Below are positions 1 to 64,000 of a stretch of 64,000 nucleotides of DNA, piece after piece. Numbering within the stretch: the stretch's first letter is position 1; each line of letters begins with the position of its first letter. Source of the DNA: Blastocatellia bacterium. GTDB lineage: Bacteria; Acidobacteriota; Blastocatellia; Pyrinomonadales; Pyrinomonadaceae. A program made the translations under genes and the position numbers. The notes under the pieces were generated by a model. That model had not been told where the DNA came from, ran no database searches, and saw nothing but the letters and a program-made list of their open reading frames with translations. The DNA is taken from contig PMSM01000006.1 of NCBI GenBank assembly GCA_003168335.1, positions 696,320 to 760,319 on the forward strand, in the 5' to 3' direction.

Positions 1-2
1 CT

Positions 3-482
3 CAACAACCGGCGGTTCATTCGATCCAGAGCGTTGCGAACCAGACAGTGACTGTCGCCGGCTCGTTGACAGACGGCGTCAAGCTTAAAAGTCTGGCCTG
101 GGCTTCAATGAGTTCAAACGCTTGTTTCCCCGCGACGCAAAACGCGAAGTTCACGGGGAATCACGTCTTTTTTCTGACCGACCTGCCGCCGCATTCGATC
201 ATGACCATTACGGTCAAGCCCGGGAACGCCAGTACAAACTTGAGTATCTACGGCTATCAGATCGCGCCGAACAGAATAGTTCTGCCGGAAGACCTGCGAT
301 CCTGTGTGAGCTGCGAAGCCGACCATAAATGGGATTATCCGAAGCGCGGTCAAACTCAAACAAGTGCGCGAACGATCCGGTTCAATGCGATTGGAAACTC
401 GTACAAAGTCTTTATTGGGATCGCCGGCGCAAACGGTTTGACTGAAGGCGATTTCACTTTGGAAGTCAGCTTGAAACAATAA
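3..482 (+). CDS. Secreted or surface protein of unknown function (3' part only)
   Basis: The reading frame is open from the first bases of the window, so only the C-terminal 159 residues are present and the true start lies outside. The tail ([22 protein letters not shown]) resembles the end of a pre-peptidase C-terminal or similar beta-sandwich domain, which points to an exported protein, but this is a weak motif-level resemblance. There is a CVSC pair about 100 residues in. No catalytic motif is visible, so function is unknown. The next gene begins about 50 bases downstream on the same strand. Confidence 0.6.
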
Positions 483-534
483 CACCAGAGAAATTGTCAT
501 TGCCTCGGCTTGCGCCGGAGGCCCGGGACTGCCT

Positions 535-930
535 TTGAAACGAATCACCAAACCACAACACCCTGATCAGGGCGAGAAGCAGATCGAACGCGTGCGACGC
601 ATTTGCCTGGCGCTGCCTGGCGCTACGGAAAAACTCTCGCATGGCGAACCCACCTTCTTCGTTAAGAAGGTATTTGCAATGTGCTCAAACAACCATCACC
701 ACGATGGGCACATTGCGGTAGTGATACCCGCGGCAATCGGCATCCAGGAGATGCTGATCAAAACTTCTCCAAAGAAGTTCTACCGGCCGCCTTACGTCGG
801 AGTCAGCGGCTGGGTGGGCATCGAGCTGAATCGCGTCAGCGACAAAGAACTGGCTTTTCATATCAATGAAGCCTGGCGACTGATCGCGCCAAAGAAATTA
901 CAGGACGAGTGGGCGGCAGCGGCAGAATGA
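535..930 (+). CDS. MmcQ/YjbR family protein
   Basis: A 131-residue protein matching the MmcQ/YjbR-like family by its order of motifs: an N-terminal [18 protein letters not shown] segment, a central VFAMC strand, and a C-terminal [12 protein letters not shown] stretch followed by a helix ([18 protein letters not shown]). Family members have a double-wing-like DNA-binding fold, but their role is poorly known. The longest frame starts at TTG 535. A GTG at 592, just before the conserved core, is an alternative start. It stands alone between a partial secreted protein and the protease-like gene at 1122. Confidence 0.8.
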
Positions 931-1121
931 GATCAGTACCACCTGCGTGGTGACGATTCGGGACCCTGAAGGCGTCAGATTCGCGCTCTATGCTCAGTGC
1001 GGACAAGATGTCCACGTCCTCACATTTCTTTTTGAAACGAAACCCCTCTCGTGTTCGTTAGAGCAGCCAAGATCCTTCGATACTAAGCGGACTGCTTGAG
1101 TCGCTGCAGGAGAAAGCCGGA

Positions 1122-2348
1122 ATGAAACGAAGAGCACTATTCAGCCTGATTGTCTTTAGTTTGCTGCTGCCCGCGGCAGCGTCACGGACACGCCAGTCCA
1201 GCTCGAACGTGGCGGTCCCGTCGGCGGCGGTCACGATTCCATTCGAGATGGTCAACCGGCATATCATCCTGCAGGTTTCGGTCAACAACTCTCGTCCGCT
1301 CTCGTTCGTTCTGGACACCGGCGACAGGTTCGCGATTGTCGATCTGGACCGCGCCAGAGAACTGGGCTTGAAACTCGAAGGACAGGTGCAAATGAGTGGC
1401 GCCGGAGCGGGGACCACGACGGGCTCGCTCGTAAAGAATTCGTCATTTACTATTCAGGGCCTGGAGGGCTTTTCGCAACCCGTTAACATGGCTTTGCCGG
1501 TCAAGAGAATGGCGTCGCGGCTGGGGCAGGACTTTGACGGAATAATCGGCAGCGAATTCATCAAAGAGTTTGTGGTCGAAATCGACTATCAGGCAAAACT
1601 GATCAGGCTTCACGACAAAACTGCGTTTAGTTATTCGGGGCCGGGAGAAAGCATTCCCGTCAAACTGAACTCAGCGGGCCACCCAATCATTGAAGGTGAG
1701 GTGACGCCGACTGGAAGCGATCCGGTTAAGGGCAAGTTTGTTCTGGATCTCGGATCCGGCGGAGCCCTGGCGTTGTACAGCCCGTTTGTCATCGAGCATC
1801 ATCTCCTCGGCCCGGCGGTAAAAACCATCAAGGCTCTGGGTGTCGGCGGGGCCGGCGGGGCCGTCACCGGCCAGCTCGGCCGCGTCTCTGAAATGAAGAT
1901 TGGCAGGTTCCGCATCAGCAATCCCATTACTTTGTTCTCGGAAGATAAGCAGGGGGCCCTGGCCAGTTCTGCCATCCTGGGCAACGTCGGCGAGCAAATC
2001 GCGAGTAAGTTCAAAGTCTTCCTGGACTACAACCACAACCGGATTATTTTTGAGCCGAACGACTCTTTCGCCGAAAGCTTTGATCGCGCGTTTGGCGGAC
2101 TGGCTTTGGTGGCGGAAGGGAAAGACTACCGGACCTTCCGCATCGCGGAAGTGCTCGAGAATTCTCCCGGCACTGAAGCGGGTTTGCAAAAAGACGACAT
2201 CATCACCGCGATCGACGGAAAGCCGGCCGCGGATCTATCACTGACGAAGGTGCTTGAGTTGTTCGAGCGGCCGGTGGCTTACAAATTGACTGTGCGGCGC
2301 AGCGACCGAACGCTGCAAGTGACTTTGACTCCCAGAAAGTTGGTGTAG
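1122..2348 (+). CDS. Retropepsin-like aspartyl protease with C-terminal PDZ domain
   Basis: 408 residues with a cleavable signal peptide (about residues 1-22), so it is probably periplasmic. Two pepsin-like half-domains follow: the first carries FVLDTGDR at about residue 63, the second FVLDLGSGG at about 206. A PDZ domain occupies about 315-405 (GLQKDDIITAIDGKPA). Aspartyl proteases normally use DTG/DSG in both lobes; here the second lobe reads DLG, which may weaken catalysis. ATG is preceded by a GGAGA-type ribosome site. Single-gene unit. Confidence 0.82.
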   Translation: MKRRALFSLIVFSLLLPAAASRTRQSSSNVAVPSAAVTIPFEMVNRHIILQVSVNNSRPLSFVLDTGDRFAIVDLDRARELGLKLEGQVQMSGAGAGTTTGSLVKNSSFTIQGLEGFSQPVNMALPVKRMASRLGQDFDGIIGSEFIKEFVVEIDYQAKLIRLHDKTAFSYSGPGESIPVKLNSAGHPIIEGEVTPTGSDPVKGKFVLDLGSGGALALYSPFVIEHHLLGPAVKTIKALGVGGAGGAVTGQLGRVSEMKIGRFRISNPITLFSEDKQGALASSAILGNVGEQIASKFKVFLDYNHNRIIFEPNDSFAESFDRAFGGLALVAEGKDYRTFRIAEVLENSPGTEAGLQKDDIITAIDGKPAADLSLTKVLELFERPVAYKLTVRRSDRTLQVTLTPRKLV

Positions 2349-2425
2349 ATCACTCTTCCAGAATTCGCACCCCATAGTAAAATCCAGGGCGAGTCAATCC
2401 TGTGAAATGAGGTATCGAGAATTAT

Positions 2426-3004
2426 ATGAGCGCCCTACTTGAGTTTGCGACCGGCACAAAGCACCTGACGATGTCAGAGCTGGAAGCCGGCCTGGATGAA
2501 ATTCGACGTGCGCCCAAAGACCAGGGCATTTTGGAATTGATCGTGCGCCGGCCGGGAGTCAATGATCGCGAGATACTGACCGAAGGTGAACTTCGTTTGC
2601 ACGAAGGTTTGGTGGGTGACAGTTGGAAAAGGCGCCGCAGCTCAAGCACGCCCGACGGATCGCCGAATCCATTGATGCAACTGAACATCATGAGCGCTCG
2701 AGTGATTGCTCTGGTCGCTCCGGATCGGAATCGCTGGCAACTGGCCGGGGATCAACTCTTTCTCGACATGGATCTGAGCGCGGAGAACCTGCCGGCCGGT
2801 ACGCGGCTGTCGTTGGGCTCGACCGTAATCGAGGTCACTCCACCGCCGCATCTTGGTTGTCAGAAATTCGTCGCGCGTTTCGGTTTGGAGGCGATGAGGT
2901 TTGTTAACTCACCCCTGGGAAAACAACTCCATCTCCGCGGGATCAATGCCAAGGTAGTCCGGGCGGGAATGATCCGGGTCGGCGATGTGGCCAGGAAGAT
3001 CTAA
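2426..3004 (+). CDS. MOSC domain-containing protein
   Basis: 192 residues, essentially one MOSC (molybdenum cofactor sulfurase C-terminal-like) domain. Hallmarks are GDQLFLDMDLSAENLPAG in the middle and the PPHLGCQKF segment at about residue 147, whose cysteine is the invariant residue thought to carry sulfur. The C-terminus (RGINAKVVRAGMIRVGD) closes the beta-barrel. Stand-alone MOSC proteins are linked to molybdenum-cofactor-dependent redox chemistry or sulfur-adduct handling; the substrate cannot be inferred. No neighbour is a molybdoenzyme. Confidence 0.85.
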   Translation: MSALLEFATGTKHLTMSELEAGLDEIRRAPKDQGILELIVRRPGVNDREILTEGELRLHEGLVGDSWKRRRSSSTPDGSPNPLMQLNIMSARVIALVAPDRNRWQLAGDQLFLDMDLSAENLPAGTRLSLGSTVIEVTPPPHLGCQKFVARFGLEAMRFVNSPLGKQLHLRGINAKVVRAGMIRVGDVARKI

Positions 3005-3118
3005 GCAGATGAACGAGAGTAAAGAAGCCGGGGGATTTGCGGCTCGGACACACCGGTGCAACTTCATATATCTCAACTTCAGTTTGAGTGCATCAGTAAT
3101 CCGGTTCTCGTCATTACG

Positions 3119-3156
3119 TCAATTGTGTTAAGCTTTGGGTCCCGTTATTCAATTGA
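3119..3156. promoter_or_regulatory. Candidate operator dyad upstream of metallothionein-like gene
   Basis: TCAATTG (3119-3125) and CAATTGA (3150-3156) form an inverted repeat about 30 bases upstream of the small cysteine-rich gene. This could be a binding site for a metal-responsive regulator or simply chance in an A+T-richer stretch; no regulator gene is adjacent. Confidence 0.25.
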
Positions 3157-3185
3157 GTTTTTAGCAGAGAGCCTGGGAGGAAATC

Positions 3186-3335
3186 ATGGCTGACGAAAAA
3201 AAATGCAAGAACCCGCCCTGCACGTGCCCGCCGCAGCCGGACGGCAAATATTGCAGCGCATCATGTGAAGGAACCGGCGACATAATCGAGCTCGATTGTG
3301 ATTGTAGCCACCCGGAGTGTCAGGGGAATTTCTGA
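3186..3335 (+). CDS. Metallothionein-like cysteine-rich small protein (49 aa)
   Basis: A 49-residue ORF preceded by a strong GGGAGG ribosome site eight bases before the ATG. It has eight cysteines at 7, 12, 14, 23, 27, 38, 40 and 45 plus His42, spaced as CxxxxCxC, YCSxxC and CxCSHxxC. This order (Cys pairs, a YCS..C centre, then CxCxHxxC) is that of cyanobacterial/pseudomonad SmtA-type bacterial metallothioneins, which bind zinc, cadmium or copper in the cytoplasm. It is too short for ordinary ORF cut-offs. No export signal. Function is inferred from the cysteine pattern alone. Confidence 0.72.
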   Translation: MADEKKCKNPPCTCPPQPDGKYCSASCEGTGDIIELDCDCSHPECQGNF

Positions 3336-3343
3336 GTTAGCTT

Positions 3344-3477
3344 TGGGAGTGCGCCAACTCTGGCGGCGCTTTGGATCTAGCTACATCTTTGGATCTCCAG
3401 GGCAATGATCCAAAGCGGCGGCGCGCTACTCGGGGCAGCCTCGATGGGGTGCTTGCGGTTGCCGCCCTGCACTCCAA
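3344..3477. repeat. Inverted-repeat element (GGAGTGCGG/CCAAAGCGG family), copy A
   Basis: The left end reads GGAGTGCGCC followed by a GGCGGCGCTTTGG segment, and the right half has CCAAAGCGGCGGCGC followed by CTGCACTCC. The same outer (GGAGTGC..) and inner (GCTTTGG/CCAAAGCGG) blocks recur at 20064-20142 and 32701-32831. It fills the gap between two convergent genes and no protein is credible inside it. Confidence 0.7.
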
Positions 3478-3487
3478 TACCCATTGG

Positions 3488-4252
3488 TTATTGCTGGTGC
3501 TTCGCGATTACCATGCCCAGATGCTCGGCCATCGCGGGATCCAGGTTCCGTAGTTTTTGCTGTTGTTCCTGTGCCTTCTTCACCTCGCCCAGAACCATAT
3601 AACTAACCGCAAAGTTGTAGTAGAAGGAAGCGTCTTTCGGCGAGAGGCTGATTGCCTTCTCATGAAACGGGATGGCTTCGCGGCCGCGCCCTGACTTTGA
3701 GAGCGCTACGGCCAGTCCATCATAGGCCAAACCAAAGTCAGGATGATCGCGAATCAGAATTCGGTAAACAAATTCGGCATATTTCATCTGGCCGAGGCGA
3801 TCGTAGGTCACGCCCATGTTGTATCGAGCTTTCACAAAACCACCGTCCAAAGCGACCGCCTGCTGAAAAGCCTCGAGGGCGCGCGGGTATTGCTTCATCT
3901 CGCCGAGTGCCTCGCCCAGGTTGTTTTGTGCTTCGGCGGAATTCGCGTCCAACGAAAGTGAGCTGCGGAAGGCGGCTGCGGCTGGTTCAAACTTGCCCAG
4001 AGACATGTAGATGTTGCCGGCGTTTAAGAGCGCGGCCGCGGCTATCCTGGGTGAGCTCTTAGCGACGACCGCGATAGTCTGATAGGCCTTGATCGCGTCG
4101 TCATAGCGACCTTGCTGTTCCGCGACCTGGGCCACCCGAGTCAGTCTTTGCGCTTCTTTTACGGCATCGCCGGAACCTTGCGCCGGCGCAGGGGCAAATG
4201 CGCAGAGCAACAGCAAACCGCCAGGCAGAGCCCGTCTGAGTAGTCGCTTCAT
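3488..4252 (-). CDS. Exported tetratricopeptide-repeat protein
   Basis: 254 residues from the ATG at 4252, chosen because it begins a clear signal peptide (MKRLLRRALPGGLLLLCAF..APAQ); a longer frame to 4318 adds an unlikely leader. Five to six TPR units follow (for example AEAQNNLGEALGEMKQYPRA, ARYNMGVTYDRLGQMKYAE). TPR arrays mediate protein-protein contacts, so it probably acts as a periplasmic scaffold; partners are unknown. Transcribed convergently with the metallothionein-like gene. Confidence 0.8.
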   Translation of the reverse strand: MKRLLRRALPGGLLLLCAFAPAPAQGSGDAVKEAQRLTRVAQVAEQQGRYDDAIKAYQTIAVVAKSSPRIAAAALLNAGNIYMSLGKFEPAAAAFRSSLSLDANSAEAQNNLGEALGEMKQYPRALEAFQQAVALDGGFVKARYNMGVTYDRLGQMKYAEFVYRILIRDHPDFGLAYDGLAVALSKSGRGREAIPFHEKAISLSPKDASFYYNFAVSYMVLGEVKKAQEQQQKLRNLDPAMAEHLGMVIAKHQQ

Positions 4253-4445
4253 AGCTGTTTTATCTTTTGTGATCAGCGCTCTCGTCCCACAAATTCGACA
4301 GACGGCGGCCCGTGCCACCGGTCACACTCTCAAATAAAAAGGGTAATCGCTCGAAAACTCTGGGAATTTCTCGGAATTGGTTGTATTAATATACCCGTAA
4401 ATCCCAGTTTGCCAGAATTATGTAAGGACAAGGAGGCGTCCCCGA

Positions 4446-5060
4446 ATGACCAGAATCTTTCTTTTGCTCCTGATTGCTCTGATGTGCGCGCCCGCGGCGT
4501 TTGCCCAGAACAAAGACTATTCTTTCTACGAGTTCTACGTTGGCTATGCTCATGAACGAGCCAACAACAACGCCGACACGTTCGACAACAACGGTCTCGC
4601 GAAAATCAATGGCGCCACGGTCGACCTGGCTTCTAAGAGAACCGGCTATAACGGCTTCGAAGCGGAATTCAACCAGAACGTGACCCGCCATATCGGCATC
4701 GTGACCAGCTTTAGCGGCACCTATAAGAATAACGAAGCCTATGTCGACAACAACTCCGGTAAAACGTACCGCGCGAATGTTCAGCGTTATGATTTACTGG
4801 CCGGCCCGCGCTACAACTGGCGCACGGCAGGCGTGACACCGTTCGTCCACGGACTGTTCGGTATCTCGCATGTCCGCGCCGCATTTGATGATCAGACCAG
4901 GAGCGCCACCGCGTTTGCCATGGCTTTCGGCGGAGGCCTGGACGTACACGCCGGCGAGCACCTCGACGTACGAGTGATTCAGGTTGATTATTTGCCGACT
5001 TTCTTTAACGGCAAGCGACAGGACAACATTCGCGCTTCGGCTGGTATTAAGATCAAGTAG
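4446..5060 (+). CDS. Outer-membrane beta-barrel protein
   Basis: 204 residues: signal peptide (about 1-21, ending AAFAQ) and then alternating amphipathic strands (FYEFYVGYAHER, GYNGFEAEFNQNV, VTSFSGTYKN, YDLLAGPRYNWR, PFVHGLFGISHVR, LDVRVIQVDYLPTFF) typical of an eight-stranded OmpA/opacity-type barrel. An AGGAGG ribosome site (4431-4436) precedes the ATG. The last strand ends IKIK rather than with the usual aromatic residue. Specific role unknown. Confidence 0.8.
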   Translation: MTRIFLLLLIALMCAPAAFAQNKDYSFYEFYVGYAHERANNNADTFDNNGLAKINGATVDLASKRTGYNGFEAEFNQNVTRHIGIVTSFSGTYKNNEAYVDNNSGKTYRANVQRYDLLAGPRYNWRTAGVTPFVHGLFGISHVRAAFDDQTRSATAFAMAFGGGLDVHAGEHLDVRVIQVDYLPTFFNGKRQDNIRASAGIKIK

Positions 5061-5073
5061 TCAGAAGGAAATA

Positions 5074-5144
5074 AGCCGCAAAGAGGCACAAAAGGCGCAC
5101 CAGAGGGAAAGGTTCCTTTGCGTCTTTTGTGCTTTTTCGTGGCT
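5074..5144. repeat. Inverted repeat of the ACCACAGAGGACACAAAG type
   Basis: AGCCGCAAAGAGGCACAAAAGGCGCA pairs with TGCGTCTTTTGTGCTTTTTCGTGGCT-like sequence at the right end, a dyad filling the gap between two convergent genes. It is a diverged member of a family also at 8124-8214, 21190-21649 and 28057-28150. It may double as a bidirectional terminator. Confidence 0.6.
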
Positions 5145-5145
5145 A

Positions 5146-5850
5146 TTAAGTTGCTTTAGCAAGCTCCAGAAACCGTGCTGCCAGTTTTGGCCCCGTGCCT
5201 TCGTCTTCATGCTTGAAAAAGACGAAGGCGTCTTTCCATTTCTGTTCCCGCACACGCTTCAACCATTCAACTAGATCGTTTTCTTCGTAAGCCGTCCGCC
5301 GCAGACGCAGGTAGCCCCACTTCGCCGTGCTGACAATTTCGGTGAGCGGCTTTTCATCCGTGTCGGAAACAACCAACGCGCAGTCCTTAGCGCGAAGCAA
5401 AGTGAGGACTTCATCGTCGAACCAGGTCTCGTGACGGAACTCAAAGGCCGTGCGAACATCCACGGGTAGAAGACTGAGAAAAGCTTTCAGTCGCGCAGAA
5501 TCTTTTTTCATGTTCGGCGGAAGCTGAAAAAGCACGACGCCAAGTCGCTGCTCGAGCAACGATGCGGTTTCCAAGAGATATTTCGTTTCATCAGCGACGT
5601 TATTCAAGCGTTTGATGTGCGTGATGCGTTGGGTGGCTTTAATTGAAAAGCGGAAGCGCGCCGGCACCTGGGTCTTCCAGTTTTCGATCATACTGGGCTG
5701 TGGCAGGCGATAGAAGGTGTTGTTGATTTCTACCGCGGGCAGTCGCCGCGAGTAGGAGGAGAGCATTTCTTTCGCGGGCAAATCTTCCGGGTAGAAGTTA
5801 CCCTTCCACTCTTTATAGCTGTAACCGCTGGTGCCGACGTGAAGTTTCAT
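5146..5850 (-). CDS. DUF72 (YecE-like) protein
   Basis: 234 residues belonging to the DUF72/YecE family: N-terminal HVGTSGYSYKEWKGNFYPE, EINNTFYRLP at about residue 41, a FRFSIKATQRITH strand, and GVVLFQLPPNM, all in the usual order of its TIM-barrel-like fold. The biochemical activity of the family is not established; members are widespread in bacteria and archaea. Starts 21 bases after the stop of the upstream HhH-like gene on the same strand, so the two may be co-transcribed. Confidence 0.88.
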   Translation of the reverse strand: MKLHVGTSGYSYKEWKGNFYPEDLPAKEMLSSYSRRLPAVEINNTFYRLPQPSMIENWKTQVPARFRFSIKATQRITHIKRLNNVADETKYLLETASLLEQRLGVVLFQLPPNMKKDSARLKAFLSLLPVDVRTAFEFRHETWFDDEVLTLLRAKDCALVVSDTDEKPLTEIVSTAKWGYLRLRRTAYEENDLVEWLKRVREQKWKDAFVFFKHEDEGTGPKLAARFLELAKAT

Positions 5851-5871
5851 GGTGCAAACTAGTGTGAGTGT

Positions 5872-6624
5872 TTATTCGGAGTTGGACAGGACTTCAGCAC
5901 ACGCTTGGGCAGATATGTTCTGTGACTTTCCGTACTGAAAAAGAATGCAATCCAAGTATCTGGCATCCAGTTCAATAAAGCTGGCGAACTCGTTGTAACG
6001 ATCAAAAGGGATGTCTACTTTGAGGAACTCCTTCATAACACCGATAACATGTCGATCGGGTTTGATTACACGTTCTCCCAGATTAAGTTTTATGTTTCCG
6101 ATTACTCCTGGACCAACACCATGCCTTTTCCCGATGCAATCACGTTTCAGTTTGTTGGAATTTACTTTCCCGCTCCAATCTCTGATTGCTTCGATCTCCG
6201 AAGAAAAGCCGTGCTCCTTCTGATATTCGAGAAAGCCATCGGTTAGCTCTTTCAAAAGACAATATTTTGGATTCTTATCTGCGGCTGAACTCGCGGCATT
6301 GATGTTCAGGTATTTCTTGCAAAACTCTAAAGCGTCCGTGCAATCCATGACACGCTTGAGAGCTGATAAGGTGGTTATGTCTGGAAACTTTTTCCTGAAA
6401 CGATCATATCTCGATTTCATTGCGGACTCTCTCCAGTTGATAACCAAAGCGGTGCGCAAGATTGGCATCAATGAATCGTTTGATTTGGCTAGTTCAGCAG
6501 ACTCTCTTGTTATGTTCCTACACAGAGCATCAATGGCGATGTCTTTGTCGTCATGCTTTACCGTGGACGTTTCGATTTCACTGATGAGGGACAAGACCTT
6601 CTGTTTGTTGTCATTCGATATCAC
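5872..6624 (-). CDS. HhH-GPD-like protein of unknown function
   Basis: 250 residues from a GTG with a GGAGG ribosome site seven bases upstream. Residues about 160-235 resemble the helix-hairpin-helix glycosylase core: a GVGPGVIGNIKLN hairpin followed by KPDRHV, where base-excision glycosylases keep their catalytic aspartate. The lysine used by bifunctional endonuclease III enzymes (GVGRKTA) is missing, and no C-terminal four-cysteine iron-sulfur motif is seen. Could be a glycosylase-like DNA-binding protein or a degenerate enzyme. G+C over 6301-6540 is 104/240 (43%), below the flanks, suggesting horizontal transfer. Confidence 0.6.
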   Translation of the reverse strand: MISNDNKQKVLSLISEIETSTVKHDDKDIAIDALCRNITRESAELAKSNDSLMPILRTALVINWRESAMKSRYDRFRKKFPDITTLSALKRVMDCTDALEFCKKYLNINAASSAADKNPKYCLLKELTDGFLEYQKEHGFSSEIEAIRDWSGKVNSNKLKRDCIGKRHGVGPGVIGNIKLNLGERVIKPDRHVIGVMKEFLKVDIPFDRYNEFASFIELDARYLDCILFQYGKSQNISAQACAEVLSNSE

Positions 6625-6674
6625 TGATAACCTCCATTTTGGTGACGCCTATCGTCCAGCGAAGCCACCAAACT

Positions 6675-6809
6675 TCACCGCGGTTCATCGGCTACGTCTC
6701 CAATCGTAGCTTCGGCCCATTCCAGCGCCTCCGCTTCTCCATCCTCATCGTTGGCCATGGCTTGGTAGCCATCTTCCAACGCCGGATTCGATTTGAGAGT
6801 TTCAGACAT
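6675..6809 (-). CDS. Orphan antitoxin-like acidic peptide (44 aa)
   Basis: A 44-residue, strongly acidic protein (MSETLKSNPALEDGYQAMAN.., ending ATIGDVADEPR). Size, charge and the TL..NPAL..G...MA...E.EAEALEWAEATIGD pattern are those I associate with small antitoxins partnered with PemK/MazF-type toxins, but this is recollection, not a search. No intact toxin follows: directly downstream the +1 frame reads EVWWLRWTIG and stops soon. ATG has an AAGGAGA-like site about ten bases upstream. It overlaps no other convincing gene. Confidence 0.5.
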   Translation of the reverse strand: MSETLKSNPALEDGYQAMANDEDGEAEALEWAEATIGDVADEPR

Positions 6810-6878
6810 GATCATTCTGCAAGGAGAGACGCGATCTGCCGATTCACTCACGAGGTTGTCGCTGCGGTACGCAGTGAG

Positions 6879-7112
6879 CTAAGCAGCCTTAAGTAGAGCT
6901 TGCTCAATCTTGCGCGGTAGTTCAATGAACAAAAAATAATCGGCGGGATAGAGGTAGTCTTCACCTTCGTTGTCGACGACTCGAATGTAATTTGATTTCG
7001 CAGCGCTCTCATCAGGCAGCACCTGGTAAATCCTGCGCGGAGTTAACAAGTCTGGATCGTCTGAGCTAATACAGACAGCAAACTTGGGTTCCTGATTATT
7101 TTTCTTGGCCAT
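6879..7112 (-). CDS. Conserved-looking small protein (77 aa), unknown function
   Basis: 77 residues beginning MAKKNNQEPKFAVCISSDD, with a PRRIYQVLPDESAAKSNYIR core and a DNEGEDYLYPADYF segment. It looks like a compact beta-rich domain with no signal peptide or membrane segment. It sits five bases after the stop of the next small gene (7117-7350) in the same direction, so the two probably form a unit. I recall similar pairs in other bacteria but cannot name a family or function. Confidence 0.65.
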   Translation of the reverse strand: MAKKNNQEPKFAVCISSDDPDLLTPRRIYQVLPDESAAKSNYIRVVDNEGEDYLYPADYFLFIELPRKIEQALLKAA

Positions 7113-7116
7113 TTTC

Positions 7117-7350
7117 CTAATCCAGATACCGTTTGATTCGCATTTTCCTCTTGCCTATTCCATGCGCTTCGAACCAGTGCACTTCAGCAAGTCGTATCCT
7201 ACCATCAGAAAGGCGCACGGTGGCAACTCCTTTCAGCTTTCTCCATCGACCCCTGCCATATCGTTTTCGCGAGACACCTAAAATCCTAATGCCCGGTCCG
7301 ACCGCTATGATCTCGATCTCGGCTATTCTTCCGACAATCTCAAAATGCAT
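7117..7350 (-). CDS. Small basic protein (77 aa), unknown function, paired with downstream gene
   Basis: 77 residues, basic, with IRILGVSRKRYGRGRWRKLKG, a RLSDGRIRLAEVHWFEAHGIG segment and a C-terminal KRYLD. The charge pattern suggests nucleic-acid or acidic-protein binding. It ends five bases before the start of 6879-7112, implying translational coupling. The arrangement of a small basic and a small acidic-leaning partner resembles toxin-antitoxin organisation, though no known toxin motif is visible. It starts only 13 bases after the stop of the VIT1-like gene. Confidence 0.65.
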   Translation of the reverse strand: MHFEIVGRIAEIEIIAVGPGIRILGVSRKRYGRGRWRKLKGVATVRLSDGRIRLAEVHWFEAHGIGKRKMRIKRYLD

Positions 7351-7362
7351 CGAGAAATACCC

Positions 7363-8076
7363 TCACGAAATCGCCCGCGCGATCAGAAACGCGGCGCCGG
7401 CGGCGAGGCTGCCAATCAACGCCGTTTGCAAAGCACTGCGCACGGGACGCGTGCCGGTGTAGTGGCCTTTGATAAATCCGAACAAGAGCAGCGCGACCAG
7501 CGTGAACCCAACTGAGTAAAAGAGCGCAATCGTGATGTTGGCCTGCTTGATGAAGTTACTGGCGATGTAGGGAGCGAGCGGAATCAAGCCGCCGGCCATA
7601 TACGAAGCCGCAATCGTTAAAGCGCTGACGAGCGCACGTTTCGGATCCGGTTTCTCCAGGCCAAGTTCGAAGCGCATCATGAAGTCAACCCACTTCTTCG
7701 GGTGCTTCGTCAGAGCCTCTACGATGGGCGCGCTTTCCGCGGCACTCAAGCCGTACGATTGAAAAACCTGTGCCACCTCGCGTTTTTCTTCGTCGGGAAT
7801 CTCGATCACTTCAAGCTTCTCGCGCTCGCGCTCTTTGGCGTAATGTTCCGCGTCGCTCTTGGCCGCGAGATAACCACCCAGACCCATCGCGATCGAGCCC
7901 GCCGCAATCTCGGCCAAGCCCGCTGTCACAATGATTCCGGTAGTTGCAGTTGCCAGGCCGGTCAACCCCGCGGCGAGCGCGAATGGCACCGTCAAACCAT
8001 CCGACATGCCAATAACTATGTCGCGGACTGTTTCACCGGCGGTGAAGTGTCGTTCGACGTGTCGAGTTTGCGGCAT
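7363..8076 (-). CDS. VIT1/CCC1 family iron/manganese transporter
   Basis: 237 residues with the VIT1/CCC1 architecture: first helix with DIVIGMSDGLTVPFALAAGL (residues about 20-38), a second helix with AEIAAGSIAMGLGGYLAAKS, a charged cytosolic loop rich in Glu (about 75-120) that binds metal in plant VIT1, and three C-terminal membrane segments. Family members move Fe2+ or Mn2+ out of the cytoplasm. It lies on the same strand as a GDT1-type gene 145 bases upstream, together suggesting a manganese/iron export module. Confidence 0.9.
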   Translation of the reverse strand: MPQTRHVERHFTAGETVRDIVIGMSDGLTVPFALAAGLTGLATATTGIIVTAGLAEIAAGSIAMGLGGYLAAKSDAEHYAKEREREKLEVIEIPDEEKREVAQVFQSYGLSAAESAPIVEALTKHPKKWVDFMMRFELGLEKPDPKRALVSALTIAASYMAGGLIPLAPYIASNFIKQANITIALFYSVGFTLVALLLFGFIKGHYTGTRPVRSALQTALIGSLAAGAAFLIARAIS

Positions 8077-8123
8077 TGAGTTTCTCCGGAGTTGAGTTCG
8101 AAGTACGACTGACTAAGGTTTTT

Positions 8124-8214
8124 ACCACCGAGGACACAGCGGAACGACAAAGCTGGGGAGTGCGATATGAATCAACCTTGCTGCTGGTTCCTTCTTCTCT
8201 GTGTCCTCTGTGGT
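8124..8214. repeat. Inverted repeat of the ACCACAGAGGACACAAAG type
   Basis: ACCACCGAGGACACA at the left is matched by TGTGTCCTCTGTGGT at the right, in the gap between the GDT1-like and VIT1-like genes. Same family as the elements at 5074-5144, 21190-21649 and 28057-28150. Confidence 0.65.
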
Positions 8215-8220
8215 TGAGTT

Positions 8221-8499
8221 CTAGAACTTTCCGATCAGAATCAGCACTCCGATTACGATGAAGGCAGCGCCAGCCACGCGCTTGATCCATTCAAGGGGTA
8301 AGTACTGGCTCAAAACGGTTCCGACCACGACGCCGATAGCTGAGACTGCAACCAGAGCCAGCGACGCGCCAATGAAAACTTCCCAGGGCCGCTTCTTATC
8401 AGCGGCCATGGTCATCGCGGCAATCTGGGTCTTGTCACCCATCTCCGCCAAAAAGATTACGCCGAAAGTTGTCAGCATTACGCGCCAGTCCATCTGCAC
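8221..8499 (-). CDS. GDT1/TMEM165 (UPF0016) family protein, single-repeat form
   Basis: 92 residues with three predicted membrane helices and one copy of the signature AEMGDKTQ at about residue 19. The family exports Mn2+ (and Ca2+/H+ exchange in eukaryotes). Full-length members have two inverted repeats each with E-x-G-D-(K/R)-T/S; this gene has one, so it would have to work as a dimer or with a partner, as some bacterial half-size members do. Start could also be the second ATG, two codons in. A promoter-like TTGACA and a dyad lie just upstream. Confidence 0.87.
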   Translation of the reverse strand: MQMDWRVMLTTFGVIFLAEMGDKTQIAAMTMAADKKRPWEVFIGASLALVAVSAIGVVVGTVLSQYLPLEWIKRVAGAAFIVIGVLILIGKF

Positions 8500-8527
8500 C
8501 TCTCATTTCCTTCGTTTATTTATTGAT

Positions 8528-8565
8528 TGCGCAATTCATGTAAGGCACAATTGCGTATCTGTCAA
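8528..8565 (-). promoter_or_regulatory. Promoter and overlapping operator dyad for GDT1-like gene
   Basis: On the minus strand a perfect TTGACA (8565-8560) is followed after 16-17 bases by TTACAT/TACATG. The spacer and -10 are embedded in an inverted repeat, TGCGCAATT (8528-8536) and AATTGCGTA (8549-8557). An operator overlapping a promoter ahead of a manganese exporter gene would fit a metal-sensing repressor, but the repressor is not identified. Confidence 0.45.
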
Positions 8566-8627
8566 CATATTACTCCAGGCCGGTAGTGTCTTCTGGTTTT
8601 AAGTAAGACAGAACTTGAGACCCTACC

Positions 8628-11600
8628 GTGTTGGCCGTTAATCGAGTTTCCCACATGGTTAAGCCCACCAAAGAATTTATCGGGACGGAGCGTTTCACCT
8701 TGCGCCGCCGTCTGGGCGCGGGCGGCATGGGCGTCGTGTACGAAGCGCATGACCGCGAGATGGACAAAATTGTCGCCCTCAAAACTCTGACTCGCGCAGA
8801 GGCCGCGCACATCTATCGCTTCAAACGAGAGTTTCGCACGCTCGCTGATGTTTCGCATCCCAATCTGGTCGCACTGTACGAACTAATGTCCGACGGCCAG
8901 CACTGGTTCTTCACCATGGAACTGGTTAAGGGCGTGACCTTCATTCAACACGTCCGGCCGGAAACTGCGGGCGCGTTCGACAGCGCAACAGACAACACTT
9001 TGCCCGGGCCGCGCGCGCCGCTGGTCAGACACACCGATTCAGAAGCTGAAACCGAAGTCTTTGACAGTTCGCACCTCTCTCTGGAGTCCGCGGAAAGGGC
9101 CCCGCTGGATGACGCCCAGCCGGCGGTCGCTTCCTACTACAAACTCGATGTACCGCGATTGCGATCAGCACTGCAACAGCTCGCCGAAGGTGTAAACCGT
9201 TTGCACGAGCTGGGCAAGCTGCATCGCGATATTAAACCTTCGAACGTGTTGGTGACCGACGAAGGCCGCGTGGTGCTACTCGACTTTGGATTAGTTGAGG
9301 ACATCGAACCTGAACACTCCGAGACCTTGCTCGCCGGCACGCCCGACTACATGTCGCCTGAGCAAGGCGCCCAGATGGCGATTTCGAAGGCCAGCGATTG
9401 GTATAGCGTCGGGGTGATTCTTTACCAGGCGTTGACCGGTCACCTGCCGTTCAGAGGCCGCTTCTTTGAAGTCATGATGCGTAAGCAGACGCACGATCCC
9501 ATCCAGCCCCGCGAGCTGAATCGCAACGTTTCCCGGGACCTGAACGACCTGTGCATCAGACTGCTGCGGCGCGACGCTGAAGCACGGCCCACCGGCCGCG
9601 AGATCCTGCGCACGTTGGGCGCGCGCACCGCCGGAACTTTGCCGGCATCGTTCGTCACTACGACGGCCGAAAGTGCTTTCATCGGCCGCGAGCGCCTGCT
9701 CGCTGAATTGCTCGATGCTTTTTCCGCGACCAGCGAAGGAGAAACAGTCTCGGTATATGTTCACGGCAATTCGGGCATGGGAAAGTCTGCCCTGGTGCGG
9801 ACGTTCCTCGATCAGATTAAGCAAAAGCACAAGCCGATCATTTTGCAGGGCCGCTGTTACGAGCGCGAGTCGGTTCCTTACAAAGCTCTCGACGGAGTTG
9901 TCGACAGTTTGAGCAGACACCTGGCCTCGCTGCGTCACGGCCGGGCCGAAGCACTCATGCCGCACAATTCGCTGGCCCTGGCCAGGGTGTTCCCGGTGAT
10001 GCTGCAAGTCGACGCGATCTTCAATGCGCGTTCCGCGCGGCCAGAGACCGTCGACTTGTTCACCCTGCGGCGGCAGGCATTCGGCGCGCTGCGTGAATTG
10101 CTCGGACGGATCGCCAGCCGTCAGCCGCTGGTAATCTACATCGACGACCTGCAATGGGCTGATGCCGACAGCACTTTTCTGCTGGAAGATCTGTTGCAGC
10201 CTCCGGACGCACCGAAGCTGTTGCTGGTGGGAAGCTTTCGCACCGAAGACCTTGAAACCAAGCCGTTCCTCAAGCAACTCTTGCAGGGCACCGGTACCGA
10301 CACCTGTCGCGAACTCTTCGTTGGCCCGTTACCGGGTGGCGAGGCGCGCGAGTTAACGCGTTCGCTTTTTGCTTCGGTCGGAATTTCCAGCGAACCTTTT
10401 ATCGATTCTATTGTGCACGAAGCCGGTGGCAGTCCGTTCCTGCTGGAACAATTGACGCACTACGGGATGATGAACGAGCGAGCGGCGACCGCCGGAATCA
10501 CATTAGGCACGATGCTGGAAGAGCGCATCAGGCAATTACCGGCAGGCTCGCGGCAGTTTCTCGACACGCTCGCGGTCGCCCGGCGACCAGTCAATCAGGA
10601 CGTGGCCGTGAACGCGGCGGGATTGAATGACGACGCTTTGAAAATTTTGAGCGCTCTGCGGACCGCGCAGTTTGTGCGCAGCGGGGGCACGGGCTATGGC
10701 ATTGAGATCTACCACGATCGCATCGGCGAGACGCTGGCGTCGCTGCTGGCTGACGACGAGCGGCGCCAGATTCATCGTCGTTTGGCGCAGGCCCTCGAAG
10801 CGCGCGGGCTGGACGATCCGGAAGCGCTTTACGAAGACTATCTCGGCGCGGGCGAAGAAGATCGCGCGGCCCTGCACGCCGAAGCCGCGGCCCGCAAAGC
10901 GGCGAGCGCGCTGGCCTTTGACCGGGCCGCGCTGTATTACCGCCGCGCCATTGAACTGAAACCCGGCGCCCCCAATCTGGTCGATCTGAAGATCAGCCTC
11001 GGTGACGCGTTGGCCAATGCCGGTCGGCCGGCCGAAGCCGCGAAAGAATTTCTCGACGCTGCTAAATCGAGCGGATCGCAGCGGTCGCTCGCCTTGCAAC
11101 AACGCGCCGGCGCGCAGTTGTTGACGGGCGGTCACATCGAAGAAGGCCTGGAAGTTTTTCGCGTCGTGCTGGAAACCGCCGGATTCAAACTGGCCAACGG
11201 ACCCAAGCGGGCCTTACTGTCACTGATTCTGCGCCGCTTATGGATTCGCCTGCGCGGACTTGAATTCACCGAACGTCAGGCGAGCGACATTCCTGAAGCG
11301 GATCTGGCTCGGATCGACATCTGTTGGACCGTCGCCGCCGGCCTGGGCGTAGTCGATCTGATTCGCGGTGCTGACTTTCAAAGCCGGCATCTGCTGCTGG
11401 CGCTGCGCTCTGGCGAGATCTACCGGGTAGCGCGAGCCATGGCGTTCGAAGTAGCACAAACTGCCGCGCATGGCGGCGCCAAAAGAGAACAAGCTCTGGA
11501 ACTCGCCGATCGAACTGAGCGTCTGGCGCAACGCGCCGCGAATCCGCACGCGATCGGTCTGGCCATCTGGGCGCGTGGATTGAGTTCTTACCTGGTCGGT

Positions 11601-12458
11601 GACTGGAAAAAATCTGCCGAACTCTGCGAACGCGCCGCGGAAGTTTTGCGCGATCAATGCACCGGCGTGACCTGGGAGTTGACGATCGCGCATCGCTTTA
11701 TGCTCAGCTCGCTGATGTTTCTGGGCGAGATGGTCGAGGTATCGCACCGCGTGCCGCAACTGCTCGCCGCGGCTTTGGAACAGGGAAACCTTTTCGCGGC
11801 AACCGACTTGCGCACGCGTATGAATCCGATCTGGTTGGCGGCCGACGATCCGGATCGAGCGCGAGCCGAAGTAATCTCGGCACTGACCACCTGGCCGCGC
11901 AAAGGCTTTCACTTGCAGCACTACAGTTCGCTGGTCGCCCTGGTGCAAATCGAGCTTTACACCGGCGATTACGAAGTGGCGTGGAAACACATCGAAGGAC
12001 AAATTAAGCCGCTGGAAAAATCCATGCTGCTGCGCATTCAGGGACTGCGCATTGAAGCTATGTTTTTGCGCGCACGTCTGGCCCTGGCCAGCGCTGCCGG
12101 GCAGAAGCGAGAGCGACGTTTGCGCATCGCGGAAAATCTGGCGCACAGCATCGCCAACGAACAGATGCCCTGGTCGAATCCGCTGGCGATGTTGATTCAT
12201 GCCGGGTTGGCCAGTCGACGGGCAGATGATTCGCGGGCAGTGGCGTTGATTTCTCAGGCCATCGAAGGTTTTGTTGCGTCGGATATGGCGCTCTACGCTG
12301 CGACCGCGCGCTGGCGACTGGGCGAGATACTTGGCGGCGATCGCGGCGGCGAACTCGTCAAACAAGCCGACGACTGGATGAGCAAGCAGCAAATCAAGAA
12401 TCCGGCCGCCGTCGCGAACTTGATGGCGCCTGGTTTTAGTGAGCCGCCGGGGCAGTAG
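8628..12458 (+). CDS. Ser/Thr protein kinase fused to AAA ATPase and TPR-like region
   Basis: 1276 residues. Kinase domain about 20-335: glycine loop GAGGMG (30-35), VALK lysine (about 52), HRDIKPSN catalytic loop (about 199), DFG (about 219) and MSPEQG. Next an AAA_16/MalT-like ATPase about 345-640 with Walker A GNSGMGKS (about 382) and Walker B YIDDLQWAD (about 504). The remaining 600 residues are helical repeats. This is a PknK-like layout, usually a cytoplasmic signal integrator. The frame opens at GTG 8628; ATG 8655 is an alternative that leaves the kinase intact. No transmembrane segment is seen. Confidence 0.9.
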   Translation: MLAVNRVSHMVKPTKEFIGTERFTLRRRLGAGGMGVVYEAHDREMDKIVALKTLTRAEAAHIYRFKREFRTLADVSHPNLVALYELMSDGQHWFFTMELVKGVTFIQHVRPETAGAFDSATDNTLPGPRAPLVRHTDSEAETEVFDSSHLSLESAERAPLDDAQPAVASYYKLDVPRLRSALQQLAEGVNRLHELGKLHRDIKPSNVLVTDEGRVVLLDFGLVEDIEPEHSETLLAGTPDYMSPEQGAQMAISKASDWYSVGVILYQALTGHLPFRGRFFEVMMRKQTHDPIQPRELNRNVSRDLNDLCIRLLRRDAEARPTGREILRTLGARTAGTLPASFVTTTAESAFIGRERLLAELLDAFSATSEGETVSVYVHGNSGMGKSALVRTFLDQIKQKHKPIILQGRCYERESVPYKALDGVVDSLSRHLASLRHGRAEALMPHNSLALARVFPVMLQVDAIFNARSARPETVDLFTLRRQAFGALRELLGRIASRQPLVIYIDDLQWADADSTFLLEDLLQPPDAPKLLLVGSFRTEDLETKPFLKQLLQGTGTDTCRELFVGPLPGGEARELTRSLFASVGISSEPFIDSIVHEAGGSPFLLEQLTHYGMMNERAATAGITLGTMLEERIRQLPAGSRQFLDTLAVARRPVNQDVAVNAAGLNDDALKILSALRTAQFVRSGGTGYGIEIYHDRIGETLASLLADDERRQIHRRLAQALEARGLDDPEALYEDYLGAGEEDRAALHAEAAARKAASALAFDRAALYYRRAIELKPGAPNLVDLKISLGDALANAGRPAEAAKEFLDAAKSSGSQRSLALQQRAGAQLLTGGHIEEGLEVFRVVLETAGFKLANGPKRALLSLILRRLWIRLRGLEFTERQASDIPEADLARIDICWTVAAGLGVVDLIRGADFQSRHLLLALRSGEIYRVARAMAFEVAQTAAHGGAKREQALELADRTERLAQRAANPHAIGLAIWARGLSSYLVGDWKKSAELCERAAEVLRDQCTGVTWELTIAHRFMLSSLMFLGEMVEVSHRVPQLLAAALEQGNLFAATDLRTRMNPIWLAADDPDRARAEVISALTTWPRKGFHLQHYSSLVALVQIELYTGDYEVAWKHIEGQIKPLEKSMLLRIQGLRIEAMFLRARLALASAAGQKRERRLRIAENLAHSIANEQMPWSNPLAMLIHAGLASRRADDSRAVALISQAIEGFVASDMALYAATARWRLGEILGGDRGGELVKQADDWMSKQQIKNPAAVANLMAPGFSEPPGQ

Positions 12459-12530
12459 CGCAAGGCGATCAACGGGGCGCTTCGGTTTTGATCCCATAAG
12501 CAGGTTGGTTGAAAACGCGTGTGGTTTCTT

Positions 12531-12613
12531 CCCCTCCCTTTGGGAGGGGTTAGCGGACGGTGCAAAGCCGGGACGGAGACAAGCCCTCTCCCCAGCCCTC
12601 TCCCAAAGAGAGA
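12531..12613. repeat. Two G/C-rich hairpins (CCCTCCC.. repeat unit), possible terminator
   Basis: A perfect 8-bp hairpin CCCCTCCC-TTT-GGGAGGGG (12531-12549) is followed by a second dyad near 12597-12613 (CCCTCTC..GAGAGAGGG). Placed after the kinase gene, it may end its transcript, though no U-run follows. The wording of the repeat (CCCTCTCCCCAGCCCTCTCCC) is that of a dispersed intergenic element. Confidence 0.55.
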
Positions 12614-12671
12614 GGGAGAAAAGACTTTAAGTTCTTTCATCCCAAAATCTCAGACGACCTGATACGAAAAC

Positions 12672-14273
12672 ATGATCTTCAAGAGCCCTTACCCAGACAT
12701 TGAAATTCCCGACACACCCGTCGCGTCTTTCATCCTCGAACACGCGTCGCGATTTGCCGCCCAGCCCGCGCTGATTGATGGCCGAACCGGGCGCACGCTC
12801 ACTTACGATCAACTGGTTACGGCCGTAGATCGAACCGCCGCTGGTTTGGCCACGCGCGGCTTTCGGAAAGGCGACGTCTTGGCAATTCATTGCCCGAACG
12901 CTCCCGAGTACGCCGTGGCTTTTCTCGCGGTGGCGAAGCTCGGCGGCATCGCGACCATGGCTTCGCCGCTCTTCAATAAGACCGAACTGGCGACGCAACT
13001 GAAAGACAGTGGCGCGGCCTATCTATTGACGGATTCAGAGCACCTGGACACGGCGCTGGCCGCCGCGCAGACAGTCAACCTGAGCGAAGTCTTGCTGCTG
13101 GACGAATCAGATGACGCGCGTGGCGCGACTTCATTCCCGGCGCTTCAGAATCACAAGGACAAAGCGCCGTCAGTAGCAATAAATCCGCGGTCAGATATCG
13201 TCGCGTTGCCCTACTCGAGTGGGACGACGGGTTGGCCCAAAGGCGTGATGCTGACTCACTACAACCTGGTCGCCATGCTTCGCCAGATGGAAACGGCCGC
13301 CGTGCTGCACCAGGGGGACAGAGTAATTTGTGTCGTGCCCTGCTATCACGTCTATGGGTTTCACATCGTGCTTAATCTGGCATTGCGCACGGGCGCTACG
13401 GTCGTCACTTTGCCGCGATTTGATCTGGAAGAATTCCTGGGCGCCCTGCAAGACTATGAAATCAATATCGTGCCCGTCGTGCCGCCCATCGTACTCGCGC
13501 TCTCGCGGACGCCGCTCCTCGACCGTTTTGATCTTTCTAAGTTGAAGACGCTGCACTGTGGCGCGGCGCCCCTGTCCGTCGAAGTGGCCAGCGCTGCCTG
13601 CGAGCGACTCGGCGTGCGCATCAGTTACGGTTACGGCATGACTGAGCTTAGTCCGCTTTCGCACCTGACCTACCCGAGCGGGGATGGTGAGAAGCCGGGA
13701 TCAGCGGGTTATTGCCTGCCGAATACCACTTGTAAGATCGTCGGCGTGGAAACCAGGATCGAGTTGGGACCGGGCGAGGAAGGGGAAGTGTGCGTCCGTG
13801 GCCCACAGGTCATGAAAGGTTATCTGAACCAGCCTGAGGCAACCGCCGATCTCATTGACGACGAAGGCTGGCTGCACACCGGCGACATCGGCTATGCGGA
13901 TGAGGACGGCGCGCTGTTCATCGTCGATCGCCTGAAAGAGTTGATTAAATATAAAGGCCGCCAGGTCGCGCCGGCTGAGCTGGAAGCCGTGCTGCTTTCG
14001 CATCCGGCGATCGCGGACGCAGCGGTGATTCCCAGCCCGGATGAATTTGCCGGCGAAGTTCCGATAGCTTTTGTAGTGCTAAAAGAAGACGCCTCGGCGG
14101 CCACGATCATCGACTTCGTGTCCGAGCGGGTCGCGCCTTACAAGAAAATCCGGCGCGTCGAGTTCGTCGATCACATTCCCAAGAGCCCGGCGGGGAAAAT
14201 CCTGCGGCGGGTGCTGGCGCAACGCGTGCGAGAAAAGATCAGGAGTAGTGAGGAAGGAACGAAGCGTGATTGA
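12672..14273 (+). CDS. AMP-forming acyl-CoA synthetase, 4-coumarate-CoA-ligase-like
   Basis: 533 residues of the ANL adenylating superfamily. Motifs in order: P-loop LPYSSGTTGWPKGVMLTH at about residue 178, YGYGMTELSP at about 317, GWLHTGDIGY with the ribose-binding Asp at about 402, the hinge VDRLKELIKYKG at about 418, and the C-terminal catalytic lysine in KSPAGKILRR at about 509. It activates a carboxylic acid to acyl-AMP and then the CoA thioester. Sequence resembles the 4CL/fatty-acyl clade; the substrate cannot be fixed. No pathway partner is adjacent. Confidence 0.88.
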   Translation: MIFKSPYPDIEIPDTPVASFILEHASRFAAQPALIDGRTGRTLTYDQLVTAVDRTAAGLATRGFRKGDVLAIHCPNAPEYAVAFLAVAKLGGIATMASPLFNKTELATQLKDSGAAYLLTDSEHLDTALAAAQTVNLSEVLLLDESDDARGATSFPALQNHKDKAPSVAINPRSDIVALPYSSGTTGWPKGVMLTHYNLVAMLRQMETAAVLHQGDRVICVVPCYHVYGFHIVLNLALRTGATVVTLPRFDLEEFLGALQDYEINIVPVVPPIVLALSRTPLLDRFDLSKLKTLHCGAAPLSVEVASAACERLGVRISYGYGMTELSPLSHLTYPSGDGEKPGSAGYCLPNTTCKIVGVETRIELGPGEEGEVCVRGPQVMKGYLNQPEATADLIDDEGWLHTGDIGYADEDGALFIVDRLKELIKYKGRQVAPAELEAVLLSHPAIADAAVIPSPDEFAGEVPIAFVVLKEDASAATIIDFVSERVAPYKKIRRVEFVDHIPKSPAGKILRRVLAQRVREKIRSSEEGTKRD

Positions 14274-14298
14274 TTAAGTCAGTAAGCCGGTGTCTTTA

Positions 14299-14475
14299 GG
14301 ACGCTGAAAGCGTCCAATGTAATAGCCGTGGGCAACGCCCACGGATTACGGACACATTCTTTCAATCGACCCTGCAGGGGTCGCATCGATTCGACCCTTT
14401 CAGGGTCGCGATTCGTTTTTTGACCGTGTTCCGGGGGCGATGCCCCCGGCTATTTCATCTCACGCTTTCGGCGTG
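14299..14475. repeat. Six-hairpin intergenic array
   Basis: Six consecutive perfect or near-perfect short hairpins: 14299-14315 (GGACGC/GCGTCC), 14326-14344 (CCGTGGGC/GCCCACGG), 14367-14383 (CGACCC/GGGTCG), 14392-14408 (CGACCC/GGGTCG), 14431-14449 (CCGGGGGC/GCCCCCGG) and 14461-14475 (CACGC/GCGTG). Stems are 5-8 bp with loops of 3-5. It separates the ligase and the convergently transcribed radical SAM gene. The pattern is a mosaic REP-like element; it is not a CRISPR, because the units differ and have no constant repeat. Confidence 0.75.
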
Positions 14476-14533
14476 AAGCGGCCGCCCACTCCTACCGTGG
14501 ATGGCACTGACTTCATCTTCCTCGATTGTGGTC

Positions 14534-16117
14534 TCATCCAAACGCGACGGCGCGCTGATCGATACGTAGGGGTTCGCGCTTCAGCAATCCCGACTCGATC
14601 AACTCTTCAGCTGGGTTGCCGCTTTTATCAGTCACCATCGTCGGTCGAAAGTAGTTCTCGAAGCGTGAGTCGACGCGGAACGCCGGCGTATAAGTTTGAT
14701 CGAGGGGCTCAGTAGTACTCACGTAGGTGCGGGCCCGGCCTTTCTTCATCCAACCCAGGGCCGTCGTGGAGGTCATCAGAGTGTGCGCCGAAAGCAGCAA
14801 GCCCTGTTCAAATCCGATCGACAATTGCAGCGGGTTTAGTTTCGAACGATAAAGATTGAAGAACTTAATTGAATGCTTGAGTACGCGGCTGCGCAAACCT
14901 CGGAAGTGTTCGACGCCGCGCACGAATTCGACGGCCTGGTCAATTGGGTCGAGTGTCTTTTGCACGATCGTAATGCCGTCCATGTCGCGCAGTTTCGTGT
15001 CCGGCAGAATGCTCCGATTAGCAAGACATTCATAAAAGTATGGCGTGCCGAGAATCGGGATCGAGAGCGTGACGAAAGCAGGCAGAGTAATTTCAGGCGT
15101 GCCGGTAATGAACTTCAGTTCCAGCTGCACGTCGGCAATCGTGCGCGTGCTGAGATCCAGCATCAAGCCGTAACAAAAGATTATGCCGGCGTTCAGGCAG
15201 CGACTGATCATTTCGACCTGCGGCACGGAAGTGTTCTGCAGTTTGTTGAAAGTTCGCAGCCAGTTGGAATCGAAAGATTCGACGCCGCTGAAAAGCAACT
15301 CGCACCCGGATTCTTTGGCGAGCGTCAAATTCTCCTGCTTGTTAAAAAAATCGTTGGTCACCAGCGCGGCCCAATTCCGGAACTGTCCGGCCGCTCGCAA
15401 CTCCTTTATGAGATCGATTCGCCGGCGAAAGTGGTCCCGATCATTCCCGTAAAAATTATTGTCGAGGAAAAACAGTTTCCGTTTCTTGCCGGCGGCGACG
15501 ATCTGCTGGCGAATGTTCTCGAGATCGTAGGTCTGATAAGCCCGGCCCTCGCCGGTGAGGGAGCAAAACGAACAGTGAAAGTTACAGTACCGGGTAGTCT
15601 CGACATAGCTCATCAGCTTCAGCCAGTAGCCCAGATCGAAACGCGGAAGCATTTGCTCGGCCGCATAAGCATCGCCCCATGCATCGGTAATGACTTCGCG
15701 AAGTTCTTCAATATCGCCCAGACAACTGTAGTCAAAAACCTTTTCAGAAAGCAGCGGCAGTGCGCGCACCGCCGGTCCGCCGGCGACCACGATCACCTTT
15801 GGGTTCTTCGTGCGCGCGTATCCGGTCAGGTGCAGCATGCGATCGAAACAGTGCGTTAGTCCGGTCAGAACCAGCATGTCGGGCCAGCCGAGGAGTGGCT
15901 CGTCTTCGAGCGGGCCGCTCGACAATTCGTTGTAGCAACGCACCTCGCACAGTTCCGTCGCGAAAGCCCCGGCGAGATAGATCGGGCCGACGGCCTGCGG
16001 AATCTTAGTCGTACGACGTATGGGTTCGCGGGAGTAATCGAAATAGCAGTTAACTACGAGGACGCGCCGGCGCGGCACAAAGGATCGGGGAATCTGATCG
16101 GGAGCCGATGCAGACAT
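14534..16117 (-). CDS. B12-binding-domain-like radical SAM protein
   Basis: 527 residues from ATG 16117; a longer frame upstream reads as low-quality sequence overlapping another gene. The N-terminus (VLVVNCYFDYSREP to about residue 150) resembles the Rossmann-like B12-binding fold but lacks the DxHxxG cobalamin ligand motif. The radical SAM cluster motif is CNFHCSFC at about residue 178, followed by barrel strands (LFFLDNNFYG, LLFSGVESFD). Such proteins start radical chemistry from S-adenosylmethionine; substrate unknown. A small same-strand gene ends 10 bases before its start, suggesting an operon. Confidence 0.83.
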   Translation of the reverse strand: MSASAPDQIPRSFVPRRRVLVVNCYFDYSREPIRRTTKIPQAVGPIYLAGAFATELCEVRCYNELSSGPLEDEPLLGWPDMLVLTGLTHCFDRMLHLTGYARTKNPKVIVVAGGPAVRALPLLSEKVFDYSCLGDIEELREVITDAWGDAYAAEQMLPRFDLGYWLKLMSYVETTRYCNFHCSFCSLTGEGRAYQTYDLENIRQQIVAAGKKRKLFFLDNNFYGNDRDHFRRRIDLIKELRAAGQFRNWAALVTNDFFNKQENLTLAKESGCELLFSGVESFDSNWLRTFNKLQNTSVPQVEMISRCLNAGIIFCYGLMLDLSTRTIADVQLELKFITGTPEITLPAFVTLSIPILGTPYFYECLANRSILPDTKLRDMDGITIVQKTLDPIDQAVEFVRGVEHFRGLRSRVLKHSIKFFNLYRSKLNPLQLSIGFEQGLLLSAHTLMTSTTALGWMKKGRARTYVSTTEPLDQTYTPAFRVDSRFENYFRPTMVTDKSGNPAEELIESGLLKREPLRIDQRAVAFG

Positions 16118-16127
16118 GGGAGCAAAC

Positions 16128-16373
16128 CTAGCGGGCGGCAAACACCGGTTCGCGCGTGAGTTGTACCGGTGGCATGAATATATCTTCGCCCTTGATGCGA
16201 ACGTTGGAGGTGAAATCGTTCTCGAGTAAACCTTCGCGCCGCAATTGGCGAATCTTGTCCGGCGGCCGCGACGGCAAAGCGCGCAGTTCCGCAAACGGCG
16301 GCGGCATGACGTAGCGCGCCTGGATTACGTTGCTGACGAACCTAAAAATGAATTGATAGGGAATTCGGCGCAT
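16128..16373 (-). CDS. Small protein (81 aa) directly upstream of radical SAM gene
   Basis: 81 residues with an AAAGGA ribosome site six bases before the ATG. It is Arg/Pro-rich, has no cysteine, begins MRRIPYQFIFRFVSNVIQ and contains LPSRPPDKIRQLRREGLL and FMPPVQLTREPVFAAR. The stop is 10 bases before the radical SAM ATG on the same strand. It could be a substrate or precursor peptide, an accessory binding protein, or an unrelated small protein. No known RiPP leader was recognised. The long antisense ORFs here look like shadows, while this one has a good start context. Confidence 0.6.
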   Translation of the reverse strand: MRRIPYQFIFRFVSNVIQARYVMPPPFAELRALPSRPPDKIRQLRREGLLENDFTSNVRIKGEDIFMPPVQLTREPVFAAR

Positions 16374-16540
16374 TGGGATCCTTTTCGGGCGACCCTGCCT
16401 GGGTCCAAAGTGAAAAGCAAAGGGCTCTCGGACCTGAAAGTGGCGGCTATTGTGGACTGGCCCGGGGTTCTAGTCAATCGTTTTCGCGTCTCTCACTCCG
16501 TTTGTGGCTTTTCGGTTCGCGGCGATGCTAGCATGAGCGG

Positions 16541-16551
16541 CCTGATATGAT
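16541..16551 (+). promoter_or_regulatory. Extended -10 promoter candidate for the xseA operon
   Basis: TGATATGAT (16543-16551) matches an extended -10 element (TGnTATGAT), 30 bases before the xseA ATG, within the gap between divergent genes. No good -35 hexamer is present at 17 bases, as is usual for extended -10 promoters. Confidence 0.4.
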
Positions 16552-16580
16552 CTTCGTGGATTGGCTGATAGTTCTCGGAC

Positions 16581-17981
16581 ATGCAACCCCTTCTTTCATC
16601 ACTCTTCGACCAAACCGAACGCCAACCGCTGAGCGTGTCTGAGTTGACCGGCATGATCCGGGGCGAGTTGGAAAAACGTTTCTCTTCCGTTTGGGTCGAG
16701 GGCGAGATTTCCAACTTTCGCGCACACGGTTCGGGGCACTGGTACTTCACGCTGAAGGACGAGTTCGCGCAACTGCGCTCTGCCTGCTATCGCAGCAGCA
16801 ATCAGCGGATCCGGTTTCGTCCTGAAGATGGGCTGCAGGTGCGCGCGCGCGGCCGTCTGGGCGTGTACGAGCAGAAGGGCGAATATCAATTGATCGTCGA
16901 AGCGCTGGAGCCCGTCGGCGCCGGCGCCCTGCAGTTGGCTTTCGAGCAAACGAAAGCACGTCTGCAGGCAGAAGGTCTGTTCGCCGCCGAATTAAAGCGC
17001 GCTATCCCGCTGCTGCCACGGCGGGTCGGAGTGATCACATCGCCGAGCGGCGCCGCGATTCGCGACATCCTCAACGTGATCTCGCGACGCACGCGCACGG
17101 TGCACGTCTTGTTCACCTCAGCGCGAGTGCAGGGCGACGGCGCGGCGCAGGAGATCGTCCGCGCGATCAAGTTCCTCAACGACTTTCATGCGCGCGCCTT
17201 GAAAGATGGCCGTTTAGATGACGCGATCGATGTCATGATCGTAGGTCGCGGCGGCGGATCCATCGAAGACCTTTGGGCCTTTAATGAAGAAGTAGTCGCC
17301 CGCGCGATTCGCTCTTCTGCGATTCCGGTTATCTCAGCCGTCGGCCATGAAACTGATTTCACCATCGCGGATTTTGTCGCCGACCTGCGCGCGCCTACGC
17401 CTTCGGCCGCGGCTGAGATTGTAGCCGCGCACGAAGCTCAGCTATGCTCGCTGCTCGGCACTTTGACCACGAATCTGGCGCGCTCAATTCGCTACCGCAT
17501 CGCCAGCTCGCGCACCGAAGTGCAAGAGCTGGCTCTGTCACCGGCGTTCGATGCGGTGGCGGCGCGTTTGCACGAAGCAATGGTGGCGACCGGCGCTGCC
17601 GAACATCGTCTGCGGACGGCGATCACCAGCACGGTTCAGCGCGCCCAACGCCGCGTGGGCGCAGCGACACACAGCCTTTCGCCGGTTCACCTTAGTTCCG
17701 CTGTGCGGGCCGCGCGAACGCGCTTTGAGTCCCTTAGTAAGGCGCGCGACGCGGGCATCGCGACCCGGCTTGAGACGGCGAGGCAACAACTCGCCATGCT
17801 TGCCGCCGCGCTTGATGCGATGTCACCCTTGAAGGTCCTCGAGCGGGGCTATGCTATTGCGCATGACGCGCAGGGCCATATCGTACGCGAAGCGAGTACG
17901 ATGACCATCGGCGATGCTCTGCGGCTGCGCCTGTGGAAAGGTGTCGTCGATTGCCGCGTCGAAGGAACCGAGAACGAGTAA
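16581..17981 (+). CDS. xseA: Exodeoxyribonuclease VII large subunit
   Basis: 466 residues, full length for the family. An N-terminal OB fold (about 18-110; FSSVWVEGEISNFRAHGSGHWYF) is followed by the catalytic domain (RVGVITSPSGAAIRDILNV at about 150; MIVGRGGGSIEDLWAFNEE at about 217; PVISAVGHETDFT at about 250) and a coiled-coil C-terminus. With XseB it degrades single-stranded DNA from both ends. It is first in a probable operon with a membrane protein (stop one base before the next ATG), xseB and a polyprenyl synthase. Confidence 0.97.
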   Translation: MQPLLSSLFDQTERQPLSVSELTGMIRGELEKRFSSVWVEGEISNFRAHGSGHWYFTLKDEFAQLRSACYRSSNQRIRFRPEDGLQVRARGRLGVYEQKGEYQLIVEALEPVGAGALQLAFEQTKARLQAEGLFAAELKRAIPLLPRRVGVITSPSGAAIRDILNVISRRTRTVHVLFTSARVQGDGAAQEIVRAIKFLNDFHARALKDGRLDDAIDVMIVGRGGGSIEDLWAFNEEVVARAIRSSAIPVISAVGHETDFTIADFVADLRAPTPSAAAEIVAAHEAQLCSLLGTLTTNLARSIRYRIASSRTEVQELALSPAFDAVAARLHEAMVATGAAEHRLRTAITSTVQRAQRRVGAATHSLSPVHLSSAVRAARTRFESLSKARDAGIATRLETARQQLAMLAAALDAMSPLKVLERGYAIAHDAQGHIVREASTMTIGDALRLRLWKGVVDCRVEGTENE

Positions 17982-17982
17982 A

Positions 17983-18714
17983 ATGAAACGCAACCGGATC
18001 GTTATTAATCTCGATGAATCGCGAAGCGGCGGTGGAACGCGGCGAGGATTCGCGGGGAAGAAGACGCGGGGCGGACTCGGTAAACCGCTGCTCATCATCG
18101 CGTTGGTGATGTTGCTTATCGCAGCCGGCGTAGTGGGAGGCGGTTATCTATGGTGGCGGCATTATCAAAACAGCCCGGCGTATTCCCTGGCGATCCTGAC
18201 AGATGCGGCTCAACGAAACGATACGGCCACAATCGACAGTATTCTTGACACCGACAAAGTCACGGACGATTTTGTGTCCCAGGTTCGGCAACGCGCTACC
18301 GGTTCGGCCTCATCAGCGATCGGTTCAGTTTGGCCAAATCAGGCTGATTCTGCCACTGCCTCTTTGTCGCCAAAACTAAAACAGACAGTGCATGACGAAC
18401 TGGTGAAAGAACTGCACCGGCTGACAGAGCAGGCGGCCGGAAAGCCTTTCATCCTGGTGGCGCTGGCGATCACTCGCTTTGCCGACATCAAGGAAGAAAA
18501 CAACGTCGCCCACGCGACGGTGAATATCAAAGATGAGCACATTCAGCTTACAATGCAGCCGGCGACGGCGCCGGGGCGCTGGCGAATTACGGCGGTGCAG
18601 GACGACAAGCTGGTGACTGTGATCGCCGACAGCGTGCAGCGAAATTTGTCGCCGGGCGCGCTCCAGGATGCGGTTCAAAAGCAGCTGGATAAACTAAAGA
18701 AGCCGGCGCCATAG
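17983..18714 (+). CDS. Membrane-anchored protein, DUF2939-like
   Basis: 243 residues from the ATG one base after the xseA stop (ACGAGTAAAATG), so probably coupled to it. A basic Arg/Gly-rich N-terminus, one membrane helix (about 36-57) and a large extracytoplasmic part follow. The region after the helix (YSLAILTDAAQRNDTATIDS) resembles DUF2939-type proteins, a loose match. Function unknown. It separates xseA from xseB, which are often adjacent. Confidence 0.7.
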   Translation: MKRNRIVINLDESRSGGGTRRGFAGKKTRGGLGKPLLIIALVMLLIAAGVVGGGYLWWRHYQNSPAYSLAILTDAAQRNDTATIDSILDTDKVTDDFVSQVRQRATGSASSAIGSVWPNQADSATASLSPKLKQTVHDELVKELHRLTEQAAGKPFILVALAITRFADIKEENNVAHATVNIKDEHIQLTMQPATAPGRWRITAVQDDKLVTVIADSVQRNLSPGALQDAVQKQLDKLKKPAP

Positions 18715-18788
18715 CCGTAGCACCACCTGCGTAACCAGCGGGGCAGTAGCCCGACCGTGAGGGAGGGCTCGTTTGATGACTATTAACG

Positions 18789-19061
18789 ATGGGCAACACC
18801 AAGCCAAAAAATTTCGAGACGTCACTGGAAGAGCTCGAGCGCATCGTGCGCGAGCTGGAGCAGGGCGAACTAACTCTCGAGAAAAGTCTGGAGCTGTTTG
18901 AGCAAGGCGTGAAGCTTTCGCGCGAATGCCAGGATCGTCTGACTCAGGCCGAACGCCGGATAGAAATTCTAATGCGCGATAATCAGGGACGCGCCGCCGT
19001 CCGCCCGTTCGATCCGGAGAGCGAGTTGAGCGGCGGGAGTGACGGTGACGACTCCCAATGA
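18789..19061 (+). CDS. xseB: Exodeoxyribonuclease VII small subunit
   Basis: 90 residues. The typical XseB helical hairpin is clear: FETSLEELERIVRELEQGEL (about 9-28), then LTLEKSLELFEQGVKLSRECQ and a second amphipathic helix. It binds XseA to form the nuclease. The C-terminal 20 residues (PFDPESELSGGSDGDDSQ) are acidic and disordered. Its stop lies about 80 bases before the preferred start of the polyprenyl synthase gene. Confidence 0.95.
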   Translation: MGNTKPKNFETSLEELERIVRELEQGELTLEKSLELFEQGVKLSRECQDRLTQAERRIEILMRDNQGRAAVRPFDPESELSGGSDGDDSQ

Positions 19062-19103
19062 GCCCGCAAAGCGGGCGGAAGATAATAGCCATCTCCGATG
19101 GCT
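19062..19103. repeat. Two short hairpins between xseB and polyprenyl synthase
   Basis: GCCCGC-AAA-GCGGGC (19062-19076) and AGCCATC-TCC-GATGGCT (19087-19103). Their presence makes the long N-terminal extension of the following frame unlikely to be coding. Confidence 0.55.
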
Positions 19104-19140
19104 CACTGAACAGTCTCCTTCTAGAAGCAGAAAATGTAAC

Positions 19141-20061
19141 GTGCGCGCTACCCACGAAGTCATCAGATCAACTGCAATCGATGCGAAGGAATTCCTCGCT
19201 TCGTGTCGCGCGCTGATCGACGCCGAACTCGATCTGCTCATCCCAAAAGAGTCTGCGGAGCCTGAGCGGGTGCACTCAGCGATTCGCTGGAGTTTGTTCG
19301 CCGGCGGCAAAAGATTTCGCCCGGCGCTCTTGCTCGCCACCGGCCAGACGTTGGGGGCAAGGACTGACGATCTTATGCGGGCGGCTTGCGCGCTGGAGAT
19401 GATTCACACCTACTCGCTGATTCACGACGACCTGCCGGCGATGGATAACGACAAGCTGCGCCGCGGGCGGCCCACCTGTCACGTGAAGTTTGACGACGCC
19501 ACCGCGATCCTGGCGGGCGACGCTTTACAAGCACTGGCCTTCCAAACGATCGCTGAAGACGAACGTCTTTCGCCTGATCTGCGCGTGCAATTGGTCGTTG
19601 AGATCGCCCGCGCCGCCGGAACGCCGGAAGGTATGGTCGCCGGGCAGGCGCACGATCTGGATGCGGAATCACGCGAAGTCACTAACGCAGAATTGGAACG
19701 CATTCATCATCGCAAGACCGGCGCGCTGATTCGCGCCGCGGCGCGTTGCGGCGCAATCATCGCCGGCGCCGGAGCGCGTGAACTCGAAGCCGTCACAGAA
19801 TACGCGACGAATCTCGGTCTCCTGTTTCAAATCACTGATGACTTGTTGGATGTGACGGCCACCGCTGAGGATCTCGGCAAGACTCCGGGAAAAGATGCGC
19901 GCGCCAGCAAGGCGACTTACCCGGCGCTCTATGGGATTGAAGCTACGCACGCGCAGCTTGAGGTCGTGCATCGCGCTACCCGCAATGCACTCGATCCCCT
20001 CGAACGGCCCACGCAACTCCTACAATCAATCGCCGATTTCATTCGCGATCGGCGGGCTTGA
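19141..20061 (+). CDS. ispA: Farnesyl/geranylgeranyl diphosphate synthase
   Basis: About 306 residues from GTG 19141. The frame is open to GTG 19039, overlapping xseB, but that stretch holds two hairpins and reads as non-coding, so I prefer the later start. Both aspartate-rich motifs are present: IHDDLPAMDND (first, with the small-residue context of short-chain trans-prenyltransferases) and ITDDLLD (second), plus GGKRFRPAL. It condenses isopentenyl diphosphate with allylic diphosphates to C15-C20 products. xseB-ispA order is common in bacteria. Confidence 0.9.
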   Translation: MRATHEVIRSTAIDAKEFLASCRALIDAELDLLIPKESAEPERVHSAIRWSLFAGGKRFRPALLLATGQTLGARTDDLMRAACALEMIHTYSLIHDDLPAMDNDKLRRGRPTCHVKFDDATAILAGDALQALAFQTIAEDERLSPDLRVQLVVEIARAAGTPEGMVAGQAHDLDAESREVTNAELERIHHRKTGALIRAAARCGAIIAGAGARELEAVTEYATNLGLLFQITDDLLDVTATAEDLGKTPGKDARASKATYPALYGIEATHAQLEVVHRATRNALDPLERPTQLLQSIADFIRDRRA

Positions 20062-20063
20062 TT

Positions 20064-20142
20064 TTGGAGTGCGGCGACCTGTCGCCGCTTTGGTTGAGAT
20101 CTGGGCAGAGTTGAAAAGCGGTGACAAGTCACCGCACTCCAC
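20064..20142. repeat. Inverted-repeat element (GGAGTGCGG/CCAAAGCGG family), copy B
   Basis: Arms of about 27 bp, TGGAGTGCGGCGACCTGTCG.. at the left and ..CAAGTCACCGCACTCCA at the right, each containing its own mini-hairpin (GGCGAC/GTCGCC and GGTGAC/GTCACC). It is the best-preserved copy of the family in the window and sits between convergent genes, where it could also end transcription. Confidence 0.8.
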
Positions 20143-20143
20143 A

Positions 20144-21178
20144 TCACGCCGCGTACGCTGCGTAGACACTCTTCACCTTCTCCAGAAAATCGCGGCGGTC
20201 GACGAGGTAATGAAGCTTGACGGGTTCAGTAATGATTACCTCGGGCTCGGGCTGAACAATCTTGCCTTTGCGAGATTTGGAAGATTTCTTCGCGGCTTTC
20301 TTGGTTATCTTTTTTGGTTTCTTCCCAGGAAGAACCCGGTCGCTACCGCTCCCGGTTCTGTAACTCCACTCGTGCGTCGCGGCTAAATGATCGATTAGTT
20401 TCTCAAACACCTCACCCGGCTCCCGCTCAGTAATTCCAATCTGATCCAGATAGCCGCTGTAACGAAGACGGCGGATCAATTCCATCAGCGTCAGACGACC
20501 TTCGAGCGTCATCCCGCCGTGCGCATGCGAGCGGCTGACGAGATACTGAATTAACAGCGCTTCGCTGTAGAGGCTGGGCGCGAGAAACAAACGGGTGCTA
20601 TCGCGTTCCCAGCCTTCGCTCAATCGACTGGAACGACGCACGGCGCGCAACTCACCAAAGACTTCGTCCCATTTTGTTTTCGGCTCGCGACGTTCCAGGT
20701 AAATGCGCGTGGCGTCAAGCATCCAGCCCTCATCGTCGAGCTCAAGACTGTGACCCAGAGTGTCCAGCCATTGAAAAAACACCGCGCGCGAATCGGACTT
20801 CTTTTCCAACACCAGAAACTGTTCGTCCGCCTTCGGCAACTTTTTAAGGAGAACCCGGCGCGGGGCGTCGGTAGTCTTACCGCCTTCAATGCAGTAAGTA
20901 TCAAGCCGCGCCAGCCAACGCTTCGCAGATCCACAATACGGACAATGCGGACTCTTCTCTTCACTGTCGAAGTAAGGCCGGGTCGCGCCGCGGCTGGTCA
21001 GTTCTTCGATCGTGGGTGTGTGGCGTTTAACTTCAGAGAAGGCGGTGCGCGGCGCGAGGCCGAGTTGTTTGGTGAAGATGTCGAAGATGCACGCCAGACA
21101 AACCAGCGTCGTGTATTCAGTGATGGTTCCGGGCGGAAACTCACTGAGATCGAGTTCACGCTTGGCTTTGGGTGCCAT
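20144..21178 (-). CDS. Zinc-ribbon protein of unknown function with Lys-rich linker
   Basis: 344 residues, not recognised as a known family. The N-terminal 80 residues are helical; a CPYC knuckle (about residue 78) and a CIEG element hint at a zinc ribbon. Residues about 280-310 form a Lys/Ser/Arg-rich linker (KKPKKITKKAAKKSSKSRKG), followed by a conserved-looking C-terminal helix. Immediately before the linker, 20333-20356 is identical to an intergenic repeat elsewhere in the window and encodes TGSGSDRV. No signal or membrane segment; nucleic-acid binding is possible but unproven. Confidence 0.72.
   Translation of the reverse strand: MAPKAKRELDLSEFPPGTITEYTTLVCLACIFDIFTKQLGLAPRTAFSEVKRHTPTIEELTSRGATRPYFDSEEKSPHCPYCGSAKRWLARLDTYCIEGGKTTDAPRRVLLKKLPKADEQFLVLEKKSDSRAVFFQWLDTLGHSLELDDEGWMLDATRIYLERREPKTKWDEVFGELRAVRRSSRLSEGWERDSTRLFLAPSLYSEALLIQYLVSRSHAHGGMTLEGRLTLMELIRRLRYSGYLDQIGITEREPGEVFEKLIDHLAATHEWSYRTGSGSDRVLPGKKPKKITKKAAKKSSKSRKGKIVQPEPEVIITEPVKLHYLVDRRDFLEKVKSVYAAYAA
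20333..20356. repeat. Intergenic repeat fragment embedded in a coding region
   Basis: These 24 bases are identical to 42923-42946, the right arm of an intergenic inverted repeat. Here they lie inside the gene at 20144-21178, in frame, just before its Lys-rich linker. Confidence 0.7.
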
Positions 21179-21328
21179 ATGGCGGATTTAACCACAAAGA
21201 CACTAAGCCACAAAGCAAAAGCCCTTATTAGGTAGTGTCCTAATTTGAGTATTGCTGAAGTCACGCTCCGCTCTGCTCCTGCTTTGCTCCTTCTTGCCCC
21301 CTCCATCACCGGCTCCTTAAAGAGAAAC

Positions 21329-21358
21329 AAAAAGCGGCGAAGCCTTAGCCCCGCCGCT
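21329..21358 (-). terminator. Rho-independent terminator after 26-aa gene
   Basis: On the minus strand AGCGGCG (21358-21352) pairs with CGCCGCT (21339-21333) across a 12-base loop, followed by a T-run (21333-21329). It lies about 50 bases beyond the stop of the small membrane peptide. Confidence 0.6.
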
Positions 21359-21406
21359 GGCTGGGTTTCCCAGTCTTTCCTTTTAGCCTCTCTTGCGCGG
21401 TCGTGC

Positions 21407-21487
21407 TTATCGCCCACGGCGGTAGAAGTACCCGCCGCCGCCGCCAAAGATCAAGAGAAGTACGACGATCACGATTATTAGTGTCAT
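21407..21487 (-). CDS. Tiny hydrophobic glycine-rich membrane peptide (26 aa), DUF3309-like
   Basis: 26 residues: MTLIIVIVVLLLIF, then five glycines, YFYRRGR. One membrane helix followed by a Gly/Tyr/Arg tail is the pattern of DUF3309-type peptides found widely in bacteria, whose function is unknown. The ORF is too short for ordinary calling, the ribosome site is weak, and a terminator follows. It lies entirely within the TIR-bounded element, so it may travel with it. Confidence 0.5.
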   Translation of the reverse strand: MTLIIVIVVLLLIFGGGGGYFYRRGR

Positions 21488-21660
21488 GAAGCGGCTTATA
21501 TCACCGGGTTGAAAGGGGCGTCCGTGCGTTAGCACACATAACCCTGTTGAGCGGTTGAGGTACAAGCATCGTGCCACAGAACGGCGGTTTCGATTTCAGA
21601 TTAGGACACTACCCCCCTTATTACTTTGTGCTCTTTGTGTCTTTGTGTTGAAGACTTGAT

Positions 21661-22509
21661 TTAGGCAATCGCGACCAGGGCGGGCTCGCTGTCGGTATGG
21701 CCCAGAGCCAGATCGAGTTCAGCAGCGACGTCGCCGGTGCCCGTTGACAGCTTCTTGAAATCGAACAGGTTCGGATCCAACAGTTGTGACGGCTTCACAT
21801 TTCCCAGCGCGGTGAGCATCGAAGCGCGCACGTTCGGAATTTCTTTCTCGAGTTCCGCAATCAAATTCTTGATGCGCGCGCGTTTCAGGTTTGTTTGCGA
21901 GCCGCACAAGTCGCAGGGAATGATCGGGAATTGTTCCTGCGCGGCGAACTCGGCAATGTCACTCTCACGGCAATAAGCCAGCGGTCGAATGACCGTGTTA
22001 CGGCCGTCATCGGAACGCAGGACCGGCGGCATGGCCTTCACGCTGCCGACATAGAAGAGATTCAGCAGGAACGTCGCGATGATGTCGTCGGCGTGATGCC
22101 CCAGAGCAATTTTGGTACAGCCTTCCTCAACCGCGATGTTGTAGAGAATGCCGCGCCGCAGACGCGAACAGACTGAGCAATACGTCTTGCCCTCCGGCAC
22201 CAACCGCTTGACGACTGAATATGTGTCACGCTCGACGATGCGAAAGGGCACGCCGCGATCGCTCAGGTACCCGGGCAGAACGTCCGCCGGAAAACCGGGT
22301 TGTTTTTGATCGAGATTAACTGCGAGCAGTTCGAATCGCACCGGCGCGCGCCCTTGTACGTCGAGCAGCAGATCGAGCAGCGTGTAACTGTCTTTCCCTC
22401 CGGACAGACAGACCATTACTCGATCGCCGTCTTCGATCATGCGAAAGTCCGCGATCGCCTCGCCCATGCGGCGGAGAAGTCTGGTCTTGGCCTTGCTTTC
22501 TGTGTTCAT
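21661..22509 (-). CDS. ttcA: tRNA 2-thiocytidine(32) synthetase TtcA
   Basis: 282 residues from ATG 22509; an upstream TTG start (22551) is less likely. PP-loop [15 protein letters not shown] at about residue 36, CSVC (about 110) and CDLCGSQ (about 203) cysteine motifs for the iron-sulfur cluster, and HHADD (about 136) give the TtcA signature. The enzyme adenylates C32 of certain tRNAs and replaces its oxygen with sulfur. Transcribed alone, divergently from the M1 peptidase gene. Confidence 0.92.
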
Positions 22510-22666
22510 CGCTTGTTCATCAGCATGCCACGCGAGGACTGGTGCTGACAAGAAAGCGGTACTGCTTGACGGCGTACCAGAGTGGGACGAATAATGCGCG
22601 CGGTAGAAAAACTCTCGGACTCAAAAGTCCTCGCGTTTCCTGAACTAACCTCCCGAGGAGATTTCG

Positions 22667-25405
22667 ATGAAGTATACGAACCTGAGAATCGGCCTTACCG
22701 TTCTTTGCGTGGCGTTGCTGGCAATTCCGTTGGTTATTGTGCACAGCGCGGGCGGTCGCATCGAAGGCAAAGTCACCGATCCGAGCGGGGCTGTCGTCGG
22801 CGGCGCGGCAATCACCGTAGTCGACTCGGCCACTAATCAAACGTTTGCGGCCGTAACGGACAGACAGGGACACTACCAGATCGAAGGACTGCCGGCGGGA
22901 ACATATTCCCTGACTGTTTCGGCGCAGGGATTCAGCGAAGGCCGCCGCGCCGAGGTGAAAGTCGAAGAAGGCGCTGTCGCCACGGTTGATCTTAAACTGG
23001 AGATTGCGCCGGTCGAGGCCACCGTGACAGTGAACACCGGCGGCGAGAAGCCGAACTCAGATCCCGTCTATCAGCAACTGCGCCAGATGGGAAAGGGCCC
23101 ACAGGATTTTGACGGCCTCTACGCAACCGTTAATAATCTGGTATTCACGCGTGATGCCGCGACGTTTACCATGAGCAGCGGCGAGATTTATTTTGCGCCG
23201 ACGGTCGCGGACCGCACGATTGGCGCGGTCTTCTTCGGCGAAGGCGAGCTGACGCTGACCCCGCCTACCGAGATCGAAAGGCACTCCCTGTCGCTCTACA
23301 CAAATCAGCCGTCGCTGAAAGAGTCCTTCGACAGACTCGTGCTTCGCTTCAGCGACAAAACTTTTGATGAGATCAAGCAGTCCGCGCAGGCAAAGATGAG
23401 CTCGAATGGCCCGCAAGCCGAGCGGGCACGCAATGCTTACCGCGACAACCAATTGCTTTTGCGCAAGACCCTGCGCCGTAACGTGGAGCTGCGCACGCTG
23501 GTCGATCTTTACAACCCAAATCGCCCCGGTTTCTTCACGGCATTCATTGACGGCAGGAAATACAGCAAACTCATCTTCCAGTACGACGCGCTGGGAATTC
23601 CCAGCGTCTCGCCGGAAGAAGTATCGTTGACCAGCTATGGCGACACCGATCGCGGGATTTGGACTGCTTTCCACCGCGCCGACGAATACGCCAAAGGCAC
23701 AGCTTCGAGCGACGAAGATCACAGGATCTATGACATTACCCATCACGAAGTTGACGGCGCCATCCGCGGAACCAAGTTCCTCGCCAACGATACTGTCACT
23801 TTCCGCGTACTCGACGGCGGCGCGCGGGTGCTTCCTTTTCGCCTGTTCAGCTCGCTCCGCGTTTCGCGCGTGCGCGATGAGCAGGGACACGAGCTGGCAT
23901 TCGTGCAGCAGAATAAGGATGAGGACGCCGACTTTGGAGTGATCTGGCCCGGGCCGCTCGAAGCCGGTAAGACCTATAAGCTCAACGTGGAATACGGCGG
24001 AGGCGACGCCCTCATTGACGTCGGAGGCGGCAACTATTTCGTGAATCCCGGCGCGCGTCTCACCTGGTATCCAAACAACGAAGGGACGGCATTTGGCGAT
24101 CGGGCGACCTTCGACACCACGTTCCGTTATCCGAAAGGAAAGACTCTGATCGGTACGGGCACCGCGGTTGCGCCCGAAGCAGATGATGGCGATCTGCGCG
24201 TGTCCAAATGGTCAAGTGGCGAGACGCAATTGGCCGTCGCCGGGTTCAACTACGGCACATTCAAGAAGAAGAGCGTGCTCGATCCGCAGACCGGTTACAC
24301 CATCGAATACTACGGTAACGAGGAACTGCCCGACTTTATGCGCGGCGCCGCGGCACAAGGCTCGATGAATACTCTCGGCATGTCCGGCACACTGTTGGCC
24401 GACGCGCAAAACGCGACGCGAATCTATACCATGTATTTCGGCAAGCTGCCTTTTAATCGGTTGGCCCTGACCCAGCAACCCGCGTCCAACTTTGGACAGG
24501 CCTGGCCAACCCTCGTTTATATGCCGTTCACGGCGTTCATGGATCCGACCCAGCGCTATTTGGCGACTGGTGGGAACGTGCGCGCGGCGACGGATAACTT
24601 TTTCCGTTATGTCGGGCCGCACGAGATCGCGCACCAGTGGTGGGGTCACATGGTCGGTTGGAAGTCTTATCACGACCAGTGGATGAGCGAAGGGTTCGCT
24701 GAGTTTTCCGCCTCGCTCTTTATTCAGCACGCGATGCGCGACGAACACAAGTTTCTGGACTTCTGGAATGAACAGCACGATCGAATCGTCCAGGCACGGC
24801 CCCAGACGCACGACATCAAGCCATATACGATTGGTCCTGTCACCCAGGGATCGCGTCTGAGCGGCGGCAAGACTTACGCGGCTTATCAGTTTCTTGTCTA
24901 TCCCAAGGGCGCGTACATTCTGCACATGCTGCGCCAGATGATGTTCGAAGCGCACAATGGCGGCGACAAGGGTTTCATGGAAATGATGCAGGACTTTATT
25001 AAGTCGCACTACAACGAGGATGTTTCAACTGAGGATCTGAAACACATCGTCGAAAAGCATATGACGAAGCAAATGGACATGGAAGGCAATGGAAAGATGG
25101 ATTGGTTCTTCAGCGAGTATGTGTACGGCACAGAAATGCCCAGCTATCGGTTTGAATACCAACTGGGCAATGGAGGCTCTACCCTTTCGGCACGCGTGAC
25201 TCAATCCGGAGTCGCCGACAAGTTTAAGATGTTGGTGCCCATTTATTTGGACTATGGAAAAGGCTGGGTTAGGTTTGGATCGGCAAGAATGACGGGCAAC
25301 ACGACGGTTGATCTCAAAGACGAAAAGATCCCGCCCGGCGCCAAGCGAGTTGCGTTATGCGCCTTTGATGACGTGCTGGCGTTAACCATTCAAAACTCCA
25401 GGTAG
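22667..25405 (+). CDS. M1-family aminopeptidase with N-terminal carboxypeptidase-regulatory domain
   Basis: 912 residues. Signal peptide (about 1-28), then a CarboxypepD_reg beta-sandwich (about 30-115; GRIEGKVTDPSGAVVGGA.., YQIEGLPAGTYSLTV), then an M1/gluzincin peptidase. The zinc site HEIAHQWWGH (about residue 653) with the downstream Glu in WMSEGFAEF (about 677) is intact. The usual exopeptidase GAMEN motif is not evident. Probably a periplasmic or surface peptidase. The fused N-terminal domain is of the type seen in this phylum's TonB receptors. GAGGAG precedes the ATG. Confidence 0.87.
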   Translation: MKYTNLRIGLTVLCVALLAIPLVIVHSAGGRIEGKVTDPSGAVVGGAAITVVDSATNQTFAAVTDRQGHYQIEGLPAGTYSLTVSAQGFSEGRRAEVKVEEGAVATVDLKLEIAPVEATVTVNTGGEKPNSDPVYQQLRQMGKGPQDFDGLYATVNNLVFTRDAATFTMSSGEIYFAPTVADRTIGAVFFGEGELTLTPPTEIERHSLSLYTNQPSLKESFDRLVLRFSDKTFDEIKQSAQAKMSSNGPQAERARNAYRDNQLLLRKTLRRNVELRTLVDLYNPNRPGFFTAFIDGRKYSKLIFQYDALGIPSVSPEEVSLTSYGDTDRGIWTAFHRADEYAKGTASSDEDHRIYDITHHEVDGAIRGTKFLANDTVTFRVLDGGARVLPFRLFSSLRVSRVRDEQGHELAFVQQNKDEDADFGVIWPGPLEAGKTYKLNVEYGGGDALIDVGGGNYFVNPGARLTWYPNNEGTAFGDRATFDTTFRYPKGKTLIGTGTAVAPEADDGDLRVSKWSSGETQLAVAGFNYGTFKKKSVLDPQTGYTIEYYGNEELPDFMRGAAAQGSMNTLGMSGTLLADAQNATRIYTMYFGKLPFNRLALTQQPASNFGQAWPTLVYMPFTAFMDPTQRYLATGGNVRAATDNFFRYVGPHEIAHQWWGHMVGWKSYHDQWMSEGFAEFSASLFIQHAMRDEHKFLDFWNEQHDRIVQARPQTHDIKPYTIGPVTQGSRLSGGKTYAAYQFLVYPKGAYILHMLRQMMFEAHNGGDKGFMEMMQDFIKSHYNEDVSTEDLKHIVEKHMTKQMDMEGNGKMDWFFSEYVYGTEMPSYRFEYQLGNGGSTLSARVTQSGVADKFKMLVPIYLDYGKGWVRFGSARMTGNTTVDLKDEKIPPGAKRVALCAFDDVLALTIQNSR

Positions 25406-25475
25406 CTAACTGTGCTCAAGTAGAAAACTGCCGCCCACTGAAAAGTGTTGTGCGCACGGCTTCGCCTGTGATAAC

Positions 25476-26285
25476 GTGCGCGCACTCAAGGCGGAAATGT
25501 TTCTCGAGCGACTCGTCCGGCAGGTGTCAGAGCGGGTTCTTCCCACCAAACAATTTGGATCCAACCCTGAGACTGCGAAGGCGGTTTCTGTGGAGAACGA
25601 CATGGCCCCAGCGAAAGCGGCTCTGAAGCCCGAGCCCACCAGTATCACTCGGCCGGTGAGTGAAAATGTGTTGCGCCCTGCCTCGGCTCCGGCTTCACCG
25701 GGGAAAATCCCTCAACGCTTGCCGAATGCGCTGGCAGGAACAGAACAGCCAAAGCCCCAGGTACGTCCAGTCCAGACCATGGCGCGCGCCATGCCAAGCG
25801 CCCGGCCGCGTCGTGACGACAGTTCCAACTTTCAGGCCCGCGTTCCCGTCATCACCGGCGAAGCTACCTGCCGCGGTTTGATGCCGGTGGATGGAGTAAT
25901 CTCTGGACAACTGGGCGCCAACGGCAGTGTGCTCACTATCAAACAGCGCCCGCGCAGCGGCCCGGCTGAATCTGTTCCGGAACTCAGCGGAGAAATCAGT
26001 TTCAAAGATATGCTGCGCATCAACGGTCACATTGCCGGCAAGGTAACGTCAGCGCGCGGAACGCTGATCATCGATCCCTCGGCGCTGGTCGACGGCGACA
26101 TCGACGTGGGAGTAGTAGTGGTCAGCGGCGTCGTCAACGGAGACGTCATTGGTCGTGAGCGGGTTGAGTTGGGCCCGGCCTCCGTAATCAACGGCAACAT
26201 CTCGACACGGGCACTCACAATGAAACCCGGCGCAGTCTTCCAGGGCGATTGCCGGATGCTCAAGAATGAAAACGGCGACCAGTAA
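25476..26285 (+). CDS. Bactofilin family protein (long N-terminal linker)
   Basis: 269 residues. The N-terminal 120 residues are Pro/Ala-rich and disordered; the bactofilin beta-helix (DUF583) occupies about 125-265 with repeats such as GEISFKDMLRINGHIAGKVTSA, GTLIIDPSALVDGDIDV, VNGDVIGRERVELGPASVINGNI and TRALTMKPGAVFQGDCRM. Bactofilins polymerise into cytoskeletal filaments that position cell-wall enzymes. Starts at GTG 25476; ATG 25497 is possible. Followed after 27 bases by a second bactofilin. Confidence 0.87.
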   Translation: MRALKAEMFLERLVRQVSERVLPTKQFGSNPETAKAVSVENDMAPAKAALKPEPTSITRPVSENVLRPASAPASPGKIPQRLPNALAGTEQPKPQVRPVQTMARAMPSARPRRDDSSNFQARVPVITGEATCRGLMPVDGVISGQLGANGSVLTIKQRPRSGPAESVPELSGEISFKDMLRINGHIAGKVTSARGTLIIDPSALVDGDIDVGVVVVSGVVNGDVIGRERVELGPASVINGNISTRALTMKPGAVFQGDCRMLKNENGDQ

Positions 26286-26312
26286 CCGGCCAGCACGAAC
26301 GAGGGTGGCGCA

Positions 26313-26921
26313 ATGTCTGATCCCGGGCAAGTATCAGATCCTACAGTAGAAGATTCTCCTCTGAATCAGTCTTTCACCTCCGCCGAATTCGCAGACTTTC
26401 TTCCCGATACGTCTCGCTACTTTGAAGCCTGGCTGGAAAACCTCAAGCCGGCGTTGGAGCCAAACAAAAATCCTGCTGTCCCTGCGCATCTCGCTGTTGA
26501 CGACGCGCCCGCTCCAGGCGAATTCAGATTTGAAGGCACATTGCGGGTGGATGGCTATGCTGCCGGCTTTCTTCGATCGCTGACGGGCACACTGATCGTG
26601 GGCGAATCCGGCGAAGTCGAATCCAACATCGTCGTGGCCATCGCGATCATAGACGGATTCCTGCGCGGCGATATTTACGCGACTGAACGCGTTGAACTCG
26701 GCAGTCACGCGAGGGTGTTCGGGAAGATTGAATCACCAACTCTCTCAATCGCTCCCGGCGCGGTTTTTGAAGGGGAGTGCCATTTTCTCCCGTCTCATTT
26801 CAAAGCGGATAGCGAAGACGGTGGGCGCTTAAGCTCCAGCAATTCGACTTTCTCGTCAACGGATTTATCGAGCCCGAATGAAGAAGCTGCTGAGCCACTG
26901 GTCGTCGCCGCCAGTCGCTGA
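26313..26921 (+). CDS. Bactofilin family protein (second, shorter)
   Basis: 202 residues with a bactofilin core about 70-155 (GEFRFEGTLRVDGYAAGFLRS, GTLIVGESGEVESNIV, GFLRGDIYATERVELGSHARVFGKI, PTLSIAPGAVFEGECHF). Its terminal extensions differ from those of its neighbour, suggesting divergent roles or co-polymerisation. The 27-base spacing from the upstream bactofilin implies one transcript. No M23 peptidase, the frequent bactofilin partner, is nearby. Confidence 0.85.
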   Translation: MSDPGQVSDPTVEDSPLNQSFTSAEFADFLPDTSRYFEAWLENLKPALEPNKNPAVPAHLAVDDAPAPGEFRFEGTLRVDGYAAGFLRSLTGTLIVGESGEVESNIVVAIAIIDGFLRGDIYATERVELGSHARVFGKIESPTLSIAPGAVFEGECHFLPSHFKADSEDGGRLSSSNSTFSSTDLSSPNEEAAEPLVVAASR

Positions 26922-27015
26922 CGCTTGGATCCGCCCGCCGGGCAAAGGCTAAACTCAAACACGTTATTGCGCTCCGGATTCTGTGATAGAGTCTTCCATC
27001 CAGGTGCCACAAACT

Positions 27016-28050
27016 ATGATCGATCTACGCAGTGATACGGTAACCAAACCAACGCCGGCAATGCGGCGCGCGATGGCTGAAGCCGAAGTCGGCGACGATG
27101 TCTATGGCGAAGACCCAACCGTCAATCGTTTACAGGAGCGCGCGGCAGAGATATTCGAAAAGGAAGCGGCGATCTTTGTGCCGACCGGCTCGATGGGAAA
27201 TCAGACCGCGGTCAAGCTACACACCCGCCCGGGCCAGGAAGTGGTAATCGAAGAACGCGGACACATCTACAATTTTGAAATGGCCACAATGTCTGCTTTC
27301 TCAGGCGTGCTGGCGCGGCCGGTGAAAAGCAACGACGGCAGCGGCATCCTGACCTGGGATGAGATCGCTTCCGCAATTCATGCAAAGGCTGCTTACTATG
27401 TCGCGCCGACTGGTCTCGTCGCGTTGGAGAATTCGCACAATCTCGCCGGCGGTTCGGTGCTCACACGCGATCGCACTGAAGATATTTGCGCGCGCGCTCA
27501 CGAAAAGAATTTGCCGGTCCATCTGGACGGCGCGCGGATCTTCAACGCGGCCGCGGCGCTCGGTGAAACCGTCGCCGATCTGGCGCGCCCGGCGGACTCG
27601 GTAATGTTCTGCCTCTCAAAAGGGTTGGGCGCTCCGGTCGGATCGATGCTGTTGGGAAAACGTGAATTTATCGACGAAGCGCGGGTCGTACGCAAGATGC
27701 TCGGGGGCGGCATGCGCCAGGCAGGCGTGCTCGCCGCTGCCGGTTTGATTGCCCTCGAGGAATCACCAAAGATCCTGCCCGCAGATCACGCCCATGCGAA
27801 ACTGCTGGCCGAAGGCATCGCCGAACTTCCCGGCGTTAAGATCGATCCTGAAAAGGTCGTCACGAACATCGTGATCTTTGACGTCACTGGAACCGGATTG
27901 AGCGCCGACGGGATTTGCGCGCAACTGCGAGAGCGCAACGTGCTGGCATCGGGCTTTGGCTCGTCAATCCGCATGGTCACGCACTATGACGTATCGCGAT
28001 CTGATATCGAGAGTGCGCTGCGAGAGTTGCGAAGCGTGCTAGCCAACTAA
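27016..28050 (+). CDS. ltaE: Low-specificity L-threonine aldolase
   Basis: About 344 residues. Begins [20 protein letters not shown], the family's hallmark start, so ATG 27016 is preferred over the upstream GTG 26983. [20 protein letters not shown] and the PLP-lysine segment [12 protein letters not shown] (about residue 200) are present. Fold-type I PLP enzyme that splits L-threonine or allo-threonine to glycine and acetaldehyde. Single gene. Confidence 0.92.
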
Positions 28051-28056
28051 GGGTAT

Positions 28057-28150
28057 TACCGCAGAGGACACAAAGAAGAATGAGAAGAAAAAAACCTGAT
28101 GCGGCGTTTCAGGTGTTGTCTGCTTGTTTTCTCTGTGTCCTCTGTGGTTA
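28057..28150. repeat. Inverted repeat of the ACCACAGAGGACACAAAG type
   Basis: ACCGCAGAGGACACAAAG at the left and CTCTGTGTCCTCTGTGGT at the right, with an A-rich centre. One of four family copies in the window, here between the threonine aldolase and a secreted-protein gene on the same strand. Confidence 0.7.
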
Positions 28151-28204
28151 AGAACTAAGTCCGACTGAGATCGTCCAACGCATCGCATACTCGCACAAAC
28201 GAGA

Positions 28205-28765
28205 ATGAAGGACCTTCGATTAAAGTTGCTGCAAGGGTGCGTGGCCATTTGGCTGGTCACACTTTTCAGCTTGCCTGCGAACGCGGCGCCTCGCCTTGAA
28301 CAGCCACCGGCAAGCGTAGTTGTCTTCTTCGATGTCTCAGATCTCCCGGCGCGCATCGATGAACCCAGGTTAAGCGAGAGCGACGGAGAGTTCGTCCTGG
28401 ACGGCGCGGTGGCAAACAGATCTGGTGAACAGTTGCTGGGGATTCGCTTGATACTCCTGGTGATTGATCCCGCAGGTAAGTTGCGCAGCCGAATAACCTG
28501 GACCGAGCAATCCGAGCTGGCCATCTATTCGATCAAGACTTTCGCCTTTCATCCGCCGATAACCGGAGAAACACGGAAATCTGATCAACTTTTTCTCGCG
28601 ATCGACGAAGTGATTGGACACGAAACAATTTGGCGCGTCGTGGGCGCCGAGAAAGCGTTACGGGCCTACTCTCGTGGACAGCATGACGTCTTACCAACTG
28701 TGCGAACCGTGGCTAACCAGTTCGACCCGCGTACTCAACCACTTATGATAAGAGTTATCCATTAG
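28205..28765 (+). CDS. Secreted protein of unknown function
   Basis: 186 residues with a signal peptide ending in SLPANAAP (about residue 28). The mature part looks like a single beta-sandwich (GEFVLDGAVANRSGEQLLGIRLILLVIDPAG, WRVVGAEKALRAYSRG). No known motif recognised. It ends 15 bases before the ComEC-like gene, so the two are probably co-transcribed. Confidence 0.72.
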   Translation: MKDLRLKLLQGCVAIWLVTLFSLPANAAPRLEQPPASVVVFFDVSDLPARIDEPRLSESDGEFVLDGAVANRSGEQLLGIRLILLVIDPAGKLRSRITWTEQSELAIYSIKTFAFHPPITGETRKSDQLFLAIDEVIGHETIWRVVGAEKALRAYSRGQHDVLPTVRTVANQFDPRTQPLMIRVIH

Positions 28766-28780
28766 GAGGCGCTGAGTAAA

Positions 28781-29950
28781 GTGAAGCGAAGCACACGTGG
28801 ATGTGGATGCGCGGTTGCCGTGCTCGTGGTGTTGTTGGGGGCGGGCGGATTTGCTTTCTGGAAATACGGTTTGCCGTTGTGGCGGGCGCGGGCGCCAAAA
28901 CCTTCCGGTGAACTGCAAGTTCATGTGCTCGACGTGGGACCAATCGAGGGCGATTCAATTCTGATCATTTCGCCCGGGGGCAAGTCCGTGCTGATCGATG
29001 CCGGCGACGCCGGCAAAGGCAAGGTCGTGCTCGATGCTTTGAAACGCTACAAAATCGATCACCTTGATTACTTCATCGCCACGCATCCTCATCCCGATCA
29101 CCTCGGCGGCGCGGATGAAGTACTGAATGGAATCAAGGTGACAAACATGATCGATAATGGCGTCGATCTTTCCACGCCCGCGCCCCCGGCTCCCGCGGCG
29201 AAAACGTCAAAGGGCAAGGTTGCTACACCGCCACCGCCTCCTCCTAAGAAAAGCAAAGTCAAAACAGTAAATGGCTTTTTCGACGAATACCAGAGCGCGC
29301 TGAAGAAAAACGGCGCGCAATATGAAAAAGCGCAGCCGGGAAAGAAATACGATCTCGGCGGTGGGGCGATTCTGACGGTGCTCGGACCAACCGAACCGTT
29401 CTTCACCAAAGACCAGATGAAGGCGGGCGGCAACGACACGAATGCAAACTCGATCGTGCTGCGACTTGATTACGGCGATTTTTCCATGCTCTTCATGGGT
29501 GATGCGGAAGCCCAGAGTGAAGAGCGTCTGTTGAGCAAGTCTGACCTCGATCTGAAAGCAAAAGTGATCAAGATCGCGCATCATGGATCGAAGTACGCCA
29601 CGTCTGAGAATTTCATCAAACGAGCGCAACCCGAAGCCGCCATCATTTCTGCTGGCTCGTGGAATCGTTATGGTCATCCGGCGCAGGTGGTTCTTGACCG
29701 TCTTAAGGCTGCCAACGCAAAAGTTTTTCGCACCGACTTGCAGGGCGAAGTTACGCTTACGACCAAAGGCAAAGGTGATGCAGGCAAGTTGTACGAGATC
29801 AAGACTGCGAAAGAAACTAAGGAAGACCTCTGGGCCGGACGCGAACCGCTGAAGGATGATTCATCTCATTCAGGATTTATCGCGTATGGTGATTTCGGCC
29901 CGCCACCGAAACCGCCGAAGGCGAAGACTGAGAAGCCTGGAAAGAAGTGA
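28781..29950 (+). CDS. ComEC/Rec2-like metallo-beta-lactamase-fold hydrolase
   Basis: 389 residues, GTG start with an AGGAGG site 11 bases upstream. A membrane anchor (about 9-28) precedes an MBL-fold domain: DVGPIEGDSILI, DAGDAG, and the metal site THPHPDH (about residue 105), then HHGS (about 267). This is the competence-type MBL subfamily, which in ComEC degrades the non-transported DNA strand; here it is a separate anchored protein. A Pro/Ala/Lys-rich insertion (about 128-160) sits in the middle of the domain. Pro/Lys-rich tail. Confidence 0.83.
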   Translation: MKRSTRGCGCAVAVLVVLLGAGGFAFWKYGLPLWRARAPKPSGELQVHVLDVGPIEGDSILIISPGGKSVLIDAGDAGKGKVVLDALKRYKIDHLDYFIATHPHPDHLGGADEVLNGIKVTNMIDNGVDLSTPAPPAPAAKTSKGKVATPPPPPPKKSKVKTVNGFFDEYQSALKKNGAQYEKAQPGKKYDLGGGAILTVLGPTEPFFTKDQMKAGGNDTNANSIVLRLDYGDFSMLFMGDAEAQSEERLLSKSDLDLKAKVIKIAHHGSKYATSENFIKRAQPEAAIISAGSWNRYGHPAQVVLDRLKAANAKVFRTDLQGEVTLTTKGKGDAGKLYEIKTAKETKEDLWAGREPLKDDSSHSGFIAYGDFGPPPKPPKAKTEKPGKK

Positions 29951-29958
29951 GTCTGCTT

Positions 29959-30126
29959 TTGCGGCTTGCCGCCGCACCAGTGCGGTAAGGCTTTGCCTTA
30001 CTGTGCAGATCTCATTTAATGAAAAGCGAGGCTCCGCCTCGCGATGAGGTATTGCCTCAATAAAATTTTCGGGAGCTTAACGGTAAGGCAAAGCCTTACC
30101 GCACTGGGGAGCGGCGAAGCCGCAAC
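29959..30126. repeat. Long imperfect inverted repeat before purM
   Basis: Arms of about 42 bases (29959-30000 and 30083-30126), sharing CAGTGCGGTAAGGCTTTGCC-type sequence, enclose two smaller hairpins (GCGAGG..CCTCGC at 30026-30042 and GAGG..CCTC at 30046-30058). It lies where a longer frame of purM would begin, which argues for the later purM start. Confidence 0.75.
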
Positions 30127-30148
30127 ACTCAGCGAATTCCCTAAGTCA

Positions 30149-31183
30149 ATGACTAAACCTGCGACCTACGCGTCGGCCGGCGTGGACATCGACGCCGCCA
30201 ATCGCGCCACGGAAAAGATCAAAGAACTCGCGCGCGCGACCTTCAACGCGCGCACGCTGTCAGAGATTGGCAGCTTTGGCGGAATGTTCGATGGCGCCTT
30301 CCCTGCAATGCGCCAGCCGGTCCTGGTGGCCTCAGCCGACGGCGTGGGCACCAAACTGAAGATCGCTTTCGCCACCGGCATTCATAACACCATCGGACGC
30401 GATCTGGTAAACCACTGTACGAACGACATTCTGGTGCAGGGCGCGCGGCCGCTCTTCTTTCTGGATTACATCGCGACCGGAAAGTTGGCGCCGGAAACAG
30501 TCGCGCGCATCGTCGAAGGCATCGCCAACGGTTGTCGCGAAAATGGAACTGTGCTGCTCGGCGGCGAGACGGCTGAGATGCCCGGCTTCTATGCCGACGG
30601 CGAATACGACGTGGCCGGATTCATCGTCGGGGTGGTTGATCGCGAACGCGTAATTGATGGTCACGCGATCGCCCCGGGCGACGTTGTGCTCGGATTGCCT
30701 TCAGTTGGACTACACACGAATGGCTATTCGCTGGCGCGCAAGCTTTTCTTCGAAGAGGCGGGCTGTGCGCCTGATACTTATCTTGATGATCTTGGCTCAA
30801 CTATCGGCGCGGCGCTTTTGAAGGCACATGTGAGTTACCTCGGCGCGCTTGAGAGCTTGCTTGATTCCGGAAAAATAAAAGGACTCGCGCACATCACCGG
30901 CGGCGGCTTGCTGGAAAATATTCCGCGCATCCTGCCTGAAGAAGCGGGCGTGGCGATCAAGCGCGGTACGTGGCCGGTGCTGCCGATCTTTGAATTGATG
31001 CAGCGCATCGGAAACATTGAAGACGCTGAGATGTATCGCACCTTCAACATGGGAATCGGGATGGTCGTCGTTTGCGCGGCGTCGGATGCGGCCGAAATCA
31101 CATCACAGATCCGAGCGCGCGAGTTCAATTGCTTTGAAATCGGACTCGTCGGCGAAGGCGCGCGAACCGTGGTGATCGAGTAG
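30149..31183 (+). CDS. purM: Phosphoribosylformylglycinamidine cyclo-ligase
   Basis: 344 residues from ATG 30149. The frame is open from 30044, but that stretch is the inverted repeat at 29959-30126. Starts TYASAGVDIDAANRATEKIK; signatures include SADGVGTKLKIA, NDILVQGARPLFFLDYIATG, GGETAEMPGFY and HITGGGLLENIPR. It closes the imidazole ring to give AIR in purine synthesis. Followed by purN about 90 bases downstream. Confidence 0.95.
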   Translation: MTKPATYASAGVDIDAANRATEKIKELARATFNARTLSEIGSFGGMFDGAFPAMRQPVLVASADGVGTKLKIAFATGIHNTIGRDLVNHCTNDILVQGARPLFFLDYIATGKLAPETVARIVEGIANGCRENGTVLLGGETAEMPGFYADGEYDVAGFIVGVVDRERVIDGHAIAPGDVVLGLPSVGLHTNGYSLARKLFFEEAGCAPDTYLDDLGSTIGAALLKAHVSYLGALESLLDSGKIKGLAHITGGGLLENIPRILPEEAGVAIKRGTWPVLPIFELMQRIGNIEDAEMYRTFNMGIGMVVVCAASDAAEITSQIRAREFNCFEIGLVGEGARTVVIE

Positions 31184-31276
31184 TGAGTCTTGCACTGCTC
31201 CGGAGCAGAATGTTTATAGCTTCCTCAGCCAGATTTTTGACGGAGCGGCAAATTAGATCAGGTCCCGGAGATCGAA

Positions 31277-31864
31277 ATGATTGGGCTAGCCAGAATCGGC
31301 ATTTTGATTTCCGGTCGCGGGTCCAACATGATCGCGCTGGCGGATGCGGTCCGCGCAGGCCGGGTGCCGAACGCTCAGGTTGCAGTTGTAATCAGCGACC
31401 AACCGGACGCCGCGGGTCTGGCCAGAGCCAAAGAGCGCGGCATTGAAACCCTGGTCGTTGAGCGTCGCGGCCGCAAACGCGCGGAACATGATCGCGAAAT
31501 TATTGCGGCCCTAAACGAGCGCAACATTGATCTCGTTTGCCTTGCCGGTTACATGCGCGTGCTGTCGAGCGAATTCATCGAGGCATTCCGCGGGCGGATC
31601 TTGAATATTCATCCGAGCCTGTTGCCGTCATTTCCCGGTCTCGACGCGCAGCAGCAGGCCCTCGAACACGAAGTAAAATGGACCGGATGCACGGTTCACT
31701 TTGTTGACGAGACTCTGGACGGCGGACCGATAATTGCCCAGCGCGCTGTGCCCGTTTCTGACGATGACACTGTCGAGAGTCTATCGGCGCGCATTCTGGA
31801 ACAGGAACATGAGCTCTATTCGGAAGCAGTAGCGCTTGTGCTGAACAATAATCATCGGGACTAG
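31277..31864 (+). CDS. purN: Phosphoribosylglycinamide formyltransferase
   Basis: 195 residues. SGRGSNMIAL near the N-terminus, CLAGYMRVLSSEFI (about 94), the formyl-transfer site NIHPSLLPSFPGLDA (about 112) and DETLDGGPIIAQ (about 148). The catalytic Asn/His in NIHPS and Asp in LDGGP are present. It transfers a formyl group from 10-formyl-THF to GAR in purine biosynthesis, in the same operon as purM. ATG chosen for the GGTCCCGGAGAT ribosome site upstream. Confidence 0.94.
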   Translation: MIGLARIGILISGRGSNMIALADAVRAGRVPNAQVAVVISDQPDAAGLARAKERGIETLVVERRGRKRAEHDREIIAALNERNIDLVCLAGYMRVLSSEFIEAFRGRILNIHPSLLPSFPGLDAQQQALEHEVKWTGCTVHFVDETLDGGPIIAQRAVPVSDDDTVESLSARILEQEHELYSEAVALVLNNNHRD

Positions 31865-31869
31865 ATCCA

Positions 31870-32691
31870 ATGTCAGCCGTCATCACCAGCGATGAAACTC
31901 TCGTGATCGAAACGCCTGAGCGCGTGCCACTGCACTTCGCCCTGGCGTCGATCGGCAATCGGTTCATCGCCTGCGCTATCGATCACACGATTCAGGTGTT
32001 CACGCTGCTTGTCCTGATCATTTTTTTCGCGATCATCGCCGACGCTGCGAATCTCGGCAGCCGGCTGATAAATGCGCCCAAGTGGGTCATTGCCCTTCTA
32101 ATTGTCCTCGTCTTCGTGCTGATGTCAGGGTACTTCGCGATCTTCGAGTGGCTGTGGCGTGGTCAAACACCGGGCAAGCGCTGGTTGAAGCTGCGGGTAA
32201 TTCGCGAGGACGGGCGGCCGATTAGCTTCTTTGAAGCAATCGTGCGAAATCTATTGCGCGAATTCGACATCATGCCGTTTCCGTTTTATTCGGTAGGGTT
32301 GATTTCCGTTTTTTCGACGGACCGGGACCAGCGAGTTGGCGACCTGGTCGCCGGCACGGTGGTTGTGCGCGAGCGGGAAGCAGAAGCGCCGGCCTTCGCA
32401 GAAGTCTTTGCCTCGCCGATTTCCGACCCGGCCCTGCGTCGTTCATTCAAACCGGTGCAATTCACTGCCGATGTAAACAACCTCACGGAACAGGAAATCT
32501 CAGTGGTCGAAAGTTTTCTCCGCCGGCGCTGGGACTTAAAGGACTATCCGCGACAGTGGATGGCCTGGCGCGTGGCGATGCCGATTCTTTTCAAACTGCG
32601 CCCGCAGTATGATCTGTCAACTTTCACCTACGAAGGTTTTCTGGAAGAGTTGCTGCATCGGTATCGCGAGAAGCATCGGTTCACGGATTGA
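31870..32691 (+). CDS. RDD-family membrane protein
   Basis: 273 residues with three membrane helices in the RDD pattern: NRFIACAIDH before the first helix (about 36), WRGQTPGKRWLKLRVI (about 96), and FSTDRDQRVGDLVAGTVVV (about 148). A C-terminal cytoplasmic extension of about 110 residues follows. Function of RDD proteins is mostly unknown; some act as Na+ exporters. It starts five bases after purN and may ride on that transcript. Confidence 0.86.
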   Translation: MSAVITSDETLVIETPERVPLHFALASIGNRFIACAIDHTIQVFTLLVLIIFFAIIADAANLGSRLINAPKWVIALLIVLVFVLMSGYFAIFEWLWRGQTPGKRWLKLRVIREDGRPISFFEAIVRNLLREFDIMPFPFYSVGLISVFSTDRDQRVGDLVAGTVVVREREAEAPAFAEVFASPISDPALRRSFKPVQFTADVNNLTEQEISVVESFLRRRWDLKDYPRQWMAWRVAMPILFKLRPQYDLSTFTYEGFLEELLHRYREKHRFTD

Positions 32692-32700
32692 GGGAGTTTT

Positions 32701-32831
32701 TGGAGTGCGCCGGCAGAGCGGAGCGGCGACGGCGCTTTGGGTTGGCTAATGTTCTTTCGTGCAAAGGTGAACTCGGCAACCCGAGTACCGATCCAAAGCG
32801 GTGTCGCGCTCCGCTTGCCACCGCACTCCAA
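32701..32831. repeat. Inverted-repeat element (GGAGTGCGG/CCAAAGCGG family), copy C
   Basis: TGGAGTGCGCC at the left and GGCGCTTTGG inside it pair with CCAAAGCGG and CCGCACTCCA at the right. Same outer and inner blocks as 3344-3477 and 20064-20142. Confidence 0.72.
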
Positions 32832-32916
32832 ATTGACCTCGCCCCTGGCCTTTGCTAGCCTTCTTCGTTTCCGATCCTATTGAAATTCTCAACCGCAGAA
32901 AGGCAATCATAAAGTC

Positions 32917-34098
32917 ATGGCTCGTGATGTTTTTATTCTTGGTGGCAAGCGCACGCCGATGGGCGATTACGTCGGTGCGCTGAAAGATATTTCGGCGATC
33001 GATCTGGGCGTCATCGCGGCGCGAGGCGCCTTGGAAACAACCGGCGTGGCGCCGGATGAAATCGATCACACGATCATCGGCAACGCGCTGCAAACTTCGG
33101 GTGACGCGATTTACGGCGCGCGGCATGTGGCGTTGAAAGCGGGTGTTCCGTTTGATCGTCCGGCGCTGACCGTCAATCGCCTCTGCGGCAGCGGCATTCA
33201 ATCGATCGTTTCGGGAGCGCAAATGATTCAGCTCGACGAAGCGCAGGTGTGTCTGGTCGGCGGGATGGAATCGATGTCCCAGGCTCCGCACGTGATTCGC
33301 GGGGCGCGATCCGGCTTTGCCCTCGGGCAGGGAAAGCTCGAAGACAGCTTGATGGTCGCGCTGCTCGATACCTACTGCAATACACCGATGGCCGGCACGG
33401 CTGAGAATCTGGCGCGCAAATTCGAAATTCCACGCGCCGACCAGGACCAGTACGCGTTGCGTTCGCAACAAGCCGCGAAGCGTGCTCTCGACGCCGGGTT
33501 CTTTGCCGCAGAGATCGTGCCGGTGGAGGTGAAGACCAGAAAAGGCACCGTGCTTTTTGGGCAGGACGATCACCTGCGCCCCGAAACAACTCTCGAAGGT
33601 TTGGCAAAGCTAAGACCGGCACTCAGCAAAGATGGATTCGTCACTGCTGGAAATGCCTCGGGCATAGTCGATGGCGCGGCCGCACTGGTCATCGCCGGCG
33701 AGGACTTTATCAAGGCGAAGAACATCAAGCCGGTGGGCCGCATTGTGAGTTGGGCCTATGCCGGAGTCGAGCCTGATCTCATGGGCATCGGGCCCGTGCC
33801 GGCGACTCGTCAGGCGCTAAAGAAAGCCGGTTTGCAGCTTTCGGATATCGACCTGATTGAAGTCAACGAAGCGTTCGCGGCGCAGTACCTCGCGGTTGAG
33901 CAGCAACTTGGTCTCGATCGCGAAAGGACCAACGTCAACGGAGGAGCGATTGCGCTGGGACATCCGTTGGGCGCGACCGGGACCCGCTTAGTCCTGACTC
34001 TGTTGCATGAGTTACAGCGCCGCGGTGGGCGCTACGGATTGGCGACCGCATGCATTGGCGGCGGGCAAGGCATCGCGATCATTTGTGAGCGAGTTTAG
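32917..34098 (+). CDS. Acetyl-CoA acyltransferase (thiolase)
   Basis: 393 residues of the biosynthetic/degradative thiolase family. The nucleophilic cysteine lies in NRLCGSGIQSI (about residue 89), the basic pair in NGGAIALGHPLGATG (about 348) and CIGGGQG (about 379). Closest to acetoacetyl-CoA/3-ketoacyl-CoA thiolases. It condenses two acetyl-CoA or cleaves 3-ketoacyl-CoA; direction cannot be read from sequence. No beta-oxidation partner is adjacent. Confidence 0.93.
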   Translation: MARDVFILGGKRTPMGDYVGALKDISAIDLGVIAARGALETTGVAPDEIDHTIIGNALQTSGDAIYGARHVALKAGVPFDRPALTVNRLCGSGIQSIVSGAQMIQLDEAQVCLVGGMESMSQAPHVIRGARSGFALGQGKLEDSLMVALLDTYCNTPMAGTAENLARKFEIPRADQDQYALRSQQAAKRALDAGFFAAEIVPVEVKTRKGTVLFGQDDHLRPETTLEGLAKLRPALSKDGFVTAGNASGIVDGAAALVIAGEDFIKAKNIKPVGRIVSWAYAGVEPDLMGIGPVPATRQALKKAGLQLSDIDLIEVNEAFAAQYLAVEQQLGLDRERTNVNGGAIALGHPLGATGTRLVLTLLHELQRRGGRYGLATACIGGGQGIAIICERV

Positions 34099-34595
34099 GA
34101 TTGCTTATCCTTAGCGGAAACGGCTGCCAGCTTAGTCGCAAAAGCAAGTCGAGGCCGAAGAGACTCAGCGATCTCTGTCGTCGTCTTTTACTCGCCGCTG
34201 ATTCAGCTCTCTAGATTTTCATACGAAAATCCAAATTCTCGTGCGAGCTGGCACGGCAACTCGCATAGCAGGAAAGAATAACTGTCGGTAAACAGAGTTG
34301 TTAACGGTATTCCGACCGGTCGAGCAGGTAAGGCACAATTCTTGCGAAAAAGCGGCTCGCAAGCTTGAATGCGACACTAGATTTTGTTAACGCACTTTTC
34401 ATACAGTTATCGTGGTTTTAAGCTTGCCCTTTTGCCACTCGTCATGATAGAAACCGCCTTCTGCACTTGTTCGCAGTTTTTCCTTCGGAACAAGCAGTCC
34501 AAAATGTTCTTGGAAGTCTCATTTAACTCTGCGCCCGATGGCTCGCGCGCAAATTGGTTTCAACGATACTGATTTCCTTAAGGAGTTCTCCTGTT
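34099..34595. other. Gene-free interval upstream of TonB-dependent receptor
   Basis: About 500 bases with no credible ORF. It contains a 7-bp dyad GATTTTC/GAAAATC (34214-34231) and another CTTGTTC/GAACAAG (34466-34494) in the probable leader, and an AAGGAG ribosome site near 34580. The rest is unremarkable. Confidence 0.5.
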
Positions 34596-37500
34596 ATGTG
34601 TAAATTTCTACGATTTGGTTTTGCCTCTCTTGTGCTCGTCGCGATGTGCGCGCTGGGCGCGATGGCGCAGTCGGCTGTAACGGGCGCAATAAATGGCACC
34701 GTCACGAATCCCAACAAAGAGGTCGTGGTCGGCGCTACGATCACAGCCAAGAATAACGGAACGAACATCGAAGCCTCCACCACGGCTGACGGCAACGGCG
34801 GCTTCAAGGTCGGCAATCTTCAGCCCGGCACTTACACCGTAACCGTGAATGGGACGGGATTTGCCCCTTACACGAACGAAAATGTTGCGGTTGAGGTCGG
34901 ACGTTCGACCAATCTCGAAGTGGGATTATCGCTTACGGGTGTTACGGGAACGGTGCAGGTAACAGCCGAAGCGCCGGTTATTAACACGAGCCAGCAGGAC
35001 TTTTCGTCCAACATAAATCAGACCTCAATCAATGAGCTTCCGGTCAACGGACGCCGATGGTCCAATTTTGTGATCCTGACTCCCGGCACGGTACCTGACG
35101 GCACGTTTGGCCTGATCAGCTTTCGCGGTATATCGGGCCTGCTGAATAACAACACGGTCGACGGCGGCGACAACAATCAGGCTTTTTTCTCAGAGGAGCG
35201 CGGGCGCACGCGCAGCGCATACTCGATCAGCCAGTCCGCGATCCGCGAGTTCCAGGTCAACACTTCGAACTACTCGGCTGAGTACGGCCGTTCGGCCGGT
35301 GGCGTCACCAACGCGGTAACCAAGTCCGGAACGAATGAGTTCCATGGCTCAGGTTTTCTTTATGACCGCAACAACGCATGGGGTACACGGAATCCGCGTA
35401 GTTTCATCAGTCAATTGATTGGCGGAGTTTCAACCCCCGTTGCGCTCAAGGCGACCGATGTCCGCTATCAGTTTGGCGGGACCATCGGCGGCCCGATCGT
35501 GAAGGACAAAGCGTTTTTCTTCTTCAGTTATGACCAGCAAAAACGTAACTTCCCCGGAGTTTCAGTTTTCACCAGTCCGTCTTATATCAGCACTGTAAAC
35601 ACCGCCACACTCACGGCGGCCATCAGAGGAGTGACGCAGACTCAGATCGATGCGGCTACAGCCTTCCTTAACAGCGAGACTGGTATCGTGCCTCGTCGTG
35701 GCGATCAGAAACTCCTTCTGCCAAAGGTCGATTGGCGCATCAATCAGAACAACACTTTTACCGCGTCATACAATCGCCTGCGATGGGCTTCGCCGGCGGG
35801 AATTCAGACGGCAGCAACCGTTACGCGCGGGCGCCAGGCCTATGGCAACGACTTCGTCGTTTCTGATGTATTGAATTTTCGTCTGTCCTCGACAATCTCA
35901 CCGACGATGGTAAACGAATTTCGATACCAGTGGTCTCGTGACAATGAATTTGAGTTCAGCCAGCCTCCGCTGGCAGGTGAACCAACAACTTCGCTGGGAG
36001 GAAGATCGCCAGACGTTTTCCTCACTAACGGACTTGAGTTCGGCATGGCGACATTTCTCGAGCGCCCGAAGTTCCCATTTGAAAGCCGCAATCTATTTGG
36101 CGATAGTTTGACGATTACGAGAGGGAGCCATACCTTCAAGATTGGCGGCGATTTCAATCGTGTCAAAGATGTCCAGGACAACCTGTTCACCGGCGCCGGT
36201 TCTTATAGTTATTCGAATATCAACGACTTCATCGTTGATTACACCAACTTTACGTCGGCGGGCGCCCTGAGAACGGGTGGTAGGGTATGCGCTACCAGTG
36301 CGCGACTTGCGGGTAATTGCTACACCAGCAATTACACCCAGGGTTTCGGAGTGTCCCTATTTAGTTTCAACACCACCAACTACTCTTTCTTCGCGCAGGA
36401 TGACTGGCGCGTAACCTCGAAGCTGACGCTAAATCTCGGCTTGCGCTATGAGTACGAGAGTCTGCCGCAGCCCTTCCTGGTTAATCCACTCTTGCCGCAA
36501 ACCGGCAACCGCCCCAGCGATAAGAACAACTTCGGACCTCGAATAGGTTTCGCGTGGGACGTCAACGGCGATGGCAAGACTTCGATCCGAGGCGGTTACG
36601 GGATCTATTACGGACCCATCGTAACCTCGACGATTCTGGGGACGCTAATCAACACAGGTGTGACGGGCGGACAAACTGTGTCTTCGCTGCAATCGACCAA
36701 TGCGGCAGCACCCGTTTTCCCGAACATTTTGGCGAGCGCACCCGCAGGCTCAGGCGCGATTGATTATTTCGTGAAGAACTTTCAGAACCCGCTGATTCAT
36801 CAGGGCGATATCGTCGTTGAGCGCGAAGTAGCACACAACACCGTTATCTCCGCTTCTTACCTCTTCAGCTTCGGGAAAAACCTTCCGAACTTCGTCGATA
36901 CGAACTTGAGTGCTCCGACAGTCGCGAGGACCTACAATATTCTGGACGGTCCTTACGCTGGTCAGACCTTTACGACACCTTACTTCCTGGGTGCCACCAG
37001 ACCCGATACTCGCTTTGGCCTGATCGAAGAGGTTCGCAGCGACATTACGACCAAGTACAATGCCCTCGTGATTCAGGCCAATCGCCGCCTGACCAATGGT
37101 CTGCAGTTCCAGACGAGTTATACACTCTCGCGGGCATACGACAATGGACAGCTTTCGCAGACCAATGTGGCGAGTTTTTCAGTTCCGTACAACCCTCTCG
37201 ATCAACAGGGCGAGAACGGTCTGTCCAACTTTGATCGGCGCCACAAGTTTGTAGCGAGTGCGGTTTACAACACTCATTACAAGGACAAGGACAACAAAGT
37301 AGCGCATGCGCTGCTTAATGGATGGACGATCTCGCCCATCTACACCGCCTACTCAGGCGCGCGCTATACCGGGAATCTTTCCGGAAGTCCAAGCTCCGCG
37401 TTTGGCTTCTCCCAGGCGGGTGGCATCAACGGATCGAACGGTTCCCAGAGGTTCGCGTTATTGCCGCGCAACTACTTCAAGCAGCCGGCAATCAAGTACC

Positions 37501-37745
37501 TGGATCTGCGGCTGTCGCGTCGGTTCCCAATTGGAGAAAAGGCAAAAATCGAAGTCATGGGCGAGGCCTTTAACTTCTTCAATTCCACTCAGGTCACGTC
37601 GGTGAACACCACGATCTACAGCATCTCGACCTCCGGCACGACTGCTAATCTGACTTTCAACCCCGCGTTCGGCACCACGACCGGCGCCGACGGTTTCTTC
37701 TTCCGCGAGCGGCAGGTGCAATTCGCCGTCCGCTTCGAGTTCTAA
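34596..37745 (+). CDS. Oar-like TonB-dependent receptor with carboxypeptidase-regulatory domain
   Basis: 1049 residues from ATG 34596, chosen because MCKFLRFGFASLVLVAMCALG is a signal peptide and an AAGGAG site lies ten bases upstream. N-terminal CarboxypepD_reg (about 28-115; ITAKNNGTNIEAS, GNLQPGTYTVTV) is followed by a plug domain (PVNGRRWSNFVILTPG) and a large barrel with YSAEYGRSAGGVTNAVTKSG. The barrel ends FAVRFEF, the outer-membrane insertion signal. Oar-type proteins are outer-membrane transporters or adhesion-secretion channels; the ligand is unknown. A terminator follows. Confidence 0.92.
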   Translation: MCKFLRFGFASLVLVAMCALGAMAQSAVTGAINGTVTNPNKEVVVGATITAKNNGTNIEASTTADGNGGFKVGNLQPGTYTVTVNGTGFAPYTNENVAVEVGRSTNLEVGLSLTGVTGTVQVTAEAPVINTSQQDFSSNINQTSINELPVNGRRWSNFVILTPGTVPDGTFGLISFRGISGLLNNNTVDGGDNNQAFFSEERGRTRSAYSISQSAIREFQVNTSNYSAEYGRSAGGVTNAVTKSGTNEFHGSGFLYDRNNAWGTRNPRSFISQLIGGVSTPVALKATDVRYQFGGTIGGPIVKDKAFFFFSYDQQKRNFPGVSVFTSPSYISTVNTATLTAAIRGVTQTQIDAATAFLNSETGIVPRRGDQKLLLPKVDWRINQNNTFTASYNRLRWASPAGIQTAATVTRGRQAYGNDFVVSDVLNFRLSSTISPTMVNEFRYQWSRDNEFEFSQPPLAGEPTTSLGGRSPDVFLTNGLEFGMATFLERPKFPFESRNLFGDSLTITRGSHTFKIGGDFNRVKDVQDNLFTGAGSYSYSNINDFIVDYTNFTSAGALRTGGRVCATSARLAGNCYTSNYTQGFGVSLFSFNTTNYSFFAQDDWRVTSKLTLNLGLRYEYESLPQPFLVNPLLPQTGNRPSDKNNFGPRIGFAWDVNGDGKTSIRGGYGIYYGPIVTSTILGTLINTGVTGGQTVSSLQSTNAAAPVFPNILASAPAGSGAIDYFVKNFQNPLIHQGDIVVEREVAHNTVISASYLFSFGKNLPNFVDTNLSAPTVARTYNILDGPYAGQTFTTPYFLGATRPDTRFGLIEEVRSDITTKYNALVIQANRRLTNGLQFQTSYTLSRAYDNGQLSQTNVASFSVPYNPLDQQGENGLSNFDRRHKFVASAVYNTHYKDKDNKVAHALLNGWTISPIYTAYSGARYTGNLSGSPSSAFGFSQAGGINGSNGSQRFALLPRNYFKQPAIKYLDLRLSRRFPIGEKAKIEVMGEAFNFFNSTQVTSVNTTIYSISTSGTTANLTFNPAFGTTTGADGFFFRERQVQFAVRFEF

Positions 37746-37775
37746 TCCGAAACTTACAACCTTGAGCCACTTACC

Positions 37776-37807
37776 GGGCGCGTCTGCAAAGGCGCGCCCC
37801 TTTTTTT
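37776..37807 (+). terminator. Rho-independent terminator after the TonB-dependent receptor
   Basis: GGGCGCG (37776-37782) pairs with CGCGCCC (37793-37799) and is followed by seven T residues (37801-37807), 30 bases beyond the receptor stop. One of the clearest terminators in the window. Confidence 0.88.
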
Positions 37808-37838
37808 CGCTCTGTGCCGATCTGCTGGTAGACCGGTT

Positions 37839-37866
37839 CCGGGACGGCCAGCCGTAAGCGTCCCGG
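37839..37866. repeat. Short hairpin upstream of queG
   Basis: CCGGGACG (37839-37846) pairs with CGTCCCGG (37859-37866) across a 12-base loop. It is a dispersed-repeat-like hairpin with no U-run. Confidence 0.45.
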
Positions 37867-37911
37867 ACAAGGCCTCCTCAGAACCGCTTTGATATACTGC
37901 ATTCACTGGAA

Positions 37912-38910
37912 ATGCCCACGGCCACTCAAACGAAAGCCGGTCCGAAACGGAGCCCTGACACTGCTCGGATATCTGCGCGTATAAAAACTCAAACGCAGGT
38001 CCTGGGTTTTCACAAAGTCGGTATCGTGCCCGCGCGAGCCTTGTCTCCTGAGTTAAGTAAAATGAACGAATGGCTGGCTCGCGGCTTTCACGGTGAGATG
38101 AACTGGCTGGCTCGCGATCCCGGACAGCGCGCCGATCCGCGAAAGTTGTTTCCTGAGGCGCGCTCGGTCGTCGTAGTCGCTTTGAACTACTACACGCCGG
38201 CTCAACACCGGGCCAATTCTGCGAGCGGCAAGGTGTCGCGTTATGCCTGGGGCGATGATTATCACGAAGTCGTCGGCGAAAAACTGCGCAACCTCTTGTC
38301 ATGGATCAGAGAGCAATGGCCGGAAGCCGACGGCAAGGTCTGTGTAGACATTCAGCCGATGATGGATAAAGCCTGGGCCGTGCAGGCCGGTCTCGGTTGG
38401 ATGGGTAAGCACACGAACCTGATCACGTACGAGTACGGCTCGTGGGTTTTCATCGGTGAGTTGCTCCTGAATTTGGAACTCGACGATGCGGACAAAGAAA
38501 TCGCCGATCAGTGTGGCTCGTGCACGCTCTGCATCGACGCCTGCCCCACCAACGCGATTGTCGAGCCCTACGTTGTTGATTCGCGTCGGTGTATCTCTCA
38601 CGCGACGATCGAATCGCGCGCGCCGGAAATGGATAAAGAGGTGGCCACGAAACTGGAGGGCTGGTTGTACGGCTGTGATATTTGCCAGGACGTTTGTCCC
38701 TGGAACCAAATGACGCCGGCGACAGATGAACCGCGTTTTGAACCACGCGCGGGGAACATTAACGCGTCGCTGGCTGAGATTCTCGCGCTGACTCCGGAGA
38801 CTTACGCGACGCGCTTTCGCCGCAGCGCGATGAAACGCGCAAAACTATCTGGCTTGGAGCGCAACGCCCGGACGCTCAACGGGAACGACAATAGCCTGGC
38901 CAGAAACTAA
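37912..38910 (+). CDS. queG: Epoxyqueuosine reductase QueG
   Basis: 332 residues. The N-terminal half has the B12-binding QueG fold (GEMNWLARDPGQRADPRKLF, NYYTPA). Two [4Fe-4S] ferredoxin motifs follow: CGSCTLCIDACP (about residue 202) and CDICQDVCPW (about 250), with DIQPMMDKAWAVQAGLGWMGKH between. It reduces epoxyqueuosine to queuosine in tRNA. A -10-like TATACT sits about 20 bases before the ATG. It precedes the DUF885 peptidase gene by 24 bases. Confidence 0.93.
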   Translation: MPTATQTKAGPKRSPDTARISARIKTQTQVLGFHKVGIVPARALSPELSKMNEWLARGFHGEMNWLARDPGQRADPRKLFPEARSVVVVALNYYTPAQHRANSASGKVSRYAWGDDYHEVVGEKLRNLLSWIREQWPEADGKVCVDIQPMMDKAWAVQAGLGWMGKHTNLITYEYGSWVFIGELLLNLELDDADKEIADQCGSCTLCIDACPTNAIVEPYVVDSRRCISHATIESRAPEMDKEVATKLEGWLYGCDICQDVCPWNQMTPATDEPRFEPRAGNINASLAEILALTPETYATRFRRSAMKRAKLSGLERNARTLNGNDNSLARN

Positions 38911-38934
38911 TCAAGATCAATGCGAGGGCACCAA

Positions 38935-40647
38935 ATGAAACTCATGCTTATTCTCCTGTCTGCGTGCGTGGCTATCATCGCGACCGCAAACACAACCCGA
39001 GCGCAAGCCAACGCCGCTCCTGCCGAGATGCGCAAGCTCGCCGACGATTACTACAACTGGCGCAATCAGCAGTTTCCCGTCGCCTCGAGTGATGCCGGGC
39101 TGCACACCTGGGATAACAAGCTGACGGACTACGGGCTTTCCGCCCTGCTCGCGCGCCGCCTGCACATCAAGGAAGTGCTCGCCAAAGTGAAAGCGATGCA
39201 GACCGAAAAGTGGAGCAAGGACGATCGCATCGATTGGCTGCTGTTTCGTTCGCAACTTGAAGGTGTGGTGTTCTTTGATCGCGTAATGGATTTTGAAGAG
39301 ACCGATCCGCAGACCTATGTGAACGAATGCAGCAACGGAATTTTTTCTCTGCTTAAGAAAGACTACGACACGCCGCGCCATCGCTCGCTGGCGGCCACGG
39401 CGCGACTCAAACAGATGCCCTTCGTGATCGAGCACGGCAAGCAGAATCTCAACAAACCGGTGCGGCTCTACGCGCAGCTGGCCATCGATTCAGCGCGATC
39501 GATCGACAGCCTGTTCACCGACAGCTTGATGACCATGGCTAAAGATTTGCCGCCGGCTGAGAAGAACGATCTGATCAAGGCGCGTGACGCCGCCATCGCC
39601 TCGATTCATGGCTTCGCGGATTTTCTGGAGCAGCGTCTGCCCGGCATGGTCCCCTTCAAACCGATGGGCGAAGAGAACTACAACTATCTCTTGAAGAATA
39701 TTTATCTGCTGCCGATGGACGCCAAGCAGGTCGAGATGTTGGGCCAGGCTGAGCTCGCGCGTTATCGCGCGCTGGAATCAATGTTACCCGATCCTTCGCT
39801 CGCCGATCCGAACCCACAGCGGGCGAAAACGATTCCGAAAGATCAGGACGAGTTTTTGAAAGCTTACGAAAGCCGCGCGGCCGAAATGATCAGCTTTCTG
39901 AAAGAGAACCATCTGGTCACGCTGCCGCCGTATCTTGGCCGCTTTGAAATTCGCCAACTGCCCGAAGCGTTCAAGCCGACCAGTCCCGGTGGCTTCATGA
40001 ATGCGCCCGGCGTTTACGATAAAGACGCCAGCGGCTTTTATTTCATTCCGACTTACAATCCCAAGAGCAGTAACTTCTATATTCGTGCGGCCATCGAAGA
40101 CCCGCGGCCGATTCTTGGGCACGAAGGCATCCCGGGCCACTTTCTGCAACTCTCGATCGCCAACCACTTGACTGACGAGATTCGCCGCCAGCATTCGGAC
40201 AACATCTTCATCGAAGGCTGGGCGCTATACGGCGAAGAGATGTTGATGCGCACAGGGTTGTATCCGTTGAATTCGGCTTCCCAGGGACAGGTGCTCCGGC
40301 TGGCGCGTTATCGCGCGGCGCGCATTGGTGTCGATGTGAATCTGCACACCGGCCGTTGGACTTTTGAGCAAGCGGTGAAATATTTCATGGAAGCCGGTGG
40401 TCTGGATCACGAAGCCGCCGAAGGCGAAGCTGCCGGAGCGGCGGCGAGTCCGACTCAGAAGATCACATACATGACCGGCAAGTGGCAGATCATGCGCTTG
40501 CTCGGCAAGTATCGCGATCAAAAAGGCAAGGACTTTCGCCTGGGTCAGTTTCACGATGATCTAATCAAGAACGGCAGCCTGCCGCTGTCGATTGTCGAAT
40601 GGATCCTGCTGGATGACAGGTCGTCGCTTGATCAGGGGCTGAAGTAA
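38935..40647 (+). CDS. DUF885 family exported metallopeptidase
   Basis: 570 residues from ATG 38935, which begins a signal peptide (MKLMLILLSACVAIIATA.., ending TTRAQA). DUF885 hallmarks: HEGIPGHFLQL (about residue 400, HExxPGH zinc motif) and EGWALYGEEM (about 427), as in gluzincin-like peptidases related to thermolysin-fold carboxypeptidases. Probably periplasmic peptide hydrolysis. It starts 24 bases after queG and may share its transcript. Confidence 0.88.
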   Translation: MKLMLILLSACVAIIATANTTRAQANAAPAEMRKLADDYYNWRNQQFPVASSDAGLHTWDNKLTDYGLSALLARRLHIKEVLAKVKAMQTEKWSKDDRIDWLLFRSQLEGVVFFDRVMDFEETDPQTYVNECSNGIFSLLKKDYDTPRHRSLAATARLKQMPFVIEHGKQNLNKPVRLYAQLAIDSARSIDSLFTDSLMTMAKDLPPAEKNDLIKARDAAIASIHGFADFLEQRLPGMVPFKPMGEENYNYLLKNIYLLPMDAKQVEMLGQAELARYRALESMLPDPSLADPNPQRAKTIPKDQDEFLKAYESRAAEMISFLKENHLVTLPPYLGRFEIRQLPEAFKPTSPGGFMNAPGVYDKDASGFYFIPTYNPKSSNFYIRAAIEDPRPILGHEGIPGHFLQLSIANHLTDEIRRQHSDNIFIEGWALYGEEMLMRTGLYPLNSASQGQVLRLARYRAARIGVDVNLHTGRWTFEQAVKYFMEAGGLDHEAAEGEAAGAAASPTQKITYMTGKWQIMRLLGKYRDQKGKDFRLGQFHDDLIKNGSLPLSIVEWILLDDRSSLDQGLK

Positions 40648-40652
40648 GCAAA

Positions 40653-40822
40653 CGGCTCTGCCGCCTGATGTGCGGAAGGCCCTATGGCCTTCCGGAATTG
40701 GTTGCAGGTTATTGGGGCTACGCCCTTGATTTCAAGGAGTTGCGATAGGGGCGTAGCCCCAAATCGAAAGAACACCTTCCGGAAAGTCAGAGACTTTCCG
40801 CACATCGGACGGCATAGCCGCC
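40653..40822. repeat. Composite nested inverted repeat
   Basis: The outer arms (CCTGATGTGCGGAAGGCC.. left; ..TTTCCGCACATCGG right) enclose smaller hairpins: GGCC-CTAT-GGCC, GACTTTCC/GGAAAGTC, and GGGGCTACGCCC paired with GGGGCGTAGCCCC. Four stems within 170 bases. It occupies the region where a longer frame of the next gene would start. Confidence 0.75.
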
Positions 40823-40875
40823 GGGGTTGGTGTCATTATTGTTACGAGGCAACCTGTAAATCTTCCCCTGAACAT

Positions 40876-41310
40876 ATGAACCCTCTGAATCCATCTTTCG
40901 CTGCAGACATCGAAGACAGCTTTGCGCGCCAGCCGATCATGAATCTGCTTGGCGCCCGGCTCTCTCTGGTTGAGCCGGGGGTGGTCGAGATAACGCTTCC
41001 ATATCGCGCCGACCTGGCCCAGCAACACGGCTATTTGCACGCCGGCGTCATTGCGACAATCGCCGATTCCGCGTGTGGTTATGCTGCCTACAGTTTAATG
41101 CCCGCGGGCTCGGAAGTTTTGAGCGTCGAGTTCAAGGTGAACCTGCTGCGGCCGGCCCAGGGCGAAACGTTTGTCGCACGAGCGGAAGTCATTAAGGCGG
41201 GACGCACGCTGACCGTGGTGCGCGCGGATGTATTTGGCATCGCCGGAAATGCCGATCGAGAACTAGTGGCCACGATGCAGGGCACAATGATCTGCCTGCG
41301 TAATAGCTAG
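40876..41310 (+). CDS. PaaI-type thioesterase (hotdog fold)
   Basis: 144 residues from ATG 40876; the frame is open further upstream but only through the inverted repeat. Core features: QQHGYLHAGVIATIADSACGYA, with the HxG-(hotdog helix)-Asp pattern, LSVEFKVNLLRPA, and VVRADVF. Hydrolyses acyl-CoA or aryl-CoA thioesters. No specific pathway partner; it may support the acyl-CoA enzymes elsewhere in the window. Confidence 0.87.
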   Translation: MNPLNPSFAADIEDSFARQPIMNLLGARLSLVEPGVVEITLPYRADLAQQHGYLHAGVIATIADSACGYAAYSLMPAGSEVLSVEFKVNLLRPAQGETFVARAEVIKAGRTLTVVRADVFGIAGNADRELVATMQGTMICLRNS

Positions 41311-41348
41311 TGAAGCACTGAAGATATTTTTTGGCTCCAGGAGAAACA

Positions 41349-42770
41349 ATGAAGCTCACCATCTTGGTCGCGACAATGCTGTTGCTCACTCTTACGGTTA
41401 ATGCCCAGCAAACCTATCAACTAAAACCCACACCCAAAACCGTCGCCTGGGGCTATTACGATGCCAGCACACCGCCGGTCTTGCGCATCAAGTCGGGTGA
41501 CACGGTGGAAGTGCAGACCTTGATCACTTCGACGCCGGCACGCTTGGAAGGCGCGGGAGTAAAGCCCGCGGATGTCGAGCAGTCTCTGCGCGACATCGTC
41601 AAAGAAGTCACCAACAAAGGTCCCGGCGGGCATATCCTGACCGGACCAATCTTTATCGAAACTGCTGAGCCGGGCGACGTGCTCGAAGTCAGAATCAAAT
41701 CGATTCGGCTGGCGATTCCTTATGCCTACAACGCGTTTAGTCCGGGCCGCGGTTTTTTGCCGGAGGATTTTCCGTACGCGAAGATGCGCATCATTCCGCT
41801 CGACGAGCAACGAATGGTGGCGCACTTTGCCGACGGGATTGAGATTCCGCTGCATCCGTTTTTTGGCAGCATGGGCGTGGCGCCGCCGGACGTGTCGGGC
41901 CGCATCAGCAGCGCGCCGCCGTGGATTCACGCGGGCAATCTCGACAACAAAGAGCTGGTTGCCGGCACGACGCTTTTCATTCCGGTGCATGCGCGCGGCG
42001 CGCTCTTTCTGGTGGGCGATGGTCATGCCGGTCAGGGCAACGGCGAAGTCGACATCACCGCGATGGAAACGTCTTTGATCGGAACGTTTCAGTTCATCGT
42101 GCGCAAGGACATGCATCTGCATTGGCCGCGGGCCGAGACGCCAACACACTACATCACGATGGGCCTGCATGAAGACCTGAACGAAGCGACGAAAGCCGCA
42201 CTGCGCGAAATGATTGATTTCCTGGTTACCGAGAAGCATCTGACGCGCGACGATGCTTATCAACTGTCGAGCGTGGCGGCGGACTTAGACATCACGCAAC
42301 TCGTCGATGGCAACAAAGGCGTGCACGCGATGATTCCGAAAGCAATTTTCGTCGCGGCGCAGGGCAGAGGTGATCTCATAACTCTGGAGCGAGGCGCATG
42401 CTTTGGCACGTGCCCCATCTATAAGGTCACGGTAGCGTCTGATGGCATGGTTACTTTTGAAGGACGCGACTTTGTCAAAACGAAGGGAAAGGCTACGGGG
42501 CAGATCAAACCGGATGATTTCCAGAAACTCGTCAATGAGTTCAATAAAATTAAGTACTTTTCGCTAGACGATAAGTATGAGCCCGGTAGCCCGGGTTGCA
42601 CGGTCGGGGCGACTGACAATCCTTCTGCGCTGACTTCAATTGAGAGGAACGGCAGAACCAAGAGCGTATCCCATTACTACGGCTGCAAACCTTCAGAAGT
42701 CTTGCGCGCACTTTCGGCCCTGGAACGCAAGATCGACGAGATCGCCGGAACCGAAATGTGGGTCAAGTGA
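41349..42770 (+). CDS. Exported acetamidase/formamidase fused to a DUF6438-like domain
   Basis: 473 residues from ATG 41349 with an AGGAGA site and a signal peptide (ending TVNAQQ). The region to about 335 is an acetamidase/formamidase: EVRIKSIRLAIPYAYNAFSPG, PLHPFFGSMGVAPP, GNLDNKELVAGTTLFIPVHA, GDGHAGQGNGEVDITAMETS. The last 125 residues (ITLERGACFGTCPIYKVTV, then SVSHYYGC) are a DUF6438-type domain. FmdA enzymes hydrolyse short amides to ammonia; this one is predicted to be periplasmic. The fusion is unusual in my experience. Confidence 0.85.
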   Translation: MKLTILVATMLLLTLTVNAQQTYQLKPTPKTVAWGYYDASTPPVLRIKSGDTVEVQTLITSTPARLEGAGVKPADVEQSLRDIVKEVTNKGPGGHILTGPIFIETAEPGDVLEVRIKSIRLAIPYAYNAFSPGRGFLPEDFPYAKMRIIPLDEQRMVAHFADGIEIPLHPFFGSMGVAPPDVSGRISSAPPWIHAGNLDNKELVAGTTLFIPVHARGALFLVGDGHAGQGNGEVDITAMETSLIGTFQFIVRKDMHLHWPRAETPTHYITMGLHEDLNEATKAALREMIDFLVTEKHLTRDDAYQLSSVAADLDITQLVDGNKGVHAMIPKAIFVAAQGRGDLITLERGACFGTCPIYKVTVASDGMVTFEGRDFVKTKGKATGQIKPDDFQKLVNEFNKIKYFSLDDKYEPGSPGCTVGATDNPSALTSIERNGRTKSVSHYYGCKPSEVLRALSALERKIDEIAGTEMWVK

Positions 42771-42819
42771 ATCAAAGCGTTGTTGGTCTCAATTTTCGAC
42801 TTACCAAGTCAATGACGTG

Positions 42820-42951
42820 TCAGTACCGGGAGCGGACCGGGGTCCCCGAGCGGGCAGCCCGCTTGGAGGGGTGGACGCGACCGGGTCTCAATCCAGGCGA
42901 CGGTCGAGTTTGTCGGGACGATAACCCGGTCGCTACCGCTCCCGGTACTGA
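42820..42951. repeat. CAGTACCGGGAGCGG inverted-repeat element
   Basis: Left arm (from 42820) TCAGTACCGGGAGCGGACCGG and right arm (42925-42951) CCCGGT..CGGTACTGA pair; the left arm lacks five bases present in the right. Inner hairpins include GAGCGGGCAGCCCGCTT. The right arm recurs exactly inside the coding region at 20333-20356. Confidence 0.75.
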
Positions 42952-43044
42952 CCTCATCACTCAAGCCATAAATATCACGCTCCGACAGAGCCGAAGGCTG
43001 CTGGCCATGATGCGCATCAAGTCATGTGACAGTATAATTCCTGC

Positions 43045-43698
43045 GTGCCTTTACTAACCCATACCGAAGTCCGCGTCCTCGGCTCTTTGATCGAAAAGCA
43101 GATCACGACGCCTGAGTACTATCCATTGACGCTGAACGCACTGACGCTGGCTTGCAACCAGAAGAACAATCGGAATCCGGTCACCGCGCTTACCGAAGTA
43201 GAAGTCGAACAGGCGCTCGACAGCCTGCGCGAAAAGAACCTCGCCTATGTCTTCTATGGCAGCACCAGCCGCGTTCCTAAATTCAAACATGTCGCCGACA
43301 ATCTGCACCTGAGCGCGCCCGAGCTGTCCGTGATCTGCGTGCTCATGCTTAGCGGGGCGCAAACCGTCGGTGAAATTCGCGGGCGCGCATACCGGCTCTA
43401 TGAGTCCTCAGGGCTGGAGGAAATCGAGCAGGCGCTTCATTCACTGGCGACGAAGGACGAGCCCTTGGTAATCAAGTTGCCGCGCCTGGCCGGCCAGAAA
43501 GAAGCGCGGTTCGCGCACCTGCTGGCAGGCGAAGTACAGAACGAAGAGCTCGATGGCGAGCATCCCGTGAGCAAACAGTCGCGCAAGGCTGCCGACGCCG
43601 AGCGAGTCGTTAGTCTTGAACACCGAGTCGAAGCGCTCGCCGGCGAATTTGAAAGCCTGCGTTTGCAGTTCGAACAATTCAAGAAACAATTTGAGTAG
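43045..43698 (+). CDS. yceH: YceH family (UPF0502/DUF480) protein
   Basis: 217 residues. The family's duplicated winged-helix fold is visible: VRVLGSLIEKQITTPEYYPLTLNALTLACNQKNNR, the DUF480 signature, then FKHVADNLHL and VICVLMLSGAQTVGEIRGRAYRL. A C-terminal coiled coil (VEALAGEFESLRLQFEQFKKQF) follows. GTG start. In enterobacteria YceH is of unclear function. Single gene. Confidence 0.92.
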   Translation: MPLLTHTEVRVLGSLIEKQITTPEYYPLTLNALTLACNQKNNRNPVTALTEVEVEQALDSLREKNLAYVFYGSTSRVPKFKHVADNLHLSAPELSVICVLMLSGAQTVGEIRGRAYRLYESSGLEEIEQALHSLATKDEPLVIKLPRLAGQKEARFAHLLAGEVQNEELDGEHPVSKQSRKAADAERVVSLEHRVEALAGEFESLRLQFEQFKKQFE

Positions 43699-43810
43699 GC
43701 GGCGGCGTAAATTATCATTGAGAGCCGGCTGCTGGCTGGATATTTCGCTTGGCCGGCTATTGAGATCAAAGTACTATTCGTCATCCCGGTAAGAAAGGAA
43801 ATCACGCCCT

Positions 43811-44473
43811 ATGAAAAGAATCGCAATCTCTGCGACGCTCGCTTTGATGCTCACGCTGGTGCTCTCAGGCTGTATCGGCGGGGTCCACGGCTCTGGCGTC
43901 CGCAAAACTGAAAAGAGAGATCTGCCGGCCTTCAACTCGATCGAAACCAGCGGAGCCTTTGAGGTGGAAGTGAACTGCCAAAAGCCCGCCAGCTTTGAGA
44001 TCGAAGCGGACGATAACATTGTGCCGCTGATCCAAACGGAAGTTCGAAATGGGGTCCTGCACGTCAGCACTACAAAAAGCTACATGTCGAGTAGGGGAAT
44101 CGTGTTGCGAATCACGGTGCCCGATCTCGCCAGCGTTAAGAGCACCGGCGCCGGTAAGTTTCACGTCTCAGACGTGAAAAACGACAGCTTCGAAATCCAA
44201 TCGACGGGCGCCGCGCAGGTGTTTGCCTCTGGCCAGAGTAAATCCGTGAAGATTGGCTCGACCGGCGCGGGCAAGATCGAGGCGCACAATCTGCGCGCGA
44301 ACAACGCCGAGGTCAGCGTTACCGGCGCCGCCAGCGTAGACGTTTATGCCACCGATCAACTCGACGTCACGGTTTCCGGCGCGGGGCGCGTCACCTACAG
44401 CGGCAATCCCAAGGTAAACAAGAACATCAGCGGCGTCGGACAGGTGATTAAGAAAGAGGGCACCGGGTCCTGA
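43811..44473 (+). CDS. Lipoprotein with DUF2807 (head-GIN) domain
   Basis: 220 residues. Lipobox LSGC at about residue 18-21 marks a lipid-anchored protein. The mature part has the DUF2807 right-handed beta-helix pattern: GAFEVEVNCQKPASFEIEADDNI, VKSTGAGKFHVS, IQSTGAAQVFASG, IGSTGAGKIEAHN, VTGAASVDVYA, SGAGRVTYSG. Such domains are probable auto-transporter-like or adhesive surface folds. Function not established. Confidence 0.85.
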   Translation: MKRIAISATLALMLTLVLSGCIGGVHGSGVRKTEKRDLPAFNSIETSGAFEVEVNCQKPASFEIEADDNIVPLIQTEVRNGVLHVSTTKSYMSSRGIVLRITVPDLASVKSTGAGKFHVSDVKNDSFEIQSTGAAQVFASGQSKSVKIGSTGAGKIEAHNLRANNAEVSVTGAASVDVYATDQLDVTVSGAGRVTYSGNPKVNKNISGVGQVIKKEGTGS

Positions 44474-44530
44474 AGCCGTGCGCGATCCGAGCCTGAAAGC
44501 GCGCGATTTGAGAACGTCAATCCACGTTCC

Positions 44531-45313
44531 ATGCACAAGAAGTGTCCTCACTGTCATGAAGAGACCTTCGGTTGGCGTGAGTTAATCACTCTCGACTCTT
44601 TCAGCCCCCACCAGTGCAAGAACTGTCATCAGCTTGTGCGCAATTCGGGCTGGAGACAGTTACTTGCTCCGCTGGTGATCGTCTTGATCGCGCTGGCTGC
44701 AATGCCGCTATTGGAGTTTATTCCGCCGGACAAGTCAGTGTTTCTTATTCCCGTCGCGGTGATTGTGCTGCCACTCGTCCTGGTGCTGATAGCCAAACCG
44801 GTAAAGGCAGACAATCCGCAGACTGATCCAGCACCGTTCACTCCGGATCCGGACAACGACAAAGTGATCCTGATCCAGGGCTGGCATGAAGATGAGATCC
44901 GGAAGATACTCGATGACTTTGTCGAGCAGGATTTGTCAGCTTTCGCTGCATTCCAAATCGAAATCCAGCAGCGTTTCGAGAATTCCTTTGCACTAACCTT
45001 TCCTGAAGACATTCATCCGGATGAATACATATGTCTGATTAACTACCTCGCGTATCCGTTTGACTTTGATTTGGCTGGACGTTCGATCGTTGTGGCCGGT
45101 AAGACGACTTTGAATTCAGACTTCGACGGCCTCCCGAAATCACTCGAAGGAAAGAAAGCAATTCTCTACCTCCCGGAGAACGGCGATGACTATCAGCTCG
45201 TTTACCTGCAAATCGAGCCGGGAGTGACTCTCGCGAAGTCCTGCAATGAAGGAACCTGGCGAAAAGTCAAAGACGCGAAACTGTCGAGCGCAGTAAAGTC
45301 GCTGGCCTGGTAG
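44531..45313 (+). CDS. Zinc-ribbon membrane protein, unknown function
   Basis: 260 residues. An N-terminal zinc ribbon (CPHCHE at 5-10, CKNCHQ at about 29-34), two membrane helices (about 46-65 and 70-92), then a cytosolic or periplasmic domain of about 165 residues (ILIQGWHEDEIRKILDDFVE, YICLINYLAYPFDFDLAGRS). The latter resembles domains of unknown function in acidobacterial and bacteroidetal proteins; I cannot name the family. It ends before the inverted repeat at 45379. Confidence 0.72.
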   Translation: MHKKCPHCHEETFGWRELITLDSFSPHQCKNCHQLVRNSGWRQLLAPLVIVLIALAAMPLLEFIPPDKSVFLIPVAVIVLPLVLVLIAKPVKADNPQTDPAPFTPDPDNDKVILIQGWHEDEIRKILDDFVEQDLSAFAAFQIEIQQRFENSFALTFPEDIHPDEYICLINYLAYPFDFDLAGRSIVVAGKTTLNSDFDGLPKSLEGKKAILYLPENGDDYQLVYLQIEPGVTLAKSCNEGTWRKVKDAKLSSAVKSLAW

Positions 45314-45378
45314 GCCGTTGCCGAAACCAAATCCCCAGGTGGCGCTGGTCTAATTTGAAAACCAAGAGACGCCGGCCT

Positions 45379-45508
45379 TGCTGGGAGCGCGGACGTCCCG
45401 TCCGCACTGAGCGCGAAGCGCGAAAGAGCCGAGCCGCACGTTTCCAGGGCGTTCGGAAATATTGCGCGCCTCAGGCGCGGTGCGGACGGGACGTCCGCGC
45501 TCCCAGCA
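45379..45508. repeat. Perfect 28-bp inverted repeat
   Basis: TGCTGGGAGCGCGGACGTCC.. (45379-45406) and its exact reverse complement (45481-45508), separated by 74 bases that include GAGCGCGAAGCGCG and GCGCCTCAGGCGC hairpins. Very well preserved, suggesting recent activity or selection. Confidence 0.85.
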
Positions 45509-45565
45509 TTTAACTGGCCTACCACCGGAACAAAACCCCAGCTCAGCATGTCTAAATCTTTCCCC

Positions 45566-45616
45566 TTGACAATCAGGGGAAGGGCCGGTACTTTGCTCCC
45601 TAGATATTCTAGGGAG
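45566..45616 (+). promoter_or_regulatory. padR promoter with 9-bp palindromic operator
   Basis: TTGACA (45566-45571), 17-base spacer and a TACTTT -10 (45589-45594) are followed directly by a perfect palindrome CTCCCTAGA-TAT-TCTAGGGAG (45596-45616) ending ten bases before the PadR start codon. Placement over the initiation region suggests autorepression by PadR. Confidence 0.65.
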
Positions 45617-45626
45617 ACTGTTAACG

Positions 45627-45959
45627 ATGGCAAATGCCCGCACGGATCTAATGCAAGGCACGCTGGAGCTTATGATTCTTAAAACGCTCTCGCGTGATGC
45701 CATGCACGGCTACGGCATAGCCCAACGAATACATCAGGCTGTTGATGATTTGCTCAAAATCGAAGACGGCTCACTTTACCCCGCACTCTATCGCATGGAA
45801 GAGCGCGGTTGGATTAAGTCCGAATGGGGCGTTTCGGAAAACAACCGTCGCGCCAAATTCTACAAGCTGACCAGAGCAGGACGAAAGCAGCTTGACGGTG
45901 AATGCGCCAATTGGGAGCGAGTGTCCCGGGCGATTACGAGGATTTTGAAAACCGCTTAG
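45627..45959 (+). CDS. PadR family transcriptional regulator
   Basis: 110 residues, one winged helix domain: LELMILKTLSRDAMHGYGIAQRI, DGSLYPALYRMEERGWIKSEW, and KFYKLTRAGRKQL, the PadR signature, with a short C-terminal dimerisation helix. In this phylum such regulators usually control adjacent permease-like genes. It precedes a permease-prefix protein by 25 bases. A perfect palindrome overlaps its promoter. Confidence 0.92.
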   Translation: MANARTDLMQGTLELMILKTLSRDAMHGYGIAQRIHQAVDDLLKIEDGSLYPALYRMEERGWIKSEWGVSENNRRAKFYKLTRAGRKQLDGECANWERVSRAITRILKTA

Positions 45960-45984
45960 CGTTTCCAGAGCGGAAGGGCGGAAG

Positions 45985-46482
45985 ATGAAAGTTGTGGGCC
46001 TATTCAAGCGATTCGATAGCCAGCAGATGAAGCGTGAAATTGAAGAAGAGTTGCTCCTTCATCTTGAGCTGCTGACGGAAGAACAATTTCGACCAGACGT
46101 GTCGCTGGAAGTGGCAAGAGCTACGGCGTTAAAGCGGTTCGGCAACGTTGAGCAGATTAAGGATCAGTGTGTAGAGATCAGCACGAGGAGCAATCCACTC
46201 CTGCGTGCTTTGAAGTCTTTTCTGATCCTGGTTTTTCTGGCTGGAGTTTTGGTCCGCGTTTTGAGCACGGAATTCCACGTCCTGCACGTTGGAGACATTT
46301 TGATTGCCGTTGGTGTCCTGGGCCGCTTATTGGTTTATGTGCGCGGATTGAATCCGTCGAGCTTTCTTTCAAGTCATGAAACCCTGTCGCCTTTGATCTT
46401 GAATGAAAAACCCCTGACATCATTTGCGGTTTACGACCAAAGAAAACGTACACCCGTTGAGCGGATCATTTCCGATAAGTAA
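45985..46482 (+). CDS. ADOP-type permease prefix protein, stand-alone
   Basis: 165 residues. The N-terminal EIEEELLLHLELLTEEQFRPDVSLEVARATALKRFGN segment matches the prefix domain of acidobacterial duplicated orphan permeases, followed by two membrane helices (about 75-92 and 100-118) and a 45-residue tail. The usual large MacB-like permease domain is absent, so it is a truncated or independent version. Co-oriented with padR, 25 bases downstream of it. Confidence 0.7.
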   Translation: MKVVGLFKRFDSQQMKREIEEELLLHLELLTEEQFRPDVSLEVARATALKRFGNVEQIKDQCVEISTRSNPLLRALKSFLILVFLAGVLVRVLSTEFHVLHVGDILIAVGVLGRLLVYVRGLNPSSFLSSHETLSPLILNEKPLTSFAVYDQRKRTPVERIISDK

Positions 46483-46593
46483 TCGCAGAACATACTTAAC
46501 AGCTTTTCCTTCAAAGACTCGCGCGAGCGTTTTGAAGAGCAGGTATACGTCTGTCCGGGGCAATGATAGGCAGTTGGGCGGTGCAGTTAAGCT

Positions 46594-47478
46594 ATGCTGA
46601 AAATCAGAGAGCTGACAAAAACCTACTCGAGCGGCATTCAGGCGCTCCGGGAAATCTCGCTTGATGTGCCAGCGGGGATGTTCGGCCTGCTGGGGCCCAA
46701 CGGCGCGGGCAAGACAACCCTCATGAAAATCCTGGCGACGTTGCTTGAGCCGGACTCAGGCACGGCCGAGATGAACGGCGTTGACTTAATCACCGACAAA
46801 CACAGCACGCGCAAGATGCTCGGTTACCTGCCGCAGGAGTTCGGACTTTATCCAACGCTTACGGCTGAACAAACGCTTCATTACTTTGCAAAACTAAAAG
46901 GCGTCCACGATAAGAAAGAGCGCGGGGCCCTGGTGGATGCTTTGCTTGAGAGGGTGAATCTTTCCAGCGCGCGACGGCAGCAAGTGGGCGGGTTTTCGGG
47001 CGGCATGCGGCAACGCCTGGGAATAGCGCAGGCGCTGATCGGTCAGCCGCAACTCATCATTGTCGATGAGCCAACCGCCGGCTTGGATCCCGAAGAACGA
47101 ATTCGTTTTCATAACCTGCTGGCAGAAACGGCGGGCGAAAACGCGGTGGTGATTCTGTCAACTCACATTGTCTCTGACGTCTCGAGCCTTTGTAGCCAAA
47201 TGGCGGTCATTCGACAGGGTGCAATCCTGGCTTCCTGCACGCCGCAGCAAGCGATCGATCAACTTGAAGACTCAGTTTGGGAAGCGACTGTGCCGCGCGA
47301 ACAGGTCGCGGCTTTAAAGTCTCGCCACCAGGTAATCTCTTCGCAGATGTTCAGCGGCCAGGCGCGCCTGAGAGTGATCTCAAAAGGAGAGCGACCGAGC
47401 GAAAAGTTTACTCCGGCAAGCCCGGCCCTCGAAGACTACTATTTTGATCTGGTCAACCAACGGGAGCGAGCGAGTTGA
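46594..47478 (+). CDS. ABC transporter ATP-binding protein
   Basis: 294 residues: Walker A GPNGAGKTT (about residue 34), Q-loop LGYLPQEFGLYP, signature FSGGMRQRLGIAQ (about 132), Walker B LIIVDEPTAGLDPE (about 152), switch His in LSTHI. The C-terminal extension (about 220-294) is the regulatory domain seen in multidrug or gliding-type exporters. It overlaps the permease gene's long frame; the permease ATG lies one base after this stop. Likely an efflux pair. Confidence 0.93.
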   Translation: MLKIRELTKTYSSGIQALREISLDVPAGMFGLLGPNGAGKTTLMKILATLLEPDSGTAEMNGVDLITDKHSTRKMLGYLPQEFGLYPTLTAEQTLHYFAKLKGVHDKKERGALVDALLERVNLSSARRQQVGGFSGGMRQRLGIAQALIGQPQLIIVDEPTAGLDPEERIRFHNLLAETAGENAVVILSTHIVSDVSSLCSQMAVIRQGAILASCTPQQAIDQLEDSVWEATVPREQVAALKSRHQVISSQMFSGQARLRVISKGERPSEKFTPASPALEDYYFDLVNQRERAS

Positions 47479-47479
47479 A

Positions 47480-49222
47480 ATGAGAAGCCCTTTTCATACG
47501 CCGTTCGTCGCGGTTTTTCAGAACGAAGTGCTGCTTAATTCGAAGCGTGTCGCGCCTTATGCGATGGCAATCCTGTTTGGGGGTAATGCCCTGCTGTGGT
47601 GGGGCTGGGGACCCGCCACTGGCCGAGGCTGGGCTACGAACAGCGATGTTTTCATTGCCGGCGTCCTGCCAGTCTACTCTTTCCTGACCTTGCCTCTGTT
47701 CACCGCCCTCATCATGGCGGATCCTGTGATCAGGGACTTCCGCACCGGCATTGACCCGCTTATCTTTTCAAAGCCGGTGAGTCGTGCCGAATATCTTCTG
47801 GGAAAGTTTTCTGGCAACTTCTTTGTGCTGGTGTGCTGTCAGGCGGCTTTCGTGCTCACGCTATTTGTGCTTCAGGCGTTCCGTAAACCGGGCGTGATTG
47901 TCCAGGGAGTAAAAGTGTTTCCTTACCTCAAACACTTTCTTGTTTTCGTCGTTCTGTCCCACCTGGTTCTGGCCGCTTTCTATTTTACCGTCGGAACTCT
48001 TACTCGCAATGCCAAGATCGTATACGGTCTCGGAGTTTCTTTTTATCCGCTTTACATCACTTATCAGACCGTCCTACTCAAGAGCTTGCCGTCGCGCTGG
48101 CGAGGTGTTCTCGATCCTTTGCTGATGAACTGGGGGGACAAATCTTCAAAGGGGCGCAGCGCCGAGTGGGTCAATCAACTCATCATCGCTTACGACTCAG
48201 ACCTTATCGTCAACCGTGGGTTTATGCTTCTGATTGCCGCCGTCTGCCTGACAATCCTTTACTTCCGCTTCACGATAGCCGAGCGCCCGGGCAGTGTAGA
48301 AAAGTTCTCTACGCTCAACCTTTCGACCGCAGCCGAAAGAGTCTATTACGACTTGGACAGCTTCCAGGAGACGCACAGCGACCCGATTGAGAAGGCTGAT
48401 TCCCCAGAGAAAGCGATACTCCGCGTCGTCCCGCTCCCTGAAGTCGCTCGGGCGAACGAAGGGATCCGCGCAAATCTCAACAAACTAATAGCGGCCCTGG
48501 CCGTTGAGTTTCGGCTGCTTCTTTCTGAGCACAGCCTCGTCGTGATCATGCCGCTCGCCGTGCTCATCTCAACTCTCGAAGTAGCCTTCTGGAGCGTATC
48601 GCCGGATCCGTCTTATTCGGCTGGCTATGCCGGCAATACGGCGAGATCGCTACTTCTGTTTCTGCTTGGAATCACCATCTTCTACACGGGGGAAGCAATG
48701 CATCGCGATCGAGATCTAAGAATTGAGCCTCTGCTCTGGAGCCAGGCGGGCCCAAACTATGTGCTGTTGCTCTCGAAGTTTCTGGCGACGCTGCTGCTAA
48801 TCCTCGCCCTCGTTTTCCTGGTGGCCGTAATAGCGATCATTTTGCAAGGCTTAAAGCATAACGGGCCGATTGAGTTGACGGCGTATGCAAGGATCTATTT
48901 TGTGATTGTGGTGCCGAATGCGATCTTTTTGGCGGCCGCTGCGCTGATGCTCAACGTCTTACTTCGGGATCGCAACCTTACCTATGCTGCGACCATCGGC
49001 GCTTGCGCGGGACTTTTCTATTTGTACACGCAAGGTCATAACCACTGGCTTTACAATCCGCTGCTCTTTCAGCTTTGGAATTACTCGGATCTCGTGGGCG
49101 GCAGAAATTACTCGCAAATACTGCAACATCGAATTTACATTCTCACGCTGGCTGCTCTCTTCCTCGGATTGGCGCATCTCGGTTTTCCACGCAAGTCCAA
49201 GACGACATTGCGAGTTCGGTGA
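47480..49222 (+). CDS. ABC-2 type membrane permease
   Basis: 580 residues from ATG 47480, which follows the ATPase stop (TGAAATGAG). Two sets of membrane helices (about 20-250 and 370-580) separated by a cytosolic stretch. No N-terminal signal. With the upstream ATPase it forms a probable exporter; the substrate is unknown. The PadR group immediately upstream may regulate it, although 112 bases separate the prefix gene from the ATPase gene. Confidence 0.88.
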   Translation: MRSPFHTPFVAVFQNEVLLNSKRVAPYAMAILFGGNALLWWGWGPATGRGWATNSDVFIAGVLPVYSFLTLPLFTALIMADPVIRDFRTGIDPLIFSKPVSRAEYLLGKFSGNFFVLVCCQAAFVLTLFVLQAFRKPGVIVQGVKVFPYLKHFLVFVVLSHLVLAAFYFTVGTLTRNAKIVYGLGVSFYPLYITYQTVLLKSLPSRWRGVLDPLLMNWGDKSSKGRSAEWVNQLIIAYDSDLIVNRGFMLLIAAVCLTILYFRFTIAERPGSVEKFSTLNLSTAAERVYYDLDSFQETHSDPIEKADSPEKAILRVVPLPEVARANEGIRANLNKLIAALAVEFRLLLSEHSLVVIMPLAVLISTLEVAFWSVSPDPSYSAGYAGNTARSLLLFLLGITIFYTGEAMHRDRDLRIEPLLWSQAGPNYVLLLSKFLATLLLILALVFLVAVIAIILQGLKHNGPIELTAYARIYFVIVVPNAIFLAAAALMLNVLLRDRNLTYAATIGACAGLFYLYTQGHNHWLYNPLLFQLWNYSDLVGGRNYSQILQHRIYILTLAALFLGLAHLGFPRKSKTTLRVR

Positions 49223-49241
49223 CGGCTTAACTTGCATAACC

Positions 49242-49319
49242 GGTGTTTCGGAGTACCGACTTCAGTCGGGTTCTCAAGTGTCGAGAAAGAACCCGACTAA
49301 ACTTGGTACTCTAAACACC
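49242..49319. repeat. GAGTACCGACTTCAGTCGGG inverted repeat
   Basis: GGTGTTT..GAGTACC at the left and GGTACTC..AAACACC at the right, enclosing GTCGGGTTCT/AGAACCCGAC. Located between the ABC permease and a small secreted-protein gene. Confidence 0.72.
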
Positions 49320-49393
49320 ACTGAGCAATCGCGAGTTCGTAGCGTTGACAGACTGTCTTCCTGACTCTAGGCTTCAGCCATCCGCAACCTGTT

Positions 49394-49684
49394 ATGAAAG
49401 AATTATCGAAGCTTTGGCGAAAAGCGATGCTGATCTGGCGGCTAATTGCCGTAACTGTGCTTATATCAGCCGGCGCGATCGCGGCGATTGCCCAGCAGCC
49501 CACTCCCGCTCCGCCAGACAAACGCGGCCTCGGCATCGAGACGAGCAATGCCGCCAATGCCTCACAAAGCGATCAGACAAAAGCGAAAGAAGAGAATGTG
49601 CGTGGCAAGCTCGACGCCAATGGCCTTAAGCTTCGGAGAATCGTCTATCGTTGGAATGGTCGGTTCTATTATCGAGTGCGGTAG
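49394..49684 (+). CDS. Small exported protein of unknown function
   Basis: 96 residues with a membrane/signal segment (about 16-35, ending AIAQQP). The mature part is Lys/Asn-rich and ends RIVYRWNGRFYYRVR, an aromatic-basic tail. No family recognised. It is transcribed convergently toward dnaN. Codon structure is plausible but the ribosome site is weak. Confidence 0.55.
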   Translation: MKELSKLWRKAMLIWRLIAVTVLISAGAIAAIAQQPTPAPPDKRGLGIETSNAANASQSDQTKAKEENVRGKLDANGLKLRRIVYRWNGRFYYRVR

Positions 49685-49796
49685 AAGAGCAAAGTCGGCA
49701 ACTTCATTTTTTCGTAAATACGGTTCGGAAGCTGTGATTCAATTGTAGCCCTAAAAACCCTGTCCGCCGCCGATTCGTCTATTGTGTTCGCATCCT

Positions 49797-50912
49797 TCAC
49801 AGCCTCATCGGCATAATGATGTACCTGTAGTCATATTTTTCATCGGCGACTGGTCGCAATTGAGCCTGCGAATTGCCGTCTTTGAATTCAAAGGCAACTT
49901 TTTCAGAGCCGACAACGTTAAGAAAATCCTGCAGGTATTGTGCGTTGAAACCAATCTCAGTTTCTTCGCCAGCGAAATCGGTTTCCAGGGTTTCCCGCGC
50001 TTCTCCCTCTTCCGCGTTCTGTGAACTAATCAGCAGTTGCTCTTTGCTAAAATGAAAACGAATCGCGTGCGAACGATCGTCAGCCATTAAAGCGACTCGT
50101 CGAACCGCTTGGTTTAGACTAACAGTATCGAAGATGGCCGACCGATCGTTGTTCTTCGGCATGACCATTTCATAGTTCGGAAACTGGCCCGATAGCATTC
50201 TGGAAATCAAAAGGCGCGAGCCGACCTGAAAGTAAACATGATTATCATCGGCTCCGAGATTTATGTCGCCATCAAAATCAGCGGTCAGCTTCGTCAATTC
50301 TGCGAGTGTTTTTCTGGGAATCAAGACATCAAGACCTGCGCCTTGTAAATCCTGACCAGTCTCTTTGGTGGCCACAAAAGCCAGGCGGTGGCTATCGGTT
50401 GTCACCATTTTGGCGCCCTGCTTATCAAGTTCAAATTTCGCCCCGGAGAGTGTGTAGCGCCCCTCCTCCTGGGTTATTGCGAAGATCGTTCGGTCGATTA
50501 GTAGCTTTAGAAGCGAGGCCGGCAATTTAAGTGGCGTCGACTTGAACCCCGGCAACTCTGGAAAGGTATCTTTCGCTATACCCGGCAGCCGAAATTTTGA
50601 GCGATCGCACTCAACCGTCACCCATTCGTTTTCTTCTTTCCGAAAACTCACCGGACCGTCGGGCAGCAATCGTGCGATATCAAAGAGTTTCCGTGCCTGA
50701 ACGCAGATGGCGCCTTGAGCGGATATCTCTTCTGCCTCGGCGTCACATCTAATCGTGACGTCCAAGTCTGTGCCACTAATCCGAATCGCCGCTTCGCCTG
50801 CTGATTCGATCAAAATATTAGCTAAGACGGGAATAGTATTCTTTCGTTCAACTACACCCTGTACAAACGCGAGTTCTTTTTGTAGCGCTCCCCGCGCTAT
50901 AACGAATTGCAT
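49797..50912 (-). CDS. dnaN: DNA polymerase III beta sliding clamp
   Basis: 371 residues, full length. Three clamp domains: begins MQFVIARGALQKELAFVQGVV; includes VTTDSHRLAFVATKE at the domain 1-2 boundary, and ends with the conserved YRYIIMPMRL. AGGAG lies nine bases before the ATG. The clamp loads onto DNA to hold the replicase. Upstream, 314 bases separate it from dnaA and carry the candidate origin. Confidence 0.97.
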   Translation of the reverse strand: MQFVIARGALQKELAFVQGVVERKNTIPVLANILIESAGEAAIRISGTDLDVTIRCDAEAEEISAQGAICVQARKLFDIARLLPDGPVSFRKEENEWVTVECDRSKFRLPGIAKDTFPELPGFKSTPLKLPASLLKLLIDRTIFAITQEEGRYTLSGAKFELDKQGAKMVTTDSHRLAFVATKETGQDLQGAGLDVLIPRKTLAELTKLTADFDGDINLGADDNHVYFQVGSRLLISRMLSGQFPNYEMVMPKNNDRSAIFDTVSLNQAVRRVALMADDRSHAIRFHFSKEQLLISSQNAEEGEARETLETDFAGEETEIGFNAQYLQDFLNVVGSEKVAFEFKDGNSQAQLRPVADEKYDYRYIIMPMRL

Positions 50913-51001
50913 TTTGGCTGCTCCTGAATTTTCTTTTTCTTATATCACAGTTCGAAAGATGTTTCCCCTAAATAGTCTCTTACTACTGATCCCTAAAAAG
51001 G

Positions 51002-51194
51002 AAAAATCATATAGTAAATATTTAGTAATAGTAGTATGTCATGTGGAACTGTGAAACTCACTTAACCAACCCGTAAACAGCGAACAAACCGTTGCACCTT
51101 ACTCGGACTTAGACTGACTTGAATAGCGGGACGGTAGTTGTCTCAGAGTCTTCCACAGATAGTGACGCGCGTCTTCACAAGCCCCTGTGGAGAC
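51002..51194. other. oriC: Candidate chromosomal replication origin (oriC)
   Basis: In the dnaA-dnaN gap: boxes on the minus strand AGTTTCACA (51050-51058) and AGTTCCACA (51042-51050), TCTTCCACA (51149-51157) on the plus strand, and GTCTCCACA (minus, 51185-51193). Next to the 51042 box, 51022-51036 reads TTAGTAATAGTAGTAT, a DnaA-trio of TAG/TAA/TAT steps, leading to an A+T-rich stretch (51002-51022). Order and polarity (box, trio, melting region toward dnaN) match the Bacillus basal unwinding system. Boxes deviate from TTATCCACA. Confidence 0.68.
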
Positions 51195-51226
51195 AATAAT
51201 CGCAGCAGGAGAAGTCTCGCTGTTGA

Positions 51227-52636
51227 CTATGCTCCGATACTGCTAATTATCCGCTTAACTAACGTATCCATTTCTCGATCAGAATTAATTAGCTTGTGGA
51301 TCTTCTCGACAGAGTGAATAACCGTAGTGTGGTGCTTTCCGCCGAATTGCCTTGCTATTTCGGGATAGCTCTTTTTGGCTAATTGCTTGCAAAGGTACAT
51401 AGCAACTTGCCTGGGAACCAAGACATTTCCCAAGTTCGACCGACTTCTAAGACTGTCAACGCTAAGCTTGTAGTAATCGGCAACTGCCTTCTGAATTCTG
51501 GGAATAGACATAGGAGTATCGTCGCTCGTGCGCGAGACATTGCGCATCGCCTCCTGGGCCAGGGCCTTTGAGAGCGGCAAGCCTCGTAAAGAAGCCATCG
51601 CGAGAACCCGAACCAAGGAGCCCTCCAGTTCTCTTATATTGTGTTGGCTGTTACCAGCCAGAAACAACGCGACATCATCAGGCAAATCAACTCTTTGAAG
51701 CTCCGCTTTTCGCCTGAGGATTGCAACTTTGGTCTCCAAGTCGGGAGGTTCGATGTCGGCAATTAATCCCCACTCAAAGCGGGAGTGCAGGCGCTCTTCA
51801 ATCTCCGGTATCTCCCTGGGCGGGCAGTCGGAAGTGAGCACGATCTGTTTCTGCCCATCGTACAAAGCATTAAACGTGTGAAAAAACTCTTCCTGGGTTC
51901 GCTCTTTGCCGGCAATAAACTGAACGTCGTCGATCAGAAGCACGTCGATGGTTCTGTAACGCTCTCGGAATACCTGGGTCTTGTCGTAGCCATACCTGAT
52001 CGCGTTGATGAGCTCGTTCATGAAGCGCTCAAGCGAGAGATAAGAAACTTGCAGTTTGGGATTAGCTGTTTTAATAGCGTGCCCCGTGGCCTGGATGAGA
52101 TGGGTCTTTCCTAAGCCAACACCGCCGTACAGATAAAGAGGGTTGTAGGTTTTCCCGGGGGCTTCAGCGACAGCCTGAGCCGCGGCATGGGCAAATCGGT
52201 TGCAAGACGCCACAACGAAACTCGCGAAGGTGTATTTTTCGTTCAGCGGTGCGGTAGGTATGTCGGGCAGTCGAGGCGCTTCGACTCGCGCGCCTTCAGA
52301 CATTATATTTCCCGATCTCTCGTGAGGAAGAACTGAACTCCCCGCTTCGCCCACCTGGTCGCGACTCTGACCTGTTTCTGCTTGGGGGGTGGCCCACTCG
52401 ATCCGGTACCCTTCGAGCTTTAACTCAAAAAGAGAATCGTGCAGCGCATTGGAGTACTGAGAGAGTATCCAGTCGCGCACTGCGGGGTTTGGCACCGAGA
52501 TCCTTAGCACGTCTTCCGCCTCAGATCGGGTCACCCTGAGCGGCCGAAACCAAGTCTCAAAAGCCTGCTTGCTTAGCCGACGCTCAAGGGCGGCGAAAAA
52601 GGGCTGTGCTGCTGAATCTTCAGAGTGTGCGAGCAT
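51227..52636 (-). CDS. dnaA: Chromosomal replication initiator protein DnaA
   Basis: 469 residues. Domain I (about 10-80; FETWFRPLRVTRSEAEDVLRISVPN), a Ser/Gly linker, the AAA+ domain (about 130-350; Walker A YGGVGLGKTHL, Walker B DVLLIDDVQFIAGK), and a C-terminal DNA-binding domain (about 380-469) with RQVAMYLCKQL and GGKHHTTVIHSVEKIHKL, which reads DnaA boxes. It initiates replication. Minus strand, reading toward dnaN. Confidence 0.98.
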   Translation of the reverse strand: MLAHSEDSAAQPFFAALERRLSKQAFETWFRPLRVTRSEAEDVLRISVPNPAVRDWILSQYSNALHDSLFELKLEGYRIEWATPQAETGQSRDQVGEAGSSVLPHERSGNIMSEGARVEAPRLPDIPTAPLNEKYTFASFVVASCNRFAHAAAQAVAEAPGKTYNPLYLYGGVGLGKTHLIQATGHAIKTANPKLQVSYLSLERFMNELINAIRYGYDKTQVFRERYRTIDVLLIDDVQFIAGKERTQEEFFHTFNALYDGQKQIVLTSDCPPREIPEIEERLHSRFEWGLIADIEPPDLETKVAILRRKAELQRVDLPDDVALFLAGNSQHNIRELEGSLVRVLAMASLRGLPLSKALAQEAMRNVSRTSDDTPMSIPRIQKAVADYYKLSVDSLRSRSNLGNVLVPRQVAMYLCKQLAKKSYPEIARQFGGKHHTTVIHSVEKIHKLINSDREMDTLVKRIISSIGA

Positions 52637-52856
52637 TGAAGAAAATAACGCGGACTACAATGTAAAGCGGGAGCTAACTACCGCAAGGAAAAACCCAGAC
52701 CCGCGCGAAAACAGACGCTAACATAACCTCCTATGAGACGCAAGGAAAACAGCCGGGAAAGTTCACCGGCTTAGGTGATGGACTTGGCTTGTCTTGTTTG
52801 TGAACTCACCGCACGTCTGCGCCTGATTCGGATTGTAGATAGTATAACTATGTAGA

Positions 52857-53759
52857 CTACAAAGCGGAGGAGGCGATCGCGTTGGCAGGGCTGTCAAGTT
52901 CGTGCTTGGCGACGATAATGGTATAGAGACGGTCCAGATCGAGCGAGGAGTAGTACTCGATTTCGATTTTGCCAACCGTGCCAGCTTTGCCGGGAAGTAT
53001 TCTTACCTGAGTCCCCAGGTGTCTCCGGAGCTTGGCCTCGGCGGCGCGGACATTGGGGTCATCGGGTTTGGGGAGCTGCCTGGCATTCACAGGCCTATCC
53101 TGTGATGCATGCTTGATGCGGCGTTCAGTCTCACGCACAGACCAGTTGTGTTTGACAATCTTCTGCGCATAGCGACGCTGGAGGATAACGTCTCCGAGCC
53201 CTAGCAATGCTCGGGCATGGCCAAAAGACAGTTTCTCGCCTTCGAGCAGGAGTTGGATTTCTGATGGCAGCCTTAGGATGCGGAGGTAGTTAGTCACGAA
53301 GGTGCGATCTCGGCCGACCCTCTGGGCAACCTCCTCTTGGGTAAGATTTAGAGATTCGATGAGTCGCTTGTAGGCGTTTGCTTCCTCTATGGGATTCAAC
53401 TCTTGCCGCTGAATGTTCTCGATTAGAGCAAGCTCCAGGAGTTTATCGTCGGGGATTTCGCGAATTATTGCCGGTATTCGGGAGAGGCCTGCTAATTGCG
53501 CTGCGCGCCACCTCCGTTCACCTGCGACAAGTTCGAACAACCCGCCGCGCGGCCGCACCAGCAGCGGTTGGATGATTCCGCTGGTTCGGATTGATTGAGC
53601 AAGTTCCTCAAGTCTCGCTGGGTCGAAAGTAGTGCGAGGCTGTTGATGGCCCGGCCGGATCAAGTCGATCTCGATATCACGGATCTCCTCACTGTCCGCC
53701 GGCGGCGAGTCTGTCGAGATCAGAGCGCTCAGTCCGCGGCCCAACGGTCTTTTGGTCAT
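52857..53759 (-). CDS. parB: Chromosome-partitioning protein ParB
   Basis: 300 residues from ATG 53759 ([16 protein letters not shown]); a longer frame to 53954 adds an atypical leader. N-terminal ParA-interacting segment, the CTPase/ParB-N core ([34 protein letters not shown]), the helix-turn-helix region ([23 protein letters not shown]) that recognises parS, and a C-terminal dimerisation domain. It loads at parS and spreads. Its start overlaps the 3' end of parA by 71 bases. Confidence 0.95.
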
Positions 53760-54510
53760 TGGCCAGAACCTCCTGTGCAAGTTGAAAGTAAGCTTCAGCG
53801 CCCCTCGATCGCTGGTCGTAATAAATAACTGGCTTGCCATAGCTTGGCGCTTCAGCGAGGCGTACATTTCTTGGAATAGTAGTTTGAAACACGAGGCTGC
53901 TATAAAAGTTCCGGAGATCTGCCGCGACCGCCGCCGACAGGTTCGTGCTTGCATCGTACATGGTTAAGAGCAAGCCCTCGATCTTCAACTGAGGATTCAA
54001 CAGCCGCCGGATTCGAGCCAGTGTATTGAAGAGTTCGGAAACTCCTTCAAGCGCATAATATTCGCACTGGATAGGAACGAGAAGCGAATCCGCTGCCGCG
54101 AGCCCGTTAATGGTGAGGAGGTTTAGAGCGGGAGGACAGTCGAGAATAATAAAATCGTACCGGTCGCGGATTGGAGCTATCGCCGCCCGCAGGAGCAGCT
54201 CGCGATCCGCGAGGTCTACCATTTCAATCTCAGCGCCAGCCAGATGCCTGTCTGACGGCACTAGGTCGAATGAGAACTCGGTCGACAGAATGGCGTTTTC
54301 TATCGGCTCTTTTAGAACCAGAACGTGATAAGTCGTACGTTGAGAGCCGCTTCGCTGTATTCCTACGCCAGAAGTGGCATTCGCCTGAGGATCAATATCT
54401 ATCAGGAGAACTCGGTGGTTTAGCTTTGCCAGAGAAGCCGCGAGGTTTATGGCGGTGGTGGTTTTCCCAACGCCGCCCTTCTGATTTGCGATGGCTAAAG
54501 TTTTTGCCAT
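53689..54510 (-). CDS. parA: Chromosome-partitioning ATPase ParA
   Basis: 273 residues of the Soj/ParA type: deviant Walker [13 protein letters not shown] (about residue 10), [12 protein letters not shown], Walker [12 protein letters not shown] (about 120), and [16 protein letters not shown] near the end. ATP-dependent nonspecific DNA binding and release move ParB-parS complexes. Its last 20 residues (beyond ANDQKTVG) are read in a frame overlapping the parB start. 194 bases, with the parS site, separate it from mnmG. Confidence 0.96.
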
Positions 54511-54653
54511 TCACCGGCCTGGTAACTACCTGATAGGAAGAGGAGCACCTTAGCACAAGAAGGAAGGCTGACGCCACCGAATTGGGCAAGCGAAGCGGGC
54601 AGCGGGCCCAAGGAACGGGTCCTACTTGAAGTGTTGGGTGTCCTCTAGCGGGA

Positions 54654-54669
54654 TGTTTCACGTGAAACT
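54654..54669. other. parS: parS centromere-like site
   Basis: TGTTTCACGTGAAACT matches the consensus TGTTTCACGTGAAACA at 15 of 16 positions, in the gap between mnmG and parA. Such sites near the origin load ParB. Confidence 0.9.
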
Positions 54670-54704
54670 CCCCCGGTGACTCTTCAGCCTGACGATAGCT
54701 ATTC

Positions 54705-56600
54705 TTACCTTTGACTGGCACCGCTGATCGACTGACTCCCTGTCAGGTGCACGAGGAGAGTAGACAATGCTGCTGGCGTCATCCCCGGGATCTGACGGGC
54801 TTGTCCAAAGCTCTCTGGCCGAGCCCGCTCCAGCCGCTCAACGATCTCGTGAGATAAGCTGCCAACGGTTCGAAATGAAAAACCTTGAGGTATGTTAAGC
54901 GCGTCGTGCTGGTTAAGGCGCCGAAGACCAGCGGTTTGCGAACCTAGGTAGCCGGCGTACAGGTGGTCAGCAAGCGCAGTTTCCAAGTCGCCAATGGAGA
55001 ATTCACTGCTCGCGCTAGAAGGCATTAGGCTCATTACCAGCTCGGCATCTATCCGCGGCCTTAGCGCCAATTCAGCTAGAGTAAGTGAGTCACCAAGCTC
55101 CTGTCCGGTCAACTCGCGGCAGATTGAGTAACGCTCATCTGAGCGTCGGAGCCTGCACTCTTTGAGAAGCGCGCTAGCCCTGGCCAGTCGGGCTCGCCGT
55201 TGATTGAATCGTTCCCACTCTGAATCACCCACCAGGCCCAGCTCCCGCCCATAGGGCTCGAGACGCTCGTCGGCGTTGTCGTGTCTGAGTGCCAGCCGAT
55301 ACTCGGAACGCGAGGTAAACATTCTATAGGGTTCGTCCACACCGTGTGTTATCAGGTCGTCGACGAGGACGCCAATGTAGGATCCGCGACGATTGAGACG
55401 AAACAGCGGCCGGCCCAATGACCCCAAGGCAGCGTTAATTCCCGCTAACAAACCCTGGCAGGCCGCCTCTTCATAGCCGGTCGTACCATTAATTTGCCCC
55501 GCCAGGAACAACCCTTTCAGCCGCGCTGTTTCCAGAAAAGGCGACAGTTCTTTCGGATCCACAAAGTCGTACTCAATTGCGTATCCGGGCCGAATAATCT
55601 GTGTCCGCTCAAACCCGGGAATTAGGCTTACCAATTCCTGCTGAAGTTGGGCTGGGAGCGACGTGGAAAAGCCATTGAGATAGACCTCGTTCGTGGCATA
55701 GCCTTCAGGTTCGATAAAAAGCTGATGTCTGGTCTTTTCGGGAAACTTTACGACCTTGTCCTCGATCGATGGACAGTAGCGAGGCCCGATGCTGGTAATC
55801 TTTCCTGAATAGAGAGGCGATTCATGGAGATTCGCACGGATGGCTGCATGCACTGATTCATTAGTATAAGCAAGATGGCAGTTCAGTTGTTGCTGTCGGA
55901 TGTGATCGGTTGAGAACGAAAATGGCACGGCGCGCTCGTCGGGCGGCTGTGGTTCAAATGCTTCCCAATCAATTGTCCGTCCATCAAGCCGCGGCGGCGT
56001 ACCGGTTTTTAGACGGCCCACCCGCAGGCCGAGACGCTTCAGGGCCTCTGCGAATTCGACCGAAGCAGGTTCGCCCGCCCTGCCGCCTTCGTAAGTCTGG
56101 CGCCCCGTATGAATCCGTCCGTTGAGAAAGGTGCCGGTCGCAACAACTACTGCCTTTGCACCCATCCTGCGGGCGTCCTGCAATTCAACGCCGAGGACCC
56201 GACCACCTTCCATCAAAAGACTCGTAACCAATCCCTGCCTAAGACAAAGGTTGGGTGTGCCTTCCAGGGTCCGGCGCATCTCTATCCGATAAAGAGTACG
56301 GTCGGCTTGCGCTCGTGGGGCGCGCACAGCGGGGCCGCGCGAGCGATTCAACAAGCGGAACTGGATCCCCGTGCGATCGATAACCCGGCCCATGATGCCA
56401 CCAAGAGCATCAATCTCCCGGACAAGATGGCCTTTGCCAATCCCACCGATGGCGGGATTGCACGACATCTGTCCGATGAGGTCGAGATTAAGCGTTAGCA
56501 GAGCCGTATTGGCCCCCAGCCTTGCCGAGGCCGAGGCAGCCTCGCAACCTGCGTGGCCTCCACCGATCACAATCACATCGAAGAATTCGTCAAAGATCAT
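54705..56600 (-). CDS. mnmG: tRNA uridine-5-carboxymethylaminomethyl modification enzyme MnmG
   Basis: 631 residues. FAD motif IGGGHAGCEAA (about residue 12), SCNPAIGGIGKGHLVREID (about 46), GRIHTGRQTYEGGRAGEP, RYCPSIEDKVVKF and ANDVYLNG-like NEVYLNGFSTSLP. With MnmE it installs the cmnm5 group on U34 of certain tRNAs. 27 bases after mnmE, so one operon. Confidence 0.97.
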   Translation of the reverse strand: MIFDEFFDVIVIGGGHAGCEAASASARLGANTALLTLNLDLIGQMSCNPAIGGIGKGHLVREIDALGGIMGRVIDRTGIQFRLLNRSRGPAVRAPRAQADRTLYRIEMRRTLEGTPNLCLRQGLVTSLLMEGGRVLGVELQDARRMGAKAVVVATGTFLNGRIHTGRQTYEGGRAGEPASVEFAEALKRLGLRVGRLKTGTPPRLDGRTIDWEAFEPQPPDERAVPFSFSTDHIRQQQLNCHLAYTNESVHAAIRANLHESPLYSGKITSIGPRYCPSIEDKVVKFPEKTRHQLFIEPEGYATNEVYLNGFSTSLPAQLQQELVSLIPGFERTQIIRPGYAIEYDFVDPKELSPFLETARLKGLFLAGQINGTTGYEEAACQGLLAGINAALGSLGRPLFRLNRRGSYIGVLVDDLITHGVDEPYRMFTSRSEYRLALRHDNADERLEPYGRELGLVGDSEWERFNQRRARLARASALLKECRLRRSDERYSICRELTGQELGDSLTLAELALRPRIDAELVMSLMPSSASSEFSIGDLETALADHLYAGYLGSQTAGLRRLNQHDALNIPQGFSFRTVGSLSHEIVERLERARPESFGQARQIPGMTPAALSTLLVHLTGSQSISGASQR

Positions 56601-56627
56601 CGCTGCTCTTTCTAGATTCGACGTAGC

Positions 56628-58010
56628 TTACTTTCCGATACAGAACGTTGAAAAGATCTGACCCAGGATTTCTTCGGTCGTCGTTTCGCCCGTGATTTCC
56701 CCCAGGTAGCGAAGCGCACTGTGAAGTCCCACAAGAACAATTTCTTCGCTGGCAAAGTCCTCCAGAAGTTGCGCTGAAGAAGCGATAGCTTCTATCGACC
56801 GCACCAGTAAATCATGGTGGCGCGCGTTGGTAATGAGCAATCCTTCGCTGTGAGCGCTTCCGTTCGCGAAAGGCTCCAGTATAGCAGCGCGCAGGGATTC
56901 AAGTCCCGCCTCGCTCTTTGCCGAGACAGACATAACCGCAGAGCAATTTGGATCAGCGCCGACTCGCCCATCAAAGGTCGCTGTCGAGAAAGTCGGCAGG
57001 TCACTCTTGTTTAAGGCCACGATGTGGCGAATATCGGAAACCTCGGCGAGCACCAATTGATCTTCCTCGCGTAGATATTCAGAGCCGTCGACGACTACGA
57101 TGAGGAGATCTGCGTCCGCGGCTTCGCGCCTCGCGCGCGCGACTCCGATCGACTCGATCTCGTCGCTGGAGTTGCGAATCCCGGCGGTGTCGATTAGCAG
57201 AACCGGCACTCCGCTGACGGCGATTGACTCGGTGAGCGTGTCTCGAGTGGTGCCAGGTATCTCAGTGACGATGGCTCGCTCATGGCCCACTAAACTATTG
57301 AACAGGCTTGACTTACCGACATTCGGCCGTCCGACAAAAGCCACTCGGATTCCGTCGTGGAGCAGTTTGCCGGCGGCGAATGTACTCCGCAGACGTGAAA
57401 GATCCCGCGCAAGTCCTAGCAGGGAATCGATGGTGGCTTGGTGCTGAACCGCAGGCAGATCGTCTTCGACAAACTCCAGCGACGACTCCAGACGAACGAT
57501 AGTCTCCAGCAGGTTTTCTTTAGCGGGCCGTAGTCTGTTCGAGATCTCGCCCTTCAACTGGCGGGTCGCCTGGCGTAGCGCCGTGTCAGTCTGTGCGTCG
57601 ATCAGATCGCGGATCGCTTCAGCTTCCGTAAGTTTCAGCCGACCGTTTGTAACGGCGCGGAGCGAGAATTCACCGGGGTCCGCCAGACGAGCACCAAGTT
57701 TGAGAATGAGATCAATGATCGTGCGGAGCAAGACTGGAGAGCCGTGACAATGCAATTCGGCAACGTCTTCTCCGTTGAATGAATGAGGTGCTTTGAAGAA
57801 ACAGACCAGGGCCTCATCAAGAGTCTCGGCACTATTCGGGTCGATGAGACTCTTCAATCTCATCAGGTTTGGTGTCGGGTTGTATGATTCGGCGGAGACC
57901 AGGGTCCGTAGGATGTGGAGAGAATCCGGACCGCTAATTCGGATAACGCCAATGCCGCTGCGGCCGGGCGGAGTGGACAAGGCAACAATAGTATCGGTCT
58001 GAGCTGCCAC
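56628..58010 (-). CDS. mnmE: tRNA modification GTPase MnmE
   Basis: 460 residues. N-terminal folate-binding domain (PGRSGIGVIRISGPDSL), a helical domain, and an inserted GTPase (about 215-380) with GRPNVGKSSLFN, TRDT, DTAGI and NKSD motifs. The C-terminal CIGK carries the conserved catalytic cysteine. It acts with MnmG on U34. 34 bases downstream of the Jag-like gene. Confidence 0.97.
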   Translation of the reverse strand: MAAQTDTIVALSTPPGRSGIGVIRISGPDSLHILRTLVSAESYNPTPNLMRLKSLIDPNSAETLDEALVCFFKAPHSFNGEDVAELHCHGSPVLLRTIIDLILKLGARLADPGEFSLRAVTNGRLKLTEAEAIRDLIDAQTDTALRQATRQLKGEISNRLRPAKENLLETIVRLESSLEFVEDDLPAVQHQATIDSLLGLARDLSRLRSTFAAGKLLHDGIRVAFVGRPNVGKSSLFNSLVGHERAIVTEIPGTTRDTLTESIAVSGVPVLLIDTAGIRNSSDEIESIGVARARREAADADLLIVVVDGSEYLREEDQLVLAEVSDIRHIVALNKSDLPTFSTATFDGRVGADPNCSAVMSVSAKSEAGLESLRAAILEPFANGSAHSEGLLITNARHHDLLVRSIEAIASSAQLLEDFASEEIVLVGLHSALRYLGEITGETTTEEILGQIFSTFCIGK

Positions 58011-58044
58011 GGTACTAATGATTGAAGTAGAAGGGGAGGAAATC

Positions 58045-58509
58045 TCAGTGGGCGGAAGCCACTCTTAAGCTGACTCTAAGGCGGCGCCCATTGCCCTCGC
58101 CGATCGATTCAGTGATGAGGTCCTCTTCAGCCGCCAGCGAGAGATGAATAACACGTCTTTCACTTGGTTCCATAGGACCAAACACAAACGCCGCGGACGT
58201 CGCGCGCACTTGCCGGGCCGCATGTTCAGCCATCGCCCGCAGTTCCGCTTCCCGGGCCGCCCGGTAATTATTCGCGTCGCAGATAATCCGCTGGCCTTTA
58301 GGCAGAGCCCGACCGAGGGCCTGATTGAGGATCTGCTGAAGCGCGTCAAGTAATTCACCGCCTTCGTTCAACAGCAACGCGCTGTCAGGACCTTCAATTG
58401 CCAATAAACAACCCAGGTCGGATTCCGACGCTGACGCCTGCACGTCAAACCCGGCACTCTCGAAAATTGAGTTGAGCAGTTGCTCGGCTTTCCCGCAAGT
58501 TTCGTCCAT
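58045..58509 (-). CDS. Jag-like R3H/KH RNA-binding protein
   Basis: 154 residues from ATG 58509; a frame to 58638 adds an unlikely leader. A KH-like half (GPDSALLLNEGGELLDALQQILNQAL, GQRIICDANNYRAAREAELRAMAE) is followed by R3H-like features (MEPSERRVIHLSLAAEEDLITESIGEG). Position directly upstream of mnmE is the canonical Jag/KhpB place near the origin; length is shorter than Bacillus Jag. Binds RNA and affects cell wall/division in other bacteria. Confidence 0.83.
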   Translation of the reverse strand: MDETCGKAEQLLNSIFESAGFDVQASASESDLGCLLAIEGPDSALLLNEGGELLDALQQILNQALGRALPKGQRIICDANNYRAAREAELRAMAEHAARQVRATSAAFVFGPMEPSERRVIHLSLAAEEDLITESIGEGNGRRLRVSLRVASAH

Positions 58510-58606
58510 TGATGCGAGCGATTGTACCTTAAGACAGGTTCTACTGACCACGGGACAGGCAAGGATGAGGGAAGTGTTTTGTGGGAGGTGAGAGAGTAAG
58601 CCAGCC

Positions 58607-59161
58607 TCACTCCTTCTTCTTGACGAAGATGTCACCACGCTTACTCATGCCGGCCTTCCCCGCCAAAGTATTCAAAACAGAGTCAAGGATATCCTTGTTC
58701 TCCAGCCTAAAGCTGGCGACTCCCGAAACCTTGCTGTCTGGATCACTGTATTGAAGGGTGAGATATCGCACCTTGGTCTTTATCAAACTAGCCGGAAGCC
58801 CGACGTAGGGGATATTGCTGGCGACGCTTGCGGCAGCGGGCCGGACGGCGTGCGTATCACCGTACGCGCCGGTTAGGGCCATGTACGGAACAAATAAGAT
58901 CTCTTTCTGTTTGTCGTTTCTAAAGACCAGCCGCTGGTTCCCATCGTCAAACGTAAGAGTGCCTTCCATTTTCTTGTTATAGCCGAAGACACCGCCTTCA
59001 TATTTAGCGTTGACTGTTTGCGGCGCCGGAGGAGGAGGAGGCACGTTCGTCGCCGTCTCAGCCTTGTCCTGATTCAAGGTTCGCGGCCGCTGCGCCAGCG
59101 CTGCGCCGGCGATCATCATAATCAGAACCACTCCTGTAACCGACCTGAGTCCTTTAAGCAT
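58607..59161 (-). CDS. Exported protein of unknown function
   Basis: 184 residues with a signal peptide ending ALAQRP (about residue 24), a proline-rich linker (PPPPPAP), then a beta-rich domain (YEGGVFGYNKKMEGTLTFDDG, ILFVPYMALTGAYGD, VRYLTLQYSDPDSKVSGV). No known family recognised. Probably periplasmic or surface associated. Lies between the Jag-like gene and other secreted proteins on the same strand. Confidence 0.75.
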   Translation of the reverse strand: MLKGLRSVTGVVLIMMIAGAALAQRPRTLNQDKAETATNVPPPPPAPQTVNAKYEGGVFGYNKKMEGTLTFDDGNQRLVFRNDKQKEILFVPYMALTGAYGDTHAVRPAAASVASNIPYVGLPASLIKTKVRYLTLQYSDPDSKVSGVASFRLENKDILDSVLNTLAGKAGMSKRGDIFVKKKE

Positions 59162-59288
59162 CGGGGTAGCCTCCGTTCCCGTAGCGGGAAAATACTGGGT
59201 TGAAAAGACGAATCAAGAGACGCTCTAAGTACCGCGAAGTTGCCAAGCACCAGTGGAAAAGAACGATTGTTGACGGGACTAAAGCTCC

Positions 59289-59789
59289 TTACCGACGTGC
59301 TCGGCCCAACTGACCATCCGCAAAAGTATATCGAGTAGTCTTTAAGGTACCCTCAATAAACGTGTAAACGATGCCGTCTTTTGGGTCGCGGAAGGTTGAA
59401 ATATTCCGCGCGTCGTCGCGGATGAAATCCCGATTCTTTAACAGCTTCAGCGATTCAGCCGTATCCGAAGAATGTTCATGCTGCAAAACGATTTCGAGTA
59501 CGGTGCCAGCCAGTTCCGGCCGGAGCCTTTTGGCGGTGACAAATCTCTCGTTTACAAAACTGACCTGGACAGAACCACCGGTGACATTAAAGCGCAAAAC
59601 GCCGTCAGGGCTTTCGCCGACGGGTTTACCAAGTATTTTCAAGACGTCGTCACGTCGGCTCTTAAAAGGCTCTATTCCGTTCCACGAAGCCGCGCGGACA
59701 TCCGTCGCGAAGCTCGCGCAAGCAAAAACTGAGACAAGCAGTATGGCTGTGACCAAGGAAGCCCGGCTCTGCTTTGTTGAGCGTCTCAT
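59289..59789 (-). CDS. Exported protein of unknown function
   Basis: 166 residues with a signal peptide ending DVRAAS (about residue 34). The mature part begins with WNGIEPFKSRRDDVLKILGKP, reminiscent of small outer-membrane assembly-like (SmpA/BamE-type) folds where a short helix precedes a beta hairpin, but this is a loose resemblance. It starts 21 bases after the end of the large TPR gene, so the two are probably co-transcribed. Confidence 0.72.
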   Translation of the reverse strand: MRRSTKQSRASLVTAILLVSVFACASFATDVRAASWNGIEPFKSRRDDVLKILGKPVGESPDGVLRFNVTGGSVQVSFVNERFVTAKRLRPELAGTVLEIVLQHEHSSDTAESLKLLKNRDFIRDDARNISTFRDPKDGIVYTFIEGTLKTTRYTFADGQLGRARR

Positions 59790-59810
59790 GGCGAAGATGC
59801 TAATCGAACG

Positions 59811-61031
59811 CTACTGTTTTGCAAAGGGCCGGAGACGTTCCAGCGACTCTTTGAAGTCGGCGTCGTTAGGTGCTACTTCCAGAGCCTTCTGATAAAGCGC
59901 GAACCCTTTGGCGTACTGCTTCGTCTTTTCGTAGTCGTAACCGAGTTCGCGATAAACGTTCACATCGCTCGGTGATTTCGCCAGAGCACGCTCTAGCGCG
60001 GCGATCGCTTTGGGAAAATTGTTGGCGCGCGAATGTGCCAGGCCAAACAGGTAAAGCGTTATGCCAGTCGCAGCATCGTTCGCGGCCGTGCGCTCCAGGG
60101 CCGTGGCCGCGCGAGCGTATTGTTTTGCGCCGATCAGCCCCCGCGCGTATAGACCCATCGCCTCTTCGTCTGAGCGCAAACGCGTCAGGGCCTCGCCCGA
60201 TCGCACAGCACCGAGATAGTCCGCGCTTGATTTCTCTTCATCGGCAGCCGAAGCGGCGCGGCGAAGATAAGCCGAAGTTAATAGCAACCAGGCTGAGGCA
60301 AGCCTGGGATCGTTCGTTGTGGCGCGATTCAGAGTCGAGATGGCCGCATCCAGATCGTTGCGGGTAAGCGCAATCTGACTCAAATACAGAAGCGAGGCGG
60401 CGTCTTTCGGATTGGCCTTGATGGCCGCGTTGAAAGAGCGCTCGGCGTCGGCGGTCTTTCCAGTCTTGTACTCAGCCAGGCCGCGATAGTAAAGGAACGA
60501 AGCGTCGGGCTTAGCGCCGGGCCTTTCGATCACCGCTATGAGCAATGGCAGCGCGCGGTCGAATTTTTCGGCCAGGACGTAGCTCTCGGCGAGAGCATCG
60601 ACAGTGTGTGAATCTTCCTGACTGGCTCGGCGTTGAAGGTCGAGAGCCTTTTGCAAATCCTCAGATGCGTCCGCGTATTGCTTCAAATAGAACTCAGAAA
60701 AGCCCGCTAATTTCCACGCCTCGGCATTGCCCGGATCGTTGGCTGCGATCTGTTTAGCTTCCTGAGCTGCTGCCGCGTACTGCTTTTGCTGAAAGAGCTG
60801 AAAGGCGTGCGTCGTATCAGACGAAACCGGAGCGTTGCCGACAGGTTTTGACGGCTTTACGTCCAGGAGCGGAGCGTCCTTGTCCGTACTCGGTGGTGCT
60901 TTTGGCTCGGGGCCCAGCAGAGTGTCCGGCGGGGCGACGCGACGTGGGCGAGACTGCGCATCCACGATAGCCACGATAGCGAGCATGGCCCACACGGTCA
61001 TCAACATCAGGCGAAGCGTTTGGTTCCTCAT
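59811..61031 (-). CDS. Large exported TPR protein
   Basis: 406 residues with a signal peptide (about 1-24, ending DAQSRP), a proline-rich linker, then nine to ten TPR units (for example ALDLQRRASQEDSHTVDALAESY, SFLYYRGLAEYKTGKTADAER, VNVYRELGYDYEKTKQYAKGF). Likely a periplasmic scaffold or interaction module. A rho-independent hairpin lies upstream between it and the following receptor gene. Confidence 0.85.
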   Translation of the reverse strand: MRNQTLRLMLMTVWAMLAIVAIVDAQSRPRRVAPPDTLLGPEPKAPPSTDKDAPLLDVKPSKPVGNAPVSSDTTHAFQLFQQKQYAAAAQEAKQIAANDPGNAEAWKLAGFSEFYLKQYADASEDLQKALDLQRRASQEDSHTVDALAESYVLAEKFDRALPLLIAVIERPGAKPDASFLYYRGLAEYKTGKTADAERSFNAAIKANPKDAASLLYLSQIALTRNDLDAAISTLNRATTNDPRLASAWLLLTSAYLRRAASAADEEKSSADYLGAVRSGEALTRLRSDEEAMGLYARGLIGAKQYARAATALERTAANDAATGITLYLFGLAHSRANNFPKAIAALERALAKSPSDVNVYRELGYDYEKTKQYAKGFALYQKALEVAPNDADFKESLERLRPFAKQ

Positions 61032-61151
61032 GGGGTGTGATTCTTTCAGATTTGCACGACTTCTTTCAAACGACGACCGGGAGAGAAACGAGTGACGGTA
61101 TTTCGGATGCCGCGACCCGAAGGCAGGTTTGCCCGTTTGGCCGGGGCAGGA

Positions 61152-61189
61152 GAGAAAAGCGGTCAGCGCAAACCATAAGCGCTGACCGC
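61152..61189 (-). terminator. Terminator of the second TonB-dependent receptor
   Basis: On the minus strand GCGGTCAGCGC (61189-61179) pairs with GCGCTGACCGC (61169-61159), followed by TTTTCTC. It lies about 50 bases past the receptor stop and before the TPR gene. Confidence 0.75.
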
Positions 61190-61236
61190 CGAGTTAGAGT
61201 TTTGGGCGCAAGTTGAACACCTTCGCCGCTAACTGC

Positions 61237-63999
61237 TTAAAAGTTCAGTTTCAGTCCGAACTGGAACTGTCTTGGGTCAAAGGCCGCAGTTGGGCGGCTA
61301 TAATAATGCCCGTTGCTGGCGCGCTGATTGAAGGCGTTGACGTCGTCAATAAACCCGGACGCGGCGCCTTCGTTGAAGCGGTTAAACAGATTGAAGCCCT
61401 CAGCGATGATATCCAAACGCATGCGCTCCCCGATTCTGACCTCGCGCATCAAACGCATGTCGAGGGACGAAAACCGGTGAGTAATGCCCATGTTGCGTCC
61501 CAGATCACCTACCGAGAAGGCTCCGTTTGTGATTAGGGGCGTGCAACCTGGCAAGCCTGGAACACAAAGCGTTCCGTTGGGAAGAACTGACGGGCGATCC
61601 GTTTGATTCGACTGATCGTTGTTAGTGTCCTGGTTGCTCAGGATATTGAATGGCCGCCCTGACGCGATTTCAAAGATTGGAGCCAGGGTGAAATCAGCAA
61701 GAAACTTGTGCAGTCCATCACCTGAACGCCACTCTTGCGGCGAAGCAAAAACCGCGCTGAAGACAAACCTGTGTCGCTGATCGAACAGCGAGTTGGCGCG
61801 CTCAGCGGCGAAGTTCCGGTTATCTTGCGGCAACAAGAGCGTCTGCAAGTCAGAAGAATCATCGATTGAATGCGACCAGGTATAGGAAGCGAGGAACTGG
61901 AAGTTCTTCGTAAAGCGCTTTTTCAGATCGATGGTCAACGCGTTGTAGTTCGAGTTGCCGTCGGATACTTGCGCATTCACTGAACCGAACGGCGAAACGA
62001 CGCCCGGTGTTCTCAACGTGCCGCTGGCGGCCAATGCGCCATTGAGCACTGCCGGCGTGACCGCGCCGCCGGTTAGGGCCTGCACGAGGAAATAATTCGG
62101 CGCGCTGGGGCGGAAGAAATTCGCCGCCCCCGGAGAGATGACTCCGCCGCGAGTCGTGACAGAGATCAACCCGGGAATTGGCTGCGCCACAATGTTGAGG
62201 CAGGCAGACGGTGACACAGTCAATGCTTCGGTAGTATTGACCGGCAGGCGGTTGAAACAGCGAACGAAGTTCGCAACTTGCAAATCGGTTCGCGGTGCGT
62301 TTATGTCCAGCGGATGCGGGAGGTGGTGCGCGCCGACAAATAGATAGCCCGCGGAGATCGACATGTCTTTGGTCAACTGACGTTCGATCGTGAAGTTGGC
62401 CTGGTTCGCGTAGGCGTATTCAAAGTTCTTGCTCACCGGCAGGGTGAACGGCAGCACCGGACCAAAACCCGGAAATGTCTGATCGTTGAAACGCTGGCGA
62501 CCGGCTTGATACTGTGCGGTGCTGGCGGCGCCGGGGGTGCAGTTCACTCCGGGGACGGCGCCCGCGAAATTACAAACAATCACCGTTCCCTGGAAAACCT
62601 GGGTGGCATTAAGTAGAGCGGTCGGAGTTGGACCTCCCTGAGGGGTCAAGATCCCCTGTTGCTGCTGGGCTGCATCAGCGATGTCTGAGTTGAATCCGAT
62701 GGCTAGCAGCGGGTGATCGTAAAAGATTCCCATGGCCGCGCGGATGACCGTCTTCGCATCGCCCCTGATATCCCAGGCGAGACCAACCCGAGGCGCGAAA
62801 TTGTTTTTGTCGCGCGGAAATCCCTGCTGTACACCAATCGCGTCCTGCGCGGCCAGCATATCGCTCGCTGACATCACGATGCCGGAAAAAGGATCAGTCA
62901 CGCCCACGGGGGCGATCTGTTGGGTCAACTCATAGTCATACCTGATCCCGTAATTAAGAGTGAAGTTGGGTCTGATCTTCCATGAATCCTGGGCGAACCA
63001 GGCGATCGGCTTGTTTCTGATCTTGCTAACCGGATTGCCGAAGCCCTGGATGTAGTTAGTTGGAAGACCGAGGCCGTACTGTTGCACTGGAGTGAAATCA
63101 GGCGGAGTCGCAGCGCCCACGGTCGGGAATGCCGCCACGGACGAGGCGCTTAATCCGCCAAAGTTGTAGAGGCCGGCAAAGTTCAACTCGAAAACAGCGG
63201 AGGGAATGTTCACCGAGGCGTAATCGCCGCCGAACTTGAACGTGTGATTGCCGGTAACGAAATTCAGGCTGTCCGTCCATTCATACCGAGTCTCCGTGCG
63301 CACTACTGGCGAGAACAGTTCGCGACCGATGAACGCCGTTCCGGAAATATTGAAGGCTACAGCATCACCGTTCTGTGATTTGAAAGTTGCGCGTCGCTCG
63401 CCAAAATTGAATCGCAGCTCGTTTACCATGCGATTCGAAAGGGTCGAGGCCAGAGTGACCACGGCTGAGGTGTCCTTCAAGTTTTGAATACCGGTCCGCG
63501 AGAAATCATTTTGGCCCAGCGATTGATTCTGCGACTCGACCTGAATTCCGGTAATCAAGCTCGGGTTGTAGCCGAATCGGAAAGTGAGGTGATGCTTCTG
63601 CTTCTGATCGATGATTTGATCCAGACGAAATGAATTGAAGGTCGTCTTTTCAGTCACAGGAAAGATTGTCTGCAGGCTTTGCAAGGGGCGAAATGCAATT
63701 AGCTGGCCCGCGGCATTCGTGGTGGATACAGGAACCGCAGCGCCAGATAGGAAGAATCGCGAGCCAATCGTCGCGCCCAGTCCCACACCAGGGACAGTCC
63801 CGGGATTTGGGAGCGGGTTGGTGCCGGCAAGCGCAGTCGAGCCGCCGCTGGAGGCGAGATAAGCGTACTGCACGGCCGCACCGATGAGCGCGGGGTTTGC
63901 GGTGCCAAGCAGAGTATTGATGTATCCAACCTGGGCCGCGGTCAAGTTACGAAAAGTCACGTTGCCGAGGCCCGTGATCGGAATAGTCGTTGAGCCTGT
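61237..63999 (-). CDS. Oar-like TonB-dependent receptor (5' end outside window)
   Basis: At least 921 residues; the frame is open to the window edge, so the N-terminus (expected CarboxypepD_reg and plug) is missing. Barrel features of the Oar type are clear: PTPTALLNATQ, IRYDYEL, NYGIRYDYELTQQIAPVG, KNFEYAYANQANFTIERQL, WSHSIDDSSDLQTLLLP and a C-terminal FQFGLKLNF insertion signal. Homologous in layout to the receptor at 34596-37745. Ligand unknown. Confidence 0.9.
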   Translation of the reverse strand, partial: TGSTTIPITGLGNVTFRNLTAAQVGYINTLLGTANPALIGAAVQYAYLASSGGSTALAGTNPLPNPGTVPGVGLGATIGSRFFLSGAAVPVSTTNAAGQLIAFRPLQSLQTIFPVTEKTTFNSFRLDQIIDQKQKHHLTFRFGYNPSLITGIQVESQNQSLGQNDFSRTGIQNLKDTSAVVTLASTLSNRMVNELRFNFGERRATFKSQNGDAVAFNISGTAFIGRELFSPVVRTETRYEWTDSLNFVTGNHTFKFGGDYASVNIPSAVFELNFAGLYNFGGLSASSVAAFPTVGAATPPDFTPVQQYGLGLPTNYIQGFGNPVSKIRNKPIAWFAQDSWKIRPNFTLNYGIRYDYELTQQIAPVGVTDPFSGIVMSASDMLAAQDAIGVQQGFPRDKNNFAPRVGLAWDIRGDAKTVIRAAMGIFYDHPLLAIGFNSDIADAAQQQQGILTPQGGPTPTALLNATQVFQGTVIVCNFAGAVPGVNCTPGAASTAQYQAGRQRFNDQTFPGFGPVLPFTLPVSKNFEYAYANQANFTIERQLTKDMSISAGYLFVGAHHLPHPLDINAPRTDLQVANFVRCFNRLPVNTTEALTVSPSACLNIVAQPIPGLISVTTRGGVISPGAANFFRPSAPNYFLVQALTGGAVTPAVLNGALAASGTLRTPGVVSPFGSVNAQVSDGNSNYNALTIDLKKRFTKNFQFLASYTWSHSIDDSSDLQTLLLPQDNRNFAAERANSLFDQRHRFVFSAVFASPQEWRSGDGLHKFLADFTLAPIFEIASGRPFNILSNQDTNNDQSNQTDRPSVLPNGTLCVPGLPGCTPLITNGAFSVGDLGRNMGITHRFSSLDMRLMREVRIGERMRLDIIAEGFNLFNRFNEGAASGFIDDVNAFNQRASNGHYYSRPTAAFDPRQFQFGLKLNF

Positions 64000-64000
64000 C

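Follow-up and report, generated by a model that had tools for sequence, protein, structure and literature searches.

A 383-bp transposase-less element with IS1-like ends carries a 26-residue peptide gene in a Blastocatellia bacterium

Can a gene of only 26 codons be moved around a bacterial genome as the cargo of an element that has no transposase of its own? The question is raised by a short stretch of DNA on contig PMSM01000006.1 of a Blastocatellia bacterium. The window, i.e. the whole stretch that was analysed, is 64,000 nucleotides long, and coordinates without a contig label refer to it. The element sits in a 482-base spacer, with a ttcA-like gene on one side and a 344-aa ORF on the other, in the following arrangement:

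20144-21178, minus strand: 344-aa ORF, family unassigned (ORF list, Pfam profile search)
21188-21207, plus strand: left arm of the older ACCACAAAG inverted repeat that the insertion interrupts (repeat comparison)
21222-21230, no strand: left target-site duplication CCCTTATTA (read from the sequence)
21231-21248, plus strand: left terminal inverted repeat GGTAGTGTCCTAATTTGA (repeat comparison; ends common to other elements)
21333-21358, minus strand: intrinsic terminator that closes the peptide gene, with a stem of 11 pairs followed by a T tail (terminator scan)
21407-21487, minus strand: passenger gene for a 26-aa DUF3309-like predicted membrane peptide, MTLIIVIVVLLLIFGGGGGYFYRRGR (sequence reading, profile searches)
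21495-21503, minus strand: extended -10-like box TGATATAAG, separated from the ATG by 7 bases (sequence reading; kept in G153, see below)
21519-21540, minus strand: Crp/Fnr-type palindromic operator TATGTGTGCTAACGCACGGACG (genome motif count)
21596-21613, minus strand: right terminal inverted repeat GGTAGTGTCCTAATCTGA (repeat comparison)
21614, no strand: one extra C at the junction of right end and duplication (read from the sequence)
21615-21623, no strand: right target-site duplication CCCTTATTA (read from the sequence, repeat comparison)
21633-21652, minus strand: right arm of the interrupted ACCACAAAG repeat (repeat comparison; hairpin of the joined flanks)
21661-22551, minus strand: ttcA-like gene (NF007972, E 6.7e-133)

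The element proper is 383 bp long (21231-21613), lacks a transposase, and is bounded by terminal inverted repeats and a 9-bp target duplication. A preliminary description of this DNA had placed it at 21231-21614, with 14-bp terminal inverted repeats and a 9-base direct repeat at both ends. The repeats are real, with 14 of 14 bases identical at the tips and 17 of 18 over 18 bp; they leave the left end where it was and move the right end to 21613. The direct repeat is likewise present on each side, with one extra C on the right that has no ready explanation, and for which we infer slippage in a run of C bases. By our own estimate, chance would yield a perfect 14-bp inverted repeat within 400 bp about 0.1 times per 64 kb, and the addition of a flanking 9-bp direct repeat lowers this expectation to about 1e-6. 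A chance origin of the ends is untenable because other copies of them have target duplications of their own. A transposase profile run against the 383 bp gave no match.

The insertion was also said to split an older inverted repeat, and this is borne out: the two ACCACAAAG arms match at 85%, and removal of the element with one copy of the duplication joins the flanks into a single hairpin (-25.1 kcal/mol). The ttcA-like region was matched in all six congeners searched. Four of these (G002, G003, G004 and G006) have the same gene pair, the neighbour being read by eye, with a spacer that is free of the element, while in G001 and G005 other sequence follows the ttcA-like region. A search for the two end families at these six loci (up to 3 mismatches) gave one unpaired match only, in G003 and outside the spacer. 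A base-exact empty site, which would read AAGCCCTTATTACTTTG, was not found in the six congeners, their spacers having diverged. In G002, G004 and G006 the spacer is made up of an inverted repeat of ACCACAA type whose arms enclose other sequence; since a ACCACAAAG-type repeat thus recurs at the same place behind ttcA in three congeners, the insertion site may be prone to repeats, or terminator-like, in its own right. No Rfam RNA was matched in the spacer at E 0.1.

The whole element is present in a single copy in this genome, but its ends are not: allowing up to 2 mismatches they occur at 56 sites, compared with 18 for the reversed pattern, and they bound both cargo elements and MITEs. Ends were paired into elements by target duplication, which gave four larger elements besides the 383-bp one:

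C2:68836-72306, 3,471 bp: perfect ends with the same 14 bp, 9-bp duplication, IS1-like transposase
C7:180970-182274, 1,305 bp: 8-bp duplication, transposase-less
C1:213199-213861, 663 bp: 8-bp duplication, DUF6438 protein, transposase-less
C14:682329-686337, 4,009 bp: 8-bp duplication, transposase-less

Only the C2 element among these five has a transposase. The MITEs with these ends fall into two sets: four of 120-153 bp whose 8-bp duplications are exact, and three of 98-152 bp in which the duplication has a mismatch. Of 20 stretches next to further ends, each up to 11.5 kb long, four contained paired candidates; two are counted here, and the two weak ones were left out (L141, with one duplication mismatch, and L147, of 41 bp). 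For most ends in those 20 stretches no mate was found.

A transposase gene with matching ends is present in open frame in the C2 element. Its 319-aa ORF (C2:69434-70390, in locus L033) matches DDE_Tnp_IS1 with 32.5 bits (Pfam cut-off 24.1) and stays below the equivalog cut-off of the NCBIfam IS1 model NF033558 (48.6 vs 100 bits), and it is therefore named IS1-like. All six aligned transposases match DDE_Tnp_IS1 at E 0.001, and D107, D178 and E246, the putative catalytic triad, are kept in all of them. Relatives at E 1e-20 or better occur in 12 of 60 genomes; the one in G005 is 78% identical to the C2 transposase, and its element likewise made a 9-bp duplication. The genome of the C2 element encodes another IS1-like transposase, in C9:58367-63142. 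The ends there are different, GGTAGTGCTCTATTAGTGTGTTGC; they match over 24 of 24 bases and are flanked by the 8-bp duplication CACCGTAG. Two further relatives (L160 and L163) have GGT-type ends with 8-bp duplications. No ends were found within about 1.5 kb for the other 18 of the 20 transposase loci, three of which are the C2, G005 and C9 elements, whose ends lie further out or beyond the locus. The IS1 family makes target duplications of 8-9 bp, and the same lengths are found here, 9 bp for the C2 and G005 elements and 8 bp for the others listed. IS1 elements are described in PMC10017437 as having two transposase ORFs, in contrast to the single ORF of the present transposase.

The transposase-bearing relatives hold further ORFs beyond the transposase and a companion gene. 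All ten transposase-bearing elements with these ends contain this companion ORF (about 105 aa), and neither of the two with other ends does. It also occurs, once as a partial copy, in four transposase-less elements (the C2 copy is L033:3887-4213). Two members scanned against Pfam gave no family, and 17 members scanned against NCBIfam gave one weak match, to TnpC. A confident structural model (pLDDT 91.8) has the order H-E-E-E-E-H, with no match in the PDB by sequence (E 0.1) or fold (E 0.001).

The ends extend well beyond this genus. The exact 18-mer occurs in at least 116 stretches of named genomes, from many phyla to judge by their titles; 80 loci among these stretches were taken, and all 80 were analysed. 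A paired end with a duplication is present in 23 of the 80 by our own criteria; 7 of these elements are MITE-sized, 8 measure 528-1,450 bp and lack a transposase, and 8 have one. Exact 8-bp duplications lie at the true position in 19 of the 80 listed loci, none reaching 9 bp, whereas the number at 897 wrong offsets averaged 0.087 and never exceeded 2, on which count a chance repeat is rejected. Cargo with a Pfam name in the eight transposase-less elements comprises a HigB-like toxin with an HTH partner (L248), a GNAT (L244) and a Fic protein (L233); the others have no Pfam-named cargo. In G051 these ends enclose 3,960 bp without a transposase, in which DUF4160, DUF2442 and SecB-like genes stand in a row (L091:3683-5088), possibly a toxin-antitoxin-chaperone set. 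A literature search for the end string GGTAGTGTCCTAA gave only matches that look unrelated (human genes, viruses), and topic searches on ISMhu11 and on captured genes in MITEs found nothing.

The interior of the 383-bp element reads as one unit on the minus strand, with a Crp-type operator, a -10-like box, the peptide gene and a terminator. Both the 26-residue gene and the terminator had been described before, and both are confirmed, at 21407-21487 and 21358-21333. The 26 codons sit within a 56-aa ORF that starts with GTG. The longer peptide was rejected, and the ATG taken as start, on a judgement by eye, because the upstream stretch recurs as an operator before other genes. As the -10-like box ends 7 bases 5' of this ATG, the mRNA is probably near-leaderless; a sigma-70 consensus scan of the region found no promoter. 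Two terminator-like matches were observed in the region scanned, with 0.9 expected. A near-identical terminator hairpin ends other small-peptide genes, with matches of 25-34 bp at C14:959080 (L044) in this genome and in a congener (G001:C169; L107:2449-3160). The peptides there are cysteine-rich and acidic, and one of the two genes adjoins a single transposon end.

The operator TATGTGTGCTAACGCACGGACG is a TGTG-N8-CAC dyad, which we take to be Crp/Fnr spacing. When up to 3 mismatches are allowed, a degenerate form of the motif occurs 17 times in this genome, compared with 2 for a reversed control. Some of these sites precede ORFs for response regulators, for a small membrane protein, or for a Crp-type regulator (C14:702231, with an HTH_Crp_2 domain); several are followed by no clear gene. 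The sites (L113-L129 and 21519-21540 of the window) include clusters at C12:197-213 kb and C14:700-714 kb. The 17 operator-like sites are likely to represent a Crp/Fnr-type regulon, and the passenger product is probably a single-span membrane peptide belonging to it.

By profile comparison the peptide corresponds to the first 25 of the 50 positions of DUF3309 (PF11752; E 0.0012), and with the second half of the profile absent it stays below the gathering cut-off (19.4 vs 22.3); unlike it, a full DUF3309 gene is found elsewhere in the genome. A peptide profile searched against 162 genomes gave matches at E 0.001 in 22 of them. Strong loci (E <1e-9) number 19 in 15 of the 162 genomes, own locus and genome counted, eight weaker rows having been left out (L185-L191 and L195, with E from 3e-6 upward). 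A scan of genome contigs with the peptide profile gave 123 pattern matches, none of which was confirmed. In five of six pairs of about 25 codons dN is lower than dS, the exception being the pair of the own peptide and G153 (dN 0.25, dS 0.22), and the homologue in G001 has no ATG at the aligned start.

Seventeen of the 19 peptide loci, the own locus being among the 19, do not lie between such ends when four end consensuses are paired over up to 2.5 kb; the remaining two lie between IS1-type ends of different families and are both short (383 and 261 bp). The Crp-type promoter was noticed at the same two, the own locus and G153, out of the 17 peptide loci with a readable upstream region.

G153 belongs to another genus. 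Operator, -10 box and peptide are all kept there, with 80% identity to the own unit over 149 columns, and the unit is bounded by GGTAGTGCTCCCCTAG and GGTATTGCTCCGTTAG, 261 bp apart. These ends differ by 2 and 1 mismatches from the 16-base consensus of the second, C9-type end family. The right arm was found by eye; when the 600 bases that follow were put through 300 mononucleotide shuffles, none matched the left arm as well; the target duplication is poor (5 of 8). Because the G153 unit lies between ends of a different family, two IS1-type end families seem to have packaged the promoter-peptide unit. The earlier suggestion that the peptide spreads by transposition gains from this second locus, but the single copy in this genome and the 17 loci without ends count against it, and the case stays circumstantial.

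The reading best in accord with these observations, at a probability of roughly 0.8, takes the 383-bp element for a cargo cassette of IS1 type, non-autonomous and of the kind called mobile insertion cassettes, that is moved in trans. That it is a non-autonomous element with a passenger gene, as proposed at the outset, is well supported by the lack of a transposase, the ends shared with the C2 transposon, and the spacer without it in the four of six congeners that have the same gene pair; movement in trans is suggested by the shared ends, by the 9-bp duplication common to both elements, and by the transposase gene that the genome contains. The IS1-like DDE transposase of the C2 element, or a relative of it, would have recognised the ends in trans and inserted the element, with a 9-bp stagger, into the repeat behind the ttcA-like gene. 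With its own Crp-type promoter retained, the passenger could be expressed wherever it landed, and its terminator would shield the neighbouring gene.

Among known systems, MIC231 belongs with IS231, of the IS4 family. It is likewise transposase-less, with IS-type ends and a passenger gene, whereas the ends here go with an IS1-like transposase and enclose the gene of a 26-aa peptide under its own Crp-type promoter. Mobile insertion cassettes are defined, in PMC3129680 and PMC5444012, by the absence of a transposase, IS ends, a passenger gene, and a transposase acting in trans. The present element has no internal transposase, its ends match those of the autonomous C2 element of the same genome, and its DUF3309-like passenger is unrelated to transposition, being found outside elements at 17 of 19 loci. 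Its partner elements resemble the transporter IS (tIS), a term used for the IS1 and IS1595 families in PMC3129680, PMC9330008 and PMC7986276, in holding passenger genes beside an IS1-like transposase; they differ in the single ORF below the NCBIfam IS1 cut-off and in the conserved companion protein, which has no assigned family. The element shares with MITEs its short length, non-autonomy, terminal repeats and target duplication, but MITEs, according to PMC5444012 and PMC7986276, carry no gene, and here there is one with promoter and terminator.

Two other accounts overlap with the cargo-cassette reading on the identity of the element and differ in its history. It could be a dead, MITE-like relic of one old insertion, in which the host uses the peptide and transposition no longer matters, as the single copy, the 17 peptide loci outside elements, and the decayed ends of G153 with no clear duplication would suggest. 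However, the repeats are still identical at 17 of 18 bases and the duplication is intact, so that the insertion is probably not very old; moreover, four congeners have the same gene pair without the element, and the genome contains an open-frame transposase gene with matching ends. A relic seems unlikely. Slightly less doubtful is an origin by internal deletion from a larger IS1-like transposon, in which the peptide gene was already a passenger among others and was not newly captured from the host. The extra ORFs of the transposase-bearing relatives and the existence of transposase-less 4-kb forms fit such a derivation, but no large peptide-bearing element was found with ends paired over up to 2.5 kb, the two loci between ends being those of 383 and 261 bp.

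The remaining alternative would deny the element altogether, and take the repeats for chance or for a regulatory (REP-like) inverted repeat. Its position inside another inverted repeat and the fact that the whole was found once are in keeping with that idea, which is nevertheless scarcely credible given the many unrelated inserts, with duplications of 8-9 bp, that lie between these ends, and the companion gene common to all ten transposase-bearing elements that have them.

On the reading as a cassette moved in trans, a broader picture can be drawn tentatively. IS1-like ends might repeatedly package single complete transcription units into trans-moved cassettes, comparable to the Pack-type elements of plants; the peptide unit would then be a recurrent capture, by two end families in two genera, and the GGTAGTGTCCTAAT-ended elements an undescribed, cross-phylum group with its own companion protein. 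With a whole regulated gene placed between transposon ends, bacteria could move small genes one at a time, even those for peptides too short for most gene callers. Since the ends, the likely source of transposase and the sister cassettes (a toxin-antitoxin pair, Fic, GNAT and a DUF6438 protein) can all be named, trans-mobilisation and gene capture by IS1-like elements are directly testable.
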